A stretch of 64,000 nt of DNA from Emticicia sp. C21 (GTDB lineage Bacteria > Bacteroidota > Bacteroidia > Cytophagales > Spirosomataceae), in contig NZ_QVMT01000003.1 in the NCBI RefSeq assembly GCF_003418935.1, positions 372,001-436,000 on the forward strand, given 5' to 3'. This document shows, piece after piece, positions 1 to 64,000 of the stretch. Under the pieces are notes generated by a model. That model did no database searches, was not told the origin of the DNA, and saw only the letters and a list, made by a program, of their open reading frames with translations. Each line of letters opens with the position of its first letter. Position 1 is the first letter of the stretch. Made by a program: the position numbers and the translations under genes.

Positions 1-2
1 AC

Positions 3-233
3 TTCATGAAATCGCAATTACGTTATTTTGATTTAGGTAATGACCTCCGCTTTGTAGGCATCTTCGATGGAAAGAATAATACCTTATTCGACCTGAAAGG
101 CAGAATGTTAGGCGATAAACCGCTGCCTGCTACAGCTTTGCCAGCCATATCATATTCAGAGGCGTATAACAAACTCTTTATTTATAATGCTAACAAGGCA
201 AGATTTGAGGTTTGGTCAGTAAAGTTGAAATAA
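3..233 (+). CDS. C-terminal end of an unknown protein, cut by window edge
   Basis: The reading frame is open to the left edge, so this is probably the 3' end of a longer gene; an ATG at 6 could also start a 75-residue protein. The visible residues (FVGIFDGKNNTLFDLKG, then LFIYNANKARFEVWSVKLK at the end) resemble the last strands of a beta-propeller or similar all-beta protein, but I do not recognise a family. No neighbour helps to assign it. Confidence 0.5.
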   Translation, partial: FMKSQLRYFDLGNDLRFVGIFDGKNNTLFDLKGRMLGDKPLPATALPAISYSEAYNKLFIYNANKARFEVWSVKLK

Positions 234-371
234 TAGGTAAACAGCAATTGTGCGGATGAGTGAGCCCGCGGAAATAAATATACCATATTTAAGTTGACAA
301 GAATTGTACTTTGACTATTCCATTCAGAGATTTTGACTAAAGAAACGATTAACCCAAGTTATAAAAAAAGC

Positions 372-3233
372 ATGAAAAAGGAGCTGCTTGACTTGATTAA
401 TATTAACAGAAATGCTATTGCTACGAACCGTGGGTTTTATTATCAATATTTGAATGTAGTTCTAAAATGGATAAACAATTACGTAAATGCCAGAAATGTT
501 GATGTCTATACAGAAGTTGATGATGATATCAAAGAAGTTGGAGACGAACTCATTTTTACACAGCTAAAATGTTATTCTTCCGCATTTAGCTTTAATTCTG
601 TTGAGATTCAGAAAACACTACTAAATTTCTTCGCCCTTTATCTTCAATATCAAGATTTCGAACTTACATTCTACTTTACAACCAATTCAAGCATAAGTAA
701 AAATGAAGAAATACTGAGTAACTGGATTGTTGAGCAGCCACCACTAAATAAAGAAATATTAAGCCTTTGTACTTCGAAAGTTTCAGAGGTTCTTGCTGAT
801 GAGATTAGAAAAATCAAAATCAAACGACTCAGTAAAGAAGATAAGAAGCCGAAAATGAAGCAAGCTCTAATGAAAGACTTTGAACAATTGAACGGTTTAG
901 TTTATGATAAATTATTGATTACGGATTTTGTAAATAAAATCCGGTGGGAATTTGGAGAAGTTCAAACCGAAAGGGCAGTCGAAAAATTAGTGCTTGAGAT
1001 TTTGGATCAATTAAGAAATCCAATATTTGGAGGAAGGCCAGTTACATTACTCCTTGATGCGATGTTGAGTGAAATCTATAGAAGGTCACAGTTGACGGAT
1101 ACTGAACAACGAAAAGTAAACAATAAGCTATTAAAATCAATATTGGCACTTAAAGACGAAGAACTTTACTCATATATTGACACTAGATTATCGAACCTTT
1201 TTAATGTACGTCTTGAAAATTTAGAGAACAGAATTAATACCATTGATGATGTCTTGAAAGAAACGGTCAATGCACAAAAAGAGTATAGTGAAGCATTAGA
1301 AACACTTATTAGGGATAAAGTTTCCTCAAAACATGAAATTCCAAAAAGAATAACTAAAATCCCATATATAGATACTTCTTCTGTCTTCGGTCGAGAAGAT
1401 ATTTTAACCAGCCTGCACAAATTATTGTCAGAGGTCCGCCATATCAGTATCAACGGGAATGGGGGAATGGGGAAATCTACTATTCTAAAATTATATATAC
1501 ATTCTTATAAAGACGATTATGACCATATTATATGGATAAATGCACAAACAGGATTAGTCAATAGCATCACTATCAACCAAGAGATTGCTACAAACTTGAA
1601 TATTCCAATACTGGATGCCGATAAATTTTCAGAGCGTTTCGATTTGATATTAAATAAACTTCACCAAATAAGTGGTAATAATTTACTGATAATAGACGGA
1701 TATTCCAAAACAGAACTCCAATTATCGGAACTAAGAACTCTAAATCAATGGCGGATTATTGTTGGAACCCGTCTACGTCTACCTGGTTGGAAACTTTTAC
1801 CTATAAGAGCCTTGAGCTTCGAATCTGCAAAAGCTTTGTATCATTCTTTTGGCAATCAACAAACAGTGGATGATACACAACTAATAAATTTATTCAATTA
1901 TGTAGAATACAATACACTTATCATTGCTTTAGTGGCAAAGACAATCTACTATAGTTTTGACTTGACATTAGATATTTTAATTAAACATTTTGAAGAGCAG
2001 AGTTTAGATGATGATCATTTGAAAATTGAATTAGTGGATGAAGAAGGGGATTCTTCACATCTGTTAAATATCCTTAATAAGACCTTTGATTTAAGCAAAG
2101 TCGATCCTATGGAAAATTTCTTTATGAGTTTTTTTGCATTAATATCTATAGAGGATACTAATTTTGAAGATTTGATAGATTGGTTTGGAATAGAAGCAGA
2201 AAAAGAAAACAGAGTACTATTGACTAATGCGATTAATAGTCTTCATGCTAAAGGTTTTATAGAGCGTTCAGGACAGCAGATTAGTATGCACAAAATGTTG
2301 CAAGATTCGATTTTATATCAAGAAAGAAAGCGTGTAGGTGCTTTTTCGGGTCATTTTATTAATATAGAGAGTTTAACTAATCGAATCAAAGAAGGTGCCG
2401 AGCATAGCATATCTAAAGCACTTCGTTTCCTTAAATTTGGAGAAGCTATATTAACTAATATAAAGGAGCCTTACAGGAAGAATATTTATAGGTCTTTACT
2501 TTTATTAGAAAACGAAGTACTCAACATTTATAATTGGCTAAAGACAGACAGTGATTTAGTGTCAAAATGGAGAAATCTAATGGGGCGTGCTGAGAAATAC
2601 CTTTCATCGGAAGATGGATTATTGGGTGTCATTTCGAATAACTTTGGACTCGCTTTGGTAGCAAAAGATGAATTATTAGAGGCTACGAAAAGGTTTGAAG
2701 ATGCAATAACTATTCTTCAATCACAAGGTACAGGCATCCTGCCAAAATTAATCACTTCTCTTTGTAATTTGTGTCTACTATTTATTCAACAGAGAAGAAT
2801 GAAGCGCTTCAACGAATGTTTTCAAACCATCATGAGTTTAAGGAAAAAGCATAATTTGTATGATGACGTTTCGATGCCTATTCAATCGCAAGTACTAGGT
2901 GAGGCGTACCAAAAAATCGGCAATTATCCTGAAGCAATTAAACTTTATAATATGGCAATAAGTTTACATGTTGAGCTACCTATAGAAAGTAGGAATGATG
3001 TTAAATTGGCTTATTACTATATTAAACTTTGTGAATCTTACCTATCTAATAAGGAATTAATTAAAGCTGAAAAAGCAATAATTATTACGATTGATATACT
3101 TTCAAGGCAAAAGGCAAGTGGCTTGACTCATGTTGAGGCCGCTATTAATCTAATGATTATTATTGTCGAATTGAAAGGAGATTACGAGGATGCGGAAAAA
3201 TTGAGAGAAGCATTGAGAAATATGAATGCTTAA
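372..3233 (+). CDS. Avs-like STAND NTPase with N-terminal Cap4/DUF4297-type nuclease
   Basis: A 953-residue protein with three parts. Residues 15-130 look like the PD-(D/E)xK nuclease domain of the Cap4/DUF4297 family: RGFYYQYL, then E48, D50-D52 and Q64-L65-K66. Residues 340-620 form a P-loop STAND/NB-ARC-type NTPase: Walker A GNGGMGKST at 362-370, Walker B LLIID ending at D442, then a GTR motif. The C-terminal third is helical and TPR-like (EAIKLYNMAISLH, AEKAIIITIDIL). In antiviral STAND (Avs) proteins the C-terminal repeats sense a phage protein, the NTPase oligomerises, and the N-terminal nuclease degrades DNA; by analogy this is an intracellular single-gene phage defence. It is shorter than many Avs proteins. 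A TTG at 333 would add 13 residues; I prefer the ATG at 372, which begins just before the nuclease fold. No partner gene is adjacent. Family call is solid, phage target unknown. Confidence 0.82.
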   Translation: MKKELLDLININRNAIATNRGFYYQYLNVVLKWINNYVNARNVDVYTEVDDDIKEVGDELIFTQLKCYSSAFSFNSVEIQKTLLNFFALYLQYQDFELTFYFTTNSSISKNEEILSNWIVEQPPLNKEILSLCTSKVSEVLADEIRKIKIKRLSKEDKKPKMKQALMKDFEQLNGLVYDKLLITDFVNKIRWEFGEVQTERAVEKLVLEILDQLRNPIFGGRPVTLLLDAMLSEIYRRSQLTDTEQRKVNNKLLKSILALKDEELYSYIDTRLSNLFNVRLENLENRINTIDDVLKETVNAQKEYSEALETLIRDKVSSKHEIPKRITKIPYIDTSSVFGREDILTSLHKLLSEVRHISINGNGGMGKSTILKLYIHSYKDDYDHIIWINAQTGLVNSITINQEIATNLNIPILDADKFSERFDLILNKLHQISGNNLLIIDGYSKTELQLSELRTLNQWRIIVGTRLRLPGWKLLPIRALSFESAKALYHSFGNQQTVDDTQLINLFNYVEYNTLIIALVAKTIYYSFDLTLDILIKHFEEQSLDDDHLKIELVDEEGDSSHLLNILNKTFDLSKVDPMENFFMSFFALISIEDTNFEDLIDWFGIEAEKENRVLLTNAINSLHAKGFIERSGQQISMHKMLQDSILYQERKRVGAFSGHFINIESLTNRIKEGAEHSISKALRFLKFGEAILTNIKEPYRKNIYRSLLLLENEVLNIYNWLKTDSDLVSKWRNLMGRAEKYLSSEDGLLGVISNNFGLALVAKDELLEATKRFEDAITILQSQGTGILPKLITSLCNLCLLFIQQRRMKRFNECFQTIMSLRKKHNLYDDVSMPIQSQVLGEAYQKIGNYPEAIKLYNMAISLHVELPIESRNDVKLAYYYIKLCESYLSNKELIKAEKAIIITIDILSRQKASGLTHVEAAINLMIIIVELKGDYEDAEKLREALRNMNA

Positions 3234-3318
3234 TATGTAAAAGAAAAAATGTCTCGACTCGAGATAAGGTTACACAAATCTATTTTAGGATGAGACAAAA
3301 TATCCATACAACAAAATC

Positions 3319-4145
3319 ATGTTTAAAAGAGTACTCATACCTGTTCTCCTAAGTATTGCTGTAATCTCCTGCGAAAAGGACAGTATAATTCCGGGTAGAG
3401 ATAATAATCTTGCTATGGGAAATCCGTCTGATGCGGGTAAAAACGAGAATAATTACCTGATGAACAAAGCGGCCTATACCTTATCTTATAACCGCCCGAG
3501 AGGAACTGCCAACTGGGTGGCCTGGCATTTATCTATGGCATGGAAAGGTGATGTGGCAAGAGCAGAGAATTTCAGGTCTGATGATTCTTTACCGGAAGGT
3601 TGGTATAAGGTTAAAACGAGTGACTATGTGGGGTCGGGTTTTGATAGAGGGCACCTATTCCATCGGCTGACAGAGACGGTTCTGTAGCAGATAATGAATC
3701 TACCTATCTGATGACGAACATTGTTCCACAGTCGCCAAACAGCAATAGAGATACGTGGGTGGCTTTGGAAACTTATTGCCGGAAATTAGCTTCAGCAGGG
3801 AATGAACTGTATATTGTGGCTGGAGTCTTGGGGCAAGGCGGCTCAGGCAGTAACGGCGGTACCACTAAAACACTGGCTGAAGGGAAAATCGTAGTGCCGG
3901 AATCGCTTTGGAAAGTAATTGTCATTTTACCTGTTGGAGATAACGATATAGAAAGAATAGACAGCGGAACCCGTGTAATTGCCATAAAAATCCCCAACCG
4001 CCAGTCCATCAAAAGCAATTGGGGAGAATATCGGTTGAGTGTAAACGAATTGGAGGATTTGACCGGCTATGATTTTTTATCTAATGTTTCTACTTCTTTG
4101 CAGAAACAATTAGAAAGCAGGGTGGATAAGGGGGAGACTTATTAG
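3319..4145 (+). pseudogene. DNA/RNA non-specific endonuclease lipoprotein, broken by a 1-base frameshift
   Basis: Two abutting reading frames (3319-3687 and 3711-4145) together encode one secreted NUC-family (beta-beta-alpha metal) endonuclease. The first half begins with a lipoprotein signal ending in VISC and carries the catalytic DRGH motif. The second half has MTNIVPQSPNSNRDTW, holding the metal-binding Asn. Between them the frame changes: after codon CTA at 3655-3657 only two bases (TT) precede CCA TCG GCT GAC, where the family reads a Cys codon then PSAD. Restoring one base near 3658 joins the halves without a stop. Either the gene is a recent pseudogene or the assembly has a one-base error. 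It would otherwise be an envelope-anchored nuclease that degrades extracellular DNA or RNA. Confidence 0.8.
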
Positions 4146-4167
4146 TAATTGGGTCCGGCTATTTATT

Positions 4168-5652
4168 CTACCGCTTCAATGCCTCTTCTATCTGTACATT
4201 TAGAATCCCTTTTTCTTCAAGAGATTCAGCTCTGGTTTTCTCAATTTTACCGTATTTATCAATAATCGCATAACTCGGATAAGAGGTGCTTTTTAAAGCT
4301 TTCATTATTTCCTGCGATAATTCCCGCGAAGCGAAAATATGATATCCTTCCAGTTTATAGAAAGCTATCAGCTCTTTCCACTTGGCTTCCTTATCGTAGT
4401 TGGTAATGTAGAGAAACGTCAACCCTTTATTTTTATACTGTTTTTTCATGGCAGCCGCATATAGGCTAATCTGTTCCCGACAAGGCCCACACCAACTACC
4501 CCACATATCTACAAATACTGTTTGTCCTTTAAAGTGCTTCAATATCTCATCCAGATTTTGCATGGTTAAAAAGAACGTTTTCTCAGTGAGTGTGCGCTTA
4601 GTATTTGAAATAGCTTCTTCCAGCGGTTTTTTAAAGTATTTAATGAATCTGCTGTTGGGGTATTGCTTCCTGAAATCATTATAAATGGTTTCTACATTCG
4701 AGTAGTCTGTATAATTAATCATTGACTCAAACAAAAAGGCATACATTTGCTCTTTTACTTTTCCTTCAAAATAACGCTCGATGATTTTTTGTCTGAATTG
4801 ATTTCTAAAGTCTTTTCGCATAGCTGTCTCTGCTGTCAGGCTATCTCCATTATACCATTCTTTATAAAACTTTTCCGGTTCATCAAAATAATCATCATAG
4901 GCATCAATAAATTTTGTTTCGAGAAACAGACTGATATAGGTATGATAAGCGGGAGCTACCAAGGCTTTTTCGTCCGATAAAGGGGCTTCTTTCTGTAAAG
5001 TACTAAACAGGTTTTGCCAGCTTTGTCTATTGCTTTTGAAGCCTTCTTTCTGAGTATTATTTAAATCGTCGTAGATATGATATAAGGATGCCTGACGAGC
5101 ATATTTTAAATGATAGTTCCAGATTTCGTTGAAATCATTTGAAGAGTTTTGTGAGATTATCAGCGAATCGATGATTCGTTTATCGTTTTCATAAAATTTG
5201 TTGACGATTAGGTTGATTCTGTAAGGTAAAGAATCTTGTTTGGTTTGTCCATAATTATAGAATAACGATACGCCCTTTAACTGATTGTTTTTAGCTCCCG
5301 TGCCGCTGATGGTAACGACTTTATTGTCATCTTCAGCAAGCAGAATATTATCGCCTTTGGTAATAAAGAAATACTGCTCAAATAACTTTACATCTTTTTG
5401 CATATCTCTGATAGTAAGAATAATAATTTCTTTATTCAGAAAATCGGCATTGAAACTAAAACTTCCTGTTTCGCTGATAACAGTTCTGGTAGAAGTTCCT
5501 TTAGAGATATTGTTTACCAATAGCTGCGTAGGTCGGGTAATGGAAACCCATGCACCTTTCATGGATGGAATTTCGCCCTTGATATTTGTTTTTTGTGCAG
5601 ATGAATCAATGATTACCAACAGATACAACAAAACGATAAAAGATATTTTCAT
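4168..5652 (-). CDS. TlpA/ResA-family thiol-disulfide oxidoreductase
   Basis: A 494-residue exported protein: signal peptide at residues 1-19 (cut after DSSAQ), an all-beta N-terminal region of the kind found in Bacteroidota thioredoxins (DUF4369-like), a helical middle, and a C-terminal thioredoxin fold from about 365. The redox motif is W-C-G-P-C with C388 and C391, and the cis-proline loop is TSYPSYAIID. TlpA-like proteins reduce disulfides in envelope proteins, for instance during cytochrome c maturation. Another thioredoxin-fold gene follows upstream on the same strand after 122 bases, so the two may be related in function. The specific substrate is unknown. Confidence 0.85.
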   Translation of the reverse strand: MKISFIVLLYLLVIIDSSAQKTNIKGEIPSMKGAWVSITRPTQLLVNNISKGTSTRTVISETGSFSFNADFLNKEIIILTIRDMQKDVKLFEQYFFITKGDNILLAEDDNKVVTISGTGAKNNQLKGVSLFYNYGQTKQDSLPYRINLIVNKFYENDKRIIDSLIISQNSSNDFNEIWNYHLKYARQASLYHIYDDLNNTQKEGFKSNRQSWQNLFSTLQKEAPLSDEKALVAPAYHTYISLFLETKFIDAYDDYFDEPEKFYKEWYNGDSLTAETAMRKDFRNQFRQKIIERYFEGKVKEQMYAFLFESMINYTDYSNVETIYNDFRKQYPNSRFIKYFKKPLEEAISNTKRTLTEKTFFLTMQNLDEILKHFKGQTVFVDMWGSWCGPCREQISLYAAAMKKQYKNKGLTFLYITNYDKEAKWKELIAFYKLEGYHIFASRELSQEIMKALKSTSYPSYAIIDKYGKIEKTRAESLEEKGILNVQIEEALKR

Positions 5653-5774
5653 ACTTTCAGAAAGTCAGATAGATAAATACTATTTCATTAGCTAAAGGTA
5701 TTAAGTTTTCTTTCTTTAGCTATAGTTGCCCTGATATTGGTGCAGATTATTTTATCCAACGTTATACAAAAGAT

Positions 5775-6668
5775 TCATTGGCTCAATTTTTCTGCCATTT
5801 CTCGGGCGCTTTCCAGATTACCGTCTATTTGTAAAGCCTTTTCATAATAATACAAAGCCTTTTTCTTATCTCCAGCTATTAAATACGCCTCAGCCAGGCT
5901 ATCAAATGTATTGGCCTCTTGTGGATATACGTTTGTGTTGAGTTCCAATACAGCAATAGCTTGTTGGTAACGTTTTTGCCCTAACAATACATAGCCATAG
6001 GCATTTAGTTCACTAGCGTTTCGGAGTAGAGGTTTGATTTCCTCACGAATATTCTCTAATTCTTTAACCAATTGTTTGACTGAGTTGGTTTCAACTATAT
6101 GAGCTACTCTGGCTTGCGCTTTATAGGCAGGTTGATAAGGTTGTTGAGCGATGATTTTTGCTAAATCTTTTTCGAATGATTCAACTTGGCGTTCAATGAT
6201 TCTGCCTATTTCTTTGCCATTTTGAAGAATGATAAAGGTTGGTACTCTGAAAATATTCCAGTTGCTTTCTTCATGCGTTGGGCTTTGTTTATAACGTTCC
6301 TGTGCGTTGTCTACCATTACCATAGTCAGCTTTGCATTCGGAGCTTCGGCTTTTTCAAGGATTTTCAGGAAACGGGGTAGGTTCTGTTGGGTGTCTCCAC
6401 ACCAGGTGGCACCGAAAATCAGGATTTCTATGTCTTTCATTTCGGATTTAAAAGATCGTGTAGAAATAGTATCAACTGTATATTCACTATAAAATTTATC
6501 GTACCATCGGTTATAAGGAAAGCGCATAAGGGCTACTTTAGAGCATGGGCCGAGCAGCATAGTATTGCCACGGGCATCGAGGCTTTCCTGATTGATAAAA
6601 GGGTTTGAGTTTTGCGCAAAAGCAGCAAAACTCAAACATAATAAAAATAAAGTGTAATGCTTTTTCAT
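5775..6668 (-). CDS. Exported thioredoxin-fold protein with TPR tail
   Basis: A 297-residue protein with a signal peptide (residues 1-19, ending AAFAQ). Residues 75-165 form a thioredoxin domain, FGATWCGDT, with cis-proline loop RVPTFIILQNG. The second active-site cysteine is replaced by threonine (C90-G-D-T93), so it is a monothiol variant that cannot form the usual CxxC disulfide. Residues 205-297 contain at least two TPR-like helical pairs (FDSLAEAYLIAGDKKKALYY). A role as an envelope chaperone or thiol-dependent scaffold is an inference. A TACTTTTG box lies upstream at 6696-6703 on the minus strand. Confidence 0.8.
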   Translation of the reverse strand: MKKHYTLFLLCLSFAAFAQNSNPFINQESLDARGNTMLLGPCSKVALMRFPYNRWYDKFYSEYTVDTISTRSFKSEMKDIEILIFGATWCGDTQQNLPRFLKILEKAEAPNAKLTMVMVDNAQERYKQSPTHEESNWNIFRVPTFIILQNGKEIGRIIERQVESFEKDLAKIIAQQPYQPAYKAQARVAHIVETNSVKQLVKELENIREEIKPLLRNASELNAYGYVLLGQKRYQQAIAVLELNTNVYPQEANTFDSLAEAYLIAGDKKKALYYYEKALQIDGNLESAREMAEKLSQ

Positions 6669-6695
6669 AAATGTGTATTTTGTTCAAAAGAGACT

Positions 6696-6703
6696 CAAAA
6701 GTA
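6696..6703 (-). promoter_or_regulatory. Bacteroidota -7 box before the monothiol thioredoxin gene
   Basis: On the minus strand the sequence reads TACTTTTG, a perfect match to TAnnTTTG, 28 bases before the start codon at 6668. The -33 region about 20 bases further upstream is a poor match (TTAA), so this is a moderate candidate. Confidence 0.4.
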
Positions 6704-6930
6704 GTGCAACTACGTATAGGCAGGTGTTAAGGATTTCCTAACGATTTGTGAATATTTGTTAATGGTAATTGGTATTCTTTGCCGGATGGGTTCAATAACT
6801 GTTTTGAGTAACAATGCATTATTTAATTGAGGCTGATTATCTTCTTTATTAGCTACTTTTTAAAATATCATCAATAAGCTATATATTGCAAGGGTGTTAA
6901 ATGTTAACATTTTAATTTGACTTTCTAACA

Positions 6931-8163
6931 ATGATGAGACTTTTTTCTATACTTTTTTTTACGCTGATTGCCATTACCCATAGTAGCTGTACCGCACAAA
7001 TGGCGTCGACAAACCAGAATATATCCAAAAAATCAGGGATTATTACAGGTGCAGACCAGACTGAAAAATATTTGTCTTATCTGAAAGGGAAACGCATTGG
7101 TCTGGTTGCCAATCAGAGTTCCATAATCGACAAGAAAAGTAGCGTAGATAGTTTATTGAGCCTAGGAATTAACATTGTGAAAGTGTTTGGGCCTGAGCAT
7201 GGTTTCAGAGGCAATGCCAGTAATGGGGCTGCGGTAAGCAATGAGACAGATGCTAAAACGGGCATTCCCATCATCTCTTTATATGGCAAAAACCAGAAAC
7301 CAACCAAAGAGCAGCTGGCGGACGTTGACCTGATGGTCTTTGATATTCAGGATGTAGGTTGCCGCTACTATACTAATATTAATACGCTTGAATATATCAT
7401 GGAGGCCTGTGCGGAAAATAATAAAGAACTGCTGATTCTGGACAGACCTAATCCAAATGCCTATGTAGTAGACGGCCCCGTAATGACTGAGGACAGATTT
7501 AAATCTGCTATAGGAATCCATTATACACCCATGACACATGGTATGACTATCGGTGAATTTGCTCAGTATCTTAATGGTGAGGGATACCTACAAACACCCT
7601 GCAAACTCAAAATTATAAAGGTTGCCAACTATAGTCATGAAATGCCTTATGTATTACCGATAAATCCATCACCGAATTTGAATACACAGCAAGCAGTGAT
7701 GCTTTTCCCGAGTTTATGTATGTTTGAAGGCACAGCTATCAATGAAGGTCGGGGAACTTATATGCCATTTACTATATTGGGCGCACCGAAATTGAAAGAC
7801 AAATATTCATTCTCATATAAACCGGTAAGTATTCCCGGCATGAGTGAGAGACCTAATCACAAAGATTCTGTTTGTTATGGTCTTGACCTTCGTACTTATG
7901 ATGTTAACAACCTTCGGAAGAGCCGCCAGATTAATTTAAAGTGGGTAATTGAATTATATAATGCTTATCCGGATAAAGCGCATTTCTTCACTCCCGGAAG
8001 ACCGGGGCAGGATATATCAGCTTTTGATTTGCGCATAGGTACAGATCAGTTAAGAAAACAGATTATAGCAGGTGTATCGGAAGAGGAAATCAGAAAAAGC
8101 TGGGAGCCGGGATTATCGAAGTTTAAGGCTATACGGGCTAAGTATCTGCTGTATCCTGATTGA
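6931..8163 (+). CDS. DUF1343 exo-beta-N-acetylmuramidase-like protein (NamZ family)
   Basis: A 410-residue exported protein. The N-terminus is hydrophobic and ends HSSC-TAQ, which may be a lipobox. The rest matches DUF1343 end to end: KRIGLVANQSS, VKVFGPEHGFRG, DLMVFDIQDVGCRYYT, ILDRPNPN, PMTHGMTIGEFA, LFPSLCMFEGTAINEGRGT. The family founder NamZ removes terminal N-acetylmuramic acid from peptidoglycan fragments, so this is likely a cell-wall recycling or scavenging enzyme in the periplasm. E-H in GPEHG and E in FEGT are the kind of conserved acidic/His positions expected. Start: the first of two adjacent ATGs. It stands alone on its strand. Confidence 0.87.
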   Translation: MMRLFSILFFTLIAITHSSCTAQMASTNQNISKKSGIITGADQTEKYLSYLKGKRIGLVANQSSIIDKKSSVDSLLSLGINIVKVFGPEHGFRGNASNGAAVSNETDAKTGIPIISLYGKNQKPTKEQLADVDLMVFDIQDVGCRYYTNINTLEYIMEACAENNKELLILDRPNPNAYVVDGPVMTEDRFKSAIGIHYTPMTHGMTIGEFAQYLNGEGYLQTPCKLKIIKVANYSHEMPYVLPINPSPNLNTQQAVMLFPSLCMFEGTAINEGRGTYMPFTILGAPKLKDKYSFSYKPVSIPGMSERPNHKDSVCYGLDLRTYDVNNLRKSRQINLKWVIELYNAYPDKAHFFTPGRPGQDISAFDLRIGTDQLRKQIIAGVSEEEIRKSWEPGLSKFKAIRAKYLLYPD

Positions 8164-8261
8164 TTAATTGGGCATTTTCTACGAAGGAGAAATCTGGTAT
8201 ATTATTCTGCTTATCATCGAGTGTCAGCGAATAGAAACGGTCCGCCGTCGCGGTCGCCGTC

Positions 8262-8387
8262 TAAGGTAACAAAGGACTATTTGCATACATCGCCGGACTC
8301 AAGTCCGGCTTATATATATTCAAATCGTATAATATAAAGCCCGACTTCAGTCGGGTTTGCATACAAAAACAGTCCTTTGTTATCTTA
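8262..8387. repeat. 126-bp nested inverted repeat (MITE- or REP-like)
   Basis: Outer arms 8262-8278 and 8371-8387 are complementary at 16 of 17 positions. Between them lie two separate hairpins, 8292-8309 (GCCGGACT/AGTCCGGC) and 8340-8355 (CCCGACT/AGTCGGG), and a short direct repeat TTTGCATACA. A further palindrome ACCGAATTCATTCGGT follows at 8391-8406. It contains no coding potential. It lies between the DUF1343 gene and the ribosomal promoter and could serve as a terminator, but the nested structure suggests a non-autonomous mobile element. Confidence 0.6.
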
Positions 8388-8500
8388 GCCACCGAATTCA
8401 TTCGGTGAACAAGGGTTTATGCGAATCTCCAACCAAACTCCCAAATCCTCCTTAACCCCCTGATTACAAGAAAAATAATTGAAAAATATTTAGCTATTAT

Positions 8501-8530
8501 TTTGTAACACAGAAAAAACTCGTACCTTTG
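8501..8530 (+). promoter_or_regulatory. Promoter P1 of the ribosomal supercluster
   Basis: TTTG at 8501-8504 and TACCTTTG at 8523-8530 match the Bacteroidota -33/-7 consensus with an 18-base spacer, and GCA follows the -7 box as is usual. Transcription would start near 8537, about 400 bases before rplC. Confidence 0.7.
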
Positions 8531-8690
8531 CACCTCAATTGAAAAACGGAGTACTTCTCATACGGTTAAATGAAGTCTCGACTCATTCGGGAAACCAGTT
8601 TAACTTTGACTGTAAGCAATAACGAATTCGATTCGTACATACTCATTCAGAACAGTCTCCGAAAGCTATGAATTTTACAGGAATCACTGC

Positions 8691-8729
8691 AAGGTAACAA
8701 GGAATCGTCCTGCACCTTTAGTTTTTTTT
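8691..8729 (+). terminator. Leader hairpin with T8 run (attenuator candidate)
   Basis: AAGGT (8691-8695) pairs with ACCTT (8714-8718) around an inner AGGA-ATCG-TCCT stem, followed after TAG by eight Ts at 8722-8729. This looks like an intrinsic terminator inside the leader between P1 and rplC. The left arm can instead pair with TTACC just after the T-run, and a nine-codon open frame (8668-8697) ends in the left arm. Attenuation is an inference. Confidence 0.5.
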
Positions 8730-8827
8730 GACCTTACCGAAGCGGATTATCTGCAACGGTTTGCAGTGTAATGAACAAGTTGGCAGTTGCTAACCTCTGG
8801 GAATAGTAAATAATTTTTTGACCGACG

Positions 8828-8859
8828 TTTGGTTTCGTGCATAATTTTTCGGAATTTTG
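8828..8859 (+). promoter_or_regulatory. Second promoter candidate (P2) before rplC
   Basis: TTTG at 8828-8831, a 20-base spacer and GAATTTTG at 8852-8859 (one mismatch to TAnnTTTG), followed by CACCC. It lies downstream of the leader hairpin, so it could drive rplC independently of attenuation. Confidence 0.45.
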
Positions 8860-8942
8860 CACCCCCGTTCGCACGCCGAAAGCAATTTTGGCCGAAGAAG
8901 AATCAAAATAGGTTATAATAGCAAAATAAAGCGTAAAATACC

Positions 8943-9563
8943 ATGTCTGGAATTATCGGAAAGAAAGTTGGAATGACAACTATCTTCAACGCAGAAGGTC
9001 AAGCAGTACCATGTACTTTGATTGAGGCAGGTCCTTGTGTTGTTACTCATGTTCGTACTGAAGAGAAAGATGGCTACAGTGCTATCCAATTAGGTTACGG
9101 CGAGAAAAAAGAAAAAAACACCAGCCGCCCGTTGGTAGGTCATTTCAAAAAAGCAGGCACAACGCCTAAACGTAAATTAGTTGAGTTTAAAGAGTTTGAA
9201 AAAGAATACAGCCTTGGCGATACCATCCGTATCGAAGATGTTTTTGCTGAAGGCGATTTCTTAGATGCAAGCGGTAACTCAAAAGGTCGTGGTTTCCAAG
9301 GGGTTGTAAAACGCCACGGATTCGCCGGTGTTGGTGGACAAACCCACGGTCAGCACAACAGAGGACGTCACCCGGGTTCAATCGGTGCATGTTCATTCCC
9401 ATCAAGAGTATTCAAAGGTATTCGTATGGCAGGTCGTATGGGTAACACTCGTACCACTGTACAAAACCTTAAAGTATTGAAAGTGTTAGCAGACCAAAAC
9501 TTAATCGTGATCAGCGGTTCAGTTCCAGGCGCGAAAAACGGCTACATTACTTTACATAAATAG
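8943..9563 (+). CDS. rplC: 50S ribosomal protein L3 (uL3)
   Basis: A 206-residue full-length L3: [15 protein letters not shown] at the N-terminus, the long loop [16 protein letters not shown] that reaches toward the peptidyl-transferase centre, and the end NGYITLHK. L3 helps start 50S assembly at the 3' part of 23S rRNA. It is the first gene of the cluster here; rpsJ, which commonly precedes it, is absent from the 780 bases upstream, so S10 must be encoded elsewhere. Start supported by the conserved N-terminus. Confidence 0.98.
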
Positions 9564-9590
9564 TTGGTGTTTTGTGATTCTGTTATTTAT

Positions 9591-9640
9591 TCACTCAATC
9601 ACTAATTCACCGCAACGGCGGACCGTTCATTCACTAATTA
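9591..9640 (-). repeat. Octamer-period repeat split by a GC-rich palindromic block
   Basis: The rplC-rplD spacer holds TCACTCAA TCACTAAT TCACCG, then CGCAACGGCGGACCG, then TTCATTCACTAATTA. The octamers are the reverse complement of the GTGATTGA/GTGAATGA units found at 32899, 42957 and 45234. The GC-rich block matches 8238-8253 in reverse complement at 15 of 16 positions. Confidence 0.55.
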
Positions 9641-9684
9641 GGAAGGTCGAAACCGGACGACATCGAAAAAATACGGCAAGCAAA

Positions 9685-10311
9685 ATGGAATTATCAGTAT
9701 TAAGCAAAGACGGTAAAGATCTAGGTCGTAAGGCAAGTTTGTCTGACGCCATCTTCGGAATCGAGCCAAACGAACACGTGGTTTACCTGGATGTAAAACA
9801 CTACCTGGCTAATCAGCGTCAAGGTACGCACAAAGCAAAACAAAGAGCTGAAATTGCACGTTCAACCAAGAAAATTGTTCGTCAGAAAGGTTCAGGCGGT
9901 GCTCGTCACGGTTCAACCAAAGCTCCAACCTTCGTAGGTGGTGGTCGTGTATTCGGACCAGTTCCACGCGATTACGATTTCAAATTGAATAAGAAAGTAA
10001 AAGTTTTAGCTCGTAAATCGGTATTCTCTGCAAGAGCTAAAGAAAATAACATCTCAGTTATTGAAGACTTTACATTCGACTCTCCAAAGACAAAATCTTA
10101 CTTAGCATTTTTGGGTGCATTGTCATTAACAGGAAGCAAAACGCTTTTCATTTTGCCTGACTACGATAGCAATGTGTATTTATCAGCTCGTAACATTCCT
10201 AAAACTAAAGTTTTGAGTGCAGACGAAGTAAGTACTTATGACTTAATCAATGCTGATAAGTTGATCATTAGCGAAGGTGCTTTGTCGAAAATAGAATCAA
10301 TATTGAACTAA
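9685..10311 (+). CDS. rplD: 50S ribosomal protein L4 (uL4)
   Basis: A 208-residue L4. I chose the ATG at 9685 (MELSVLSKDGKDLG) because the family begins here; an in-frame ATT/ATG-like extension upstream falls in repeat sequence. The conserved loop KQRAEIARSTKKIVRQKGSG... and GGGRVFGPVPRDY are intact. L4 lines the exit tunnel and in many bacteria represses its own operon by binding the leader. The 121-base gap after rplC is unusually long. Confidence 0.97.
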   Translation: MELSVLSKDGKDLGRKASLSDAIFGIEPNEHVVYLDVKHYLANQRQGTHKAKQRAEIARSTKKIVRQKGSGGARHGSTKAPTFVGGGRVFGPVPRDYDFKLNKKVKVLARKSVFSARAKENNISVIEDFTFDSPKTKSYLAFLGALSLTGSKTLFILPDYDSNVYLSARNIPKTKVLSADEVSTYDLINADKLIISEGALSKIESILN

Positions 10312-10346
10312 GAAGCTGCAAGCAGCTTTGCTAATAAATTAAGAAA

Positions 10347-10634
10347 ATGAGTGTACTTAAAAGACCAATCATCACCGAGAAATCACAAAAAAATACCGCT
10401 AAAGGTAAGTTTGTGTTTGAGGTAGCTATCGATGCGAACAAAATCGAAATCGCAAAAGCTGTAGAGAAGATGTACGGTGTATCAGTTACTGATGTAAACA
10501 CTATCCGTCAGATCGGTAAAAAGAAATCAAGAATGACTCGTAGCAGAGCATCTTCTGGTGTTACTTCTACTTTCAAGAAAGCGATTGTTTCTTTGAAAGA
10601 AGGAGAAATGATTGATTTCTACGAAAATTTATAA
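10347..10634 (+). CDS. rplW: 50S ribosomal protein L23 (uL23)
   Basis: A 95-residue L23: MSVLKRPIITEKSQ at the start, the FEVAIDANKIEIAKAVEKMYGV core and a short C-terminus. It sits at the tunnel exit and forms the docking site for trigger factor and SRP. It follows rplD after 35 bases. Confidence 0.97.
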   Translation: MSVLKRPIITEKSQKNTAKGKFVFEVAIDANKIEIAKAVEKMYGVSVTDVNTIRQIGKKKSRMTRSRASSGVTSTFKKAIVSLKEGEMIDFYENL

Positions 10635-10709
10635 GAATCGGTTCCCTAAGAATCATTCCATCATTAAATTTCAAGTATAGCCTCTTAAGGCTGCAAAAGA
10701 ATAAGTAAA

Positions 10710-11534
10710 ATGGGTATCAAGAAATTAAAACCAATCACCCCGGGTCAACGTCATCGTGTAGCTCCAGATTTCTCTGAGATTACTGCAAGTAAACCTGAGA
10801 AAAGCTTAACTACTACGATTAAAAAATCTGGTGGTCGTAATAACGAAGGACACCGCACTGCACGTTACATCGGTGGTGGCCACAAACGTAAATATCGTAT
10901 CATCGATTTCAAAAGAAGCAAAGTAGATGTTTCTGCTGAAGTAAAAACGATCGAGTACGATCCAAACCGTTCAGCACGTATCGCTCTGGTACAATATACT
11001 GACGGCGAAAAAGCTTATATCATTGCCCCACAAGGCTTGAAAGTAGGCCAGACTATCATCGCAGGTAAATCAGTTGCACCAGAAATCGGAAACTCGCTTC
11101 CATTAGGTAGCATGCCGCTTGGTACAATTGTCCACAACATCGAGTTACACCCTGGTAAAGGTGCGCAAATGGCACGTAGCGCAGGAACTTACGCTCAGGT
11201 GTTGGCGAAAGATGGTAAATATGTAACCTTGAAAATGCCATCGGGCGAAATGAGAATGGTACTGGCTACTTGTATTGCTACAGTAGGTACTGTATCTAAC
11301 GCCGACCATATGAACGTAACTTATGGTAAAGCTGGTCGTAAACGTTGGTTAGGTGTTCGTCCACGTGTAAGAGGTGTTGCTATGAACCCGGTTGATCACC
11401 CGATGGGTGGTGGTGAAGGTCGTGCTTCAGGAGGTCACCCACGTTCTCGCAATGGCTTATTAGCTAAAGGTAAGAAAACGCGTGACAAAACTAAGCCGTC
11501 AACTAAGCTAATCGTTTCAAGAAGAAGTAAATAA
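10710..11534 (+). CDS. rplB: 50S ribosomal protein L2 (uL2)
   Basis: A 274-residue L2 of normal length with the OB-fold and SH3-like domains. The conserved C-terminal segment [17 protein letters not shown] contains the histidine near the peptidyl-transferase centre. L2 is needed for subunit association and peptide-bond formation. Gap to rplW is 75 bases. Confidence 0.98.
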
Positions 11535-11560
11535 TCATAATAAAGGATATATAAGTATTT

Positions 11561-11839
11561 ATGGCACGCTCACTAAAAAAAGGACCATATATTGATTACC
11601 GCCTTGACAAAAAAGTTGTTGACATGAACAACTCTGGCAAAAAATCAGTCATCAAAACATGGTCGCGTCGCTCAATGATTTCTCCGGATTTCATTGGACA
11701 TACTTTCGCAGTACATAACGGTAATAAATTTATTCCGGTATATGTAACTGATAACATGGTAGGTCACAAATTGGGTGAATTCTCTCCGACTCGTAACTTC
11801 CGTGGTCACATAGCAAAGAAAGATAAAGGAAAAAGATAA
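11561..11839 (+). CDS. rpsS: 30S ribosomal protein S19 (uS19)
   Basis: A 92-residue S19: [34 protein letters not shown] and the basic tail KDKGKR. It binds the 3' domain of 16S rRNA in the head next to S13. It is 26 bases after rplB and 20 before rplV. Confidence 0.98.
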
Positions 11840-11859
11840 TAATTGTACATTTGTAAAAA

Positions 11860-12219
11860 ATGGAAGCAGTAGCAAAATTAAGTGATTATCCTACCTCGCC
11901 ACGTAAGGCAAGACTGGTTGCAGACCTGATCAGAGGTAAAAAGGTAAGTTATGCTTTGGGAATTTTAAGTTTCCAACCGCAACACGCATCGCCTGTTATC
12001 AAGAAGGTCTTGTTATCAGCAGTAGCCAACTGGCAACAAAAAAACGAAGACCAGAAAATTGAAGACGCCGAATTAGTGGTGAAATCAATCTTCGTTGATG
12101 GTGGTCGTATGATCAAACGTTTAAGACCAGCACCTCAAGGGCGTGCTTACAGAGTTCGTAAACGTTCTCATCACCTGACTATCGTAGTTGATAGTGCCAA
12201 TACAGCAAGTGCAGTTTAA
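11860..12219 (+). CDS. rplV: 50S ribosomal protein L22 (uL22)
   Basis: A 119-residue L22. The tunnel-lining beta hairpin is seen in [21 protein letters not shown], and the end has the usual [11 protein letters not shown]. It contacts macrolide-binding parts of the exit tunnel. Start [21 protein letters not shown] agrees with the family. Confidence 0.97.
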
Positions 12220-12253
12220 TCAATCATAGCGAACGATATACTACTCGTACCGC

Positions 12254-12283
12254 ATTTTACCTACGGCGTTGATGCCGTAAAAT
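12254..12283 (+). promoter_or_regulatory. Hairpin in the rplV-rpsC spacer
   Basis: ATTTTAC (12254-12260) pairs with GTAAAAT (12277-12283), with an inner GGC/GCC. A similar ATTTTAC...GTAAAAT stem lies before rpsK at 22670-22696. It could be an RNA-processing or mRNA-stability element; no T-run follows. Confidence 0.4.
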
Positions 12284-12299
12284 CAAGAATTAAAAACTA

Positions 12300-13184
12300 A
12301 TGGGACAAAAAGTAAATCCTGTCGGTCTTAGACTTGGATATATCAGAGGATGGGAATCTAACTGGTATGGTGGCAAAACTTTTGCCGAAAAACTTGTCGA
12401 AGATCAAGAAATCCGTAAATACGTTGCAGCACGTATTCCGAAAGGAGCGATCTCGAAAGTAGTTATCGAGCGTACCTTAAAACGTATCACGCTTACTATT
12501 CATACAGCCCGCCCGGGTGTGGTTATTGGAAAAGGTGGTAACGAAGTGGACAAGATTAAAGAAGAGTTGAAAAAACTGACCGGCAAAGACGTTCAGATCA
12601 ACATCTACGAAATCAAACGTCCTGAGTTAGATGCTAAACTAATCGGTGAGTCTATTGCTCAACAATTAGAAGCTCGTATTTCTTACCGTCGTGCCATGAA
12701 ACAAGCTATTCAAGCAGCTGTTCGTGTTGGTGCACAAGGTATTAAAGTGAAATTAGGTGGTCGTTTGGCTGGAGCCGAGATGGCCCGTAATGAAATGTAT
12801 AAAGAAGGACGTATCCCGCTTCATACACTTCGTGCTGATATTGATTATGCAATCTCAGAAGCCCTTACGGTATACGGTAAAATCGGTATCAAAGTATGGG
12901 TATTCAAAGGCGAAGTTTATGGCAAACGCGATTTAACTCCTGCGGGTGGTGCACAATCTCAAGGCAACGAAAGAGGCAATGAAGGTGGTGGACGTGACGA
13001 CAGAAGAGGTGGCGGACGTGATGATCGCAGAGGCGGCGGACGTGACGACAACAGAGGCGGTGGACGTGGTGATAACAGAGGAGGAGATAACCGTAACAAT
13101 CGTGGTCCGAATAATCGTGGTGGAAATAACAACAACCGCGGTGGTGGAAACAACAATAATAGAGGTAATAATAATAGAAGATAA
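12300..13184 (+). CDS. rpsC: 30S ribosomal protein S3 with Gly/Arg/Asp/Asn-rich tail (uS3)
   Basis: A 294-residue S3. Residues 1-215 are the ordinary protein, with the KH domain motif [17 protein letters not shown] and the C-terminal domain ending near [12 protein letters not shown]. Residues 216-294 are a low-complexity tail: repeats of GGGRDDRRG, then NNRGG units. RGG-like tails bind RNA non-specifically, which fits S3's place at the mRNA entry, but function here is an inference. The tail's repetitive codons create long spurious frames on the other strand. Confidence 0.97.
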
Positions 13185-13192
13185 TTTTCCGG

Positions 13193-13246
13193 GTTTCAGG
13201 TTCAAGAGTTCATACCTGAAACTAAGAATTTTTGAAACCTGAAACA
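13193..13246 (+). promoter_or_regulatory. Alternative hairpins in the rpsC-rplP spacer
   Basis: GTTTCAGGT at 13193-13201 can pair with ACCTGAAAC at 13214-13222 or with a second copy of ACCTGAAAC at 13238-13246. The two structures exclude each other. Whether they regulate rplP or mark RNA processing is unknown. Confidence 0.45.
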
Positions 13247-13278
13247 AAGCACAACAGTGCTGAAAATATAATAGCGTC

Positions 13279-13707
13279 ATGTTACAACCAAGAAGAACCA
13301 AATTCCGTAAGCAGCAAAAAGGCAGGATCAAAGGTCTCGCAACACGTGGGCACGAGATCGCTTTCGGAACATTCGCTATCAAAGCTTTAGAGCCGGGTCG
13401 CATCACTGCCCGTCAGATTGAAGCCGCTCGTATCGGGGTTACCCGTGCAATGAAACGTGAAGGCCAGGTATGGATTCGTATCTTCCCTGATAAGCCAATC
13501 ACTAAAAAGCCACTCGAAGTACGTATGGGTAAAGGTAAAGGTGCCCCAGAGTATTGGGTAGCTAGTGTAAAACCAGGTACTATTCTTTTCGAAGCAACAG
13601 GTGTGCCATTGGCAGTTGCTACTGAAGCTCTTCGTTTGGCAGCTCAAAAATTGCCAGTGCAAACAAAATTTGTTGTACGTAGAGATTATCAGGAAGAAGC
13701 AGAATAA
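13279..13707 (+). CDS. rplP: 50S ribosomal protein L16 (uL16)
   Basis: A 142-residue L16: [52 protein letters not shown]. It helps place the A-site tRNA elbow. The order rpsC-rplP-rpmC-rpsQ is the standard S10 to spc transition. Confidence 0.98.
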
Positions 13708-13784
13708 ATCAGAAGGCTTAGCCTTTTGAATTAACCTGAATGAGAACCTTTATTTTTTTACTCATTCATTCATTCAAGATCAAA

Positions 13785-13967
13785 ATGAAAAAGTCAGAAA
13801 TCCAAGCATTGTCAGTTGAGCAGTTACAGCAAAACATCGCTGTTGAGAAAGACAGAATCAACAAATTGAAGTTTGCTCATGCTATCACGCCTATCGAGAA
13901 TCCGATGCGTATTCGTCAATCTCGTAGATTGATTGCTCAAATGTTGACAGAATTGAATGCCCGTTAA
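13785..13967 (+). CDS. rpmC: 50S ribosomal protein L29 (uL29)
   Basis: A 60-residue, two-helix L29 (MKKSEIQALSVEQLQQNI ... NPMRIRQSRRLIAQMLTELN). A longer in-frame start at 13740 adds a hydrophobic stretch unlike L29, so the ATG at 13785 is preferred. L29 sits beside L23 at the tunnel exit. Confidence 0.95.
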   Translation: MKKSEIQALSVEQLQQNIAVEKDRINKLKFAHAITPIENPMRIRQSRRLIAQMLTELNAR

Positions 13968-14009
13968 TATTTAAATACCCTGAGCAATCAGGACATTAAG
14001 AAAAAGACA

Positions 14010-14267
14010 ATGGAAGAAAGAAATCTTAGAAAAGAGCGTATCGGAACAGTAGTTAGCAACAAGATGGATAAATCTGGTGTGGTAGCTGTAGTTCGTAAAC
14101 TGAAACATCCGAAATACGGAAAGTTCATGCTCAAAACCAAGAAATTCATGTTCCACGACGAGAAAAATGAAGCTGGTATCGGTGATACTGTGAAGATTCA
14201 GGAAACTCGCCCATTGAGCAAGAATAAGAATTGGAGATTAGTAGAAATCGTAGAAAAAGCGAAGTAA
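14010..14267 (+). CDS. rpsQ: 30S ribosomal protein S17 (uS17)
   Basis: An 85-residue S17, OB-fold: [22 protein letters not shown] and [20 protein letters not shown]. It binds 16S rRNA early in 30S assembly. Gap to rpmC is 42 bases. Confidence 0.97.
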
Positions 14268-14319
14268 TTTAAAGCTAATAGCTGTTAGCTTTATAGCTGA
14301 TAGCCAACAAATCAAGACA

Positions 14320-14688
14320 ATGTTACAGCAAGAATCAAGAGCAGGTGTTGCCGATAATAGTGGAGCAAAAGAAGTGCTTGTTATCCGTGTATTGGGCGGA
14401 ACAGGCAAACGTTATGCTTCTATTGGCGACAAAGTTGTCGTATCCGTAAAATCGGCCCTATCTTCTTCTAATATGAAGAAAGGAACAGTATCTAAGGCTG
14501 TTGTTGTGAGAACCACCAAAGAGGTTCGTCGCAAAGATGGTTCTTACATACGTTTTGAAGACAACGCAGTAGTATTATTAAACAACCAAGACGAGCCACG
14601 TGGTACTCGTATTTTCGGACCTGTTGCACGTGAACTACGTGAGAAACAATTCATGAAAATCGTTTCTTTGGCTCCTGAAGTTCTTTAA
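14320..14688 (+). CDS. rplN: 50S ribosomal protein L14 (uL14)
   Basis: A 122-residue L14 with the conserved start [19 protein letters not shown] and end [10 protein letters not shown]. It forms the intersubunit bridge with 16S rRNA and the binding site of the silencing factor RsfS. The 103-base gap that follows contains CATCAG/CTGATG complementary arms. Confidence 0.98.
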
Positions 14689-14791
14689 TTTGAAAGCGGT
14701 TCGTAGTTAATTCTACACCCGCCATCAGGACGAGTTGCCCGGTGCAGCTTTGTCTGATGCTTAACTATTCAAATTTTCAAATTTAAAAGTA

Positions 14792-15130
14792 ATGGAAAGA
14801 AAATTCAATAAGCAAAAGAAACAACACGTACGCACAGGCGATACAGTTGAGGTTATTGCAGGTAACTCTAAAGGCAAACGTGGTAAAATCACTGAAATTC
14901 TTGCTGAAAAACAACGTGTAGTTGTAGAAGGTGTGAACATTCAGAAAAAACACGTGAAACCTTCGGCACAAAACCCGCAAGGCGAAATCCGTGAGTTTGC
15001 TGGTCCGATTCACATCAGTAACGTACAGTTAGTAGACCCTGCAACAGGTAATACTACACGCACTGGCCGTAAAGAAAACGACAAAGGCAAATTACAACGT
15101 TTCTCTAAAGAAACCGGTAAATTTATCTAA
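14792..15130 (+). CDS. rplX: 50S ribosomal protein L24 (uL24)
   Basis: A 112-residue L24 with the KOW motif VRTGDTVEVIAGNSKGKRG near the N-terminus and VNIQKKHVKPSAQNPQG. It is an assembly initiator of 50S. The C-terminus NTTRTGRKENDKGKLQRFSK is a common extension. Confidence 0.97.
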   Translation: MERKFNKQKKQHVRTGDTVEVIAGNSKGKRGKITEILAEKQRVVVEGVNIQKKHVKPSAQNPQGEIREFAGPIHISNVQLVDPATGNTTRTGRKENDKGKLQRFSKETGKFI

Positions 15131-15204
15131 TTTACAATATCTGGTTGTGAAACCGGAACAACTAAAGAGGGTCGGAAATCCTCCTAAAAAAGCGATTCAA
15201 TAAA

Positions 15205-15759
15205 ATGGCACGTTTAAGAGAAAAATATACACAAGAAGTAGTACCGGCTTTGAAAGAGAAGTTCGGATACAAATCGGTAATGCAGGTTCCTGTATTACAA
15301 AAAATCGTAGTGAACCGTGGGGTAGGTGCTGCAACAGGCGACAAGAAATTGATCGACAGCAGCTTAGAAGAGATTACGAACATCACAGGTCAGAAAGCAG
15401 TAGCAACACTTTCTAAGAAAGCGGTATCAAACTTTAAACTTCGTGAAAATATGCCGATTGGTGTAAAAGTAACGTTACGTGGAGAGAAAATGTACGAGTT
15501 TCTGGATCGTTTGACTACAATCGCGCTTCCACGTGTGAGAGACTTCCAGGGTATCAGCGATAAAGGTTTTGACGGACGCGGAAACTATACCTTTGGTGTG
15601 AAAGAGCAAATTATTTTCCCTGAGATTTCAATCGATAAAATCGCTAAGATTCAGGGTATGGATATAACTTTCGTAACATCGGCACCAACTGATGCTGAGG
15701 CTTACGAATTATTAAAGGCAATGGGTCTACCATTCGCTAGCAGCAAAAAGAAACAATAA
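15205..15759 (+). CDS. rplE: 50S ribosomal protein L5 (uL5)
   Basis: A 184-residue L5: [48 protein letters not shown]. It binds 5S rRNA and contacts the P-site tRNA and S13. Confidence 0.98.
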
Positions 15760-15797
15760 TCAGCATTAAGTAAAAACAGCTTAATCAAAGTCATACA

Positions 15798-16067
15798 ATG
15801 GCAAAAGAATCAATAAAAGCAAGAGATAGAAAAAAAGAGGCAACTGTAGCAAGATATGCAGCTAAACGTGCCGCTTTGAAAGAAGCTAACGACTATGCCG
15901 GATTGGACAAATTACCTCGCAATGCATCACCGATCAGATTACATAATCGTTGCAAATTGACAGGTCGTCCGAGAGGTTATATGCGTAAGTTCGGTATCAA
16001 CCGTGTTACTTTCCGCGAAATGGCAGGTAAAGGTTTGATTCCGGGTGTTACTAAAGCATCTTGGTAA
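15798..16067 (+). CDS. rpsN: 30S ribosomal protein S14, long zinc-free form (uS14)
   Basis: An 89-residue S14. Residues 50-80 hold [20 protein letters not shown], with one Cys only and no CxxC pairs, so it is the zinc-independent type of ordinary length. It sits in the 30S head. The next gap (193 bases) holds a promoter-like box. Confidence 0.97.
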
Positions 16068-16180
16068 GATAAGTGATATTTTTTAGGAGAATTCCTTGAA
16101 TAAATAGCCTTTATTTAAGAATCGTGGATTCTGCTAAATAATATTTGCTTATACATACACTATTTATTAAAAATATTTTC

Positions 16181-16228
16181 TAATTTTGCAGCCCAATTGA
16201 GAAAGTCGCGCTCGCGATACTGCTCAAT
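16181..16228 (+). promoter_or_regulatory. Internal promoter candidate and start hairpin before rpsH
   Basis: TAATTTTG at 16181-16188 fits the -7 consensus and is followed by CA; the -33 position is not convincing. A transcript starting near 16196 would begin with a hairpin: ATTGAG (16196-16201) and CTCAAT (16223-16228) enclose the palindrome TCGCGCTCGCGA (16206-16217). The same 12-mer recurs at 16749-16760 before rplF. Confidence 0.45.
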
Positions 16229-16260
16229 GTTGGCTTAGGTATCCAAAATTAAACAGCAAA

Positions 16261-16662
16261 ATGATTACAACGGATCCAATAGCAGACTTCCTTACCAGAA
16301 TCAGAAATGCGATCAAAGCGCGTCATAGAGTGGTAGAAATTCCTGCTTCGAACATCAAAAAAGCGATTACACAAGTTCTGTACGATAAAGGTTTTATTCA
16401 AAGCTATAAGTTTGAGGAAACAGCTCCACAGGGTGTTATCAAAATTGCGTTAAAGTACAATCCAACTACGAAACAATCGGCAATTGTAGAATTGAAACGT
16501 GTTTCTAAACCAGGTTTACGTAAATACGCAGGTACAACTGATATTCCACGTGTATTAAACGGATTAGGTATTGCTATCGTGTCTACTTCTAAAGGAGTAA
16601 TGACAGATAAAGAAGCCCGTGCGTTGAAAGTAGGTGGTGAAGTATTGTGCTATATCTATTAA
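16261..16662 (+). CDS. rpsH: 30S ribosomal protein S8 (uS8)
   Basis: A 133-residue S8: [20 protein letters not shown], and the C-terminal [26 protein letters not shown]. It binds 16S helix 21 and, in many bacteria, represses the spc operon by mimicry of that site. Confidence 0.98.
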
Positions 16663-16748
16663 TAGGAAATAAGCCTGTTAATATCTTAAATCTCCCGTTG
16701 CAGTATCTGCAACACAAATTAAATAAGTTGTTGACCGCTCTTGATAAC

Positions 16749-16760
16749 TCGCGCTCGCGA
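16749..16760 (+). repeat. Second copy of palindrome TCGCGCTCGCGA
   Basis: An exact copy of the 12-base palindrome at 16206-16217, here in the rpsH-rplF spacer. Two exact GC-rich copies 543 bases apart in an AT-rich background suggest a shared RNA structure or a repeat remnant. Confidence 0.4.
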
Positions 16761-16790
16761 AAGTGTCTTGAAGCCTTAAACTAAAAAAAA

Positions 16791-17351
16791 ATGTCAAGAA
16801 TTGGTAAAAAACCAGTTGCTCTTCCGGCAGGAGTAAGTATCACAGTAGATGATGCGAATGTAGTAACTGTAAAAGGCCCGAAAGGAACGCTCACTCAAAA
16901 AGTTGATTCTGATATCAAAGTAGGTGTTGAAGACAACGAACTGAAAGTTGAAAGACCAACTGAACAAAAACGTCACAAAGCATTACATGGTTTGTATCGT
17001 TCTTTAATCAATAACATGGTTATTGGTGTAAGCACAGGTTACAAAACTACGATGGAAATCGTTGGGGTAGGTTACAAAGCGGCTAATAACGGAAACGTAT
17101 TAGACTTAAGCTTGGGTTTCTCTCACAACGTATATTTCGTGGTACCAGAAGAGTTGAAAGTAACAACTTTGATGGAAAAGGGTAAAAACCCGATAGTAAC
17201 GCTTGAAGGAACAGACAAACAATTGATTGGTTTGGTTGCTTCAAAAATCAGGGGCCTACGTAAAGTTGAACCTTACAAAGGTAAAGGTATCCGTTTTGCT
17301 GGTGAAGTTGTTCGTCGTAAAGCAGGTAAAACCTCAGGTAAGAAGAAATAA
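16791..17351 (+). CDS. rplF: 50S ribosomal protein L6 (uL6)
   Basis: A 186-residue L6 with two repeated alpha/beta domains: MSRIGKKPVALPAGVSI and the C-terminal IRGLRKVEPYKGKGIRFAGE. It lies at the base of the L7/L12 stalk near the sarcin-ricin loop. Confidence 0.98.
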   Translation: MSRIGKKPVALPAGVSITVDDANVVTVKGPKGTLTQKVDSDIKVGVEDNELKVERPTEQKRHKALHGLYRSLINNMVIGVSTGYKTTMEIVGVGYKAANNGNVLDLSLGFSHNVYFVVPEELKVTTLMEKGKNPIVTLEGTDKQLIGLVASKIRGLRKVEPYKGKGIRFAGEVVRRKAGKTSGKKK

Positions 17352-17406
17352 TCATTAGACATACTGACTGCGAAATCTGTTTCAAAGTCTCAAAATATTT
17401 ACAGCA

Positions 17407-17754
17407 ATGTCAAGTGTAAAAACTGATAGAAGACAAAAAATAAAGTGGAGCATCCGTAGCAAGGTTTCAGGAACCCCTGAAAGACCACGCTTATCGGTAT
17501 ACCGCTCAAATACCGCCATATACGCTCAGTTAATCGACGACACTCAAGGAGTTACTTTAGCGGCAGCTTCAACAACCACTTTAGGGTTGAAAGGTGTGAA
17601 AGTAGATAACTCTAAAGAAGTGGGCAAGAAAATTGCCGAAATCGCTTCTGAAAAAGGTATCGAAGCTTGTGTGTTTGACCGTAACGGTTATTTGTATCAT
17701 GGTAACATTAAAGCCTTGGCAGACGGTGCCAGAGAAGGCGGTTTGAAATTCTAA
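17407..17754 (+). CDS. rplR: 50S ribosomal protein L18 (uL18)
   Basis: A 115-residue L18: basic N-terminus [39 protein letters not shown], end [19 protein letters not shown]. It binds 5S rRNA together with L5. Confidence 0.98.
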
Positions 17755-17772
17755 TCTTGCAATTCTCAATCA

Positions 17773-18276
17773 ATGAATAAAGCAAAAGTAAACGAGGCAG
17801 AACTTAAAGAAAGAGTTGTAGCCATTAACCGTGTAGCCAAAGTGGTGAAAGGTGGTCGTCGTTTTAGTTTCTCGGCAATCGTTGTGTTAGGCGACGGTAA
17901 AGGTGTAGTAGGCCAGGGTTTAGGTAAAGCAAATGAGGTGACTGATGCCATTGCAAAGGCTATCGAAGATGCAAAGAAAAACTTAGTGTCTGTGCCGGTT
18001 ATCAACGATACTGTACCTCACGAAATTCACGGTAAATTCTCAGGTGGTTTTGTGTTTGTAAAACCTGCAGCCCCTGGTACTGGTATTATCGCCGGTGGTG
18101 CGATGCGTGCTGTGTTAGAAGCAGCTGGTATCCACAATGTATTGGCGAAATCGAAAGGTTCATCAAACCCTCACAACGTGGTAAAAGCAACAATCGATGC
18201 TTTGGCTCAAATGCGTGCACCACATGCAGTAGCGTTCCAACGTAGTGTGAAAATGACAAAAGTATTTAACGGATAA
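17773..18276 (+). CDS. rpsE: 30S ribosomal protein S5 (uS5)
   Basis: A 167-residue S5 with the N-terminal double-stranded RNA-binding fold ([21 protein letters not shown]) and the second domain ending in [16 protein letters not shown]. It acts in mRNA unwinding and decoding fidelity. Only 18 bases separate it from rplR. Confidence 0.98.
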
Positions 18277-18305
18277 TAGTTTCTAGGCTTTCAGAGTTGC
18301 ACCAC

Positions 18306-18335
18306 AAAAGGTTACCTTCATGGTGGGAACCTTTA
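18306..18335 (+). repeat. Palindromic dispersed element in the rpsE-rpmD spacer
   Basis: AAAAGGTTACC, five bases, then GGTGGGAACCTTT form a strong hairpin. Close relatives lie at about 49184-49216 and 49256-49288, inside a doubtful small coding region. In the ribosomal cluster it cannot act as a strong terminator because no T-run follows. Confidence 0.55.
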
Positions 18336-18363
18336 AGCCAACGAAACATACCTACATAAAACA

Positions 18364-18543
18364 ATGGCAAAGGTAAAGATTACTCAGGTAAGAAGTACGA
18401 TTGGCAGACCAGAAGTACAAAAGCGTACCATCGCTGCTTTAGGTCTTGGCAAATTAAACCGTACGGTAGAAAAAGAATTAAACCCTGCTATGCAAGGTAT
18501 GATCACCAAGGTTCAACACTTGTTGGTTATCGAAGAAGCATAA
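18364..18543 (+). CDS. rpmD: 50S ribosomal protein L30 (uL30)
   Basis: A 59-residue L30 ([20 protein letters not shown], then [20 protein letters not shown]). It is a small ferredoxin-fold protein of the large subunit, and its place between rpsE and rplO is standard. The spacer after it has complementary arms CACTCG/CGAGTG and ATTCCGA/TCGGAAT. Confidence 0.97.
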
Positions 18544-18654
18544 GACAATTCTCCCACTCGTTGGGTTAATGGGTAGGCGCAAGCCAGGCACAAGCCGAGT
18601 GATTCCGAAAATCGGAATTGCGTATGTTTAACCGATTAAAATAATCGAATTACA

Positions 18655-19500
18655 ATGAAATTAAGTTCATTACAACCTGCAAAAGGTTCAGTAAAAGCAA
18701 ATGATAGAGTAGGACGTGGACACGGTTCTGGCGGTGGTGGTACTGCAAAACGTGGTCATAAAGGTGCAAAATCTCGTTCAGGATATAGCCAAAAACGTGG
18801 TTTTGAAGGTGGTCAGATGCCATTGCAACGTCGTGTACCTAAGTTTGGTTTCAAAAATATTAACAGAGTAGAATATAAAGCTATCAATCTGGATACTATT
18901 CAGGCTTTGTTTGACAAAACAGGCGTGAGTGCTATGGATTTAGGCTTCTTATATAACAACGGTTTGACGCAAAAATCTGACCGTGTGAAAATCTTAGGTC
19001 GTGGAGAGTTGACAGCAGCAGTTAATCTGAAAGCCAATGCATTCTCAGAATCAGCTATTGCAGCTATTGAGAAAGCAGGTGGTTCGGCAACTGTTGATGC
19101 TACTTTTGACCCGTCTGCTTCGGCAGGTGCGGTTAAAACTGCAAAACCAGCTGAGAAATTAGTAGCGCAGGAAGTTGTAGCAGCTCCAGTAGCTGCCGCA
19201 GTGGAAACTGAAGCAAAACCTAAAAAAGCTAAGAAAACAGCTGAAGGAGACGATTTAAAAATAATCGAAGGTATTGGTCCGAAGATTGCAGATTTGCTTA
19301 TTAACGAAGGAATCGTTAGCTTTGCAGATTTAGCAGCGACACCTGCAGAAAGAGTGAAAGAAATTCTTGATGCAGCGGGTTCAAGTTATGCAATGCACGA
19401 CCCAACTACTTGGGCACAACAAGCGGAATTAGCTCGTGATGGCAAGTTAGATGAGTTAAAAGAATTGCAGGATAAACTTAATGCAGGTAGAGCTGAGTAA
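18655..19500 (+). CDS. rplO: 50S ribosomal protein L15 fused to a helix-hairpin-helix domain (uL15)
   Basis: A 281-residue protein, nearly twice the usual L15 length of about 150. Residues 1-148 are L15 (MKLSSLQPAKGSVKANDRVG, GRGHGSGGGGTAKRGHKG, VRILGRGELT-like core). An Ala/Lys-rich linker (150-200) follows. Residues 200-281 form a helix-hairpin-helix domain, LKIIEGIGPKIADLL, then PTTWAQQAELARDGKLDEL. The same extra domain is known on L21 in some Bacteroidota. HhH domains bind nucleic-acid backbones; the added role is unknown. Confidence 0.96.
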   Translation: MKLSSLQPAKGSVKANDRVGRGHGSGGGGTAKRGHKGAKSRSGYSQKRGFEGGQMPLQRRVPKFGFKNINRVEYKAINLDTIQALFDKTGVSAMDLGFLYNNGLTQKSDRVKILGRGELTAAVNLKANAFSESAIAAIEKAGGSATVDATFDPSASAGAVKTAKPAEKLVAQEVVAAPVAAAVETEAKPKKAKKTAEGDDLKIIEGIGPKIADLLINEGIVSFADLAATPAERVKEILDAAGSSYAMHDPTTWAQQAELARDGKLDELKELQDKLNAGRAE

Positions 19501-19532
19501 TTTCACCCAAAAGCCTTGTTTTTCCTAACAAA

Positions 19533-20867
19533 ATGAACAAATTTTTAACAACACTCAAGAACATTTGGTCAATCGAGGAATTGAGGAAACGTATTCTTCA
19601 GACTCTTTTGATAATCGTTATTTTTCGTGTCGGTTCCCACGTAGTTTTACCGGGTGTTGATGTGTCTAAATTAAAAGATTTAACCGCTGATAATGGTTTG
19701 TTAGGTCTTTTGAATACATTGGTCGGTGGTGCGTTCAAGAATGCTTCTATCATGGCACTGGGAATTATGCCGTACATTTCGGCATCAATCGCCATCCAGT
19801 TATTGACATTAGCGTTGCCGTACTTCAGCAAATTGCAGAAAGAAGGAGAGTCGGGTCGTAGAAAATTAAATCAGATTACGCGTTGGTTGACTATTGCAGT
19901 GGCCGCAGCACAAGGATTTACCTACGTTCAGACAACGATCCCTACCGATGCAATCATGGTAAGCCAGGGTCTATTCTATGTTAGTTCGGTTGCATTAATT
20001 ATTGCCGGAACCATCATGTGTATGTGGATGGGCGAGAGAATGACCGAAAAAGGTATCGGAAACGGGATTTCCATGATGATTATGATTGGAATCGTGTCAA
20101 GATTCCCGGGGGCTATCATTGGTGAGGCTAATTCAAGAGGTGGAAGCGGACAGATTCTGTTCTTCATCATCGAAATCGTAGCTTTATTTATGGTGGTATT
20201 GTTTGCCGTAGCTATTACACAAGCAACCCGCAGAATACCGGTACAATATGCGAAACAAATAGTTGGTAATAAAGTTGTAACAGGCCAACGCCAGTATTTG
20301 CCTTTGAAACTGAATATTGCAGGGGTTATGCCTATCATCTTCGGACAAGCATTGATGTTTATTCCGGGTTTGATCTTGACTTACCTTGCAGAGAGCACTA
20401 AGAGTGATACTTTCCAGAACTGGGCAATTATCATGAATAGTCCAACCTCTTGGCAGTATTGTTTAATTTATGCAGTATTAATCATAGGTTTCACGTTCTT
20501 CTATACCGCTATCTCGATTAACCCTAATCAGATTGCAGATGATATGAAACGTGGTGGTGGATTCATTCCAGGGGTAAAACCAGGCCAGCCAACTTCTGAT
20601 TATATCGCCAATGTATTAGACAGAATTACACTTCCGGGTGGTGTGTTATTAGCAGTAATTGCTATCTTACCAGCACTTGCAGGATTATTAGGAATGACTC
20701 AGAACTTTGCTTCATTCTTCGGTGGTACATCGTTGTTAATCCTGGTGGGTGTGGTGTTAGATACATTACAACAAATTGAAAGTTACTTGTTGATGAAACG
20801 TTATGAAGGCTTGATGCAGTCAGGACGTATTCAGGGCCGCCAGACGGTTTCAACAGTATCTATCTAA
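19533..20867 (+). CDS. secY: Preprotein translocase subunit SecY
   Basis: A 444-residue SecY with ten hydrophobic segments, the plug-region motif GLLGLLNTLVGGAF, and the cytosolic loop with RRIPVQYAKQ. It forms the SecYEG channel in the inner membrane that exports the many signal-peptide proteins in this window. It starts 32 bases after rplO; map follows after 17 bases. Confidence 0.98.
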   Translation: MNKFLTTLKNIWSIEELRKRILQTLLIIVIFRVGSHVVLPGVDVSKLKDLTADNGLLGLLNTLVGGAFKNASIMALGIMPYISASIAIQLLTLALPYFSKLQKEGESGRRKLNQITRWLTIAVAAAQGFTYVQTTIPTDAIMVSQGLFYVSSVALIIAGTIMCMWMGERMTEKGIGNGISMMIMIGIVSRFPGAIIGEANSRGGSGQILFFIIEIVALFMVVLFAVAITQATRRIPVQYAKQIVGNKVVTGQRQYLPLKLNIAGVMPIIFGQALMFIPGLILTYLAESTKSDTFQNWAIIMNSPTSWQYCLIYAVLIIGFTFFYTAISINPNQIADDMKRGGGFIPGVKPGQPTSDYIANVLDRITLPGGVLLAVIAILPALAGLLGMTQNFASFFGGTSLLILVGVVLDTLQQIESYLLMKRYEGLMQSGRIQGRQTVSTVSI

Positions 20868-20870
20868 TAC

Positions 20871-20878
20871 AAGGAGGT
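20871..20878 (+). promoter_or_regulatory. Strong Shine-Dalgarno site before map
   Basis: AAGGAGGT lies six bases before the map start codon. This is a near-perfect anti-SD complement in a genome whose other genes here almost never show one. Confidence 0.75.
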
Positions 20879-20884
20879 AATACC

Positions 20885-21706
20885 ATGAGCAAAAAGGATA
20901 GAATCATATATTTGAAATCGGAAGAGGAGCTGGAGATTATCCGAAACAATGGCCAGATTTTAGGCAAGGCTCAGGCAGAAGTAGCGAAAGTAATAGCGCC
21001 GGGTATTACTACCAAAGAATTAGACAAAATAGCTTACGAGTATATCAAAGACCAAAAGGGTCATCCGTCTTTTTTAGGATATGATGTTGGCGGTCTTAAG
21101 TTCCCCGCTTCGTTATGTATCTCTGTCAACGATGTTGTTGTACATGGTATACCAAGTAACAGAGTATTGAAAGAGGGAGATATAGTTTCGATTGATTGTG
21201 GTGTTTACAAAGATGGGTATCATGCCGATAGTGCTTATACTTATGCTGTAGGCGAGATAGCCAAAGATGTAGCTGATCTGCTAAAACGTACTTACGAATC
21301 TCTTTTCAAGGGTATCGAACAAGCAAAAACAGGTAATAGAATTGGTGATATTAGTTTTGGTGTACAAGACCATGCCGAAAAACACGGGTATGGCGTTGTA
21401 CGCGAGCTGGTGGGGCACGGTGTAGGTAAATACTTACACGAGTCGCCAGAAGTACCAAACTTTGGCAAACGTGGTAATGGCCCGAAATTGCAGGAAGGCA
21501 TGGTATTGGCTATAGAACCCATGATCACGCTGGGCAGAAGAAGTGTAGTACAGGAAAACGACCAGTGGACCATACGCACCGAAGACCGCAAAGCAGCAGC
21601 GCACTTTGAGCACACAATAGTTGTAAGAAAAGGAGCTGGTGAAATACTGACAACCTTTGAGCATATTGAAGAGGTATTAGCCAAAAGAAATTTAGTAATT
21701 GCATAG
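20885..21706 (+). CDS. map: Type I methionine aminopeptidase
   Basis: A 273-residue MetAP. The metal ligands are visible: Asp in SIDCG, Asp in YHADSAYT, His in GHGVGKYLHESPEV, Glu in LAIEPMI and Glu in AHFEHTIVV. It removes the initiator Met from nascent chains at the ribosome. Co-transcription with secY is usual. It is the one gene in the cluster with a strong Shine-Dalgarno sequence. Confidence 0.97.
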   Translation: MSKKDRIIYLKSEEELEIIRNNGQILGKAQAEVAKVIAPGITTKELDKIAYEYIKDQKGHPSFLGYDVGGLKFPASLCISVNDVVVHGIPSNRVLKEGDIVSIDCGVYKDGYHADSAYTYAVGEIAKDVADLLKRTYESLFKGIEQAKTGNRIGDISFGVQDHAEKHGYGVVRELVGHGVGKYLHESPEVPNFGKRGNGPKLQEGMVLAIEPMITLGRRSVVQENDQWTIRTEDRKAAAHFEHTIVVRKGAGEILTTFEHIEEVLAKRNLVIA

Positions 21707-21761
21707 AGTTTAGCGCGGAGAGACAACAAACTAAAAACATTTTTTCTGCGCAATAGAATAT

Positions 21762-21980
21762 ATGGCAAAACAAGCAAATATCGAAGTTGACGGCATCATT
21801 ACAGAAGCTCTTTCAAACGCCATGTTTCGTGTGCGTCTGGAAAACAAGCATGAACTGATTGCCCATATCTCCGGCAAAATGAGAATGAACTATATTCGTA
21901 TTCTTCCGGGTGACAGGGTGAGATTAGAGATGTCGCCGTACGATTTAACAAAAGCAAGAATTACTTATCGTTATAAGTAA
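21762..21980 (+). CDS. infA: Translation initiation factor IF-1
   Basis: A 72-residue S1-type OB-fold: [48 protein letters not shown]-1 binds the A site during initiation. Confidence 0.98.
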
Positions 21981-21986
21981 AGAAGC

Positions 21987-22127
21987 CCACCCCTAACCCC
22001 TAAAGGGGGATACGGGTTCGACGACTTACTATGACAATTGAATTATTTATAGAAAATTCATGTTTATTCTTAACCCCAGAACATGAAGACTTTCGTACAA
22101 AAATTCCCCTTTAGGGGTTAGGGGTGG
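21987..22127. repeat. Perfect 22-bp inverted repeat with 97-base loop (infA-rpmJ)
   Basis: Arms 21987-22008 and 22106-22127 are perfectly complementary, and each is itself palindromic (CCCCTAAAGGGG / CCCCTTTAGGGG). A relative of the arm lies at 63560-63582 (CCCCTTTAGGGGTTGGGGG). It separates infA from rpmJ and looks like a small mobile element or a remnant. Confidence 0.7.
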
Positions 22128-22138
22128 TTTTAATCATT

Positions 22139-22255
22139 ATGAAAGTTAAAGCGTCAGTAAAGAAGCGTAGTGCTGAATGTAAAGTTATCCGTCGTAAGGG
22201 TAAAATTTACGTTATTAACAAAAAAAATCCGAAGTTTAAACAAAGACAAGGTTAA
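22139..22255 (+). CDS. rpmJ: 50S ribosomal protein L36, zinc-free form (bL36)
   Basis: A 38-residue L36 ([19 protein letters not shown] ... KFKQRQG). The usual four zinc ligands C11, C14, C27 and H33 are here S11, C14, N27 and F33, so it is the zinc-independent (C-) paralogue type. The stop is six bases before rpsM. Confidence 0.96.
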
Positions 22256-22261
22256 TTATCT

Positions 22262-22636
22262 ATGAGGATTGCAGGTGTTGACATCCCGGACAAAAAAAGA
22301 GGCGAAATCGCCCTTACGTACATCTACGGTATTGGTCGTAGCGCGTCAGTAAAGATTTTAGAAAAAGCAAACATTAGCTTAGATAAAAAAGCTGGCGAGT
22401 GGAACGATGCTGAAGCGAATGCTATTCGTGGTATTATCAGCGAAGAATTCACCGTAGAAGGTCAGTTGCGTTCTGAAGTGCAGCTTTCTATTAAGCGTTT
22501 GATGGATATTGGTTGCTATCGTGGCGTTCGCCATCGTAAAGGTTTACCACTTCGTGGTCAACGTACCAAAAACAATTCACGTACGCGTAAAGGTAAGCGT
22601 AAGACTGTAGCAAACAAGAAGAAAGCTACTAAGTAA
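22262..22636 (+). CDS. rpsM: 30S ribosomal protein S13 (uS13)
   Basis: A 124-residue S13: [40 protein letters not shown], and a basic tail. It bridges the 30S head to L5 and contacts P-site tRNA. Confidence 0.98.
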
Positions 22637-22669
22637 TCCCGCGTATCTGCTTAGGAAGATACTAAACTG

Positions 22670-22696
22670 GATTTTACGATTCACGGGAGTAAAATC
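22670..22696 (+). promoter_or_regulatory. Hairpin in the rpsM-rpsK spacer
   Basis: GATTTTAC (22670-22677) and GTAAAATC (22689-22696) form an 8-bp stem with an 11-base loop. Its arms resemble those at 12254-12283. No T-run follows. Confidence 0.45.
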
Positions 22697-22749
22697 GAAC
22701 AGAATACAGGTATTTCTGTATTGCCAATCATTAAACACTGTTTGTTACA

Positions 22750-23145
22750 ATGGCACAAGCTAAAAGAAAAGATAAAGCCAAAAAAAGAGTAGTAATCGTA
22801 GAGCCGGTAGGTCAGGTACATATCAGAGCTTCTTTCAATAATATCATCATCTCAATTACCAACAGCCAAGGCCAGGTTATCTCTTGGGGCTCGGCAGGTA
22901 AAATGGGATTCAAAGGTTCAAAGAAAAACACTCCATATGCTGCCCAAATGGCGTCACAAAACTGTGCGCAGGTAGCTTACGACGCAGGTATGCGTAAAGC
23001 AGAGGTTTTTGTAAAAGGCCCGGGCGCTGGTCGTGAGTCAGCTATTCGTACGGTACAAAGCACAGGTATTGAAGTTACTTCAATCACCGATGTGACTCCA
23101 CTTCCGCACAATGGTTGTCGTCCTCCAAAACGCAGAAGAGTATAG
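22750..23145 (+). CDS. rpsK: 30S ribosomal protein S11 (uS11)
   Basis: A 131-residue S11: [51 protein letters not shown]. It forms part of the platform near the E site. Confidence 0.98.
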
Positions 23146-23149
23146 TATT

Positions 23150-23236
23150 AAACAGAAGAGTGAAAAAATTTAAACTAATGCCAGATAAATTTTGTTTATT
23201 TAGGCAATAATCTTTAAAATTTTCATTCTTCTGTTT
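23150..23236 (+). promoter_or_regulatory. Long stem-loop in the rpsK-rpsD spacer
   Basis: Arms 23150-23166 and 23220-23236 are complementary at 16 of 17 positions around a 53-base AT-rich loop. It follows rpsK by four bases. It could be a 3'-end or processing structure; the 228-base spacer has no coding potential. Confidence 0.5.
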
Positions 23237-23373
23237 CTTAATTTTTATAAATCAACCAAAGTCCTTTAAAACAAAGGCATCAGAAGTAACACATAGCAGT
23301 GATTGCTATACATAAATTGATAGTTTGGACATTGGGGCTAATCAATTTGTTACTTCACTTAACTCAAACAAAA

Positions 23374-23979
23374 ATGGCAAGATACACAGGTCCGAAAGTA
23401 CGTATTTCGAGAAAGTTTGGCGAGCCGGTAATGGGCCCAAGCAAAGTTCTTAGTAAGAAAAATTATGCTCCTGGCCAACACGGCAAAGGACGTAAAGGTA
23501 AAAAATCAGAGTACGGTCAACAATTGATTGAAAAACAAAAAGTAAAATATACTTATGGTATATTAGAGCGTCAGTTTGCTCGCTTTTTCCATATGGCTTC
23601 GGTAAAACAAGGACGTACAGGTGAAAACCTATTGAAATTGTGCGAAGCGCGCTTAGATAACACCGTATATCGTTTAGGTATTGCTCCAACGCGTCGTGCC
23701 GCGCGTCAGTTGGTTACACACCGTCATATCACTGTTGATGGAGAAGTTTTAAACATCCCATCATTAGTATTGAAACCGGGCCAGATTGTAGGTGTTCGTG
23801 AAAAATCGAAAGCCTTAGAAGCAATTACTACAAGCTTACAAGCACGTAATGCGAAACGTTACAACTGGTTGGAGTGGGATAGCGCAGAATTCGCTGGTAA
23901 ATTTATTAACTTCCCAGAGCGTGATCAAATTCCAGAAAACTTCAACGAGCAAGCAATCGTCGAGTTATATAATAAATAA
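23374..23979 (+). CDS. rpsD: 30S ribosomal protein S4 (uS4)
   Basis: A 201-residue S4, zinc-free type: [19 protein letters not shown], the S4 RNA-binding domain around [24 protein letters not shown]. The ATG at 23374 gives the family start; an in-frame GTG at 23299 would add an unrelated hydrophobic leader. S4 nucleates 30S assembly and commonly represses this operon. Confidence 0.97.
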
Positions 23980-23996
23980 TATTAGTATAGTCAGTT

Positions 23997-24041
23997 GTGC
24001 CATTGCCGACAAAATCGGTGGTGGCACAGCTACGTTTTTTT
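23997..24041 (+). terminator. Hairpin with T7 between rpsD and rpoA
   Basis: GTGCCA-TTG-CCGA pairs with TCGG-TGG-TGGCAC (23997-24027), followed after seven bases by seven Ts. It is a weak intrinsic terminator or attenuator that would lower rpoA relative to rpsD. Confidence 0.45.
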
Positions 24042-24099
24042 ATTGGTGGGTATAGCTAACCACCTTTTTCGTTAACGAAAACAAACACACTGCATACGT

Positions 24100-25089
24100 A
24101 TGTCAATATTAGCATTTCAAATGCCTGACAAGGTCGTCATGGAAAAAGCTGACGACTTCCATGGCTTTTTCGAGTTTAAACCACTTGAAAGAGGGTATGG
24201 TGTGACCATCGGGAACGCCTTACGTCGTATTCTTCTATCTTCACTTGAGGGTTATGCAATTACGTCGGTGAGATTTCCGGGGGTACTACACGAATTTTCG
24301 AGCATTGATGGGGTTGTAGATGATGTGACGGAAATCATCTTGAATCTCAAAATGGTTCGTTTTAAAAAAGTTTCTGATTATGTAGATAATAAGTTCACCG
24401 TCAGAGTAAAAAATCAAAGTGTATTAACTGCAGGTGACCTGGGTAAATTCACTCAAAGTTTTCAAATTCTCAATCCTGATCTGATAATTGCCCGTTTGGA
24501 CGACCAGAAGGAAATTGAAATTGAAATTATAGTAGATAAAGGCCGTGGTTATGTTTCTGCAGAAGAGCATAAATCAAACGACCTTCCAATCGGTTTTATC
24601 TCGGTTGATTCCATCTATACACCTATCAAAAATGTGAAGTATAGCATTGAAAATACCCGTGTAGAACAACGTACTGACTACGAAAAATTGTTGCTTGAAA
24701 TCAAAACAGATGGTTCAATCCACCCTGAGAGAGCTTTACAGGAAGCTGCTCATATTTTGATTCAGCACTTCTTGAAGTTTACAGACGAAAATATGGTATT
24801 TGATACCAAGAAAGATGACGAAGATAATATCGTTGACGAAGAATTCTTACATATGCGTAAGCTATTGAAGACTTCTCTTCAGGATCTTGATTTGTCAGTT
24901 CGTGCTTACAACTGCTTGAAGTCGGCAGATATTCGTACATTAGGCGACCTGGCAAGATTAGAGGTGGCCGACATGATGAAATTCCGCAATTTCGGTAAAA
25001 AATCATTAACTGAGTTGGAGCAATTAGTAGCTGATAAAGGTTTGCATTTCGGAATGGACGTGCAAAAGTATAAATTAGACGAAGATTGA
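24100..25089 (+). CDS. rpoA: RNA polymerase alpha subunit
   Basis: A 329-residue alpha subunit. The N-terminal domain ([38 protein letters not shown]) assembles the enzyme; the C-terminal domain ([34 protein letters not shown]) binds upstream promoter DNA and regulators. Length is normal. Confidence 0.98.
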
Positions 25090-25097
25090 AATTAAAT

Positions 25098-25139
25098 TCT
25101 TCCCCTCCTTATGCTAGTCGTATCGGAGGGGAATTTTTT
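25098..25139 (+). terminator. Intrinsic terminator between rpoA and rplQ
   Basis: TTCCCCTCC (25100-25108) pairs with GGAGGGGAA (25125-25133) and is followed by ATTTTTTG. It is a standard intrinsic terminator, yet rplQ lies downstream on the same strand with no clear promoter of its own. Confidence 0.75.
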
Positions 25140-25246
25140 GTATAATCGAAACCGCAGTATTCGAATAAAACAATTATCAATCGTAATAGGTGGAGTATCC
25201 AAGACTGCGTAGGCTATTCTGACCGTTACTTACGAATTTTATTACA

Positions 25247-25840
25247 ATGAGACACGGTAACAAAACCAATCATTTAGGTAGAACACATTCGCACAGAGAT
25301 GCGTTATTGAAAAATTTGGCGATTTCGTTGATTCAGTACAAACGTATCGAAACAACTTTAGCAAAAGCTAAAGAATTGCGTAAATTCGTTGAGCCTTTAA
25401 TCACAAAAGCTAAAAGTGACACTACGCACTCACGTCGTACAGTATTCTCTTATTTGCAAGACAAAGAGTCAATCAAAACTTTGTTTGGTGAAATTGCAGA
25501 GAAAGTAGCTACCCGTAACGGTGGATACACTCGTATCATCAAATTAGGTAATCGTTTTGGTGACAACGCCGAAACAGCTTTGATTGAGTTGGTTGATTAC
25601 AACGAAGCTTTATTGACAGCCGTAGAAGAAAAAACTACCAAAACCCGTCGTAGCCGTCGTGGTGGTAGCAAAACAGCTGCAACTACAGAAACTACTCCGG
25701 TAGCTGTTGCAGATGAGTCGTCGGCAGAAGTAGTAGAAGAAACTCCGGCAGCTGCTGAACCAGCAACTGAAGAAGTAGCAGATGCTACGCCAGCAGAAGA
25801 CGAAACTCCGGCTTCTGAAGAAGATAAAAAAGAAGCGTAA
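25247..25840 (+). CDS. rplQ: 50S ribosomal protein L17 with acidic tail (bL17)
   Basis: A 197-residue L17. Residues 1-120 are the core ([41 protein letters not shown]-like [15 protein letters not shown]). Residues 130-197 are an added Ala/Glu/Thr-rich acidic tail ([19 protein letters not shown] and similar). Such tails occur in Bacteroidota L17; role unknown. Confidence 0.97.
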
Positions 25841-25863
25841 GATTTGTTTCATACGTATACAGA

Positions 25864-25891
25864 AAGCCCCTGAGCAATCAGGGGCTTTTTT
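25864..25891 (+). terminator. Terminator of the ribosomal supercluster
   Basis: A 10-bp stem, AAGCCCCTGA and TCAGGGGCTT, with loop GCAA and a T-run (25886-25891). It ends the long cluster 24 bases after rplQ. Confidence 0.9.
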
Positions 25892-26002
25892 GTTTGGTTT
25901 AGGCATCAGTCTGCGTGGTACGCATATACTCGTCCGCAAAAGCGCGTGTCACGCATAAAAGCGAAGAGGATTCAATTAGCAATTAAATTTTTCTCCACCC
26001 TA

Positions 26003-26032
26003 TTCCAACCTTTCAAACGTATAGCCAGTCAA
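26003..26032 (+). promoter_or_regulatory. ECF-type promoter candidate, copy 1
   Basis: TTCCAACCTTT at 26003-26013, 14 bases, then GTCAA at 26028-26032. The same two blocks with the same spacing precede the lipoprotein gene at 42009. AAC in the upstream box and GTC in the downstream box fit general ECF promoter features. Confidence 0.55.
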
Positions 26033-26079
26033 TGCGGTATGTTGAATTGCAAAGCTGTGCTGACACACAAAAGAGAAAG

Positions 26080-27210
26080 ATGGAGACAATCAATTTATGG
26101 TCATTATTTAACCCACTGGAATCATTTTTAGAGAAGTCAATTCTCAGTAGTAAATACTGGAAAATCAGAGTGCTGTTGTTTTCATGTTTAGTTAGTTTTA
26201 CCTGGTTGTTTGCTTTGAATAGGGGATATATTTACGAGAATTTCAGGAGTTTTTATGCCGATGTGATTCTGCACAACCCGCAGCCTTTTTTCTTCTGGAA
26301 TAGCATTATAGAACAAGGAGATGCTCCATTGAAGTTCCATCAGTTTGAATCAGGCTCGCATGAGGCCAACCGTATTTTCAGATTAACTATTCCGCTGATT
26401 GCGCATTATTTTCACCTGAATAGTCTGGGACTTTATTTGTTGCAGGTGGTATTAGGCGTAGGGTTTCTCTATTTGTTAGTGAATATACTAGCCAGAATTC
26501 TTGTTGATAAGTTGCTGACTTTCTACCTGTTTTTTGCGTTTGTGAATGTGTATGTAGGGTCTTGCTTTTTCTTTAATTGTTTTGGTCATGGCGATGGTTA
26601 TACATTTTTCTTTATGCTCTGTGCGTTAGTAGTAAGAAGACCTTTGGTGATGACCCTGTTTTGCCAGTTAGCTTTCTGGTGCGACGAGCGTAGCGTGGTG
26701 ATGGCCGTGGCTTTATGGTTGTTTCATCACTTTTATTATCAGCTGAGCAGAAAAGGTTCAATGAAAGTTCTGTGGTTAGTAATAGGCAATGTGTTATTGT
26801 ATCTGGTGGTGAGGGTTTATTTATCAAAGACCTACCATTTGGTATCAGAAGACGTAGAGAATTTTAGTTTCGACCGATATCTCTATTTTATTAAATTCAC
26901 AAGCTTGTGGTATGGTAAACGCAGCTCTGTTTCGTTAGAAGGTTTTGCTCTCGTAATTATGGTAGTATTTATCATTTTGTATCGCGACAGGCAATATCTA
27001 AGATTATTACTATTGGCATTGGGTAGCTGGCTGCCTATTGTAGCTATTAGTTTTCTGGTAGGTGATACAGTAAGAACGCTTTCGTTTACCTTTGTATTCT
27101 GGTTAATAGCCCTGATTATTATAAAAGAACGTATCAACCCGGTACAATTGAAAGCATTGGTATTAATCATTTCATTTGTTAATTTGTTAATTCCGGTTTC
27201 ATTTCCATAG
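26080..27210 (+). CDS. Polytopic membrane protein, unknown function
   Basis: A 376-residue protein with about eight to nine hydrophobic segments (for example VLLFSCLVSFTWLFAL, LYLLQVVLGVGFLYLLV, YTFFFMLCALVV). I do not recognise the family. The layout resembles envelope-polysaccharide membrane proteins, but there is no diagnostic motif. An ATG at 26032 would add 16 residues; it overlaps the -10-like block of the promoter candidate at 26003-26032, so ATG 26080 is preferred. If that promoter is real, the gene belongs to an ECF sigma regulon. Confidence 0.75.
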   Translation: METINLWSLFNPLESFLEKSILSSKYWKIRVLLFSCLVSFTWLFALNRGYIYENFRSFYADVILHNPQPFFFWNSIIEQGDAPLKFHQFESGSHEANRIFRLTIPLIAHYFHLNSLGLYLLQVVLGVGFLYLLVNILARILVDKLLTFYLFFAFVNVYVGSCFFFNCFGHGDGYTFFFMLCALVVRRPLVMTLFCQLAFWCDERSVVMAVALWLFHHFYYQLSRKGSMKVLWLVIGNVLLYLVVRVYLSKTYHLVSEDVENFSFDRYLYFIKFTSLWYGKRSSVSLEGFALVIMVVFIILYRDRQYLRLLLLALGSWLPIVAISFLVGDTVRTLSFTFVFWLIALIIIKERINPVQLKALVLIISFVNLLIPVSFP

Positions 27211-27333
27211 AGATTAATTAAAAGATTTTAGATAAAGAATATTTAGCAAACCCCACACCCTAACTCACTTCCCATTGTTGGGGATGAGGCTGGACGGTCG
27301 CCCGTTAGCGTGGGATTGAAGATTTATAAGCCC

Positions 27334-30300
27334 ATGAGGATAGTTTTATTATTGATTCTTTTATTGAATGTCTGTTTTTTCAGCCTTGCGCAGGATGATA
27401 GTAATATTACTTTTGGTATAGGTGAAAGAATAAGTGCCGATTATGCCATAACCGACGCGCAGGATAACCTCATCACAAGTGGCAGTTATACAAAAGACCA
27501 TATTGAAAGCGATTTGATTATCGAGTCGAAGCGCTATGTAGTACCTAAAGAGGGAGCGAGTTTTATTGTGAAGTTTGACTCGAAGAAAGTTGTGCAGTGG
27601 TTTCATTATATAACGAGCTATAACAAACCCAAAATAACACTCCTGAGCGATGATAGCAGCAATGTATATATGGTTGGGGTTTATGAACGCTATCTGGGTT
27701 TTGATGGTAAATCAACTTTTCTGGGGGAGCTTGACAAAGAGATTTTTGTAGCAAAATACAATGCTGCTGGAACATTGAAATGGACGAAAAGATATGGAGG
27801 CAACTGGGATGAATCTATAGGTAAACCCAGTATTGATAAAGAAGGTAATCTATATGTGGTAGGACGGTTTCAGGGGAATTTTATGGCCGATGGAAAGAAT
27901 GTGATAGTAGATGCCGATGGTGTGAGTAAATCTTTCCTGCTGAAATTAGACAGAAATGGTGGATTAATCTGGATTCATAAGTTTGATGATGCTAAGATTA
28001 TAGCAAATGCCGTTGAGGTAAATCAGCAAAACAAAGTGTTTATCAGTGGAGCATTCACTGAAACTGCTATTTTTGGTGCAGGTCTTAGTTTGCAGTCAAA
28101 AGGGAAACAGGATGTATTTTATACCCAATGCGAGCAAAATGGAGCAGTAAGTTGGGTAAAGCAATTAGGAGGGATATTTGACGATGAGTGCAACGATATA
28201 GCAGTTGATAACAATAACCATGTATATCTATCGGGTATTACTGGCGATGTAGGCCAACGAAGTCTTTTCTTACTAAAAACCAATGAAACTGATGGAAGTG
28301 TAGTGTGGTCTAAATCAATTATTACCAACAAGAATCAAATCCCAACCTGGCTTTTGGTCAATGATCTGGCCGTAAATAAAGCAGGCGAGCCTTATATGCT
28401 GGGTTTTACTGAAGGAACCGAACTAACTTTTAATGCACAGATTAAACTATCGCAGCCCAACGAAAGGTTTATCTTTCTGGCAAAATATTCGACTGAGGGT
28501 AATGTATTATTTGTAGATAAAGAACCAATCTTTGGTCAGTTTGGCTATGCTACTTCTATGGCATTAGATAGCCGTCGGAATATCTATCTCACCAATTTTT
28601 ACAATTTCAATAATTTTACCTATTCAATCCTGAAACGAAAGACTGAATTAGATGCCAGAAACTGCGTTAGTACGAGTGTAGTTATTGCCAGTGAAGAAAG
28701 CTGTAACGGACAAGCGATGAAGCTCTCAGAGAACGTAATTATACCCGAAAACGACTTTACTATACAATGGTATAAGAATAATGAAAGAATCAGGCTGGCT
28801 ACACAGCTAAGCTACCAGGCTTCGCAGGAGGGGTATTATAGTTTAAAGCTGATTAACAAGAATAATAAGAATTGTGAGGTAAAGTCGGCAAACAATATTC
28901 TGGTATCTTCGAAAGAAATGTATGCTCATAAGACTACCGATATTGTATTTCATTATGATATAAACAATCCGAAACTTTCTACTAATGGAGATAAAGACCA
29001 GTGGTACCGAAATAATGAGTTAATTACTGTGACAGGAAATGTCCTGATGAATCCACAAGATGGTGTCTATAAAATAAAGAGACCCGTACCCGGCTGTGGC
29101 GTAACAGTAGAGTCAAAAGAAATTATTGTTCAGGATGGTTACGGAATAGAGTTGCATAAAGAAAGCATCGACGGCCTGGGCAATCACTGCGAGCCGTTTC
29201 CGTATTTTAGAATTTCTACCAACATTACTGGTTCAGGCTTATTATATCGATGGTTTCTGAATGACCAATTGATTGCTGATTCTACAGAAACGCATTTGAT
29301 GGCCGTAGCATCGGGTGATTATCATGCCAGTGTCATCAATCTCAATACAGGCAAAGTGTATGCATCAGGCAAATACAGACTAGACCGTAAAGATTATCTG
29401 CAGGCATTACCGCTCTCGAAGGTTGAGAATGGTTGTGGTACGGCTGCAGTAATTAAGATAGACGATGCCTTTGCCAATAAATACCTGATTGAAGATATAA
29501 CCTGGAAACTGAACGGAGTAGAGTTACCCAATGAAAAGAACAGGTTTATTAGGGCCACCGCCAGCGGAGACTATACATCTTCGGTGCGATATACGAGTTT
29601 TTATTCTGATAAGGCTTCGTGTAAATACAACTCTTTTACGCATTTTGAGAAGAAGCCCGATTTTAATGTAAACATCGGCTATGGTTATGCGGGTTCAGGC
29701 TGTAAAGTAGATTCGTTTAAAGTTTTTGTAGATGCCAATCAGCAATATACCTATCAATGGACAAGAAATGATACAATAATCAGTAAGAAAACTTCCAATG
29801 AATTATTTGTTAAAGATAAAGCGGTCTATCGGGCTTATATTAACAGGGGCGATGGGTGCATTATAGAGACGAATGATATAAGCCTGACAGGCTGTGCTTC
29901 CGATGCTTTTAACCAGTTTGTTTTGCTGAATCCTCCCGTGATTAGTGCCGAAAAAACAACGGTTTTAGCCAACGATAAAAGTTTTATCAAGGCGGAGGGT
30001 TGCACAGATGTGAATTTCCAGTGGTTGAAAAACGAAATGCCTGTCACAGGTGCTAATCAGGCCAGTCTTGAACTTCAGCAGACCGGAACTTATGCTTTAC
30101 AGATTGAGAAATTCGGTTGTAAAACTGTCTCAAATGCGATAAATATTATTGTAGAAAATATTTTATCAGAGGAAGGAACAGCCGAAATACAAATCAAAGC
30201 TTTCCCGAATCCGACTTATGAAACCTTGCAGATAGTGCTTCCTGCTGGCAGTAGTGGAAAGGCTTTATTAAACCTGCTCAATACCAAAGGTGAAGTCATT

Positions 30301-30420
30301 AAAAAAGGCTCTTTCACAGATTCTACCACTTTGGATTTAAAAGACATTCCTGAAGGTGTTTATTTACTTACCATTGATGCAGACAGACAACGGTTTGTAA
30401 AGAAGATTGTGAAGGAGTAG
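27334..30420 (+). CDS. T9SS-secreted SBBP-repeat surface protein
   Basis: A 1028-residue protein: signal peptide ending FFSLAQ, a beta-propeller-like first half with SBBP-type repeats (VFVAKYNAAGTLKWTKRYGG, SIDKEGNLYVVGRFQG, AVDNNNHVYLSGITG), then several Ig/PKD-like modules with paired cysteines (IQWYKNNERI, YRWFLNDQLI, FQWLKNEMPV). It ends with a type A T9SS sorting domain: KAFPNPTYETLQIVLP and a final VKKIVKE. It should cross the outer membrane by the type IX system and be attached or released. I chose ATG 27334 rather than GTG 27310 because the signal peptide starts there. Confidence 0.85.
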   Translation: MRIVLLLILLLNVCFFSLAQDDSNITFGIGERISADYAITDAQDNLITSGSYTKDHIESDLIIESKRYVVPKEGASFIVKFDSKKVVQWFHYITSYNKPKITLLSDDSSNVYMVGVYERYLGFDGKSTFLGELDKEIFVAKYNAAGTLKWTKRYGGNWDESIGKPSIDKEGNLYVVGRFQGNFMADGKNVIVDADGVSKSFLLKLDRNGGLIWIHKFDDAKIIANAVEVNQQNKVFISGAFTETAIFGAGLSLQSKGKQDVFYTQCEQNGAVSWVKQLGGIFDDECNDIAVDNNNHVYLSGITGDVGQRSLFLLKTNETDGSVVWSKSIITNKNQIPTWLLVNDLAVNKAGEPYMLGFTEGTELTFNAQIKLSQPNERFIFLAKYSTEGNVLFVDKEPIFGQFGYATSMALDSRRNIYLTNFYNFNNFTYSILKRKTELDARNCVSTSVVIASEESCNGQAMKLSENVIIPENDFTIQWYKNNERIRLATQLSYQASQEGYYSLKLINKNNKNCEVKSANNILVSSKEMYAHKTTDIVFHYDINNPKLSTNGDKDQWYRNNELITVTGNVLMNPQDGVYKIKRPVPGCGVTVESKEIIVQDGYGIELHKESIDGLGNHCEPFPYFRISTNITGSGLLYRWFLNDQLIADSTETHLMAVASGDYHASVINLNTGKVYASGKYRLDRKDYLQALPLSKVENGCGTAAVIKIDDAFANKYLIEDITWKLNGVELPNEKNRFIRATASGDYTSSVRYTSFYSDKASCKYNSFTHFEKKPDFNVNIGYGYAGSGCKVDSFKVFVDANQQYTYQWTRNDTIISKKTSNELFVKDKAVYRAYINRGDGCIIETNDISLTGCASDAFNQFVLLNPPVISAEKTTVLANDKSFIKAEGCTDVNFQWLKNEMPVTGANQASLELQQTGTYALQIEKFGCKTVSNAINIIVENILSEEGTAEIQIKAFPNPTYETLQIVLPAGSSGKALLNLLNTKGEVIKKGSFTDSTTLDLKDIPEGVYLLTIDADRQRFVKKIVKE

Positions 30421-30603
30421 AGGGGGTGTAAGACAAGATTGAGCATGGTATTATTTTCATTATTTATCTTCCAATTGCGCTAGCGCTGCCTAGCGCCATA
30501 TACAGTCTATCCGAAACATTATTCTCTCCTTTCTACAAATACCCAACCATATTCACTAATTTTACGGCTGATTTCTAATAGTAGCTACCCGTATTCCATT
30601 ATC

Positions 30604-31464
30604 ATGAGTGATATTTCTATTGTTATTCTGACCTACAACGAGTCTGTTCATATCAGAAGATTATTGTCTAAAATTGCCGGATTGCAAGCACCCATATACA
30701 TTATCGATTCTGGTAGTACTGATGATACAGTAGCAATTGCGGAGCAATATGGGGCTATTGTAAAGGTGAATAAATTTGAAAATCACCCAAAGCAATGGGA
30801 TTTCGGGTTGAGAAATACTAATATTACTACACCCTGGATTATTGGCTTAGATGCCGACCAGTATCCGTCAGATGAATTATTAAGTAAGCTGAAGTCTTTT
30901 TCTGATGCCTCGGTTCCGGCTGATGTGAATGGAATATATCTTAACCGTCATAATTATTTTCAGGGCGAAAGATTAAAGTATGGCGGGTATAGAAATTTCT
31001 ATATGCTCAAGATGTTTAGAAATGGAAAGGGATGGTCTGATCTGAACGAAAATATGGATCATCGCTTTGTGATTGAGGGCAAAGCGATTATCTGGAAAGA
31101 CGAGATTCTGATAGAAGATAACCTGAAAGAACATGACCTCGATTTCTGGTTACATAAACAAATCCGCTATAGTAACCTGACTGCACAGGAAGAATTTCAA
31201 CGCAAAAGAGGATTAAGAGGACAAACCCTGAAGCCTAACCTTTTCGGAAGCCCTGATGAGCGTAAGGCAGTGTTCAAAAAAATATGGTGGAATATGCCGC
31301 TATTCGTAAGGCCCATGATCTACTTCTTCTATCGCTTTGTTATCAGATTGGGTTTTCTGGAAACTACGTCCGGACGCACATTCCACTATCTGCAAGGCTT
31401 CTGGTTCCGTTTTCTGGTTGATGCTAAAATTAATGAATTAGAAAGGAAGGAGAAGAGAAAGTAA
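30604..31464 (+). CDS. Family 2 glycosyltransferase (GT-A fold)
   Basis: A 286-residue GT2 enzyme: ISIVILTYNESVHIRRLL, IYIIDSGSTDDTVAIA, and the metal-binding LDADQ (DxD). The C-terminal part is helical and basic, as in WaaE/KdtX-like transferases of lipopolysaccharide or lipid-linked sugar synthesis. It probably works at the inner face of the inner membrane. The acceptor is unknown. Confidence 0.85.
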   Translation: MSDISIVILTYNESVHIRRLLSKIAGLQAPIYIIDSGSTDDTVAIAEQYGAIVKVNKFENHPKQWDFGLRNTNITTPWIIGLDADQYPSDELLSKLKSFSDASVPADVNGIYLNRHNYFQGERLKYGGYRNFYMLKMFRNGKGWSDLNENMDHRFVIEGKAIIWKDEILIEDNLKEHDLDFWLHKQIRYSNLTAQEEFQRKRGLRGQTLKPNLFGSPDERKAVFKKIWWNMPLFVRPMIYFFYRFVIRLGFLETTSGRTFHYLQGFWFRFLVDAKINELERKEKRK

Positions 31465-31476
31465 TCTATATATTTT

Positions 31477-31568
31477 GCCACAATGTACACGATTAAAAAA
31501 CACAATGTTACACAATTTGACTATATCAATTGATTGTGTAACATTGTGTACTTAGTGTACATGGTGGC
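31477..31568. terminator. Nested inverted repeat between convergent genes
   Basis: Inner arms 31501-31516 and 31533-31548 are perfect complements (16 bp); outer arms 31477-31490 and 31555-31568 match at 13 of 14. TATTTTGC and GCAAAATA flank further out. The structure lies between two genes that meet tail to tail and probably terminates both. Confidence 0.65.
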
Positions 31569-31592
31569 AATTTCTTTGTTGCAAAATATACT

Positions 31593-32834
31593 TTACTTCC
31601 CAATCGATGGCGTTTTGATTTTTCCTGATGACAACTGACTCAGGAAATACACAAAGTAAATACAAAGCCCCAGATAGACAATCTGCAAGAGATATTCCAA
31701 CACATTCAGCATCGTAAGACCGCTGAAAGAATTATAGTATTTCCCTCCCAAATAATACCATAGCGACGGGTGAACTGCTCCGATGATATTAAGCAGTATA
31801 AGCACCGTCCATTGTCTGGTTTTAAAAGTCTCACCATAGAAATAGATAATAGGTAGCAGAATCGTATATAAGTAATTCGGCAATGAATTTTTATGCACGA
31901 TAATCGTAATCATATTGGTGAGTATAAAAGCAAATATCAGCAATTTGGTTTCGCTATAAGGTTTCAGGTTTTTCAGATAGTAGAAAGCTCCTGCCAGAAT
32001 AATCAGCAGTCCTCCCCAGTTCAATATCTTGCTTTGTGGTTGCACTCCGCCAATAAATGGGCTAAGGATGCTCACCAGGTTCGGCGCAAAAGGTAAATCG
32101 CCCAATTGAAGCGGCGCCAGAATTTTTTCTCCTACCAGAAAGAGCATAATGGCAATTGAAGGAATACCTATTATCAGTAAGCCTGAGAGTATTTTGATAC
32201 GTTGCTTCGAGAATAGAACTAATAAGGCTATTGGAATAATCAGTAGGATCTTGGTACATAAAATTCCGACACCTAATACCAGACCAATATGCAACGCATT
32301 ATGCGACTTTTTGAAGGACCAGATAGCTAAAGCAATAAACAGCCATAGGAAAATATCTTCTTGTCCGCCGAAAATCAGAAAGATAAACGGCGCAGGTAAA
32401 GCCAGATACAGCACAATATAAAAAACTGTGTATTTGTGTTTGAATAAGGCTTTGGTAATATAAATGGCTACTAACTCATAAATCATCATCAGGAAGATGA
32501 TAGATTTGGGAGAGTCGACAATGGCCAGTGTAATAGCATTCAGATATGGAAATAGGGGAGAATACGGCTGCCAGAAATCCCGATAAACCATCAAACCATC
32601 AAGGGCAAGTTTGGCAGTATCATAGAAGAAGATTACATCAGATTTTACGGCAAAATTCAGAACAATATAAACAATACAAAAGGGTAGGAGTCGTAAGCCA
32701 ACCCATGCACCGATGATGGATAACTGATTATTTTTAGAGAAAAAACCATTAATTGCCTCTTTTTTAGCGAGTAAAATAATAGTGACAAGGCTTAAAAAAA
32801 CAGAGATAGCTACTTTCCCTAAAACTACAGACAT
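31593..32834 (-). CDS. GT-C-like integral membrane glycosyltransferase
   Basis: A 413-residue protein with about ten membrane segments. The first periplasmic loop has VYRDFWQPYSPLFPYL, typical of GT87/DUF2029-type mannosyltransferases, and FGGQEDIFLWLFIALAIW resembles the same fold. Such enzymes use polyprenyl-phosphate sugars at the outer face of the inner membrane. Assignment is by motif resemblance. It converges with the GT2 gene. Confidence 0.65.
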   Translation of the reverse strand: MSVVLGKVAISVFLSLVTIILLAKKEAINGFFSKNNQLSIIGAWVGLRLLPFCIVYIVLNFAVKSDVIFFYDTAKLALDGLMVYRDFWQPYSPLFPYLNAITLAIVDSPKSIIFLMMIYELVAIYITKALFKHKYTVFYIVLYLALPAPFIFLIFGGQEDIFLWLFIALAIWSFKKSHNALHIGLVLGVGILCTKILLIIPIALLVLFSKQRIKILSGLLIIGIPSIAIMLFLVGEKILAPLQLGDLPFAPNLVSILSPFIGGVQPQSKILNWGGLLIILAGAFYYLKNLKPYSETKLLIFAFILTNMITIIVHKNSLPNYLYTILLPIIYFYGETFKTRQWTVLILLNIIGAVHPSLWYYLGGKYYNSFSGLTMLNVLEYLLQIVYLGLCIYFVYFLSQLSSGKIKTPSIGK

Positions 32835-32898
32835 TGATGCGTAAATGTTTATTTGGTCGGCAAAGGTACGAGGGAAATATGATATTTAGAAGAATTTA

Positions 32899-32946
32899 GT
32901 GATTGAGTGCTTTAGTGATTGAGTGAATGTGTGATTTAGTGAATAA
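32899..32946 (+). repeat. Six tandem octamers of the GTGATTGA family
   Basis: GTGATTGA GTGCTTTA then GTGATTGA GTGAATGT then GTGATTTA GTGAATAA: an exact 8-base period without coding potential, beside the start of the GT-C gene. Confidence 0.7.
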
Positions 32947-32981
32947 TTGATTATAAAAGGACGAGACTTCAGTTCAAACAG

Positions 32982-33020
32982 GGCCTTCGACTCTTAAAGT
33001 AGGTTTTGTAGTCGAAGGCC
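32982..33020 (-). terminator. Terminator hairpin of S74 paralogue 1
   Basis: GGCCTTCGACT (32982-32992) pairs with AGTCGAAGGCC (33010-33020), an 11-bp stem 30 bases after the stop codon at 33051. Confidence 0.65.
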
Positions 33021-33050
33021 TTGTGTAATTATTATTTCAAATAGACCTGA

Positions 33051-34490
33051 TTACTTACCCGTAGGTATTTTAGGTAACTGCCCTTCAAGCGCTTCCAATC
33101 TGGCAGATAGCTGCTCAAATTTTCTATCTGTTTCTTTATTCTTCGCCTTTAACTCTTCATTTTCCTTAGCTAGTTGTTGAATCGCACTGATGCCCAGCAT
33201 TGAAATTGCTTCATAATCTACACTACGGAAATCGTTTACCTCACGGCCGTATACAAAGATTTTATCTGTTGGGTGTTGCCAGTCTTTTACGGTAAAACGA
33301 TTGCCTGATACTGCAATTACCTCGGCCTTGATAATACCTGCTGTGGGGTGAATGAACTGGAGTTTTTCGCCAATCTTCAAATCATAAGCTTTAGCCAATG
33401 CACAGGTTAGCGTTTGAGCGGTTTCGTTAAAAACAACTGTTTCGGCTAGTGTATAAATATCAGGTACGACATCAGTTACCTGGGTAATGGCTTGCGGATA
33501 TACTGTTTCTACCTGTTGGGCGATTACTTTTTTGAAAGATTGAGTGCCATACTGCAACTGGTCTTTCATGGTATAATCGGTGATTTGTAGTGCCCTGATG
33601 GTGGCTAAATCTTTGGCTGAGTTGCTGATGCCCACAATATTTTTGATACGGGCATCTGAAACCGCCACAAAGATAGTTGATAAAACACCTTGCCCGGCAT
33701 ATATTGAAATGGGTGCTGCAAGGGCGGGGCTGTTGCTAACTACATGCTGACCGTCGGTCTCTTTTCTATAGAAATACGCCATAGGCATTGTACTGGTGGT
33801 CACCTGCCCTGTTACATCTAGCGGGCCTCTTGGGGAAGATGTATTTATACCTACACGACCGGTATTGCCACCGTTGGGTTTCAAAAGAATATTACTGCTC
33901 GAAGAGATAGTAAAATAGTTACTTTCCTGAATGAATCCTGTTGATTCCGATGTATTCCCTATAGCCAGATGATAGTCCTTGTAACCGAAGCTTGTTTCTC
34001 CTATCTGCAATTTATTGACCGGTTTGTCCGTATCAATACCAAAATTCCCTGTACCTTTTTGTAAGGTCAGTTGAGCAGCGGCATTATTTGTTGAAAAGTG
34101 TAAGTCATTATCTAAATGCGTTTGAAGATAGGCACTACCATTAGAGGTAAAAAAACCAATGGAGGTTTTGCCATCAAGACTTTCCTGGCTTAATCCTATT
34201 TCGTTGGCTCTTATTGTGAAAGGCTTAGAAGGCGTTGAGGTGCCGATGCCAACGTTTCCGGCATTGGTTTTATAGAGATTATTTCCGCTTAATGCCCAAC
34301 CGGCACCTGAGGTGTTGGTAAGAGATACCCAAGCTGAGCCATTCCAGTATTGTAATTGATTAGAGCCGTTATTATAAACCACAGTACCTTTGGTTGGATT
34401 GGCTGTTGTGGCAGATAAGGTAACCGATTGTGCTTGAGAAACGCTGTTTACGAGGAATAAAATATAAAAAAATAGAGTGATTTTTTTCAT
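33051..34490 (-). CDS. S74 (intramolecular chaperone) surface fibre protein, paralogue 1
   Basis: A 479-residue secreted protein, first of five tandem paralogues. It has a signal peptide (MKKITLFFYILF..., cut after SQAQ), the module KGTVVYNNGSNQLQYWNGSAW, one fibre module (NKLQIGETSFGYKDYHLAIG), then the S74 domain beginning SDARIKNIVGIS, and a C-terminal coiled coil (ELKAKNKETDRKFEQLSARL). S74 chaperones trimerise beta-helical fibres and then cleave themselves off before the Ser of SDxRxK. ATG 34490 is chosen over an in-frame ATG at 34532 because the signal peptide starts there. Confidence 0.85.
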   Translation of the reverse strand: MKKITLFFYILFLVNSVSQAQSVTLSATTANPTKGTVVYNNGSNQLQYWNGSAWVSLTNTSGAGWALSGNNLYKTNAGNVGIGTSTPSKPFTIRANEIGLSQESLDGKTSIGFFTSNGSAYLQTHLDNDLHFSTNNAAAQLTLQKGTGNFGIDTDKPVNKLQIGETSFGYKDYHLAIGNTSESTGFIQESNYFTISSSSNILLKPNGGNTGRVGINTSSPRGPLDVTGQVTTSTMPMAYFYRKETDGQHVVSNSPALAAPISIYAGQGVLSTIFVAVSDARIKNIVGISNSAKDLATIRALQITDYTMKDQLQYGTQSFKKVIAQQVETVYPQAITQVTDVVPDIYTLAETVVFNETAQTLTCALAKAYDLKIGEKLQFIHPTAGIIKAEVIAVSGNRFTVKDWQHPTDKIFVYGREVNDFRSVDYEAISMLGISAIQQLAKENEELKAKNKETDRKFEQLSARLEALEGQLPKIPTGK

Positions 34491-34669
34491 AATAAATAAT
34501 GCATATAAAATATAATCACAATATTCTGACAAAGTTTTGTAGAAATAATAAGTCTTTAGATAAATCGAATCGTTATTTTATCCGTTGGCCATTTCCTGCA
34601 TTTACTGATTTAAGCGTGATAAATTCCGAACCTTTTGCAAAGCTTTCGGCAGAACTAATCAATAAAATG

Positions 34670-34702
34670 CCCGGCCGGATGATCAGTACTCATCCGGCCG
34701 GG
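34670..34702 (-). terminator. Terminator hairpin of S74 paralogue 2
   Basis: A perfect 13-bp stem, CCCGGCCGGATGA and TCATCCGGCCGGG, with a 7-base loop. On the minus strand CATTTTATT follows. It lies 22 bases past the stop codon. Confidence 0.8.
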
Positions 34703-34723
34703 TATTAAGCTTTTTCTAAATGA

Positions 34724-36151
34724 TTATTTTCCTGTAGGTACTTTCGGCAGTTGGGCTTCTAGGGCTTCCAGCCGCGCAGAGAGTTGTTCGAATTTTTTGT
34801 CTGTTTCTTTATTTTTTGCTTTCAATTCCTCATTCTCCTTTGCCAATTGTTGGATAGCACTGATACCCAGCATCGAAAGGGCTTCATAATCTACGCTACG
34901 GAAATCGTTTACTTCACGGCCATACACAAAGATTTTATCGGTTGGGTGTTGCCAGTCTTTTACCGTAAAACTATTGCCTGATACGGCAATTACCTCGGCT
35001 TTTACTATACCTTCTTTTGCATGAATAAACTGGAGTTTTTCACCAACCTTCACATTATAAGATTTGGCTAGTGTGCAGGTCATGGTTTTATTGGTTTCAT
35101 CAAAAACAACCTTTTCTGCCAATACATATATATCAGGTACTACATCGGTTATCTTGGTGACAGCTTGCGGAAAAACCTCCTCTACTTGTTGGGCAATCAC
35201 TTTTTTGAAGGGCTTATAGCCATACTGCAACTGGTCTTTCATGGTATAATCTGTAATCTCCAATTTTCTGAGCGTAGCTAAATCCTGTGCAGAATTGCTG
35301 ATGCCGACAATGTTTTTGATGCGGGCATCGGAAATGGCAATAAATTGTGAGGCTAAAACAGATTCCTGTGAATAAATAGAAATAGCAGGGTTTTCGGTAG
35401 TAGTATAACCCGTTGAAGCCTGATTAGTATTTAATCGAAAATAGGCAAAAGGCATACTGCCGGGGTTCTGAGCACCCCTGACGTCTAATGGCCCTCTAGG
35501 CGTAAGGGTATTAATTCCTACATATCCTCCGTTACCATAACTAGGGCGTAAAATAATTTTGGTTGTAGAAACGATAGATAAATCAGTAGTTGTCTGACTT
35601 ATCCCTGTAGCACCTCCTCCATTGCCTAAGGCAAAGTCATAACCATTTATATTGGGCGCACCAATTTGTAAACGGTTTGTAGGAACAACATTACCGATAG
35701 CAACGTTTCCGGTTCCTACCTGAATACGCATTTGAGCAGACCCGTTGCCAGTTGAAAAATTCAAATCGTGGTTACTATAGGTCTGCACATAAGCACTGCT
35801 CTCAGTTGTATAAAAACCTGCCTGCACAGTACCGTCGTTGTTTTCCTGGGTAATACCTTGTCCTTCAAATCTTACAGTAAAACGCTTATCGGGTGATGAG
35901 GTGCCAATGCCTACGTTGCCGGTATTTGTATTATAAAGATGAGTTGCGTTTAGTGCCCAGCCTGTGCCGGAAGCATTGGTGAGTGATACCCAGGCAGAGC
36001 CGTTCCAGTATTGAAGTTGATTGGAGGTATTGTTAAAAACTACGGTACCTTTGGTGGGGTTGGCCGTTGTGGTGGCTAAAGTAACTGACTGTGCGATAGA
36101 AACCCTATTGATGATGAATAAAGTAATAAAAAGTAGAGTGATTTTTTTCAT
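34724..36151 (-). CDS. S74 surface fibre protein, paralogue 2
   Basis: A 475-residue paralogue with signal peptide (cut after SIAQ), YWNGSAWVSL, one fibre module (NRLQIGAPNINGYDFALG), NPGSMPFAYFR, S74 core SDARIKNIVGIS and a coiled-coil tail almost the same as in paralogue 1. No T9SS or lipoprotein signal is present, so export past the outer membrane, if it happens, is unexplained. Confidence 0.85.
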   Translation of the reverse strand: MKKITLLFITLFIINRVSIAQSVTLATTTANPTKGTVVFNNTSNQLQYWNGSAWVSLTNASGTGWALNATHLYNTNTGNVGIGTSSPDKRFTVRFEGQGITQENNDGTVQAGFYTTESSAYVQTYSNHDLNFSTGNGSAQMRIQVGTGNVAIGNVVPTNRLQIGAPNINGYDFALGNGGGATGISQTTTDLSIVSTTKIILRPSYGNGGYVGINTLTPRGPLDVRGAQNPGSMPFAYFRLNTNQASTGYTTTENPAISIYSQESVLASQFIAISDARIKNIVGISNSAQDLATLRKLEITDYTMKDQLQYGYKPFKKVIAQQVEEVFPQAVTKITDVVPDIYVLAEKVVFDETNKTMTCTLAKSYNVKVGEKLQFIHAKEGIVKAEVIAVSGNSFTVKDWQHPTDKIFVYGREVNDFRSVDYEALSMLGISAIQQLAKENEELKAKNKETDKKFEQLSARLEALEAQLPKVPTGK

Positions 36152-36363
36152 GGAGAATTATGTATGTGTGTAATAAAAATCAAAATATGCGGATAAAGTT
36201 TTTTATGTAATATAGTACTGACTAAAATAAGGATAATGATTTACTGAGCGGCTATTTGAATAGTCTAATGGTTCTTTTATAAGATTTTCGATAAATCTGG
36301 TGATGGAATTCCCTCCCTTATAACCATGTGTATCAGGCTTGGGTTTAAGATTTTTTCTGATAA

Positions 36364-37812
36364 TTATTTTACTGTAGGTATTTTAGGTAATTGTGCTTCT
36401 ATAGCTTCCAGTCTGGCTGAGAAATCTGACTTGACTTGCTCCAATTTCGCCTTTAACTCTTCATTTTCCTTAGCCAGTTGCTGAATGGCACTGATGCCCA
36501 GCATTGAAATTGCTTCATAATCTACACTACGGAAATCGTTTACCTCCCGGCCATACACAAAGATTTTATCGGTCGGGTACTGCCAGTCTTTTACGGTAAA
36601 ACTATTGCCTGATACTTCGATTATCTCGGCTTTTATTATGCCTTCGCTGGGATGAACAAACTGGAGTTTTTCACCGACCTTCACATCATAAGATTTAGCC
36701 AGGGTACAGATCAAGGTTTTGTTTTCGTGGTCAAAAACAACAGTTTCTGTCATTGTATAAATATCAGGTACTACATCGGTTATCTTGGTTATAGCTTGCG
36801 GATATACTTCTTCTACTTGTTGGGCAATGACCTTTTTGAAAGATTTATTGCCATATTGTAAATGGTCCTTCAGGGTATAATCAGTTATTTGCAAAGATTT
36901 TACCGTTTCTAAATCTTTTATCTGATTGCTGATGCCCACGATGTTTTTGATTCGCGCATCTGAAACCGCAATAAATTGTGAGCCTAAAACAGATTCCTGC
37001 GCATAAATGGAAATAGAAGCGTTAGCAGAATTTGAGCCACCTGTAACAGGCTGGGCATTATATTCCCGATAAAAGGCCATCTTTACATTCCCCGAATTGG
37101 TAGAACCCTTTACATCCAGAGGTCCCCTGGGAGTAGATGTACTTATTCCTACCCGATTACCAGTGGTACTTACCACACCATCGCTTATACTTAAACTACC
37201 ATCACCATTCGGCTTCAAAACAATTTTAGTAGAGGAGTATAAGTTAAATGCTGTACTTGATTGATAAAAAGCTGCAGCAGATGTTCCGTTGCCAATGACA
37301 AGGTCATAACCATACAGATATGTTGAACCAACTGATCCAATTTGTAACCTATTGTAAGGTTTGGCGACATTAATACCTACATTGCCATACTCACCATTCT
37401 GAGGCATCAAGGCTATATTAGTGGACGACTTTAATGAAGTTAATGTATCTGTTTGAGAAATTCCCATAGCATGTGTTCCATTCCCAATAGCAAACTGATT
37501 ACCGCTATAGCCAGTTGAGCCTATAGAGTTGATTTGTAACAAGTTAGCCGGGTTAGTTACACCGATGCCTACACTGCCTGTATTACTTTTATAAATATTG
37601 TTTCCGCTTTGTGCCCAGCCCGTTCCTGATGCTGCGTTGGTTACAGGTATCCAGGCTGAACCATTCCAGTATTGTAGCTGATTGGTGCTGTTATTGTAGA
37701 CTACTGTGCCTTTGGTGGGGTTGGCTGTTGTGGTGGCTAAAGTAACTGATTGGGCATACACTAATTGATTTACCAGCAGGAAGATGGCAATAAGTAAAGA
37801 TGTTTTTTTCAT
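36364..37812 (-). CDS. S74 surface fibre protein, paralogue 3
   Basis: A 482-residue paralogue with two fibre modules (LLQINSIGSTGYSGNQFAIG and RLQIGSVGSTYLYGYDLVIG). The S74 core begins SDARIKNIVGIS, and the coiled coil (LEQVKSDFSARLEAIEAQL) differs from paralogues 1 and 2 and matches paralogue 5. Start ATG 37812; a TTG two codons upstream is less likely. I see no clear terminator after it. Confidence 0.85.
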   Translation of the reverse strand: MKKTSLLIAIFLLVNQLVYAQSVTLATTTANPTKGTVVYNNSTNQLQYWNGSAWIPVTNAASGTGWAQSGNNIYKSNTGSVGIGVTNPANLLQINSIGSTGYSGNQFAIGNGTHAMGISQTDTLTSLKSSTNIALMPQNGEYGNVGINVAKPYNRLQIGSVGSTYLYGYDLVIGNGTSAAAFYQSSTAFNLYSSTKIVLKPNGDGSLSISDGVVSTTGNRVGISTSTPRGPLDVKGSTNSGNVKMAFYREYNAQPVTGGSNSANASISIYAQESVLGSQFIAVSDARIKNIVGISNQIKDLETVKSLQITDYTLKDHLQYGNKSFKKVIAQQVEEVYPQAITKITDVVPDIYTMTETVVFDHENKTLICTLAKSYDVKVGEKLQFVHPSEGIIKAEIIEVSGNSFTVKDWQYPTDKIFVYGREVNDFRSVDYEAISMLGISAIQQLAKENEELKAKLEQVKSDFSARLEAIEAQLPKIPTVK

Positions 37813-37914
37813 GGCCAAGTTTAGTTTGTGAATTCAATTCTTAACTGAATTAGCCAAGTTAGAGGGTTTTGCGTATAACAAAAAACAAAATTTACTAAAC
37901 GGTAAGAATAAGTA

Positions 37915-37964
37915 ATTTTGCTCAACCGAGATCTCAGGCTGTATGAAGTTCGGTTGAGCAAAAT
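37915..37964 (-). terminator. Terminator hairpin of S74 paralogue 4
   Basis: A perfect 15-bp stem: ATTTTGCTCAACCGA (37915-37929) and TCGGTTGAGCAAAAT (37950-37964), 22 bases past the stop. Confidence 0.75.
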
Positions 37965-37985
37965 ATTAATAACTTTATTTATTCT

Positions 37986-39623
37986 CTACTTGCCTGGAGG
38001 CATTTTCGTCATTTGTGCTTCCAACATTTCCAGTCGGGCAGATAGTTGCTCAAACTTCTTGCTGAATTCCTCGTTTTTCTTTAACACGGCTTCACTCTTC
38101 GCTTTAAGTTCCTCATTTTCCCTAGCTAATTGCTGAATAGCACTGATGCCCAGCATCGAAAGTGCTTCATAATCCACACTCCTGAAATCGTTTACCTCAC
38201 GGCCATATACAAAGATTTTATCGGTTGGGAGCTGCCAGTCTTTTACTGTGAAACTATTACCCGAAACGTCAATCACTTCAGATTTTACTTTGCCTGCTGT
38301 CGGATGGATAAACTGGAGTTTTTCTCCTACTTTTACGTCATAGCTTTTTCTTAATGAGCATTTTAATGTCTGATTGGTTTTATCATAAACCACATTTTCT
38401 GCTAACACATAAATATCAGGCACTACATCAGTCCCTTGAGTTACCGCTTGCGGATACACCTTTTCTACCTGTTGTGCAATTACTTTCTTGAAAGATTTGC
38501 TGCCAAATTGAATCTGGTCTTTCATGGTATAATCTGTAATTTCCAGATTCCTGAGAGTAGCTAAATCCTGTGCCGGATTGCTGACGCCTGCAATGTTTTT
38601 GATTCGGGCATCGGAATAAGCAGCAAACTGACTTGCTAAAACAGATTTTTCAGCAAAAATGGACACATCAATACCAGAAGACCCAGTATTGCCTATTACA
38701 TGCTGGCCAGTGTTGGAATTACGATAAAAAAAAGCAAAAGCCAGTGTTTGATTCATTAACCCTCTAATATCTAATGGATACTGTGGTGAAGTAGTGTTTA
38801 TGCCTACACGACCCCATGTAGACCCACCATAGCGGGGTAGCAAAACAAGATCAGTAGTGGTAGCTATATTAGAGGTAGTACTAGACTGGTATAACCCCGT
38901 AACCTGCGTTCCATTCCCGAAAGTAATATGATTACCACTAAAACCTGATGAACCCACTGAGCCGATTTGTAATTTGTTGGTAGGATTAGTAACATTAATA
39001 CCCACATTTCCACTTCCAAATTGGGGATTTAAAGTAATATCAGATGAACTCCTCATATCAGTAATGTATGACCCTTGCAAAATTCCGAAAGCTTTTAATC
39101 CATTACCAATAGCGAAATGAGTACCCGTCACACCCGATGACCCTATCGACCCGATTTGTAACCTGTTAGAGGGATTTTCTATATTGATACCCACATTGCC
39201 ATAACCATCGCCGGGTTTTAAAGCAATGTTTGTGTTTGAACCAATCAGACTGGCTTGATTCGACTGATAAAATCCGGTGACATAGGTTCCATTGCCAAAT
39301 GCCAGATGATTACCTGCGTAGTAGCTTGAACCCATTGAGCCAATTTGCAGCATATTTTCTGGATTTGTTACACCAATACCCACGTTACCACTATTATTTT
39401 TATAGATATTCGTTCCGCTCAATGCCCACCCCGTACCCGAGGCAGCATTGGTCACAGCTATCCAGGCTGAGCCATTCCAGTATTGAAGTTGATTGGTACT
39501 TTTATTATACACAACTGTGCCTTTGGTGGGGTTAGCTGTAGTAGTAGCTAGTGTAACCGATTGCGCATTAACACATTGGTTTGCCAGTAATAAAATGGCA
39601 AAAAGTAAAAGTGTGTTTTTCAT
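37986..39623 (-). CDS. S74 surface fibre protein, paralogue 4
   Basis: A 545-residue paralogue with three fibre modules (MLQIGSMGSSYYAGNHLAFG, RLQIGSIGSSGVTGTHFAIG, KLQIGSVGSSGFSGNHITFG), each about 58 residues and ending in GNVGIN. S74 core SDARIKNIAGVS. From about residue 390 it is nearly identical to paralogue 5, including the DNA, which points to recent duplication or gene conversion. Confidence 0.85.
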   Translation of the reverse strand: MKNTLLLFAILLLANQCVNAQSVTLATTTANPTKGTVVYNKSTNQLQYWNGSAWIAVTNAASGTGWALSGTNIYKNNSGNVGIGVTNPENMLQIGSMGSSYYAGNHLAFGNGTYVTGFYQSNQASLIGSNTNIALKPGDGYGNVGINIENPSNRLQIGSIGSSGVTGTHFAIGNGLKAFGILQGSYITDMRSSSDITLNPQFGSGNVGINVTNPTNKLQIGSVGSSGFSGNHITFGNGTQVTGLYQSSTTSNIATTTDLVLLPRYGGSTWGRVGINTTSPQYPLDIRGLMNQTLAFAFFYRNSNTGQHVIGNTGSSGIDVSIFAEKSVLASQFAAYSDARIKNIAGVSNPAQDLATLRNLEITDYTMKDQIQFGSKSFKKVIAQQVEKVYPQAVTQGTDVVPDIYVLAENVVYDKTNQTLKCSLRKSYDVKVGEKLQFIHPTAGKVKSEVIDVSGNSFTVKDWQLPTDKIFVYGREVNDFRSVDYEALSMLGISAIQQLARENEELKAKSEAVLKKNEEFSKKFEQLSARLEMLEAQMTKMPPGK

Positions 39624-39790
39624 GACTCATTGTTGTTTGTGAATTGATTATTTAGAAATTCAATTCAAATTACAACGTTTCAATAAGAATCAGATACTTA
39701 TCTTTCTAAGCGGTCGATTGAATAAATTCAAATGAAAAAAGGAATAATAAGGGCTATTGAAAGACTTAGGATTGAGGTTGAAAACAAAAT

Positions 39791-39824
39791 AGTTGCCCGA
39801 ACAGCAATGTTCACCCGGGCAACT
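39791..39824 (-). terminator. Terminator hairpin of S74 paralogue 5
   Basis: AGTTGCCCG (39791-39799) and CGGGCAACT (39816-39824) form a 9-bp stem 23 bases past the stop codon; ATTTTG follows on the minus strand. Confidence 0.7.
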
Positions 39825-39846
39825 ATTTCTAGGCCTATGCAAATGA

Positions 39847-41697
39847 TTATTTTCCTGCCAGTGCTTTAGGTAATTGTGCCCCAAGGACTGCTTCAATTGC
39901 TTCTAATCTGGCTGAAAAATCAGACTTAAGTTGTTCTAATTTTCTGGTCAATTCATTATTTTTTCTCTCTAATTCTTCATTCCGGCTTTTCATTTCCTCA
40001 TTTTCCTTAGCTAATTGCTGAATGGCACTGATGCCCAGCATCGAAAGTGCTTCATAATCTACACTTCTGAAATCGTTTACTTCACGCCCATATACAAAGA
40101 GTTTATCGGTAGCATGTTGCCAGTCTTTTACAGTAAAACTATTGCCTGAGACGGCAATCACTTCAGCTTTTACTTTGCCTGCTGTCGGATGGATAAACTG
40201 GAGTTTTTCTCCTACTTTTACGTCATAGCTTTTTCTTAATGAGCATTTTAATGTCTGATTGGTTTTATCATAAACCACATTTTCTGCTAACACATAAATA
40301 TCAGGCACTACATCAGTCCCTTGAGTTACCGCTTGCGGATACACCTTTTCTACCTGTTGTGCAATTACTTTCTTGAAAGATTTGCTGCCAAATTGTATCT
40401 GGTCTTTCATGGTATAATCTGTAATTTCCAGATTCCTGAGAGTAGCTAAATCCTGTGCTGAATTGCTGACGCCTGCAATGTTTTTGATTCGGGCATCTGA
40501 AACAGCAATAAAACTGGCTGCTTGAATTCCATTTTCTGCATAAATTGAAATGCTGGCGGTACTGGAAGAAGTACTGCCAATCGCATGAGAATACTGATTA
40601 TTACTGTTATTAAGGTAAAAATAGGCAAAAGGCATATTGGCGGTATTTGACCAGCTCTTAACATCTAATGGGCCTCGTGGTGTGTAAGTATTTATACCAA
40701 CAAAACCTCCACCATTACTGGGTTGTAAAACAATTTTGGTAGAAGAGGTCATAAGGAGCGACCCATCTGATTGATAAAATGCTGAAGTCTGTGCTCCGTT
40801 CCCGAAGGCAATGTCATAGTAATTATAACCAGAACCCACAATCCCAATTTGCAATTTATTTGTAGGAAAATCTGTATTAATGCCTACATTTCCATCCGTG
40901 TATCCTTTAGGTCTTAAAATGATATTTGTGGTAGAATTGATGAGGGTTTTATCATTGTATTGAGAAATCCCCATAGCGTGTGATCCATTGCCAAGCGCAA
41001 AGTCGTAAGACTCTATACTTGTAGGACCTACCGACCCGATTTGCAATTTGTTTTTGGGCGTTTCTGCATTAATCCCTACAAAGCCGGATCCGTTCACACG
41101 AGGTTTCAATACTATATCTGTGGTAGCACTAATTAAACTATTGCTATTGGTCTGATTTATAGCTGTGGCATGCGTTCCGTTACCAATAGCCAGTTGATTG
41201 TTGGAAAAACTGGTTGCGCCTACAGACCCTATCTGCAACTGATTGACGGGTGTTTCTGTATTGATACCTACAAAACCCAGACTATTCACCCGGGGCCTCA
41301 GCACTATATCGTTGGTAGCCCCAATTAAACTAATGGGGTCAGACATATAAAACGCTAAGGCATGGGTTCCGTTGCCCATGGCAAGATGATTGCTGTTGAA
41401 ATCAGTCGTGCCGACCGAGCCGATTTGTAGCATATTGGCTGGGTTTGTGACCCCAATACCCACATTGCCACTGTTATTTTTATAGATATGAGTACCATTT
41501 AGTGCCCAGCCGACTCCGGCACTTGCACTCGTAAGCGACACCCAGGAGGAGCCATTCCAGTATTGTAACTGGTTGGTTCCATTATTATAATAGACTGTTC
41601 CTTTAGTAGGATTGGCATTGGTGGTAGCCAATGAAACTGATTGGGCATGAGCCACGCAGTTTGCTGCGAAAGCAAAAAGCAGAAGTGATTTTTTCAT
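39847..41697 (-). CDS. S74 surface fibre protein, paralogue 5
   Basis: The longest paralogue, 616 residues, with four fibre modules (LQIGSVGTTDFNSNHLAMG, LQIGSVGATSFSNNQLAIG, LQIGSVGPTSIESYDFALG, LQIGIVGSGYNYYDIAFG). S74 core SDARIKNIAGVS, coiled-coil tail ELERKNNELTRKLEQL. First gene of the tandem array in the direction of transcription. Each paralogue has its own terminator where visible, so the five are probably separate units rather than an operon. Confidence 0.85.
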   Translation of the reverse strand: MKKSLLLFAFAANCVAHAQSVSLATTNANPTKGTVYYNNGTNQLQYWNGSSWVSLTSASAGVGWALNGTHIYKNNSGNVGIGVTNPANMLQIGSVGTTDFNSNHLAMGNGTHALAFYMSDPISLIGATNDIVLRPRVNSLGFVGINTETPVNQLQIGSVGATSFSNNQLAIGNGTHATAINQTNSNSLISATTDIVLKPRVNGSGFVGINAETPKNKLQIGSVGPTSIESYDFALGNGSHAMGISQYNDKTLINSTTNIILRPKGYTDGNVGINTDFPTNKLQIGIVGSGYNYYDIAFGNGAQTSAFYQSDGSLLMTSSTKIVLQPSNGGGFVGINTYTPRGPLDVKSWSNTANMPFAYFYLNNSNNQYSHAIGSTSSSTASISIYAENGIQAASFIAVSDARIKNIAGVSNSAQDLATLRNLEITDYTMKDQIQFGSKSFKKVIAQQVEKVYPQAVTQGTDVVPDIYVLAENVVYDKTNQTLKCSLRKSYDVKVGEKLQFIHPTAGKVKAEVIAVSGNSFTVKDWQHATDKLFVYGREVNDFRSVDYEALSMLGISAIQQLAKENEEMKSRNEELERKNNELTRKLEQLKSDFSARLEAIEAVLGAQLPKALAGK

Positions 41698-41958
41698 AGC
41701 AGATATAGATTAGTACGATTTAATAATCTTATAAAAGGATACGGAGCTTTGTATCAGTTGGCGGGCAGAGTAACGGGAATCTGGCAGAAAGGTAATAATA
41801 AAATTCATTTGCCCTACAACTGGCAACAAAAATTTCTGTCTGATATATAAATGCAAGAAGTTTTAAGACTTTATGAGCCCATAACTATTCACAGATTCAG
41901 GAATATGAGTACCATATAAAAAACATTTTTACATTTCATGATTTTTTTTTTATATTCA

Positions 41959-41988
41959 TTCCAACCTTTTTACAAGAGTAGCAGTCAA
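41959..41988 (+). promoter_or_regulatory. ECF-type promoter candidate, copy 2
   Basis: TTCCAACCTTT at 41959-41969, 14 bases, GTCAA at 41984-41988, the same as at 26003-26032. Transcription would begin near 41995, 14 bases before the lipoprotein start codon. An ECF sigma gene lies 1.1 kb downstream. Confidence 0.6.
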
Positions 41989-42008
41989 GGCTGTAATTAA
42001 CCAGAAAG

Positions 42009-42956
42009 ATGCTTCGGAAAATATATATACTCATTGTATTGTTTGTAGTTATTTCTTGCGATGTTGCCAAGGAAGATTCAGTAGTACCGGTAGTCAAAGA
42101 CGAGAACCCGGGCAATATCTTCTATACCTTGCAGGAAAATAACCTAACAATAGACCCCACTGCATTTGCTGGACTAAATGAAGCTACGTCTCTTTCGATT
42201 AGCCAATTACCTAAGCATGGTGAAGCAAAATTCATTGAAAATGGATTTATTTTCTATCGTGCCACCGATAAACTGGCTACATCAGATGCTTTCTCTGTGG
42301 AAGGGAAAACCGGAACCGGAGGAAGCATCACAGAAGAGGTGAAAATCAATTTTGTCAGCAATCCGTCAGACCTGCCTTGTTATGCAGGTGCGCTAGGTGA
42401 TAATGCCAAAACAGATCCCGAAAAAGGGGTTGAAATTAATGTGCTTTTGAACGACAAAACCTGTAGTTCGATAGCCGATAATTCTTTAGTGATTGAGATT
42501 CCGCCTAAATACGGAAAGGCCGAAATTGTGAATCAACGCATTGTGTATACGCCTAACAAAGATTATATAGGCAACGATATTTTCTTCTATCGCGTAGGCA
42601 TTAATACCAAAAAGAATCCTGTCGCTTCGGTTGATTTGAAGATTGCCGAATCAACAGAGTGTACAACAGGTATTGTAGACGATATTATTAATATTTTGAG
42701 CTATACGCCTAATACAGAACTGCAGCTGGATGTATTGCAGAATGACAGGCTGTGTGCTTTGTATAAAGATGCAGAATTGCGGATTCTGACGAATCCAACA
42801 GTAGGGACGCTGAGAATTGATAAGACTGTAGACACGCGCCCTGTGATTATGTATAAATTAACAGAAGCCTATAAAGGCCAGCAAAGTTTTGAGTATGCGT
42901 TGTATCGCTCAGAGAAGTTGTTCCTGAAAGCGAAAGTGACAGTGAACTTTTATTGA
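42009..42956 (+). CDS. Lipoprotein with tandem cadherin/Ig-like domains
   Basis: A 315-residue protein with a lipobox (VISC, C17) and no recognised catalytic motif. Residues 40-315 hold about three repeats of a beta-sandwich type in which a strand like GKAEIVNQRIVYTPNKDYIG precedes DIFFYRV; this pattern is shared with bacterial Ig-like/cadherin-like modules. Paired cysteines occur in each repeat. It is likely an outer-membrane lipoprotein. The promoter candidate upstream suggests ECF control. Confidence 0.7.
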   Translation: MLRKIYILIVLFVVISCDVAKEDSVVPVVKDENPGNIFYTLQENNLTIDPTAFAGLNEATSLSISQLPKHGEAKFIENGFIFYRATDKLATSDAFSVEGKTGTGGSITEEVKINFVSNPSDLPCYAGALGDNAKTDPEKGVEINVLLNDKTCSSIADNSLVIEIPPKYGKAEIVNQRIVYTPNKDYIGNDIFFYRVGINTKKNPVASVDLKIAESTECTTGIVDDIINILSYTPNTELQLDVLQNDRLCALYKDAELRILTNPTVGTLRIDKTVDTRPVIMYKLTEAYKGQQSFEYALYRSEKLFLKAKVTVNFY

Positions 42957-42988
42957 GTGATTGAGCGAATGAGTGATTGAGTGATTAA
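42957..42988 (+). repeat. Four octamers of the GTGATTGA family (forward)
   Basis: GTGATTGA GCGAATGA then GTGATTGA GTGATTAA, beginning at the base after the stop codon of the lipoprotein gene. It faces an inverted set at 43060-43099. Confidence 0.7.
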
Positions 42989-43059
42989 AAATAGGAATCA
43001 TCTTAAGCAGTCAATTATTATATGAGGAACAATTAATTGAGATATAATTAATGTAATAA

Positions 43060-43099
43060 TCACTCATTAACTAAATCACTAATTCACTCAATTATTCAA
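43060..43099 (-). repeat. Five octamers of the GTGATTGA family (inverted)
   Basis: TCACTCAT TAACTAAA then TCACTAAT TCACTCAA TTATTCAA, the reverse-complement set. Together with 42957-42988 it can form a long imperfect stem around a 71-base loop, just before the sigma factor gene. Confidence 0.7.
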
Positions 43100-43151
43100 A
43101 TTACCCCCACAAAAATCAATTTATTATTAGCCTCGATATTTACCAGCTTTT

Positions 43152-43700
43152 GTGCAAGTAAAAAGTGACCTTGAACTCTTAGAGGGGTGCTTACGGAGAG
43201 ATTCCAAAGCACAAGCGGCTCTTTACCATCAGTATAAGGGGCGCTTTTTTGGTATTTGCCGTAGGTATGCACAAAGTAAAGAAGATGCCGAAGACATCTT
43301 TCAGGATGCTTTTGTGAAGATATTCCTGAATCTGAAAGAATTACGCAGCGCCGACCAGCTTAGTGCCTGGATTCGTCGCGTAGTGGTAAATGTATGTATT
43401 GACTACTACCATAAACGCGTCAATTTTGTGGATATAACAGAAATACCCGAAGCTATGCCGCCAGACTGGCAGAGCGAGTCGGTGATTTCGCAGATGAGTA
43501 ATCAGGAATTGTTGAGTGCGGTGAACGAGCTGCCTGATGGGGCTCGTATGGTGTTTAACCTTTATGTGATTGATGGCTATAGCCATCAGGAAATAGCAGA
43601 TATGATGAAGATTTCAGAGGGAACTTCGAAGTCTCAACTATTCTTTGCTAAGAAAGTACTTAAAAAAAAATTACAGACCATTGGAGCAGCCATTGATTAG
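43152..43700 (+). CDS. ECF RNA polymerase sigma factor
   Basis: A 182-residue sigma-70 family ECF factor. Region 2 has EDAEDIFQDAFVKIF and LSAWIRRVVVNVCIDYYHK; region 4 has MVFNLYVIDGYSHQEIADM and EGTSKSQLFFAKKVLKKKL. It starts with GTG; no better ATG is in frame. The next gene begins 10 bases later and has the look of its anti-sigma factor. A matching promoter motif occurs twice in this window. Confidence 0.93.
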   Translation: MQVKSDLELLEGCLRRDSKAQAALYHQYKGRFFGICRRYAQSKEDAEDIFQDAFVKIFLNLKELRSADQLSAWIRRVVVNVCIDYYHKRVNFVDITEIPEAMPPDWQSESVISQMSNQELLSAVNELPDGARMVFNLYVIDGYSHQEIADMMKISEGTSKSQLFFAKKVLKKKLQTIGAAID

Positions 43701-43710
43701 CCGATAAAAA

Positions 43711-45222
43711 ATGGAAAATTTTGATGAAAACTTAGAAAACGAGTATCGGAAGCGCTTCGAGAATTTTGACGAAACGCCGGACGATTTTCTCTGGGAAAAT
43801 ATTCAGGCACGCATAAAACCTGAGAAGGAACGACCGTTTGTAATCTGGTTAAACCATATGCGTGGCCCTGTAGGCATGGCAGCAGCTTTATTAGTAGGCT
43901 TGCTGATAGGAGTTTATTTTTTCGTAAAATCTGATAGTACCGATCAAACAAGTGATTTACCTGCCAAACCTGATACCAGCGCATCGCAACCCAAAAAGCC
44001 ATACGTAACCCAAAAAGCTAATTCAACTGAACCGAATACTGAATCAGTTAATAAAAAAGGTAATTCTGTCAGGAACGAATCGCAACAGTTAGCATCAACA
44101 AAAAAGAACAATGGCAGGACTAAAGTTGTTGCTCCTGACGAAAATCTGAAGATTACGGAAGAACCAGCAACGAATAATGAAGCCATAGCCCAAGCCCCAA
44201 TTGAAAAGAAACAAGTAGATAAAGGAGACAATAAACAAGCCATTGCTATTAATCCGATTAAACCGGAAACTAAAACTGAAAAACCTGTTATAGCAGAGAA
44301 TAAACAAACGGAGGAAGAGAAAACAGTATTGGCACGCCTTGCGGAAGATAGAGCAAGAGAAGAAGCAAAAACATTAGCAGAAGAGAGAGCCAACGAAGCT
44401 AAACTGGCAGTGAATCAAACCCCTGAACAACCAGAATCTAATGCTGGGGTATTAGCCAATGAAGCGAATCAGACGACTATTTTCAAGGATACCTTGTTTC
44501 CAAATATTCATGCATTGAATGGTAAAGAAACACAGCAGATGGCTGTAACCGCCAAATCATTAGAAGCACCTGAAATACCTGCGTATGAAATGCCGATGAT
44601 AGAAGAGGAGAGAGGTAGACTAAGATTTATTCCACCAACAGAAGTATTTGCTAATGTAACCTCTACTTTGAGTTACTATATGTTTTCGCCTAACAAGGGC
44701 GACCAGATAGTGGTGAATAACTTTAGCAGCAGTTCGCAACGTTTAGGTTTCGCCGCCCAATTAGGATTTGTGTATCCGCTTGCCAGAAAGATGGATTTAC
44801 GCACGGGTTTGAGTTATTTCTCGAGCAAATCAAGAATCAGCTATGGGGTAACAGATAATTCACAAAAGAGCGTGACAGTTTTAAATGATAATTCGGTACA
44901 GATTAATCCGGGTAAATCTACCAAAGACGAAAACAGAAACTGGCAATATTTTGAAATACAAAGCGATGTACTGTATGAAACAAAGAAAATGCAGGCACTT
45001 TCATTAGGCATGAAATTCGGCGTGCAAACCTCTGCTGTGAACAAACCGCTACTTCAAGCCCGTATAGGATACAGAGTAAGCAAAGCTATTGCCGACCATT
45101 GGGCATTGTGGTTAGAACCAACTGTATCGGTCTCTTTATCTTCTCACCAAGCTGTAGGTGATTTATTTATGTACCGTACTACAGGTTTAGGACTGAATAT
45201 GGGCGTTAGTTTGCTGAGGTAG
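43711..45222 (+). CDS. Probable anti-sigma factor with C-terminal outer-membrane-type barrel domain
   Basis: A 503-residue protein. The N-terminus is acidic (MENFDENLENEYRKRFENFD, then PDDFLWENIQARI, a pattern common in Bacteroidota anti-sigma factors). One membrane segment follows at about 52-70 (GMAAALLVGLLIGVYFFV), then a long Lys/Glu/Thr-rich linker (75-290), then about 200 residues of alternating strands (LGFAAQLGFVYPLARKMDLRTG, GLGLNMGVSLLR) like small outer-membrane barrels. It lies 10 bases after the sigma gene. The tail could reach the outer membrane and report on it; this is inference. Confidence 0.7.
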   Translation: MENFDENLENEYRKRFENFDETPDDFLWENIQARIKPEKERPFVIWLNHMRGPVGMAAALLVGLLIGVYFFVKSDSTDQTSDLPAKPDTSASQPKKPYVTQKANSTEPNTESVNKKGNSVRNESQQLASTKKNNGRTKVVAPDENLKITEEPATNNEAIAQAPIEKKQVDKGDNKQAIAINPIKPETKTEKPVIAENKQTEEEKTVLARLAEDRAREEAKTLAEERANEAKLAVNQTPEQPESNAGVLANEANQTTIFKDTLFPNIHALNGKETQQMAVTAKSLEAPEIPAYEMPMIEEERGRLRFIPPTEVFANVTSTLSYYMFSPNKGDQIVVNNFSSSSQRLGFAAQLGFVYPLARKMDLRTGLSYFSSKSRISYGVTDNSQKSVTVLNDNSVQINPGKSTKDENRNWQYFEIQSDVLYETKKMQALSLGMKFGVQTSAVNKPLLQARIGYRVSKAIADHWALWLEPTVSVSLSSHQAVGDLFMYRTTGLGLNMGVSLLR

Positions 45223-45233
45223 AAGTTTATTGA

Positions 45234-45265
45234 GTGATTTAGCGAATGAGCGATTGAGTGATTAG
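45234..45265 (+). repeat. Four octamers of the GTGATTGA family
   Basis: GTGATTTA GCGAATGA then GCGATTGA GTGATTAG, starting 12 bases after the stop codon of the anti-sigma gene. Confidence 0.65.
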
Positions 45266-45419
45266 AAAACCACTACCTGACCTAAGACCAAGGGATTTAA
45301 GATGATTTAATGATTAGTTAATGCTACCATGCCACCTGCATGGGATGCAGTGTCTTTTGTCTAGTGGTTAGGTTAATGCTCGAAAAGTGCTCAATAAATA
45401 TGTGGCCCTTTGAATCGGC

Positions 45420-45540
45420 CGCTAAGCGGAGTGGAGGTCGCACGGCCGAAGCCTCGGGGCGCTTAATGAATTTGGCTATGCCGCGGCCTTCGGCCGTGCG
45501 ACGTCCGCTTCGCTCAGCCACCGGGCTGGGGCGCTTGAGT
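45420..45540. repeat. GC-rich palindromic element
   Basis: A GC-rich block in AT-rich DNA. GTCGCACGGCCGAAG (45437-45451) and CTTCGGCCGTGCGAC (45488-45502) are perfect complements; flanking CGCTTAATGA / CGCTTGAGTTA form short near-direct repeats. The 416 bases between the octamers and the next gene hold nothing else I can recognise. Confidence 0.55.
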
Positions 45541-45681
45541 TAATAGCAATTTATGACTAATAGCCAAATAGGTGAATGTTATTAAGCCCACTCCGCTGCC
45601 TTGTATAATATATTAAAGAAGACTCTAAATAACCATAAATTTCATCAATCCAAAATACCACAACAAATCAAACTCAATACT

Positions 45682-47214
45682 ATGAAACAAATTATTTACT
45701 GCTGCGTACTAATGATTTTATTTACTAAAGCAAAAGCGCAGAATGTGACTATTATACCTGAAGGCATTACGCCTGTTATCACTCATCCACGCTTGAGTTA
45801 TGACGCTATTCTGGCTTTGCCTTCACCACAGGAGGGAGATTTGGCCTACGATACTACCTTTAAATGTTTACGTATTTACGCTGATGGTAAATGGATATGC
45901 AGCTATCAGGATCCGTCTAATTATACCCCTAATTTGACACCAATTGCATCAATAAAAGGGTCAATGTTTGATTCTTCTCCGGCAATAACTATAGATGCCA
46001 GTGGTAATATTTATATAATAGGCATGTATTCGGGCACTGCTACAATCGGGAGTACTACCTTAACTTCTTCGGGGCATAGTGATATTTTTATAGCCAAGTA
46101 TAACAAAAGTGGTGTTGCACAATGGGCAAAGTCTGCAGGAAGTACAACCTTTGAGTATGGGGCCGATATAACGGTAGATGCCATTGGCAATGTTTATATC
46201 ATAGGTAGTTTTTCTGGTACGGCTATCTTTGGCTCAACCAATATTACTTCTGGTGGAAATAGTGATGTTTTTGTAGCCAAGTATAATACCAGTGGTGTTT
46301 TTCAATGGGTACAATCGGTGAGTGGGGCAGGCGATGCCAATGGGGCGAGCATAGCGGTTGACGGCAATAATAATATTTATCTGACGGGTAATTATGCGAA
46401 TAATGCTCAATTCGGGACATTCTCACTAACCTCACAGAATTTTGGCTATGATGTTTTCGTAGCTAAATGTAATAGCAGTGGTGTTTTTCAGTGGGTGCAA
46501 TCGGCAGGTGGCACAGGTAATGACTCCGGCTCAGGTATTGGTGTTGATGGTAACGGTAATATATATATTACCGGTGATTATGCAGGTACTGGTACATTCG
46601 GGAATACCCAGACAACTTTCAATGGAGCGGTTGATATTTTTTTAGCCAAGTATGATAATAGCGGTGCATTTCAGTGGGTAAAAACCGCTGGTGCTGCTGA
46701 CTATGATATTGCGCACGATTTAGCAGTGGATAGCGATGGTAGTACTTATATAACAGGAAATTATTGGGGCACTATTACCTTTGGCACAAATGCCATTACC
46801 TCGCAGGGAACAAGAGACCTTTTTGTGGCCAAGCATGATGCCAGTGGGAATGCTATCTGGGCAAAGTCAGCAGGAGGAACACAACTGGAGGCTGGCAATG
46901 GGATTGCTGTTGATGCGAATGGGGTGTATGTCACAGGTCATTTTATGAGCCCAACCTCATTCGGTTCAAAAACTATTACACCCAATAGCCTAGACTATGA
47001 CATTCTGGTGGTTAAATATAATAAATCTACAGGGAATTTTATATGGGTACAAACCGCAGGTGGCGCAGAAAAAGATGAGGGAACAGATATTGCTGTTGAT
47101 TCTAACGGATATGTATATACCGTAGGGGGTTTTATGGGCACTGCTCAATTTGGTAAAACAACCAAAACCTCTCAGGGCAACAAAGATATTTTTGTTGTAA
47201 GATTTGATAAATAG
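45682..47214 (+). CDS. Secreted seven-repeat SBBP beta-propeller protein
   Basis: A 510-residue protein with a signal peptide (ending KAKAQ), a short YWNGS-like module (GDLAYDTTFKCLRIYADGKW), and seven repeats of about 57 residues with the pattern IxVDxxGNxYxxG then DxFxAKYNxSGxxxWxxxxG. This is the SBBP (beta-propeller) repeat; seven copies suggest one closed propeller. No T9SS domain is visible. The ATG at 45682 gives the signal peptide; the open frame extends upstream without one. It converges with the protease gene. Confidence 0.8.
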   Translation: MKQIIYCCVLMILFTKAKAQNVTIIPEGITPVITHPRLSYDAILALPSPQEGDLAYDTTFKCLRIYADGKWICSYQDPSNYTPNLTPIASIKGSMFDSSPAITIDASGNIYIIGMYSGTATIGSTTLTSSGHSDIFIAKYNKSGVAQWAKSAGSTTFEYGADITVDAIGNVYIIGSFSGTAIFGSTNITSGGNSDVFVAKYNTSGVFQWVQSVSGAGDANGASIAVDGNNNIYLTGNYANNAQFGTFSLTSQNFGYDVFVAKCNSSGVFQWVQSAGGTGNDSGSGIGVDGNGNIYITGDYAGTGTFGNTQTTFNGAVDIFLAKYDNSGAFQWVKTAGAADYDIAHDLAVDSDGSTYITGNYWGTITFGTNAITSQGTRDLFVAKHDASGNAIWAKSAGGTQLEAGNGIAVDANGVYVTGHFMSPTSFGSKTITPNSLDYDILVVKYNKSTGNFIWVQTAGGAEKDEGTDIAVDSNGYVYTVGGFMGTAQFGKTTKTSQGNKDIFVVRFDK

Positions 47215-47240
47215 GGCTCGAAATGCGGTATAAATAAGTC

Positions 47241-47270
47241 AAATCTCCCCAGTCTATTCCAGGGAGATTT
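47241..47270. terminator. Bidirectional hairpin between convergent genes
   Basis: AAATCTCCC (47241-47249) and GGGAGATTT (47262-47270) form a 9-bp stem with T- and A-rich flanks, between the SBBP gene and the protease gene. Confidence 0.6.
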
Positions 47271-47282
47271 GGCTTACTTATT

Positions 47283-48677
47283 TTATTTTTCCTCTTCTTC
47301 CTCCTCGCCACCTTCTTCACCATCACTCTCTTCTTCATATTCTTCTTCAGCCTCTTCCTCCTCGTTGTACTCTTCTTCGCTTTCTTCCTCCTCTTCGTCC
47401 TCGTTATACTCTTCTTCGCTTTCTTCCTCCTCATATTCTTCGTCTTCGCCCTCTTCCTCCTCATATTCTTCTTCGTCTTCGCTTTCTTCCCCCTCCTCAT
47501 ATTCTTCTTCGTCTTCGCTTTCTTCCTCCTCCTCATACTCTTCTTCGTCTTCGCTTTCTTCCTCTTCCTCATATTCTTCTTCATCTTCGCCCTCTTCCTC
47601 CTCATACTCTTCTTCGTCTTCGCTTTCTTCCTCCTCATATTCTTCTTCGTCTTCACTCTCTTCTTCATCTTCGCCCTCTTCTTCCTCATACTCCTCTAGC
47701 TCATCATAATCTTCCGGGAGTTCTTCGTCATATTCAACAACCTCAATTTCATCAAACACATCGAAATCTTCATAATCGTCTTCTGTATACACCACAAATT
47801 TATTAGGGTCATAGCCTTTACCTCCATCAACTACCGAGCGTTTATCTTCTTTCCAGGTATCTTCATAATCAGGGATAGGTGCTGTGCGGGCAATCATCCA
47901 GCTATCGCCCATATTCAGCTTAGAGTTTATTACGTAATCATATGGCATGTAGCAATAACCTTTGTCGCCCCACTGCTCACCCCATGAATTGCGTACAATA
48001 AACATTTTATCAACCTCCGAATATCCCACACAAAGCATGGCATGCAATCCATGAGCCTTGCGAGAAGCTTCGTCCGGAGAGGGCATCGGAACGATACCTT
48101 TGTTTTTATTACAATCATCAAATCCTTTAAAAAGCGCTATGCCGAAAATAATAGGGTAGCCTTCTGCCAGACACTGTTTCCAGGCATTCAAATCGGTTGG
48201 AATATATTTGGATTCCTGAACCTTAAAGTTGGCAGCCTCTTCGTAAGTCTTGCCATGCGGTTTGTCATTTACTTTTTGGGTCTCATAAGGCCAGGTTTCT
48301 TCTGTACAAGCGCCTAGTTTGTGCAAGCTATCAATCGCATACTGAATAAAGCTTCCTTTATCCTGAATATTACTACTGGCGCGTAAGCGCGCATTGTAAT
48401 ACACAAATAGTCGGCTTACTTCAAAGGCTCTTTTCTTTAAATGTTTTTTTGCCAGATACTCATACGCTCCGGCGGTGGCATTGGCTGTACAACTACTCAG
48501 ATGTTTTTGATTTTCAACCTTTGTCATGAACGGACGCAGGTCAACTTTTTGAGGAAGGGCAGTTTTTTTTAGTTTAGGTGATGGCTTGTAGTTATCGGCA
48601 TTCGGGCTTGCAGCCATATAAGAATACCCTTTCAGGACACTTTTGGTGCCATCTTTTTGCTTAAATTCCATACTCAT
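47283..48677 (-). CDS. Papain-family (C1A) cysteine protease with long acidic repeat tail
   Basis: A 464-residue protein. The catalytic residues are in order: Gln57 and Cys63 (ENQKHLSSCTANA), His212 (GLHAMLCVGY) and Asn230 (VRNSWGEQWGDKG). There is no signal peptide, so it may act in the cytoplasm. Residues 298-464 are almost all Glu/Asp with regular Tyr and Ser (EEYEEEEGEDEEE type units), coded by a GAA/GAG minisatellite. The tail could bind metal or basic proteins or target the enzyme; this is unknown. Two in-frame starts (48677, 48671) differ by two residues. Confidence 0.85.
   Translation of the reverse strand: MSMEFKQKDGTKSVLKGYSYMAASPNADNYKPSPKLKKTALPQKVDLRPFMTKVENQKHLSSCTANATAGAYEYLAKKHLKKRAFEVSRLFVYYNARLRASSNIQDKGSFIQYAIDSLHKLGACTEETWPYETQKVNDKPHGKTYEEAANFKVQESKYIPTDLNAWKQCLAEGYPIIFGIALFKGFDDCNKNKGIVPMPSPDEASRKAHGLHAMLCVGYSEVDKMFIVRNSWGEQWGDKGYCYMPYDYVINSKLNMGDSWMIARTAPIPDYEDTWKEDKRSVVDGGKGYDPNKFVVYTEDDYEDFDVFDEIEVVEYDEELPEDYDELEEYEEEEGEDEEESEDEEEYEEEESEDEEEYEEEEGEDEEEYEEEEESEDEEEYEEEEESEDEEEYEEGEESEDEEEYEEEEGEDEEYEEEESEEEYNEDEEEEESEEEYNEEEEAEEEYEEESDGEEGGEEEEEEK
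47330..47700. repeat. Coding minisatellite of the acidic tail
   Basis: Tandem imperfect repeats of about 30-48 bases made of GAA, GAG, GAT, TAT and AGC codons inside the protease gene. Copy number is likely variable between strains. The repeats also create long spurious Ser-rich and Lys/Arg-rich frames in other phases. Confidence 0.7.
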
Positions 48678-49082
48678 AGGTGTTTAGGTGTAATATAAAT
48701 CAACGCAATTAAAAAATTTCGGGAAGATATGGAGAATAATTTATGTGGGAAAGGATTTTTGATTGGGGTGGTGAATTTTAATGTGGTTATGTAGAGACAT
48801 GCGATTCGTCGAGCGATGTGTTGCGTCTTGTGGTCTATACAATCTAATAAATGTTACTTGGGAATCGAAATTATTATTTGTGTTAAACTATATTGTCTAT
48901 TATAATTTTTAGGTGTGGATAGACCCTTGATACACCATGGATTGGGCGGCGAACCGATCACCCCTCACACTAATAGTTTGATTCCACCAAAAATCTTTTC
49001 AAACGCTTTGAAAACACAAACCAGAATCGGAAATTTACTAGATACCAATCTACAACTAGCCGTCCGCATAACAACTATTAAC
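48678..49082. other. Gap without a recognisable gene
   Basis: About 400 bases. An imperfect hairpin lies near 48790-48840 (GTAGAGACATGC and a related inverted stretch). Open frames start with GTG only and resemble nothing. Confidence 0.4.
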
Positions 49083-49370
49083 ATGGAGGAAGATAAAAAT
49101 CTGCAAGCGAATACAGTTGGCAGTTGTATTACTGACTATCTACCTAAATATAATGAGGTAGAAACCACTCAAACTGAACCTGAAAAGGTTACCAATATGG
49201 TGGGAACCTTTTGGAACCCGGGGGCTGCGAAAGCACTAATTACTAAAACAGAACCTGAAAAGGTTACCAATATGGAAGGAACCTTTTTGAAAGGACACAA
49301 CGATGGTTGTCTGAAAATTGTCGTTATGAAGAAAATTAAACGAGTTTTGTTTCTGAAAAGCCTTAAATAA
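49083..49370 (+). CDS. Doubtful small protein containing repeated palindromic DNA
   Basis: A 95-residue frame from ATG 49083. It contains two copies of TEPEKVTNM-GTF about 24 residues apart and a basic end (VVMKKIKRVLFLKSLK). The repeated peptide is coded by a palindromic DNA element that also occurs in non-coding DNA at 18306-18335, so the peptide repeat may simply mirror DNA repeats. No homologue recognised. The frame also runs on upstream to a GTG at 48915. I keep it at low confidence. Confidence 0.3.
   Translation: MEEDKNLQANTVGSCITDYLPKYNEVETTQTEPEKVTNMVGTFWNPGAAKALITKTEPEKVTNMEGTFLKGHNDGCLKIVVMKKIKRVLFLKSLK
49184..49288. repeat. Two copies of a palindromic element
   Basis: Two units, about 49184-49216 and 49256-49288, start 72 bases apart: AAAAGGTTACCAATATGG then GGAACCTTTT. 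Each folds into a hairpin. They are relatives of 18306-18335 in the ribosomal cluster. Confidence 0.6.
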
Positions 49371-49569
49371 GGATTACTTATATCAAGTCGTCTGTTAAGG
49401 ATATGTCAAGTGAGAAGCTTTGAGATAAGTCAATTTCCTGAAAATAATGAAGAATTATTGCTATAAAATTATCAATTTTGTCATCGGAATTTTAATTCCC
49501 GAAAATCAACCTTTTCAACCAATATTTGCATTACTTTAACTTTTTATTCAACTATAAAAAACACCTGAA

Positions 49570-50517
49570 ATGACTACTCGATTTCAAAAAATTGCCAGCA
49601 TTTTTAGCTTTATTCTTATTATAGGTCATACCTTATCTGCCCAACTAGCCCCTATCAAACATATTGAAGGCCGCTGGGATATTACTATTACCGGTAAAGA
49701 TGGTAAAACTTCACCGTCGTGGTTAGAAGTAAATCACTCAGGCGTAAAATACCTGAACGGACATTTTGTGGGTAGTGGTGGCAGTGCCAGACCGATTTCA
49801 CGTATCAATTATGAAGGTGATAAAGTTTCTTTTTCTATCCCACCACAATGGGATGCTGCCACAAAGGATTTAGTGGTAGAGGGCGTTTTAAAAGACGATA
49901 AAATAACTGGAACGATGAATATGCCTAGTGGTGAAGTGGTGAATTGGGTGGGTGTACGCGCGCCTAAATTAAATAGCACCAGAACACCAGTCTGGGGAGC
50001 ACCTATCAAATTGTTCAACGGTAAAAACCTTGACGGATGGGAAGCAACAGGAGCAACCAACCAATGGGTGGTAGAGAATGGGGTTTTAAAAAGTCCGAAA
50101 TCTGGTTCAAATCTTCGTAGTATTCGTACGTTCAACGACTTCAAATTGCATGTAGAGTTCAGATACCCGAAAGAAAGTAATAGTGGTGTATATTTAAGAG
50201 GCAGATATGAAGTGCAAATTACTGATAGCGAAGGCAGAGACCCGCTGAAAGACCAATTAGGCGCTGTATACGGCTTTATTGCCCCTTTAGAAATGCCAGC
50301 CAAACCAGCCGGAGAATGGCAAAGTTTTGATATTACATTGGTAGGCAGAGTGGTAACCGTTGTGTTGAATGGCAAGACCATTATCTACAAAAACGAAATC
50401 CCGGGAATTACGGGTGGAGCATTAGACAGCAACGAAGGTGAACCAGGCCCTATCTTCTTCCAGGGCGACCACGGTGCTATTGAGTATAGAAATATCGTGA
50501 TTACTCCTGCGAAGTAA
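49570..50517 (+). CDS. DUF1080 (3-keto-disaccharide hydrolase-like) secreted protein
   Basis: A 315-residue exported protein: signal peptide ending TLSAQ, an N-terminal beta domain (residues 25-140, WDITITGKDGKTSPSWLEV), then a DUF1080 lectin-like domain from about 150 (IKLFNGKNLDGWEATG, GVYLRGRYEVQITDS, GPIFFQGDHGAIEYRNI). The family includes 3-keto-disaccharide hydrolases of glycoside breakdown. Active in the envelope; substrate unknown. Confidence 0.87.
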   Translation: MTTRFQKIASIFSFILIIGHTLSAQLAPIKHIEGRWDITITGKDGKTSPSWLEVNHSGVKYLNGHFVGSGGSARPISRINYEGDKVSFSIPPQWDAATKDLVVEGVLKDDKITGTMNMPSGEVVNWVGVRAPKLNSTRTPVWGAPIKLFNGKNLDGWEATGATNQWVVENGVLKSPKSGSNLRSIRTFNDFKLHVEFRYPKESNSGVYLRGRYEVQITDSEGRDPLKDQLGAVYGFIAPLEMPAKPAGEWQSFDITLVGRVVTVVLNGKTIIYKNEIPGITGGALDSNEGEPGPIFFQGDHGAIEYRNIVITPAK

Positions 50518-50535
50518 GGAGGTTTTTTTATACTG

Positions 50536-50587
50536 AATGTCTGGTTTTGAAATGGGTTTGTATAAAGCTATTTCAGAACCAGACATT
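50536..50587. terminator. Inverted repeat between convergent genes
   Basis: Arms 50536-50553 and 50570-50587 match at 17 of 18 positions. The right arm ATTTCAGAACCAGACATT has an exact copy at 53080-53097, so the structure may be a dispersed repeat used as a terminator. Confidence 0.6.
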
Positions 50588-50609
50588 TATTATTGTTAAG
50601 GACAACCCA

Positions 50610-51503
50610 CTAAAAAATCTGTAAAACAAGGCGGCCACAGAACGAAATCTGATCTTTTGCTCCATCAATTAATTGTGGCCAAAGCTCTGCGTCTACCTCA
50701 ACCCAAACTGTATCTCCTGGTTCCAGCATAAAATCTCCGGTAATGGTGTGATGTACAGCAGGTCCAAATAAATCGGATCCATCCATCGTATCAAGATGAA
50801 ATGTTGAATATTGTAGGTATGTGTTAAAAACTTCGCCATTACGTTTCCCCCTTATCAGTCTCACATGAGGTGCACGACCCGAGCCCGGAGATTGTCCTTT
50901 TCTGTAAGAAGCTACATGTGTACTAATATGATAAATACCTTTCACAGGGGCTGTAAATTTCCCAGAATTAACAGAGTACATTAGCCCGATATTATATGCA
51001 GGGAAAGTAAACAATAATTGAACTGTTTGATTCTTGTCTACAGTCATGTTAGCTTCGCCTTCCAGACCCTCTATTCTGAAAGCATAAGGCTTTTGCCATT
51101 TTAGTGTGCCATCGGCATCACTACTTACTAAGGTTGAACCTTTTGTCGGGAAATTGCCTCTGACTCTCACGTTACCATTCACATCGAGTGTAGCCGTCGG
51201 TGAGTCATTGCCAGTACCAATGCCTACTTTTCCATTGGGTAAGATAACATTATTACCGGAATTAATCCAATTGGTAGAAGTACCTGCACCACCAGAAGTA
51301 GGGTCTACCCATACAGAGCCATTGCAGAATAGTACTTTATTTTGAGTAGTGTTATAAATTAGTTTGCCTTTATCGGCCACTGCACATGCGGGGTTGTTTG
51401 CCACTCGTGGCAATTGCAAACTATTAGGGTCAAGACTGATAGATTGGGCAAAAGCGAATGAAATAGAACAAACAAAGGCAAATAGAAGTACTGTTGATTT
51501 CAT
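50610..51503 (-). CDS. Secreted C1q/TNF-like domain protein
   Basis: A 297-residue protein: signal peptide (ending AFAQ), an N-terminal module like that of the S74 array (GKLIYNTTQNKVLFCNGSVW, then NGKVGIGT), and a C-terminal jelly-roll (residues 150-297) with SGKFTAPVKGIYHISTHVASY, the pattern of C1q-like domains. C1q domains form trimers. It appears to be a surface or extracellular adhesin or fibre end. The shared N-terminal module suggests the same export and attachment route as the S74 proteins. Confidence 0.75.
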   Translation of the reverse strand: MKSTVLLFAFVCSISFAFAQSISLDPNSLQLPRVANNPACAVADKGKLIYNTTQNKVLFCNGSVWVDPTSGGAGTSTNWINSGNNVILPNGKVGIGTGNDSPTATLDVNGNVRVRGNFPTKGSTLVSSDADGTLKWQKPYAFRIEGLEGEANMTVDKNQTVQLLFTFPAYNIGLMYSVNSGKFTAPVKGIYHISTHVASYRKGQSPGSGRAPHVRLIRGKRNGEVFNTYLQYSTFHLDTMDGSDLFGPAVHHTITGDFMLEPGDTVWVEVDAELWPQLIDGAKDQISFCGRLVLQIF

Positions 51504-51729
51504 ATTATTTATGGATATAATTATTCTGTATTATTCATTAATCCAAAATTATAGTCAGATGAAAGCATGGAGAAATTTAAGTGTGTGAATAGCATGAAAG
51601 CCTGAAATGAATTGTTGATTTTGAAAAGTGAATGGTTTTTCGGAAGTCCAGAAGTATGAAGCCTTGTAATATCTTAAAACCTTCTTCAGCTATTATGAGT
51701 TCTTTTACTAAATACAACCTCTTTTTGAA

Positions 51730-52026
51730 ATGAATAATACTGAGCAATTAAAACAAGACATGGATAAGTTTTTGCTTGATTTAGGCATTAACAATATTTT
51801 CGATAAAGAACTTTACGGCAGTCTGAAAGACACCATAGTGATTACCCTCAATAAGCAAACTGCCGATGAAGAATTTAAGACGATTGTGAGAGATGGATTA
51901 AGTCAGGCAAAAATACTGATTAGTGGTCATATCAGTTCTAAGAATGATTTCTGGATTGAGGATATTGAAAATGGCTATCTGGCTGGAAAGGTATTAGAAA
52001 TTGATTCGATTCTGGAGCAGATTTGA
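51730..52026 (+). CDS. Small hypothetical protein
   Basis: A 98-residue soluble, mildly acidic protein (MNNTEQLKQDMDKFLLDLG, then DFWIEDIENGYLAGKVLEID). Coding potential looks good: no low-complexity stretches and one clean frame. I recognise no family. No operon partner on the same strand. Confidence 0.55.
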   Translation: MNNTEQLKQDMDKFLLDLGINNIFDKELYGSLKDTIVITLNKQTADEEFKTIVRDGLSQAKILISGHISSKNDFWIEDIENGYLAGKVLEIDSILEQI

Positions 52027-52093
52027 TATTTAAATTGTCTGAACATAAGCCATCGTTTCGTAGCTTGCAATGCGGAGGCTCGTGCTTAGTGAC

Positions 52094-52444
52094 TTATTCT
52101 TTGTTATAATAATGTCCTAAGTCTGAGAATATAATAATTTTGGGTTTGCCATACCAGATTCTTTCTATTGAGGTTTCATAAGGCATACCAATAAAATTAC
52201 TTAATGTAATTTTAGTTCCTCTTATAGAGTAGGAAATTTTATAAATTCCTTTTCCAGAATATTCAGATGAATACGTATTATTCTTATGCAGAACTAACCT
52301 GTCAGGTCTGTTAGGCGCAATAGGCGACTGAGCAAAGTTCGTGTTTTTGTAGGTTCCTGTAATCATACCAGGTGTAAAGAAATTATTGTACAAATGGCTC
52401 AAAACATAGAATATAACTATGACTATTATAATTTTCTTTATCAT
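52094..52444 (-). CDS. Small exported or membrane-anchored hypothetical protein
   Basis: A 116-residue protein with one N-terminal hydrophobic segment (IIIVIVIFYVLSHLY), then a beta-rich part (GTYKNTNFAQSPIAPNRPD, TKITLSNFIGMPYE). The second half resembles small lipocalin-like or immunity-type folds only in outline. The next gene on the same strand starts 55 bases upstream, so they may be co-transcribed. Confidence 0.55.
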   Translation of the reverse strand: MIKKIIIVIVIFYVLSHLYNNFFTPGMITGTYKNTNFAQSPIAPNRPDRLVLHKNNTYSSEYSGKGIYKISYSIRGTKITLSNFIGMPYETSIERIWYGKPKIIIFSDLGHYYNKE

Positions 52445-52499
52445 TGTTAAATAGAATTAGTTTTCAATAAATTCTTTCTGTTTTCCATAAACAATCCAA

Positions 52500-52919
52500 T
52501 CAAGTACTCTGATCGATAGTGGTTGTCAAAAACCATTTTCCGTTTATCAACTCAAAAATATAATCTACATAAATGCCAGTGTCGTCTAACAGAATATTTA
52601 ATATGTATTTCTCAGGATGTTCTTTAGTTACTTTCTTTATATAATTCTTCTTATTTAAACTACCAAATTCCCGTTCTTCTTTCTGCGTAATTATAGTTGT
52701 GAATTTGTCAGTATCATAATCATAATACTTGCTAATTAAAGGGTATTTAATTCTGGAAAGCTGAAAATCTTTTTCGGCACTAAATCTTTTTAGGAAAGTA
52801 TTAAAATCCTCTGTCTTAACTTGATTGGCATCTTTATATATATGGTTCTTTTCTGTTTTACTGTGCCCACAGGCCACAAGGAAACAAATTAATGTCAATA
52901 AAATGACTTTACTATTCAT
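52500..52919 (-). CDS. Small lipoprotein, unknown function
   Basis: A 139-residue protein with a clear lipobox (LVAC, C17) followed by GHSKTEKN. The mature part has no known motif (FNTFLKRFSAEKDFQLSRIK, ending GKWFLTTTIDQST). It looks like a DUF4348-type small Bacteroidota lipoprotein, but this is uncertain. Confidence 0.6.
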   Translation of the reverse strand: MNSKVILLTLICFLVACGHSKTEKNHIYKDANQVKTEDFNTFLKRFSAEKDFQLSRIKYPLISKYYDYDTDKFTTIITQKEEREFGSLNKKNYIKKVTKEHPEKYILNILLDDTGIYVDYIFELINGKWFLTTTIDQST

Positions 52920-53079
52920 CTGAATATCAATTGGGGGAAATAGGCAGTTTTTAAATATGGATTCCTGATGGAAGACATTTTGAGTTTCTAAGAATTTCTA
53001 AATTTGCATATAATTTAATGTAAATCTATGAATATACGTTTAAATCACGCCTAATTCTAAAATAGTTTTACACAAGCTC

Positions 53080-53097
53080 ATTTCAGAACCAGACATT
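53080..53097. repeat. Exact 18-bp copy of a terminator arm
   Basis: ATTTCAGAACCAGACATT is identical to 50570-50587. Upstream, TTTTACACAAGCTC also resembles ends of the MITE-like family at 60191. Confidence 0.5.
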
Positions 53098-53135
53098 GTT
53101 TTTTTGTTTGTAACATTAAAAAGCCTCATTTAAAG

Positions 53136-53627
53136 ATGGAGATAATTAATATTCCCACCAAACCGGACGACTTTTTAGGCTTACCGATTCACAGCCATGT
53201 CTCTCTTTTTTATGAAAAGAATGCGCCCCCTTATAACACCTATGAATCAAAGAAACACAGATTTATCATCTTCAAGATTGCAAATATTCAACTGACTTAC
53301 ACCCGTGATTTTTTGCAATATATAATGATAGATTTTGGATTTAGGGATAAATTTATTTTCAAGTTTAACTCGATTGAGATAAATGGTAATACTTCATATG
53401 ACGACATCAAACATATAATAGTTGCCGGGAAAATGGAATACATTGAAAATTGGTTTTCAGAAGACCAATTGAATATAGCTATAAATAATTGGGTAGTATT
53501 CATTTTTCACAATGGGAAAGCGGGTATTTTATTAGACAAAATAAATTTTCCATTTAGTAGGGATATTCACCAGAGTCTCCTGCGCAACGATCAACCGAAG
53601 AAAGTTAAAGGCGGTAGTTTTGAATGA
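53136..53627 (+). CDS. Hypothetical protein
   Basis: A 163-residue soluble protein (MEIINIPTKPDDFLGLPIHS; DFGFRDKFIFKFNSIEINGN; NWFSEDQLNIAINNWVVFIF). It looks like a single alpha/beta domain, similar in style to small immunity proteins, but no family is recognised. Confidence 0.5.
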   Translation: MEIINIPTKPDDFLGLPIHSHVSLFYEKNAPPYNTYESKKHRFIIFKIANIQLTYTRDFLQYIMIDFGFRDKFIFKFNSIEINGNTSYDDIKHIIVAGKMEYIENWFSEDQLNIAINNWVVFIFHNGKAGILLDKINFPFSRDIHQSLLRNDQPKKVKGGSFE

Positions 53628-53852
53628 AAAGTGAATTATCTACTAATACAAATTATAAACCGGACATTTGGATATATATAAATATTTCCAGCAGTGTTCA
53701 GTTATTCTTTATATTTTGATAGTTAGGTCTGACCTGAATATGTAGTCGTAAGAAGATAAGTATATTCTTACAGAATCGAACGTTTATAATAACAAAAGAA
53801 AGAAGATAAGCTAACCGGCAGAAAAAAGCATAAACCATTAATTCTTCAATCT

Positions 53853-54239
53853 ATGAAACCAAAGAAAATCTGGGCCAATTTTGGTGTCAGTGATTTAGAA
53901 CGAACTGCTCAATTCTATACACAACTGGGGTTTAAATCAAACGGGTCATCTGATCAACTGACGAGCTTTTTCTTTGGCGATGATAATTTCATTATCCATT
54001 TCTTTCAGAAAGATATACTTGAAGCTAATACAAAGATTCAACTTATTGATACAAAAGCAGGCAATGAAATCATCTTCACTCTTTGGGCTGATACTAAGGA
54101 AGAGGTTGATATGTGGTCAGAAGAAATAAAGCAAGCAGGTGGAACGCTGGTGTCAGAGCCAGAAGAATTTGGAGAGGGGTATTACGGCTTTGTATTTGCC
54201 GACCCTGACGGGCATAAATTTAATGTGTTTCAAATGTAG
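53853..54239 (+). CDS. VOC-family (glyoxalase/bleomycin-resistance-like) protein
   Basis: A 128-residue VOC fold: IWANFGVSDLERTAQFYTQLG, FIIHFFQKD and FVFADPDGHKFNVFQM. His and Glu/Asp metal positions are partly kept. Members act as lyases, dioxygenases or drug-binding proteins; the specific role is unknown. It is next to a set of stress-type regulators and SRPBCC genes. Confidence 0.85.
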   Translation: MKPKKIWANFGVSDLERTAQFYTQLGFKSNGSSDQLTSFFFGDDNFIIHFFQKDILEANTKIQLIDTKAGNEIIFTLWADTKEEVDMWSEEIKQAGGTLVSEPEEFGEGYYGFVFADPDGHKFNVFQM

Positions 54240-54367
54240 AGGATGAGTAATTGTGTAAATCTATTTTAGTGATATATAGGCAAATAGGGAGTGATATATT
54301 AAAAATCACTCCCCATTATGTAAAAAGTATTGAGATGTCTGATATTGCAAGAAGGCAATAAGATTTT

Positions 54368-54853
54368 TCAATTCAACAACTCATCCAACTGGTTAAAAAT
54401 GTCAATGAGACCTTTTTCCATGCCGCTATTAATCATAGCATCACGGTCTGCTACCGAAAAACACACATCGTGTATTGTCAGTTTTGTGCCTCCATTTTCC
54501 ATCTCTTCAAATAGCATTGCCTCCATGACAGCATGGCCCCTTTCAGGCAGCTCCATAAATTCAGATGTCTGAATGACCCGCTCCGGTGCGGTCAATTCAT
54601 GGATAGTACCGGCAAAAGTACACAGGATCTGGCCATCAGCATTTTTATTGTTCCAGCTATAACTTCCGCCAGTTCTATAGTCATGATGATTGAAATGCAT
54701 AGTATTGCCGAAAGGAGCATAAAACTTAACCAGCATTTCAGGGTCGGTAAATGCTTTGAAAACTTTTTCTCTTGGAGCCTTAAATTCCCTGATAATAAAT
54801 AACTCTTGTTTGCCGGGCTCGGCAATGACCTTTGTGTTGTTGTGAGTAATCAT
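54368..54853 (-). CDS. SRPBCC/AHSA1-family protein (operon A)
   Basis: A 161-residue START-like protein: ELFIIREFKAPREKVFKAFTDPE at the start and EKGLIDIFNQLDELL at the end. Ligand unknown. It lies 12 bases after an ArsR gene on the same strand. The ArsR-SRPBCC pairing is common and is also present, divergent, on the other side. Confidence 0.85.
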   Translation of the reverse strand: MITHNNTKVIAEPGKQELFIIREFKAPREKVFKAFTDPEMLVKFYAPFGNTMHFNHHDYRTGGSYSWNNKNADGQILCTFAGTIHELTAPERVIQTSEFMELPERGHAVMEAMLFEEMENGGTKLTIHDVCFSVADRDAMINSGMEKGLIDIFNQLDELLN

Positions 54854-54865
54854 TTGCGGTTGATT

Positions 54866-55174
54866 TTAATTGTTTAAAATGTCTTCTAATCGGTTAAACC
54901 TGTCGTTCCACATTTTGGCAAACGGTGCTAACCATTCTGCTAATTCTTTCATTTTGTTAAGATTTAAATGGTAGTAAATCTCTCTTCCATTTTGCTGTTG
55001 AGTGAGCAACTCACATTCAGTAAGTATCTGAATGTGTTTGGAAATGGTCTGTCTGGCCGAATCAAAGCTTTCGGTTATGGCACCGGGTGTCATGGCTTGC
55101 AAGGCAACCAGGGTAAGTATCGCACGACGCGTTGGGTCAGCGATGGCCTGAAAAATATCTCTACGTGTTTTCAT
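54866..55174 (-). CDS. ArsR-family winged-helix repressor (operon A)
   Basis: A 102-residue regulator: MKTRRDIFQAIADPTRRAIL, recognition helix region SFDSARQTISKHIQILTECELL, wing QQNGREIYYHL. No metal-binding Cys pair is present, so it probably does not sense metals. Start ATG 55174 matches its paralogue at 55372. It likely represses its own promoter through sites at 55178-55219. Confidence 0.88.
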   Translation of the reverse strand: MKTRRDIFQAIADPTRRAILTLVALQAMTPGAITESFDSARQTISKHIQILTECELLTQQQNGREIYYHLNLNKMKELAEWLAPFAKMWNDRFNRLEDILNN

Positions 55175-55177
55175 TAT

Positions 55178-55224
55178 GCAGTTATTTGACTGCAAATATA
55201 TATGCAGTTATTTGGCTGCGCAAG
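55178..55224 (-). promoter_or_regulatory. Promoter with ArsR-type operator repeats, operon A
   Basis: On the minus strand: CTTG (55221-55224), 20-base spacer, TATATTTG (55193-55200). Two copies of GCAGTYATTTGRCTGC-like sites (55178-55193 and 55204-55219, plus-strand order) lie 26 bases apart on either side of the -7 box. Confidence 0.65.
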
Positions 55225-55321
55225 TTTTTTGGAGATTTTTTTTGATGGCACACAAATTCTAATGGTGATTAAACTCAAAATCAAGAAATTATATCATGTC
55301 TTAAATCTTTCTCAAAAATAA

Positions 55322-55369
55322 TTTGCGAAACCAGATAGTTGCATATATATTTGCAACCAGATAATTGCA
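55322..55369 (+). promoter_or_regulatory. Promoter with ArsR-type operator repeats, operon B
   Basis: TTTG (55322-55325), 20-base spacer, TATATTTG (55346-55353). Direct repeats ACCAGATAGTTGCA (55330-55343) and ACCAGATAATTGCA (55356-55369) start 26 bases apart and flank the -7 box. The layout matches operon A base for base, with diverged operator halves. Confidence 0.7.
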
Positions 55370-55371
55370 CA

Positions 55372-55698
55372 ATGGAAACCAGACGAGATATTTTTCAAGC
55401 GATAGTTGACCCGACGAGACGGGCGATTATCACACTCATTGCTCTACAAGCAATGACACCTAATGCCATAGCCGAACATTTTGACACCACCCGGCAGGCT
55501 GTTTCGAAACATTTACGCATTCTGACAGAATGTGAATTGGTGACACAAAAACAACAAGGCAGAGAAATCTTTTACCAACTGGAAATAGACAAAATGAAAG
55601 AGATTGACCAATGGCTGGCCCAATTCCGGGAGATTTGGGAGGCAAGATTTAATCAATTGGATGAAGTATTAGCAACACTTAAAAACTTGAAAAAATGA
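55372..55698 (+). CDS. ArsR-family winged-helix repressor (operon B)
   Basis: A 108-residue paralogue of the operon A repressor (METRRDIFQAIVDPTRRAII, HFDTTRQAVSKHLRILTECELV, QQGREIFYQL). Start ATG 55372 leaves a 5' leader of about a dozen bases. It overlaps the next gene by four bases (ATGA), so the two are translationally coupled. Confidence 0.9.
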   Translation: METRRDIFQAIVDPTRRAIITLIALQAMTPNAIAEHFDTTRQAVSKHLRILTECELVTQKQQGREIFYQLEIDKMKEIDQWLAQFREIWEARFNQLDEVLATLKNLKK

Positions 55699-56198
55699 AC
55701 CAGGCACTATTATTCGACTTTGTTGTAGATAAAGAGAACAGAACGATTACCATTAAACGTGAGTTCGATGCAGACCTTGCATTGGTTTGGGAGGCATGGA
55801 CAATTCCCGAAATTCTGGATAAATGGTATGCTCCGAAACCGTTCAGAGCTGAAACCCAAACGATGGATTTCAGAGAGGGCGGTTTCTGGCACTATGCTAT
55901 GATTGATGCACAGGGTGAAGCAAAAGGTTATAGCCGTTATGATTATCAGAAGATAGAGCCTCAGAAAACCATTGTAGAGTTGAGAGGATTTGCTGATGCA
56001 AACGGAACTGTAAACCCGAACTTTGCGCGTACTACGGCCACCAATGATTTCAGCGAAGCTGATGGTAAAACATTGGTAAAGATTCATGCCCAGTATGGAA
56101 GCTTAGAAACGCTTGAATTTATAGTGAAAAATGGATTTATTGAAGGTATGTCGGCTTGTTTTGGTAATCTGGATGAGTTGTTGGCTACCTTGAAATAA
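55695..56198 (+). CDS. SRPBCC/AHSA1-family protein (operon B)
   Basis: A 167-residue START-like protein: RTITIKREFDADLALVWEAWTIPEILDKWYAPKPF-type start and EGMSACFGNLDELLATLK end. It is the partner of the operon B repressor, and a paralogue of the gene at 54368. Confidence 0.87.
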   Translation: MNQALLFDFVVDKENRTITIKREFDADLALVWEAWTIPEILDKWYAPKPFRAETQTMDFREGGFWHYAMIDAQGEAKGYSRYDYQKIEPQKTIVELRGFADANGTVNPNFARTTATNDFSEADGKTLVKIHAQYGSLETLEFIVKNGFIEGMSACFGNLDELLATLK

Positions 56199-56251
56199 CG
56201 AAACGACTATTCATTCATTTCACCTGAACAACCTCTAATACAGTATTTGGT

Positions 56252-56668
56252 ATGAACGTAGAAGAACAAATCGAAGCATATATTGCCAGCCAACCTGAAC
56301 CAAAATTTAGTGAGATTCAAGTCTTGCATGAGCTCATACTACAGGTGTTACCGACAGGTAAATTATGGTTTACAGATGGTAAAGACAGTGAAGGTAAGGT
56401 TATCACTAACCCTACTATTGGCTATGGTTCTTATATCATACACTATGCGAATGGCACAACACGAGAGTTTTTTCAGATTGGTTTGCTCGCCAACAAAACC
56501 GGAATCTCTGTGCATATTCTTGGTATAGCAGATAAGACTTACTTACCGAGAACTTATGGAGCAAAACTAGGCAAGGCCAGCGTGACGGGGTATTGCATCA
56601 GGTTTAAAAGTGTAAAAGATATAAATATTGATGTGCTTGAGGAGGCAATAAGGTATAGTAAGGTATAG
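56252..56668 (+). CDS. DUF1801-family protein
   Basis: A 138-residue protein: EEQIEAYIASQPEPKFSEIQ, LHELILQVLPTGKLWFTDGK, then GYGSYIIHYANGTTREFFQIG and HILGIADKTYLPRTYG. This is the DUF1801 (YdhG-like) pattern. Biochemical role unknown. It may share a transcript with operon B, as it begins 54 bases later. Confidence 0.8.
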   Translation: MNVEEQIEAYIASQPEPKFSEIQVLHELILQVLPTGKLWFTDGKDSEGKVITNPTIGYGSYIIHYANGTTREFFQIGLLANKTGISVHILGIADKTYLPRTYGAKLGKASVTGYCIRFKSVKDINIDVLEEAIRYSKV

Positions 56669-56766
56669 GGTAGAAGAGCTGAATAACTAATAGGTGGTTA
56701 TATAATCTCATTTGGTCTGGCCTCATTGCACTTTTGCTTACAAATTTTTGAAAATAGGGCTTAAGT

Positions 56767-56976
56767 ATGGTCGAAATATTCAAAACAAATGTAGAAGAGA
56801 CTTCAGAATCACTTCTTCTTTTACAGAAACTTTCAATACATTTCCCCGAACACAAAATAAATTTTGACCTGAGTGATTGGGAAAAAATATTAAGAGTGCA
56901 GGGGAAAAATATTTGTGTGGAGAAAATTGTTCAATTGCTTAATAAGGAGAATTATTTGTGTGAGGTTTTGGAGTGA
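56767..56976 (+). CDS. Small HMA-like protein
   Basis: A 69-residue protein (MVEIFKTNVEETSESLLLLQ; HKINFDLSDWEKILRVQG; LLNKENYLCEVLE) with a ferredoxin-like beta-alpha-beta pattern as in heavy-metal-associated domains, but without the CxxC motif. Such proteins are common in Bacteroidota; function unknown. Confidence 0.6.
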   Translation: MVEIFKTNVEETSESLLLLQKLSIHFPEHKINFDLSDWEKILRVQGKNICVEKIVQLLNKENYLCEVLE

Positions 56977-57026
56977 ATTATTTCAAAACTTTAACCATTC
57001 GGATTGGTATTGAGAAGAGGCTGTCC

Positions 57027-57079
57027 CCTCAGAGTCTCCTGTGTGCGCAAGCCAAAAGCTAAGCAAAGGGACTCTGAGG
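57027..57079. repeat. REP hairpin at the 3' side of the RAYT gene
   Basis: CCTCAGAGTC at 57027-57036 and GACTCTGAGG at 57070-57079 with a CTGTGTGCGCAAGCC-type loop. It lies 30 bases from the RAYT stop codon and belongs to the same family as the array at 57699-59240. Confidence 0.85.
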
Positions 57080-57108
57080 TCAAAGGTCTGTGAAATTAGC
57101 AATCATAA

Positions 57109-57672
57109 TCATACATCAAGATAATGCGTCAAAATCACTTGCTTATCCGGCTCATTTAAATCATAAAATCTTGCTGAAGAATATGGGTAGACTAAGTAAT
57201 CACTAGCTAAATTCCACTTCTTGCTTAGAGGATTCTTATGGATATAATCTAATTTTTGTCTGATAAAACTTTCATTAAAACATTCTTTGGCATCATAAGA
57301 TTCTTTAAATACCTGATGTAATTTTCCTTTCTTTGCCTCTTTCGCCCTTACACTATTCTCTAATCTTACTAATAAATCTACCTTGTCGGCGTGTTCTAAT
57401 CTCTTGACGATCTCATAAGCCATGAACCTTTTAGCATTACTGATAATCTTATATAATTCAGGAGCATCTTTGGGTAAATAAATCAGGCAATGCAAATGAT
57501 TGGGCATAAAAACGTAAGCCAATACCTTTATTTGTTGCTTATTCAAAATACTAAACCATTGATACAGGTTATCATATAGTTGGGTTATTTCAAAAAGAGG
57601 AATCCATTGATGACAGGTGAAAGTAACAAAGTAAATCGCATCTCGTTGATTCTGACGGACTTTAACAGCCAT
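57109..57672 (-). CDS. REP-associated tyrosine transposase (RAYT, Y1 HUH family)
   Basis: A 187-residue single-domain HUH transposase. The HUH motif is H59-L60-H61 (VFMPNHLHCLIYL) and the catalytic tyrosine is Y143 in IRQKLDYIHKNP, followed by the conserved YPYSSARFY. RAYTs are domesticated relatives of IS200/IS605 TnpA that act on REP palindromes in the same genome. Here the gene is bracketed by REP hairpins at 57027-57079 and 57699 onward, so it is the likely maker of the array. Full length and intact. Start ATG 57672 gives MAVKVRQNQRDAIYFVTFTC. Confidence 0.93.
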   Translation of the reverse strand: MAVKVRQNQRDAIYFVTFTCHQWIPLFEITQLYDNLYQWFSILNKQQIKVLAYVFMPNHLHCLIYLPKDAPELYKIISNAKRFMAYEIVKRLEHADKVDLLVRLENSVRAKEAKKGKLHQVFKESYDAKECFNESFIRQKLDYIHKNPLSKKWNLASDYLVYPYSSARFYDLNEPDKQVILTHYLDV

Positions 57673-57698
57673 TTTGAATGTGTATTTAGTTAATGTTT

Positions 57699-59240
57699 CC
57701 TCAGAGTCTCCTCATTACTTAAACCCTTGCCCTCAGAGTCCCCTACGTGCCTTCGGAGACTCTGAGAGGACTCAGTACAAACTAATAAAAAATCAAATCT
57801 AGTTATAACTGGACATAAAAATCTTTTTTGTCTCCTCAGAGTGTCCTGTGTGCGTTAGCCAGAGTAAAGCAAAGGGACTCTGAGACCTAAGGCATCTCCT
57901 CATTGCTTGAACCCTTGCCCTCAGAGTCCCCTGCGTTCCTATGGGAGACTCTGAGGGGACTTAATACAAAGTAATAGAAAATCAAATCTATTTATAATCG
58001 GACATAAAAATCTTTTTTTGTCTCCTCAGAGTCCCCTGCGTTCCTACGGGAGACTCTGAGGGGACTTAATACAAAGTAATAGAAAATCAAATCTATTTAT
58101 AATCGGACATAAAAATCTTTTTTTGTCTCCTCAGAGTCTCCTGTGTGCGCTAGCCAGAGTAAAGCAAAGGGACTCTGAGGACTAGGGACTATCCACATTG
58201 CTTTAACCTCTGCCCTCAGAGTCCCCTACGTGCCTTCGGGAGACTCTGAGGGGACTCAAGAGTCTCCTGTGTGCGCTAGCCTAAGAAGAGCAAAGGGACT
58301 CTGAGGACTAAGGCATCTCTTCATTGCTTAAACCCTTGCCCTCAGAATACCCTGCGTTCCTACGGGAGACTTTGAGGGGACTTAATACAAAGTAATAGAA
58401 AATCAAATCTATTTATAATCGGACATAAAAATCTTTTTGTGTCTCCTCAGAGTCCCCTACGTTCCTACAGGAGACTCTGAGGGGACTTAATACAAAGTAA
58501 TAGAAAATCAAATCTATTTATAATCGGACATAAAAATCTTTTTTTGTCTCCTCAGAGTCTCCTGTGTGCGCTAGCCAGAGTAAAGCAAAGGGACTCTGAG
58601 GATTAAGGACTATCCACATTGCTTTAACCTCTGCCCTCAGAGTCCCCTACGTGCCTTCGGGAGACTCTGAGGGGACTCAAGAGTCTCCTGTGTGCGCTAG
58701 CCTAAGAAGAGCAAAGGGACTCTGAGGACTAAGGCATCTCTTCATTGCTTAAACCCTTGCCCTCAGAATACCCTGCGTTCCTACGGGAGACTTTGAGGGG
58801 ACTTAATACAAAGTAATAGAAAATCAAATCTATTTATAATCGGACATAAAAATCTTTTTGTCTCCTCAGAGTCTCCTGTGTGCGCTAGCCAGAGTAAAGC
58901 AAAGGGACTCTGAGGATTAAGGACTATCCACATTGCTTTAACCTCTGCCCTCAGAGTCCCCTACGTGCCTTCGGGAGACTCTGAGGGGACATTAAGGTCT
59001 ATCCCCGTTGCTTAGGCCCTTGCCCTCAGAGTCCCCTTGCTTAACTCTTACCTTTGCACACGGGAGACTCTGAGGGGACTCAATAGATTTCTCTGGTTAC
59101 CTCAGAGTCTCCTGCGTGCGTGAGCCGGAGTAAAGGCAAAGAGACTCTGAGGACTAAGGTCTATCCGCATCGCTAAGACCCTTGCCCTCAGAGTCCCCTT
59201 GCTTAACTCTTACCTTTGCACACGGGAGACTCTGAGGGGA
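57699..59240. repeat. REP/REPIN array
   Basis: About 1.5 kb of palindromes with the core CCTCAGAGTC ... GACTCTGAGG. Type A hairpins have a loop like CTGTGTGCGCTAGCC (for instance 57834, 58129, 58550, 58864, 59100). Type B are shorter with loop CTACGTGCCTTCGG (for instance 57919, 58024, 58214, 58634, 58947). A variant with a longer loop lies at 59023 and 59185. Alternate members are separated by an AT-rich spacer that carries CAAATCTATTTATAATCGG. With 57027-57079 I count nineteen hairpins. No coding potential. Confidence 0.93.
58126..58865. repeat. Macro-repeats inside the REP array
   Basis: The segment starting TCAGAGTCTCCTGTGTGCGC occurs at 58131, 58552 and 58866. The first period is 421 bases and the second 314; the difference of 107 bases is one type B hairpin plus one spacer. 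The copies are nearly identical, so they arose by recent tandem duplication with one internal deletion. Confidence 0.75.
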
Positions 59241-59260
59241 CTCAACTTCTTTATCCCTAT

Positions 59261-59434
59261 TTTGGCTAAAGCCGAATAGGATAGTATCCATTTATTGTAC
59301 CTCCAGCTAAAGCAGGAGGCAATTGAAAAATAAATGCATATACAGGAAACAATTTATTCAATAGCCCCGAGCGACGTCCGCCTATTTTTAAATGGGGTAA
59401 CAAGAAAGTAATATCTTAATTGGCTTTAGCCAAA
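59261..59434. mobile_element. MITE-like element, 174 bp
   Basis: Terminal inverted repeats TTTGGCTAAAGCC (59261-59273) and GGCTTTAGCCAAA (59422-59434) are perfect. Inside, CCTCCAGCTAAAGCAGGAGG is a hairpin and a short GC-rich piece (GAGCGACGTCCGCC) resembles the element at 45420-45540. No coding potential. Confidence 0.55.
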
Positions 59435-59451
59435 GTTTTTAAGTATTTTAT

Positions 59452-59931
59452 CTATTCCCCTGTCCAAAAATAATAGAGATAATAACTCTCCTCGTCAACA
59501 AACAATACTTTCTCCTCATCCCAATCGGGATTCATTATCACATATTGTAGGTCGACATTTTTATTAAATATTCTAGAAAGAAATTTATCATAGCTTTGTT
59601 TTTTTGCCAGGCTTGCAATCTGACAAATACCTACTCGGTCTGGGTAATTATGCCATGTAGAACAAGACCAGAGTTCATCAATAATCAATGTTTCATAAAA
59701 ATAATCTTGCCCTTCCCAGCCATACAATATTTGCGTTGATAGCCAAAACTCTACTAAGCTGTTATACTCCGTTTTCTCCCCTTTAAGGATTATTGTTTGC
59801 CCTACAGTATATTTTGTTTTTAATAACTCTTTTGGTCTCTTAGTTTTAAAACTTTGTTCTAATTCTATGAGCGGAAAATCAATAATACTTGATGGTGAAA
59901 TCTCTTTAAGTTCAAGTTCTGTTTTAGTCAT
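59452..59931 (-). CDS. Hypothetical protein
   Basis: A 159-residue soluble acidic protein (KTKYTVGQTIILKGEKTEYN; GQDYFYETLIIDELWSCSTW; VLFVDEESYYLYYFWTGE). It is rich in aromatic residues near the C-terminus and resembles small immunity proteins in style, but no toxin gene is adjacent. Family not recognised. Confidence 0.5.
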   Translation of the reverse strand: MTKTELELKEISPSSIIDFPLIELEQSFKTKRPKELLKTKYTVGQTIILKGEKTEYNSLVEFWLSTQILYGWEGQDYFYETLIIDELWSCSTWHNYPDRVGICQIASLAKKQSYDKFLSRIFNKNVDLQYVIMNPDWDEEKVLFVDEESYYLYYFWTGE

Positions 59932-59957
59932 TATGCCTGTTTGTTAATAGCTTGACT

Positions 59958-60229
59958 TATCTATAATCCTAAAATAACCTTCTATAAATCTAATTTAAGA
60001 TGAGTCAGTCTGATAGTTTTATATGAATATAATCAAAGTTTTAGATTCTTTTAATTCTGAAGCACCTAGTATTGGTGTTTATTTAATTTTCTTAAATTAG
60101 ACTAATCAAGAATTTATTGTAAATTAAATAATCCACTATGAAGTCTATTTGCGTAGTAATATTTTTTTTAATATTTTTTGATTCATCTTAGAATAGGTTT
60201 ACACAAGTCTATTTTTAGGCTAGATATTT
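59958..60229. mobile_element. MITE-like element, about 270 bp
   Basis: The left end (59958-60007) and the reverse complement of the right end (60179-60229) align over about 50 bases: TCCTAAAATA, a taaaTCTA stretch, AAGATGAGTCA against CCTAAAAATAGAC, GTGTAAACCTA, AAGATGAATCA. The interior is AT-rich. Similar ends occur at 3255-3296 and near 53053-53080. The 400 bases from 59932 to 60331 hold nothing else but the terminator at 60281. Confidence 0.5.
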
Positions 60230-60280
60230 TAGAACTTTATTAACTAAGTTGCATGGACGATTTGAAAAATCGTCATAAAA

Positions 60281-60308
60281 AAACGCCCCAGGCATCCCCG
60301 AGGCGTTT
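60281..60308 (-). terminator. Terminator of the TonB-dependent receptor gene
   Basis: AAACGCC and GGCGTTT flank a 14-base loop; on the minus strand the stem is followed by a run of seven Ts. It is 24 bases past the stop codon. Confidence 0.85.
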
Positions 60309-60331
60309 CTGCATTTATAGACTATTAACAA

Positions 60332-62896
60332 TTAGTTGCCACCTGTTCTGCGTTGTTCGGCTTCTGTCGCTGTGCTGCGGTTACGTGCATTTTTCACGTT
60401 CTGGTTACCGAATTTGTAGGAGAACGATAAACGTACCATTCTGCTATCCCAACGGTTGTTCAGGGTCATGTTTACACCTGCAAAATTGGTTTTGCCACTC
60501 CAAAAGCTCGTTAAGAAAATGTCATTTACGTTTAAGCGAAGGGTAGCCTTTTTCTTCCATAAGCTCTTTTGTAAACCTGCATTCACTGCATATTGTGCTT
60601 TGCCTTGCATGATACCATACACGTTTGGTGAGTTGTACCACATTGAGATTTCAGCCGACAAGTCTTTTGGTAATTTAAAGTTTTGACTTGTATAGAAGTT
60701 ATAAGCCCATTGGCCAACGCTTAGATTCTGGTCTGATACTACACCTTTGTACTGGTTGTGATAAAACGAGATGTTGTTCTGAGAATTCCACCATTTGGTA
60801 ATCGGAATCGGTACGCTGAAATTTACATTCAGGTTCTCAAATCTCGCAATGTTTTCCTGTGTGGCAAATGTGATTTTCTCTGGGTCAATGCCTTGGATAT
60901 TGTTGTATTTTTTCAATTTCTCCAATACTTCCGGTACGTTCACTGCATTCTTGATAACCTCTGCCATATAATCGTTAGTAACGGTATAGCCTACACTTGT
61001 TACGAACCCTTGTTTGTAGGTATGTGTCAGTTCAAACGAGTTGCTGTATTGTGGCATCAGGTATTCGTTTCCTAACTGATACGTGTATGGGTCAAGGAAA
61101 TAAATGAACGGATTTAATGAATTATATCCCGGACGGTCGATACGACGGCTATAAGAGTACGTCAACTGATTATTTTTGTTGATCGTTTGAGTCAGGAACA
61201 CACTTGGGAACAACTTCACATAATTACGTTCACGAGACTCGTTCAGGGTTACCGATTTGCCTTCTGAATGGGTATGCTCTACACGTAAACCCGCTTGTAA
61301 ATTGAATGCCTTGTTCAGTTTTTTATTAAAGTTGGCATAAGCCGCATTAATGTTTTCGGTATAGATAAAGTAGTTGGTACGTCCTTTGTCTACTGCGCCA
61401 TTCTGATAGAAACGGATGTCGTTATCTGATGTCACCCAGCTACTTTTTACCCCGAATTCCAACTTCGCACCACCTTTTAATGGGTTTACGTAATCTGCTT
61501 TTACTGCAAAGATATTGTATTTGTTTGGCGCATTACTAGTGATATTCAGTGGGGTGCCATATTCAGTTTCTACTTTATCAACATATTGGTAGAATCTTGA
61601 CACCATTCCTCTTTCTTTGCCCTGGTTATCATAAAGCGAATAATCGATGTCAGCCGTAAGCTCTTTTCCTGTCGAATCGAATGTATGTTTCAGGTTTGCA
61701 TTGAAAGTAGTGTTCACCCATGTTCTGATATTGCTCGAGGTAGTCACCAAACTTGAATCAGGTACAGCTGTGCTTGATTTTCTCATATAAGTGATGTTCC
61801 GGTTAGGATTCGAACTTTCCCAGGCTCCCACGTTACCTGTTATCAAAACACCCACGGTTGTCTTTTTAGTAGCGTAATAATCAGTACCTAATTTATAGCT
61901 AAGATTCTGGTTACTCTGATAACGATAGGCATACTGCTCAAAAATCTGGCCGCTCATGTCTCTCAAAAAGGCATTGTTATTGAAACGTTGGTTATCAGAA
62001 AACGTAAGATTCGTAAACGTATTGAATTTGCCCTGACGGTTGTTTAAATTGAGGCTTGTATTGTACTTTGGCATCATACCGGGCTTCATGGTTTCTACGG
62101 CGGTAAGTTCTTTGTTTAGCCCGGTTTTTAGAAAAGGGGGCAAACTCACCGAACCTCCTATAGATATGCTACCATTGGTACCGAAATTCTTATTTTTCTT
62201 GGTTACGATATTAATCACGGCTTTGCCGGCTGCGTCATAGCGAGATGATGGGTTGGATACGATTTCGATTTTCTCAATCTGATCACTGTTCATGCTTTTC
62301 AGGAGGTTAGCCAGATCGCTTTGCGACATATACGTCTGCTTGCCATCCATCAATATCAAAACCCCTTGTTTGCCTTTTACGCTGATATTATCGTTATTAT
62401 CAACTGTAATACCCGGCGATTTCTGCAAAACCTCCAAAGCGGTGTTACCGTTGGCTACTATACTACCTTCAACATTTACCACCAGCTTATCGGCTTGTTG
62501 TTCAATGAACGGCTTTCTGGCTGTTACCGTTACCTCTTTCAGGTTTTTGGTATCCAGTTCTAACTGGATGTTAGAAAGTTTCACCTCCAGGTTTTCAGCA
62601 CTGATAACAATTTTTGGAGAATAGTATTTTTTATAGCCAACCATCGAAACAGATACGATAAACTGGTTCTGTGTTTCGCTGCTGACAAATTGTTCGATTA
62701 AGAATTTTCCTTCTATATCACTTACGCCACCTTTCACCAATGTTGAGTCTTGTGCTTTTAATAATAGGACACTGGCAAACGGAAGGGCTTGTTTTTTTTC
62801 GTCGTAGAGGCTTCCCGAAATCTTTCCTTTGGTAGATTGGGCAAAAGAAAGTAGACTCGCTCCTGTCAACAGGAGTGTTAGTAATAGCTTTTTCAT
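60332..62896 (-). CDS. TonB-dependent receptor-like outer-membrane protein
   Basis: An 854-residue protein: signal peptide (ending LLSFAQ), a carboxypeptidase-regulatory-like domain (residues 22-110, GKISGSLYDEKKQALPFASV), a plug (LKEVTVTARKPFIEQQADKL, GKQGVLILMDGKQTYMS, EKIEIVSNPSSRYDAAGKAV), and a beta-barrel of the outer-membrane-protein type 3 family with a C-terminal YKFG strand and a polar tail. Substrate is unknown. It is not in a SusCD pair, since no SusD follows, so ion or peptide uptake is possible. Confidence 0.9.
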   Translation of the reverse strand: MKKLLLTLLLTGASLLSFAQSTKGKISGSLYDEKKQALPFASVLLLKAQDSTLVKGGVSDIEGKFLIEQFVSSETQNQFIVSVSMVGYKKYYSPKIVISAENLEVKLSNIQLELDTKNLKEVTVTARKPFIEQQADKLVVNVEGSIVANGNTALEVLQKSPGITVDNNDNISVKGKQGVLILMDGKQTYMSQSDLANLLKSMNSDQIEKIEIVSNPSSRYDAAGKAVINIVTKKNKNFGTNGSISIGGSVSLPPFLKTGLNKELTAVETMKPGMMPKYNTSLNLNNRQGKFNTFTNLTFSDNQRFNNNAFLRDMSGQIFEQYAYRYQSNQNLSYKLGTDYYATKKTTVGVLITGNVGAWESSNPNRNITYMRKSSTAVPDSSLVTTSSNIRTWVNTTFNANLKHTFDSTGKELTADIDYSLYDNQGKERGMVSRFYQYVDKVETEYGTPLNITSNAPNKYNIFAVKADYVNPLKGGAKLEFGVKSSWVTSDNDIRFYQNGAVDKGRTNYFIYTENINAAYANFNKKLNKAFNLQAGLRVEHTHSEGKSVTLNESRERNYVKLFPSVFLTQTINKNNQLTYSYSRRIDRPGYNSLNPFIYFLDPYTYQLGNEYLMPQYSNSFELTHTYKQGFVTSVGYTVTNDYMAEVIKNAVNVPEVLEKLKKYNNIQGIDPEKITFATQENIARFENLNVNFSVPIPITKWWNSQNNISFYHNQYKGVVSDQNLSVGQWAYNFYTSQNFKLPKDLSAEISMWYNSPNVYGIMQGKAQYAVNAGLQKSLWKKKATLRLNVNDIFLTSFWSGKTNFAGVNMTLNNRWDSRMVRLSFSYKFGNQNVKNARNRSTATEAEQRRTGGN

Positions 62897-63068
62897 CAGA
62901 TTTAATTATTTACTTAGTAATAGCTTTGTTATGTTTGCGGATGCCCTTTTGAAGCAAATGCACTGTTGGTATTATTGTTTTATTAAATGCTTTTCATAAA
63001 TTTTTCTCCTATTTTCTTTCAACTACCTATTAGATGGTGAAAGCCGGGTTTAGGTTACACTTGATTTA
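62897..63068. other. Intergenic region before the TonB receptor
   Basis: AT-rich, with no open frame worth reporting. GGTTACACTTGATT at 63053 is repeated as GGTTGCACTTGATT at 63272. Confidence 0.4.
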
Positions 63069-63100
63069 AAAAAACTGCCTCTAAAGGCTGAGACAGTTTT
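63069..63100 (-). terminator. Terminator of the XRE/DUF2975 unit
   Basis: AAAACTG (63071-63077) and CAGTTTT (63094-63100) enclose an inner GCCT/AGGC stem; on the minus strand a T-run follows. It lies 186 bases past the XRE stop codon. Confidence 0.6.
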
Positions 63101-63285
63101 CGTCTTAATTAACCTAAACTAAACTAAATATTTTGTGCTTTTTCATAATTTTCTGATACAAACTTATAGTACTTTGTAATGCAAGGTAACTGATATTACA
63201 TAAGTGGTTTTAATATTATGATGAATGGTAAAACCTTGCATTTATTCTGTAGATGCAACGATGTAGGGTTGGGTTGCACTTGATT

Positions 63286-63501
63286 CTAATTTTTTTTTTC
63301 GGGCACAAATTCCAGTATATCTCCCGGTTGGCAGTCAAGTGCTTCGCAAATGGCCTCTAAGGTCGAAAAACGCACGGCTTTAGCCTTGCCGGTTTTCAAA
63401 ATAGACAGATTAGGCAGAGTTATATCTACTTTTTCTGCTAAATCCGAAAGGGGCATCTTTCGTTTGGCAAGCATTACATCAAGGTTTACAATAATTGGCA
63501 T
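63286..63501 (-). CDS. XRE-family (YozG-like) helix-turn-helix regulator
   Basis: A 71-residue DNA-binding protein: MPIIVNLDVMLAKRKMPLSD, LAEKVDITLPNLSILKTGKA, FSTLEAICEALDCQPGDIL. The HTH covers residues 17-45. It is the usual partner of a DUF2975 membrane protein, found just upstream here. Confidence 0.9.
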   Translation of the reverse strand: MPIIVNLDVMLAKRKMPLSDLAEKVDITLPNLSILKTGKAKAVRFSTLEAICEALDCQPGDILEFVPEKKN

Positions 63502-63559
63502 TGTTGAATTATTTAAAGTGTTGAACAGACCCTACTGGAGTGACACTGTTGGTGTTAGC

Positions 63560-63582
63560 TCCCCTTTAGGGGTTGGGGGCGG
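63560..63582. repeat. Relative of the infA-rpmJ repeat arm
   Basis: CTCCCCTTTAGGGGTTGGGG is a near copy of the arm at 22106-22127 (CCCCTTTAGGGGTTAGGGG). Confidence 0.55.
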
Positions 63583-63584
63583 TC

Positions 63585-64000
63585 TTACACCGTCAAATCA
63601 TTCTCCTCCTGGATCTCAACCCCACGTTTGAATATCTGAGAGATTACATAGATGATTCCGGCTGCAAGCAGAAACTGGAAAGCAGTTTTAAAATAACCTC
63701 TGTCTAACTCAGGGATAGTCTTGGCTAAGTATCCAATATATAAATCGGCAACGATATACAGTATGCCTAAACTCAGAATCAGATAGCTCAGGTTTTCAAT
63801 CATTTTCGCCACTTTCTCTGAAAAAGGCGTATTCAGATCGATTTCGTCGAGAATGCTACGCAGGTAATTCCAGATTTGTACCTGAATCAGTGCAATAACA
63901 ATCACAAACGACATCAGGCCGATATAAGGTAATAGGTGGTTGTTTCTCAGGAAGTCGAATCCCGTTCCTGTATCTGTCCAGAGGTTTTCGTTAATGAAAC
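63585..64000 (-). CDS. DUF2975 membrane protein, cut by window edge
   Basis: The minus-strand frame is open to the right edge. The visible end has three to four hydrophobic segments (LSYLILSLGILYIVADLYIG, FQFLLAAGIIYVISQIF) and the cytosolic end FKRGVEIQEENDLTV, typical of DUF2975. An internal ATG at 63914 exists, but upstream codons (NNHLLPYIGL) fit the family, so the true start is outside. It probably controls, or is controlled by, the XRE protein. Confidence 0.8.
   Translation of the reverse strand, partial: FINENLWTDTGTGFDFLRNNHLLPYIGLMSFVIVIALIQVQIWNYLRSILDEIDLNTPFSEKVAKMIENLSYLILSLGILYIVADLYIGYLAKTIPELDRGYFKTAFQFLLAAGIIYVISQIFKRGVEIQEENDLTV

Follow-up and report, generated by a model that had tools for sequence, protein, structure and literature searches.

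The RAYT gene and its array of hairpins

The window analysed here is a 64,000-nucleotide stretch of the genome of Emticicia sp. C21. Near its far end lies a RAYT (TnpAREP) gene that is bracketed by REP hairpins and accompanied by a dense array of them. The open reading frame at 57109-57672 encodes 187 amino acids on the minus strand and looks intact, as the sequence-only reading of this DNA had proposed. Since the gene is on the minus strand, the array, which that reading had placed after the gene, lies upstream (5′) of it. On recounting we obtained the same number of hairpins as before, nineteen at 57027-59237, one downstream of the RAYT and 18 upstream; model R1 finds all nineteen, having been built partly from these same hairpins. 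Hairpins of types A and B face inward across a 33-34 nt spacer seven times in the array, constituting REPINs. The array thus comprises seven REPINs, one truncated REPIN and three solo REPs, in addition to the RAYT's downstream REP. The features are:

57023-57079, plus strand: downstream REP, type A (long loop), GTCCC foot; hairpin at 57027-57079; DNA fold z -4.55
57109-57672, minus strand: RAYT / TnpAREP gene; HuH motif NHLH (N58-H61), catalytic Tyr Y143 (YIHKNP), SS motif 165-166
57699-57712, plus strand: half REP, left arm only, without partner; remnant of a truncated REPIN by the RAYT start
57731-57771, minus strand: REP type B (short loop with CGAAGGCACGTAGG), the RAYT's intact upstream REP; hairpin at 57731-57767
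57768-57833: AT-rich inter-REPIN spacer, diverged copy (88%)
57830-57956, plus strand: REPIN 1 (A 57834-57884, 34-nt spacer, B 57919-57956)
57957-58023: AT-rich inter-REPIN spacer
58024-58065, minus strand: solo REP type B within a 105-bp tandem duplicate (104/105 identical to 57919-58023)
58062-58128: AT-rich inter-REPIN spacer
58125-58255, plus strand: REPIN 2 (A 58129-58180, B 58214-58251); z -4.2
58259-58377, plus strand: REPIN 3 (A with shortened left arm 58259-58306, B 58340-58377)
58378-58444: AT-rich inter-REPIN spacer
58445-58486, minus strand: solo REP type B
58483-58549: AT-rich inter-REPIN spacer
58550-58672, plus strand: REPIN 4, duplicate of REPIN 2 at +421
58680-58798, plus strand: REPIN 5, duplicate of REPIN 3 at +421
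58799-58863: AT-rich inter-REPIN spacer, 2 nt shorter
58864-58986, plus strand: REPIN 6
59024-59079, minus strand: solo REP type B, long loop
59096-59241, plus strand: REPIN 7 (A 59100-59152, B with long loop 59186-59237)

Hairpins had previously been placed 30 and 27 bases from the gene ends. The downstream one stands, its hairpin (57027-57079) being 29 bases from the RAYT stop. The upstream one does not: half a REP is all that lies 27 bases from the start codon, at 57699, and the nearest intact upstream hairpin, at 57731-57767, is 58 bases from the start codon. Its CGAAGGCACGTAGG loop is also found 55 bases upstream of the RAYT at two other loci (L012 and L020). The alternation of types A and B, which had been considered unusual, is the ordinary inverted-pair layout of REPINs. 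The minimum-energy single-stranded DNA fold of the 131-nt REPIN at 58125-58255 is one long hairpin that pairs both ends; the fold of a dispersed REPIN (L003) consists of two separate hairpins (z -4.3).

The array was also considered as an RNA family, a terminator array or a promoter array, and these were rejected. An Rfam search of the array gave no match, no terminator-like sites were found in 56900-59400 (shuffles mean 2.2) and the same interval contained 3 promoter-like matches (shuffles mean 4.5).

The RAYT protein

The RAYT protein matches Pfam Y1_Tnp at 23.6 bits and NF047646 (REP_Tyr_transpos) with an E of 2.8e-21 and 76 bits, below the NCBIfam equivalog cutoff of 80; a PHROGs search with the protein returned no match. 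N58, H59 and H61 (N58-H59-x-H61), Y143, S165 and S166 are invariant across 17 aligned RAYT sequences. The predicted structure (pLDDT 91.5) has 4er8 as its closest PDB structural match (E 8.7e-08), and 4er8 is also the sole PDB sequence match at E <= 0.01. This entry is E. coli TnpAREP, a REP-associated transposase bound to a REP hairpin. The genome contains a single full copy of the RAYT.

Judged by its HuH and SS motifs, the spacing between them and the tyrosine, and the atypical flanking hairpins, the RAYT best fits TnpAREP subclass 2.6, which is group 5 of Bertels et al. 2017 according to the part of PMC6006769 available to us. In that part, Quentin et al. 2018 report for subclass 2.6 RAYTs of Bacteroidetes, by manual inspection, non-GTAG "atypical" hairpins with copies elsewhere in the genome. 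NHLH at 58-61 and the SS motif satisfy the NH[LIV]H and SS of the subclass, the distance from H61 to Y143 is 82 residues (~82 in the subclass) and the length is 187 amino acids against ~179. The Y motif is YIHKNP here against YIH[QN]NP in the subclass, and relatives carry Y[IM]HxNP with x being K, A, R, H, S, Q, N, D or E. In the available text of the same paper (PMC6006769), an insertion of ~21 residues separates helix C from strand 4; a candidate counterpart here is a pair of predicted extra helices, at 98-106 and 110-114, between the helix at 73-94 and the strand at 127-131.

Structure of the hairpin

The REP is a bulged-T stem, CAGAGTC-T-CC...GG-GACTCTG, with a few substitutions or shortened arms. 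A stem of ~10 bp ending in CAGAGTC leads to an unpaired T, an inner stem of CC(C)/GG(G) and a loop of either 12-13 or 27-28 nt. Types A and B had been taken for two main loop types, and we rule them out as two kinds of hairpin: reverse-complementing B gives the reading of A, CTCAGAGTC-T-CC...GG-GACTCTGAG, and puts the single-base bulge on the same side as in A. They are one hairpin in opposite orientations and with different loops. This listing of orientations covers the hairpins other than those at 58259 and 58680, whose arms are shortened; the hairpin at 59101 is type A, the automatic call having been wrong.

The 5′ side carries a characteristic foot in 35 of 59 distinct REPs, GTCCC or GTTCC in 29 and GTCTC in 6, whereas these words occur on the 3′ side, our control, in 3 of the 59. 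None of the 59 has the GTAG or GTGG foot expected of RAYT / TnpAREP systems (GT[AG]G), and that foot does not hold for subclass 2.6 in the available text of PMC6006769.

Among 41 Emticicia REPs, 97.5% of stem cells are paired. Two-sided stem changes occupy 45 cells against 13.2 in shuffles, with 0/500 shuffles as high; they are located in the outer stem and at the innermost pair. The number of stem pairs with a two-sided change (4) is not above that in shuffles (mean 3.2, 128/500). The pairing statistic is favoured by the choice of REPs, since the 41 were selected for a matching stem.

Growth of the array by tandem duplication

The segment 58049-58440 is repeated at an offset of +421 bp with 390/392 bases identical, and 57919-58023 is repeated at +105 with 104/105 identical. 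Conserved AT-rich spacers, as proposed before, are indeed present, in six copies that all lie inside the array; elsewhere in the genome no match to the spacer was better than E 0.387. A role for the spacer as part of a dispersed element is thus ruled out, its copies being confined to the array. Since the blocks repeat at 421 and 105 bp and the spacer stays within the array, these data show that the array grew via tandem duplication of blocks holding REPINs together with local AT-rich DNA. Moreover, arrays in two other genomes are regular tandem repeats, with a period of 147 bp in G103, which also has 288- and 296-bp blocks, and of 98 bp in G105.

Copies elsewhere in the genome

A whole-genome search for REP copies outside the array, as the sequence-only reading had suggested, found 16 further hairpins at seven other loci at E <= 1e-3 (best 150 of 716 candidates scored). 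Across genomes such model counts rest on the best 150 of 243 to 716 candidates per genome and may therefore lack weak REPs; some hairpins are listed on both strands. REP copies without the gene therefore outnumber the RAYT gene in this genome. Their number is low compared with the >100 per genome that is usual for REPs in the available part of PMC2817692.

Four dispersed pairs have the arrangement A-spacer-B: C23:658828/658911, C23:653659/653753 (of which C23:653753 reaches only E 0.08), C30:133254/133382 and C1:920414/920508. The layout of the dispersed REPIN is a long-loop A, a spacer of ~33 nt and a short-loop B, inverted relative to each other. The REPIN looks like the RAYT's flanks minus the gene, since the B loop is the CGAAGGCACGTAGG loop of the upstream REP (here, in L012 and in L020) and A matches the downstream REP of this locus.

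Association of the hairpin with the RAYT across genomes

We surveyed 222 genomes of the family, one per species, with a RAYT threshold of E <= 1e-20. Seven carry the RAYT and 21 contain the strict hairpin motif, which has 22 matches in the genome of C21; the reversed pattern, our control, has 0 in the 222 genomes. The strict motif is present in 7/7 RAYT carriers against 14/215 non-carriers (Fisher 2.4e-8). Among the 14 genomes with the motif but without this RAYT, a search at E <= 1e-5 finds no RAYT-like gene in three (G105, G124 and G144) and more distant RAYT-like genes in the remaining 11; lone strict-pattern matches in G124 and G169 may be due to chance. As up to 14 genomes keep the motif without this RAYT, the repeats can outlast the gene. 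G105 has a different REP array and no RAYT-like gene, and broken or partial RAYT copies are present in G103, G104 and G106. The combination held to count against the link, no other copies together with an array kept without the RAYT, does not apply in the genome of C21, where other copies exist.

At 22 RAYT loci, from Bacteroidota plus one Ignavibacteria MAG, the bulged-T hairpin is found in the expected orientation upstream at 13/22 and downstream at 14/22, against a background expectation of 0.024 per flank (17 hairpins in 87,794 bp, genuine REPs included). It occurs in the opposite orientation at 3/22 upstream and 5/22 downstream. Inverted pairs enclose the gene at 11/22 loci, this one included, with the hairpin on one side at 5 and on neither at 6; at one of these six, L036, an A takes the place of the bulged T in a pair of hairpins. 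L029 lacks a downstream flank, and the 22 exclude L021 (same place as L010), L011 (taken as the contig of L020), L033 and the fragments L016-L019.

A draw of 395 genomes from the phylum added four close RAYTs, with the hairpin at 4/4 upstream and at 3/3 testable downstream flanks. In contrast, 34 distant RAYT-like genes (10 from the family search and 24 from the phylum draw) have it at 1/34 upstream and 5/33 downstream, counts that take in AT-type hairpins, possibly chance occurrences, and the CAGAGTC hairpins of one locus (L192). L167 (taken as the locus of L024) and the fragments L165 and L166 were excluded from this set, and a hairpin in unexpected orientation in the 70-base downstream remnant of L169 was left uncounted.

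Differences between stems correlate with the distance between RAYTs (Mantel r 0.31, p 0.0004, 20 RAYTs), the stem of each RAYT having been entered by hand. The stem CAGGGTC is found in Pedobacter psychrophilus and a Sphingobacteriaceae MAG, and a Cyclobacteriaceae MAG (SSA6) has CGGAGTC at each of its two RAYTs. The link between RAYT and REP/REPIN drawn from the sequence alone is borne out by copies elsewhere, by co-occurrence with the RAYT and by stems that follow RAYT distance. Conserved synteny with G103 was also considered and rejected: 363 ORFs of the C21 genome compared with 1.2 Mb gave 65 matches, 24 of which passed a filter of 65% identity and 60% length, and within the window this was the RAYT alone.

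Genomic position of the REP loci

Five of the eight REP loci in the genome of C21 lie at C23:429-659 kb. GTAG repeats, taken as a control and merged into loci by script with a 5-kb rule, have 4/38 loci in C23:429-660 kb (Fisher 0.004, or 0.013 without the RAYT locus). G103 is one contig of 5,177,490 bp with its RAYT at 3.2155 Mb, and its model matches all lie at 2.91-3.42 Mb (best 150 of 623 candidates scored). When 1.2 Mb of G103 was scanned directly at E <= 0.5, covering twenty 20-kb samples over the whole chromosome and most of 2.60-3.52 Mb, no REP was found outside 2.91-3.42 Mb. The probability of this clustering is 4e-9 for nine merged loci under a uniform model, ten loci being listed besides the RAYT locus. 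The 2.91-3.42 Mb part of G103 is enriched in GTAG repeats as well (6/10 loci; another of the ten, at 777 kb, is non-palindromic and possibly chance), so this may be a general repeat-rich zone.

GC skew in the genome of C21 changes from positive to negative near C23:568 kb (304 kb examined). In G103 mostly positive values extend to ~2.66 Mb, values near zero follow up to 3.06 Mb, and beyond 3.08 Mb the skew is mostly negative. Both REP-rich regions may therefore be near the replication terminus. As a general rule this reading is at odds with G104, whose REP loci, at 1.27-1.86 Mb, are away from its sampled skew switch; G047 was left out, its eight skew samples having changed sign several times. 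A k-mer search for a dif-like site common to both presumed terminus regions gave other repeats, none callable as dif.

Interpretation and alternative explanations

Taken together, these data make it very probable that the locus is a REPtron: a RAYT present in one copy, with subclass 2.6 (Bertels group 5) as its best placement, stands between REPs of its own, and a REPIN array grown by tandem duplication lies on its 5′ side. By analogy with the biochemistry of TnpAREP, the HuH/Tyr protein would bind the folded single strand via the foot and the bulge, cut beside the folded REP and rejoin, moving REPINs in trans now and then. The hairpins could then promote slippage or recombination, enlarging the cluster without further transposition. 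The array would in this way separate two processes that are often lumped, movement by the transposase and local tandem growth. Moreover, the explicit bulged-T, GTYCC-footed hairpin is a testable substrate, and REPs in the Bacteroidota-dominated subclass 2.6 are now findable with the model.

The array could instead have been built without tandem duplication, if the RAYT had repeatedly inserted single REPINs beside or into existing ones. Such insertion is described for Pseudomonas SBW25 in the available part of PMC3116915, and the array units differ in their loops, so that more than one REPIN lineage may have arrived. However, whole blocks of REPIN and AT-rich spacer repeat almost unchanged at 421 bp (390/392) and 105 bp (104/105), the spacer is confined to the array, and the arrays of G103 and G105 are likewise regular tandem repeats (periods 147 and 98), all of which makes insertion alone quite improbable. 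We consider it less far-fetched, albeit still unlikely, that the RAYT has been domesticated and that the hairpins serve the host, whether by controlling the RAYT from its 5′ leader or as sites of transcript ends or of nucleoid binding. The position of the array upstream of the RAYT, the stem pairing kept through two-sided changes and the host roles of REPs elsewhere (in the available part of PMC2817692) would suit such a role. The interval 56900-59400, by contrast, has no terminator-like site and promoter-like matches below the shuffle mean, the Rfam search gave no match, and the broken or partial RAYTs of G103, G104 and G106 look like turnover. Domestication and the REPtron reading are not mutually exclusive.

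An ordinary IS200/IS605 insertion sequence with subterminal hairpins would share the HuH/Y1 superfamily and have hairpins at both ends. We regard this as extremely unlikely, given that there is a single full copy, that gene-less copies outnumber the gene, that the best match is the TnpAREP 4er8 and not IS200, that both end hairpins are inverted copies of one type, and that Y143-xxx-N147-P148 (Y...NP) differs from the Y...Q of subclass 1.1 in the available text of PMC6006769. Little credence is also given to the repeats marking or serving the replication terminus with a secondary RAYT association. In its favour, 5/8 REP loci of C21 surround the skew change near 568 kb, and the loci detected in G103 (best 150 of 623 candidates) all lie beside the zone where skew turns negative; yet the G104 loci are off the sampled skew switch, GTAG repeats share the enriched part of G103, which may be generally repeat-rich, and closeness to the RAYT accounts for the data equally well.

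Beyond the REPtron itself, we tentatively propose that the 2.6 RAYTs of Bacteroidota use a distinct code, a GTYCC-type foot plus a bulged base above a CAGNGTC-like stem, and that Emticicia REPINs spread mainly within a few hundred kb of the gene. This joint reading is doubtful as a whole, and the same doubt attaches to its further part, that the zone of REPIN spread also lies near the skew-defined terminus in 2/3 genomes examined. If true, local spread would fit single-strand transposition restricted to a local or terminating fork. From the clustering of REPs around the RAYT one could ask over what distance single-strand transposition acts.

Comparison with known systems

Subclass 2.6, as described in the available part of PMC6006769, is like the present system in its Bacteroidetes hosts, NH[LIV]H, the YIHxNP form, the SS motif, an HuH-to-Y distance of ~82 and non-GT[AG]G flanking hairpins with copies. 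It differs in having YIH[QN]NP where we find YIHKNP; the bulged-T stem and GTYCC-type foot are defined here, and a large tandem array is absent from that part of its description. The CGTC-tagged REPs also occur in Bacteroidetes, among other phyla, and have no GTAG tag, but the accessible text of PMC3733652 gives them an unpaired tag at the end, loops of mostly 4-5 nt and no RAYT flanked by CGTC units. No description of our hairpin was found in the available parts of PMC3733652 and PMC12306157, and none of the papers listed by a literature search was recognised as describing this repeat.

The E. coli REPtron and BIME (TnpAREP Ec, 4er8) share the inverted REPs around the RAYT, the stem bulge, a 5′ tetranucleotide foot and, with three in the REPtron, REPINs; the foot there is GTAG and the bulge a mismatch, in the available part of PMC8266576, whereas here the foot is of the GTYCC type and the bulge a single T. 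RAYT-flanking sequences form BIMEs in one third of cases, according to the part of PMC2817692 available. The Marinomonas REPtrons Ma and Mb resemble our system in the concentration of REPs near their RAYT, which the authors read as recent arrival and local multiplication, and differ in having RAYTs of groups 2 and 3 and GTAG REPs (PMC8266576, in part).

The RAYTs of Pseudomonas fluorescens SBW25 belong to other RAYT groups. REPIN clusters lie beside each of its three RAYTs, tandem REP arrays reach 12, and the tandem repeats include flanking DNA, in the available text of Bertels and Rainey 2011 (PMC3116915). There the largest ordered cluster has four REPINs and one REP, and the REPs are different, whereas here seven REPINs lie among 19 hairpins. 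The novelty first claimed for such an array in Bacteroidota is weaker than stated, with subclass 2.6 hairpins (PMC6006769) and Pseudomonas arrays and clusters (PMC3116915) already published in the parts available. The system is a genomic parasite of a familiar type, from a sparsely described branch. Because Pseudomonas is known to have REPIN clusters beside its RAYTs, the array does not represent a new kind; it is larger than the published examples found in the sources available. What is added here is an explicit definition of the hairpin, the connection of that hairpin with this RAYT clade, and a distinction between growth in tandem and transposition.

Repeats in Emticicia sp. C21 and related genomes, and transposase remnants in the latter

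Broken or partial copies of the gene for the REP-associated tyrosine transposase (RAYT) were found in three other genomes of the family, each with a full-length RAYT as well, suggesting that the gene itself was duplicated or moved in the past.

Broken or partial RAYT copies
G103, 3213848-3214045 (L018)
G104, 1457934-1458494 (L019)
G106, C482:12901-13323 (L016)

In a further genome, G105, a tandem REP array with a period of 98 bp occupies positions 899-1289 of locus L046 (C22:308500-310700), and a genome search at E <= 1e-5 found no RAYT-like gene. This array seems to have outlived its own transposase.

Emticicia sp. C21 also carries a second repeat family with a GTAG tag (GTAGAGACGTATTGCAATACGTCTC and GTAGAGACAGGGCATTGCCCTGTCTC), unrelated to the bulged-T REPs. 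A pattern search of the genome gave 60 matches over 11 contigs, part of them inverted pairs with ~105 bp between.

Examples of GTAG-tagged repeats
C28:42729-42860
C29:445123-445256
C23:441298 (contig of the window)

Short ATTGAGTG (ATTGAGTGAATGAGTG) repeats are common to Emticicia sp. C21 and G103.

Positions of the short repeats
Window, 32894-32952
Window, 42952-42986
Emticicia sp. C21, C23:542420 and C23:644456
G103, near 2.906 and 2.974 Mb

Adjoining the presumed terminus of G103, the stretch C1:3080000-3400000 (L093-L106 and L068) holds several repeat families; its GC skew is negative in all 20-kb samples, and its ORF coverage is often low.

Other ORF in the window

47283-48677, minus strand, ORF of 464 aa

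Its C-terminal tail is long, repetitive and rich in Glu/Asp, and the product presumably resembles a C1-type cysteine peptidase.
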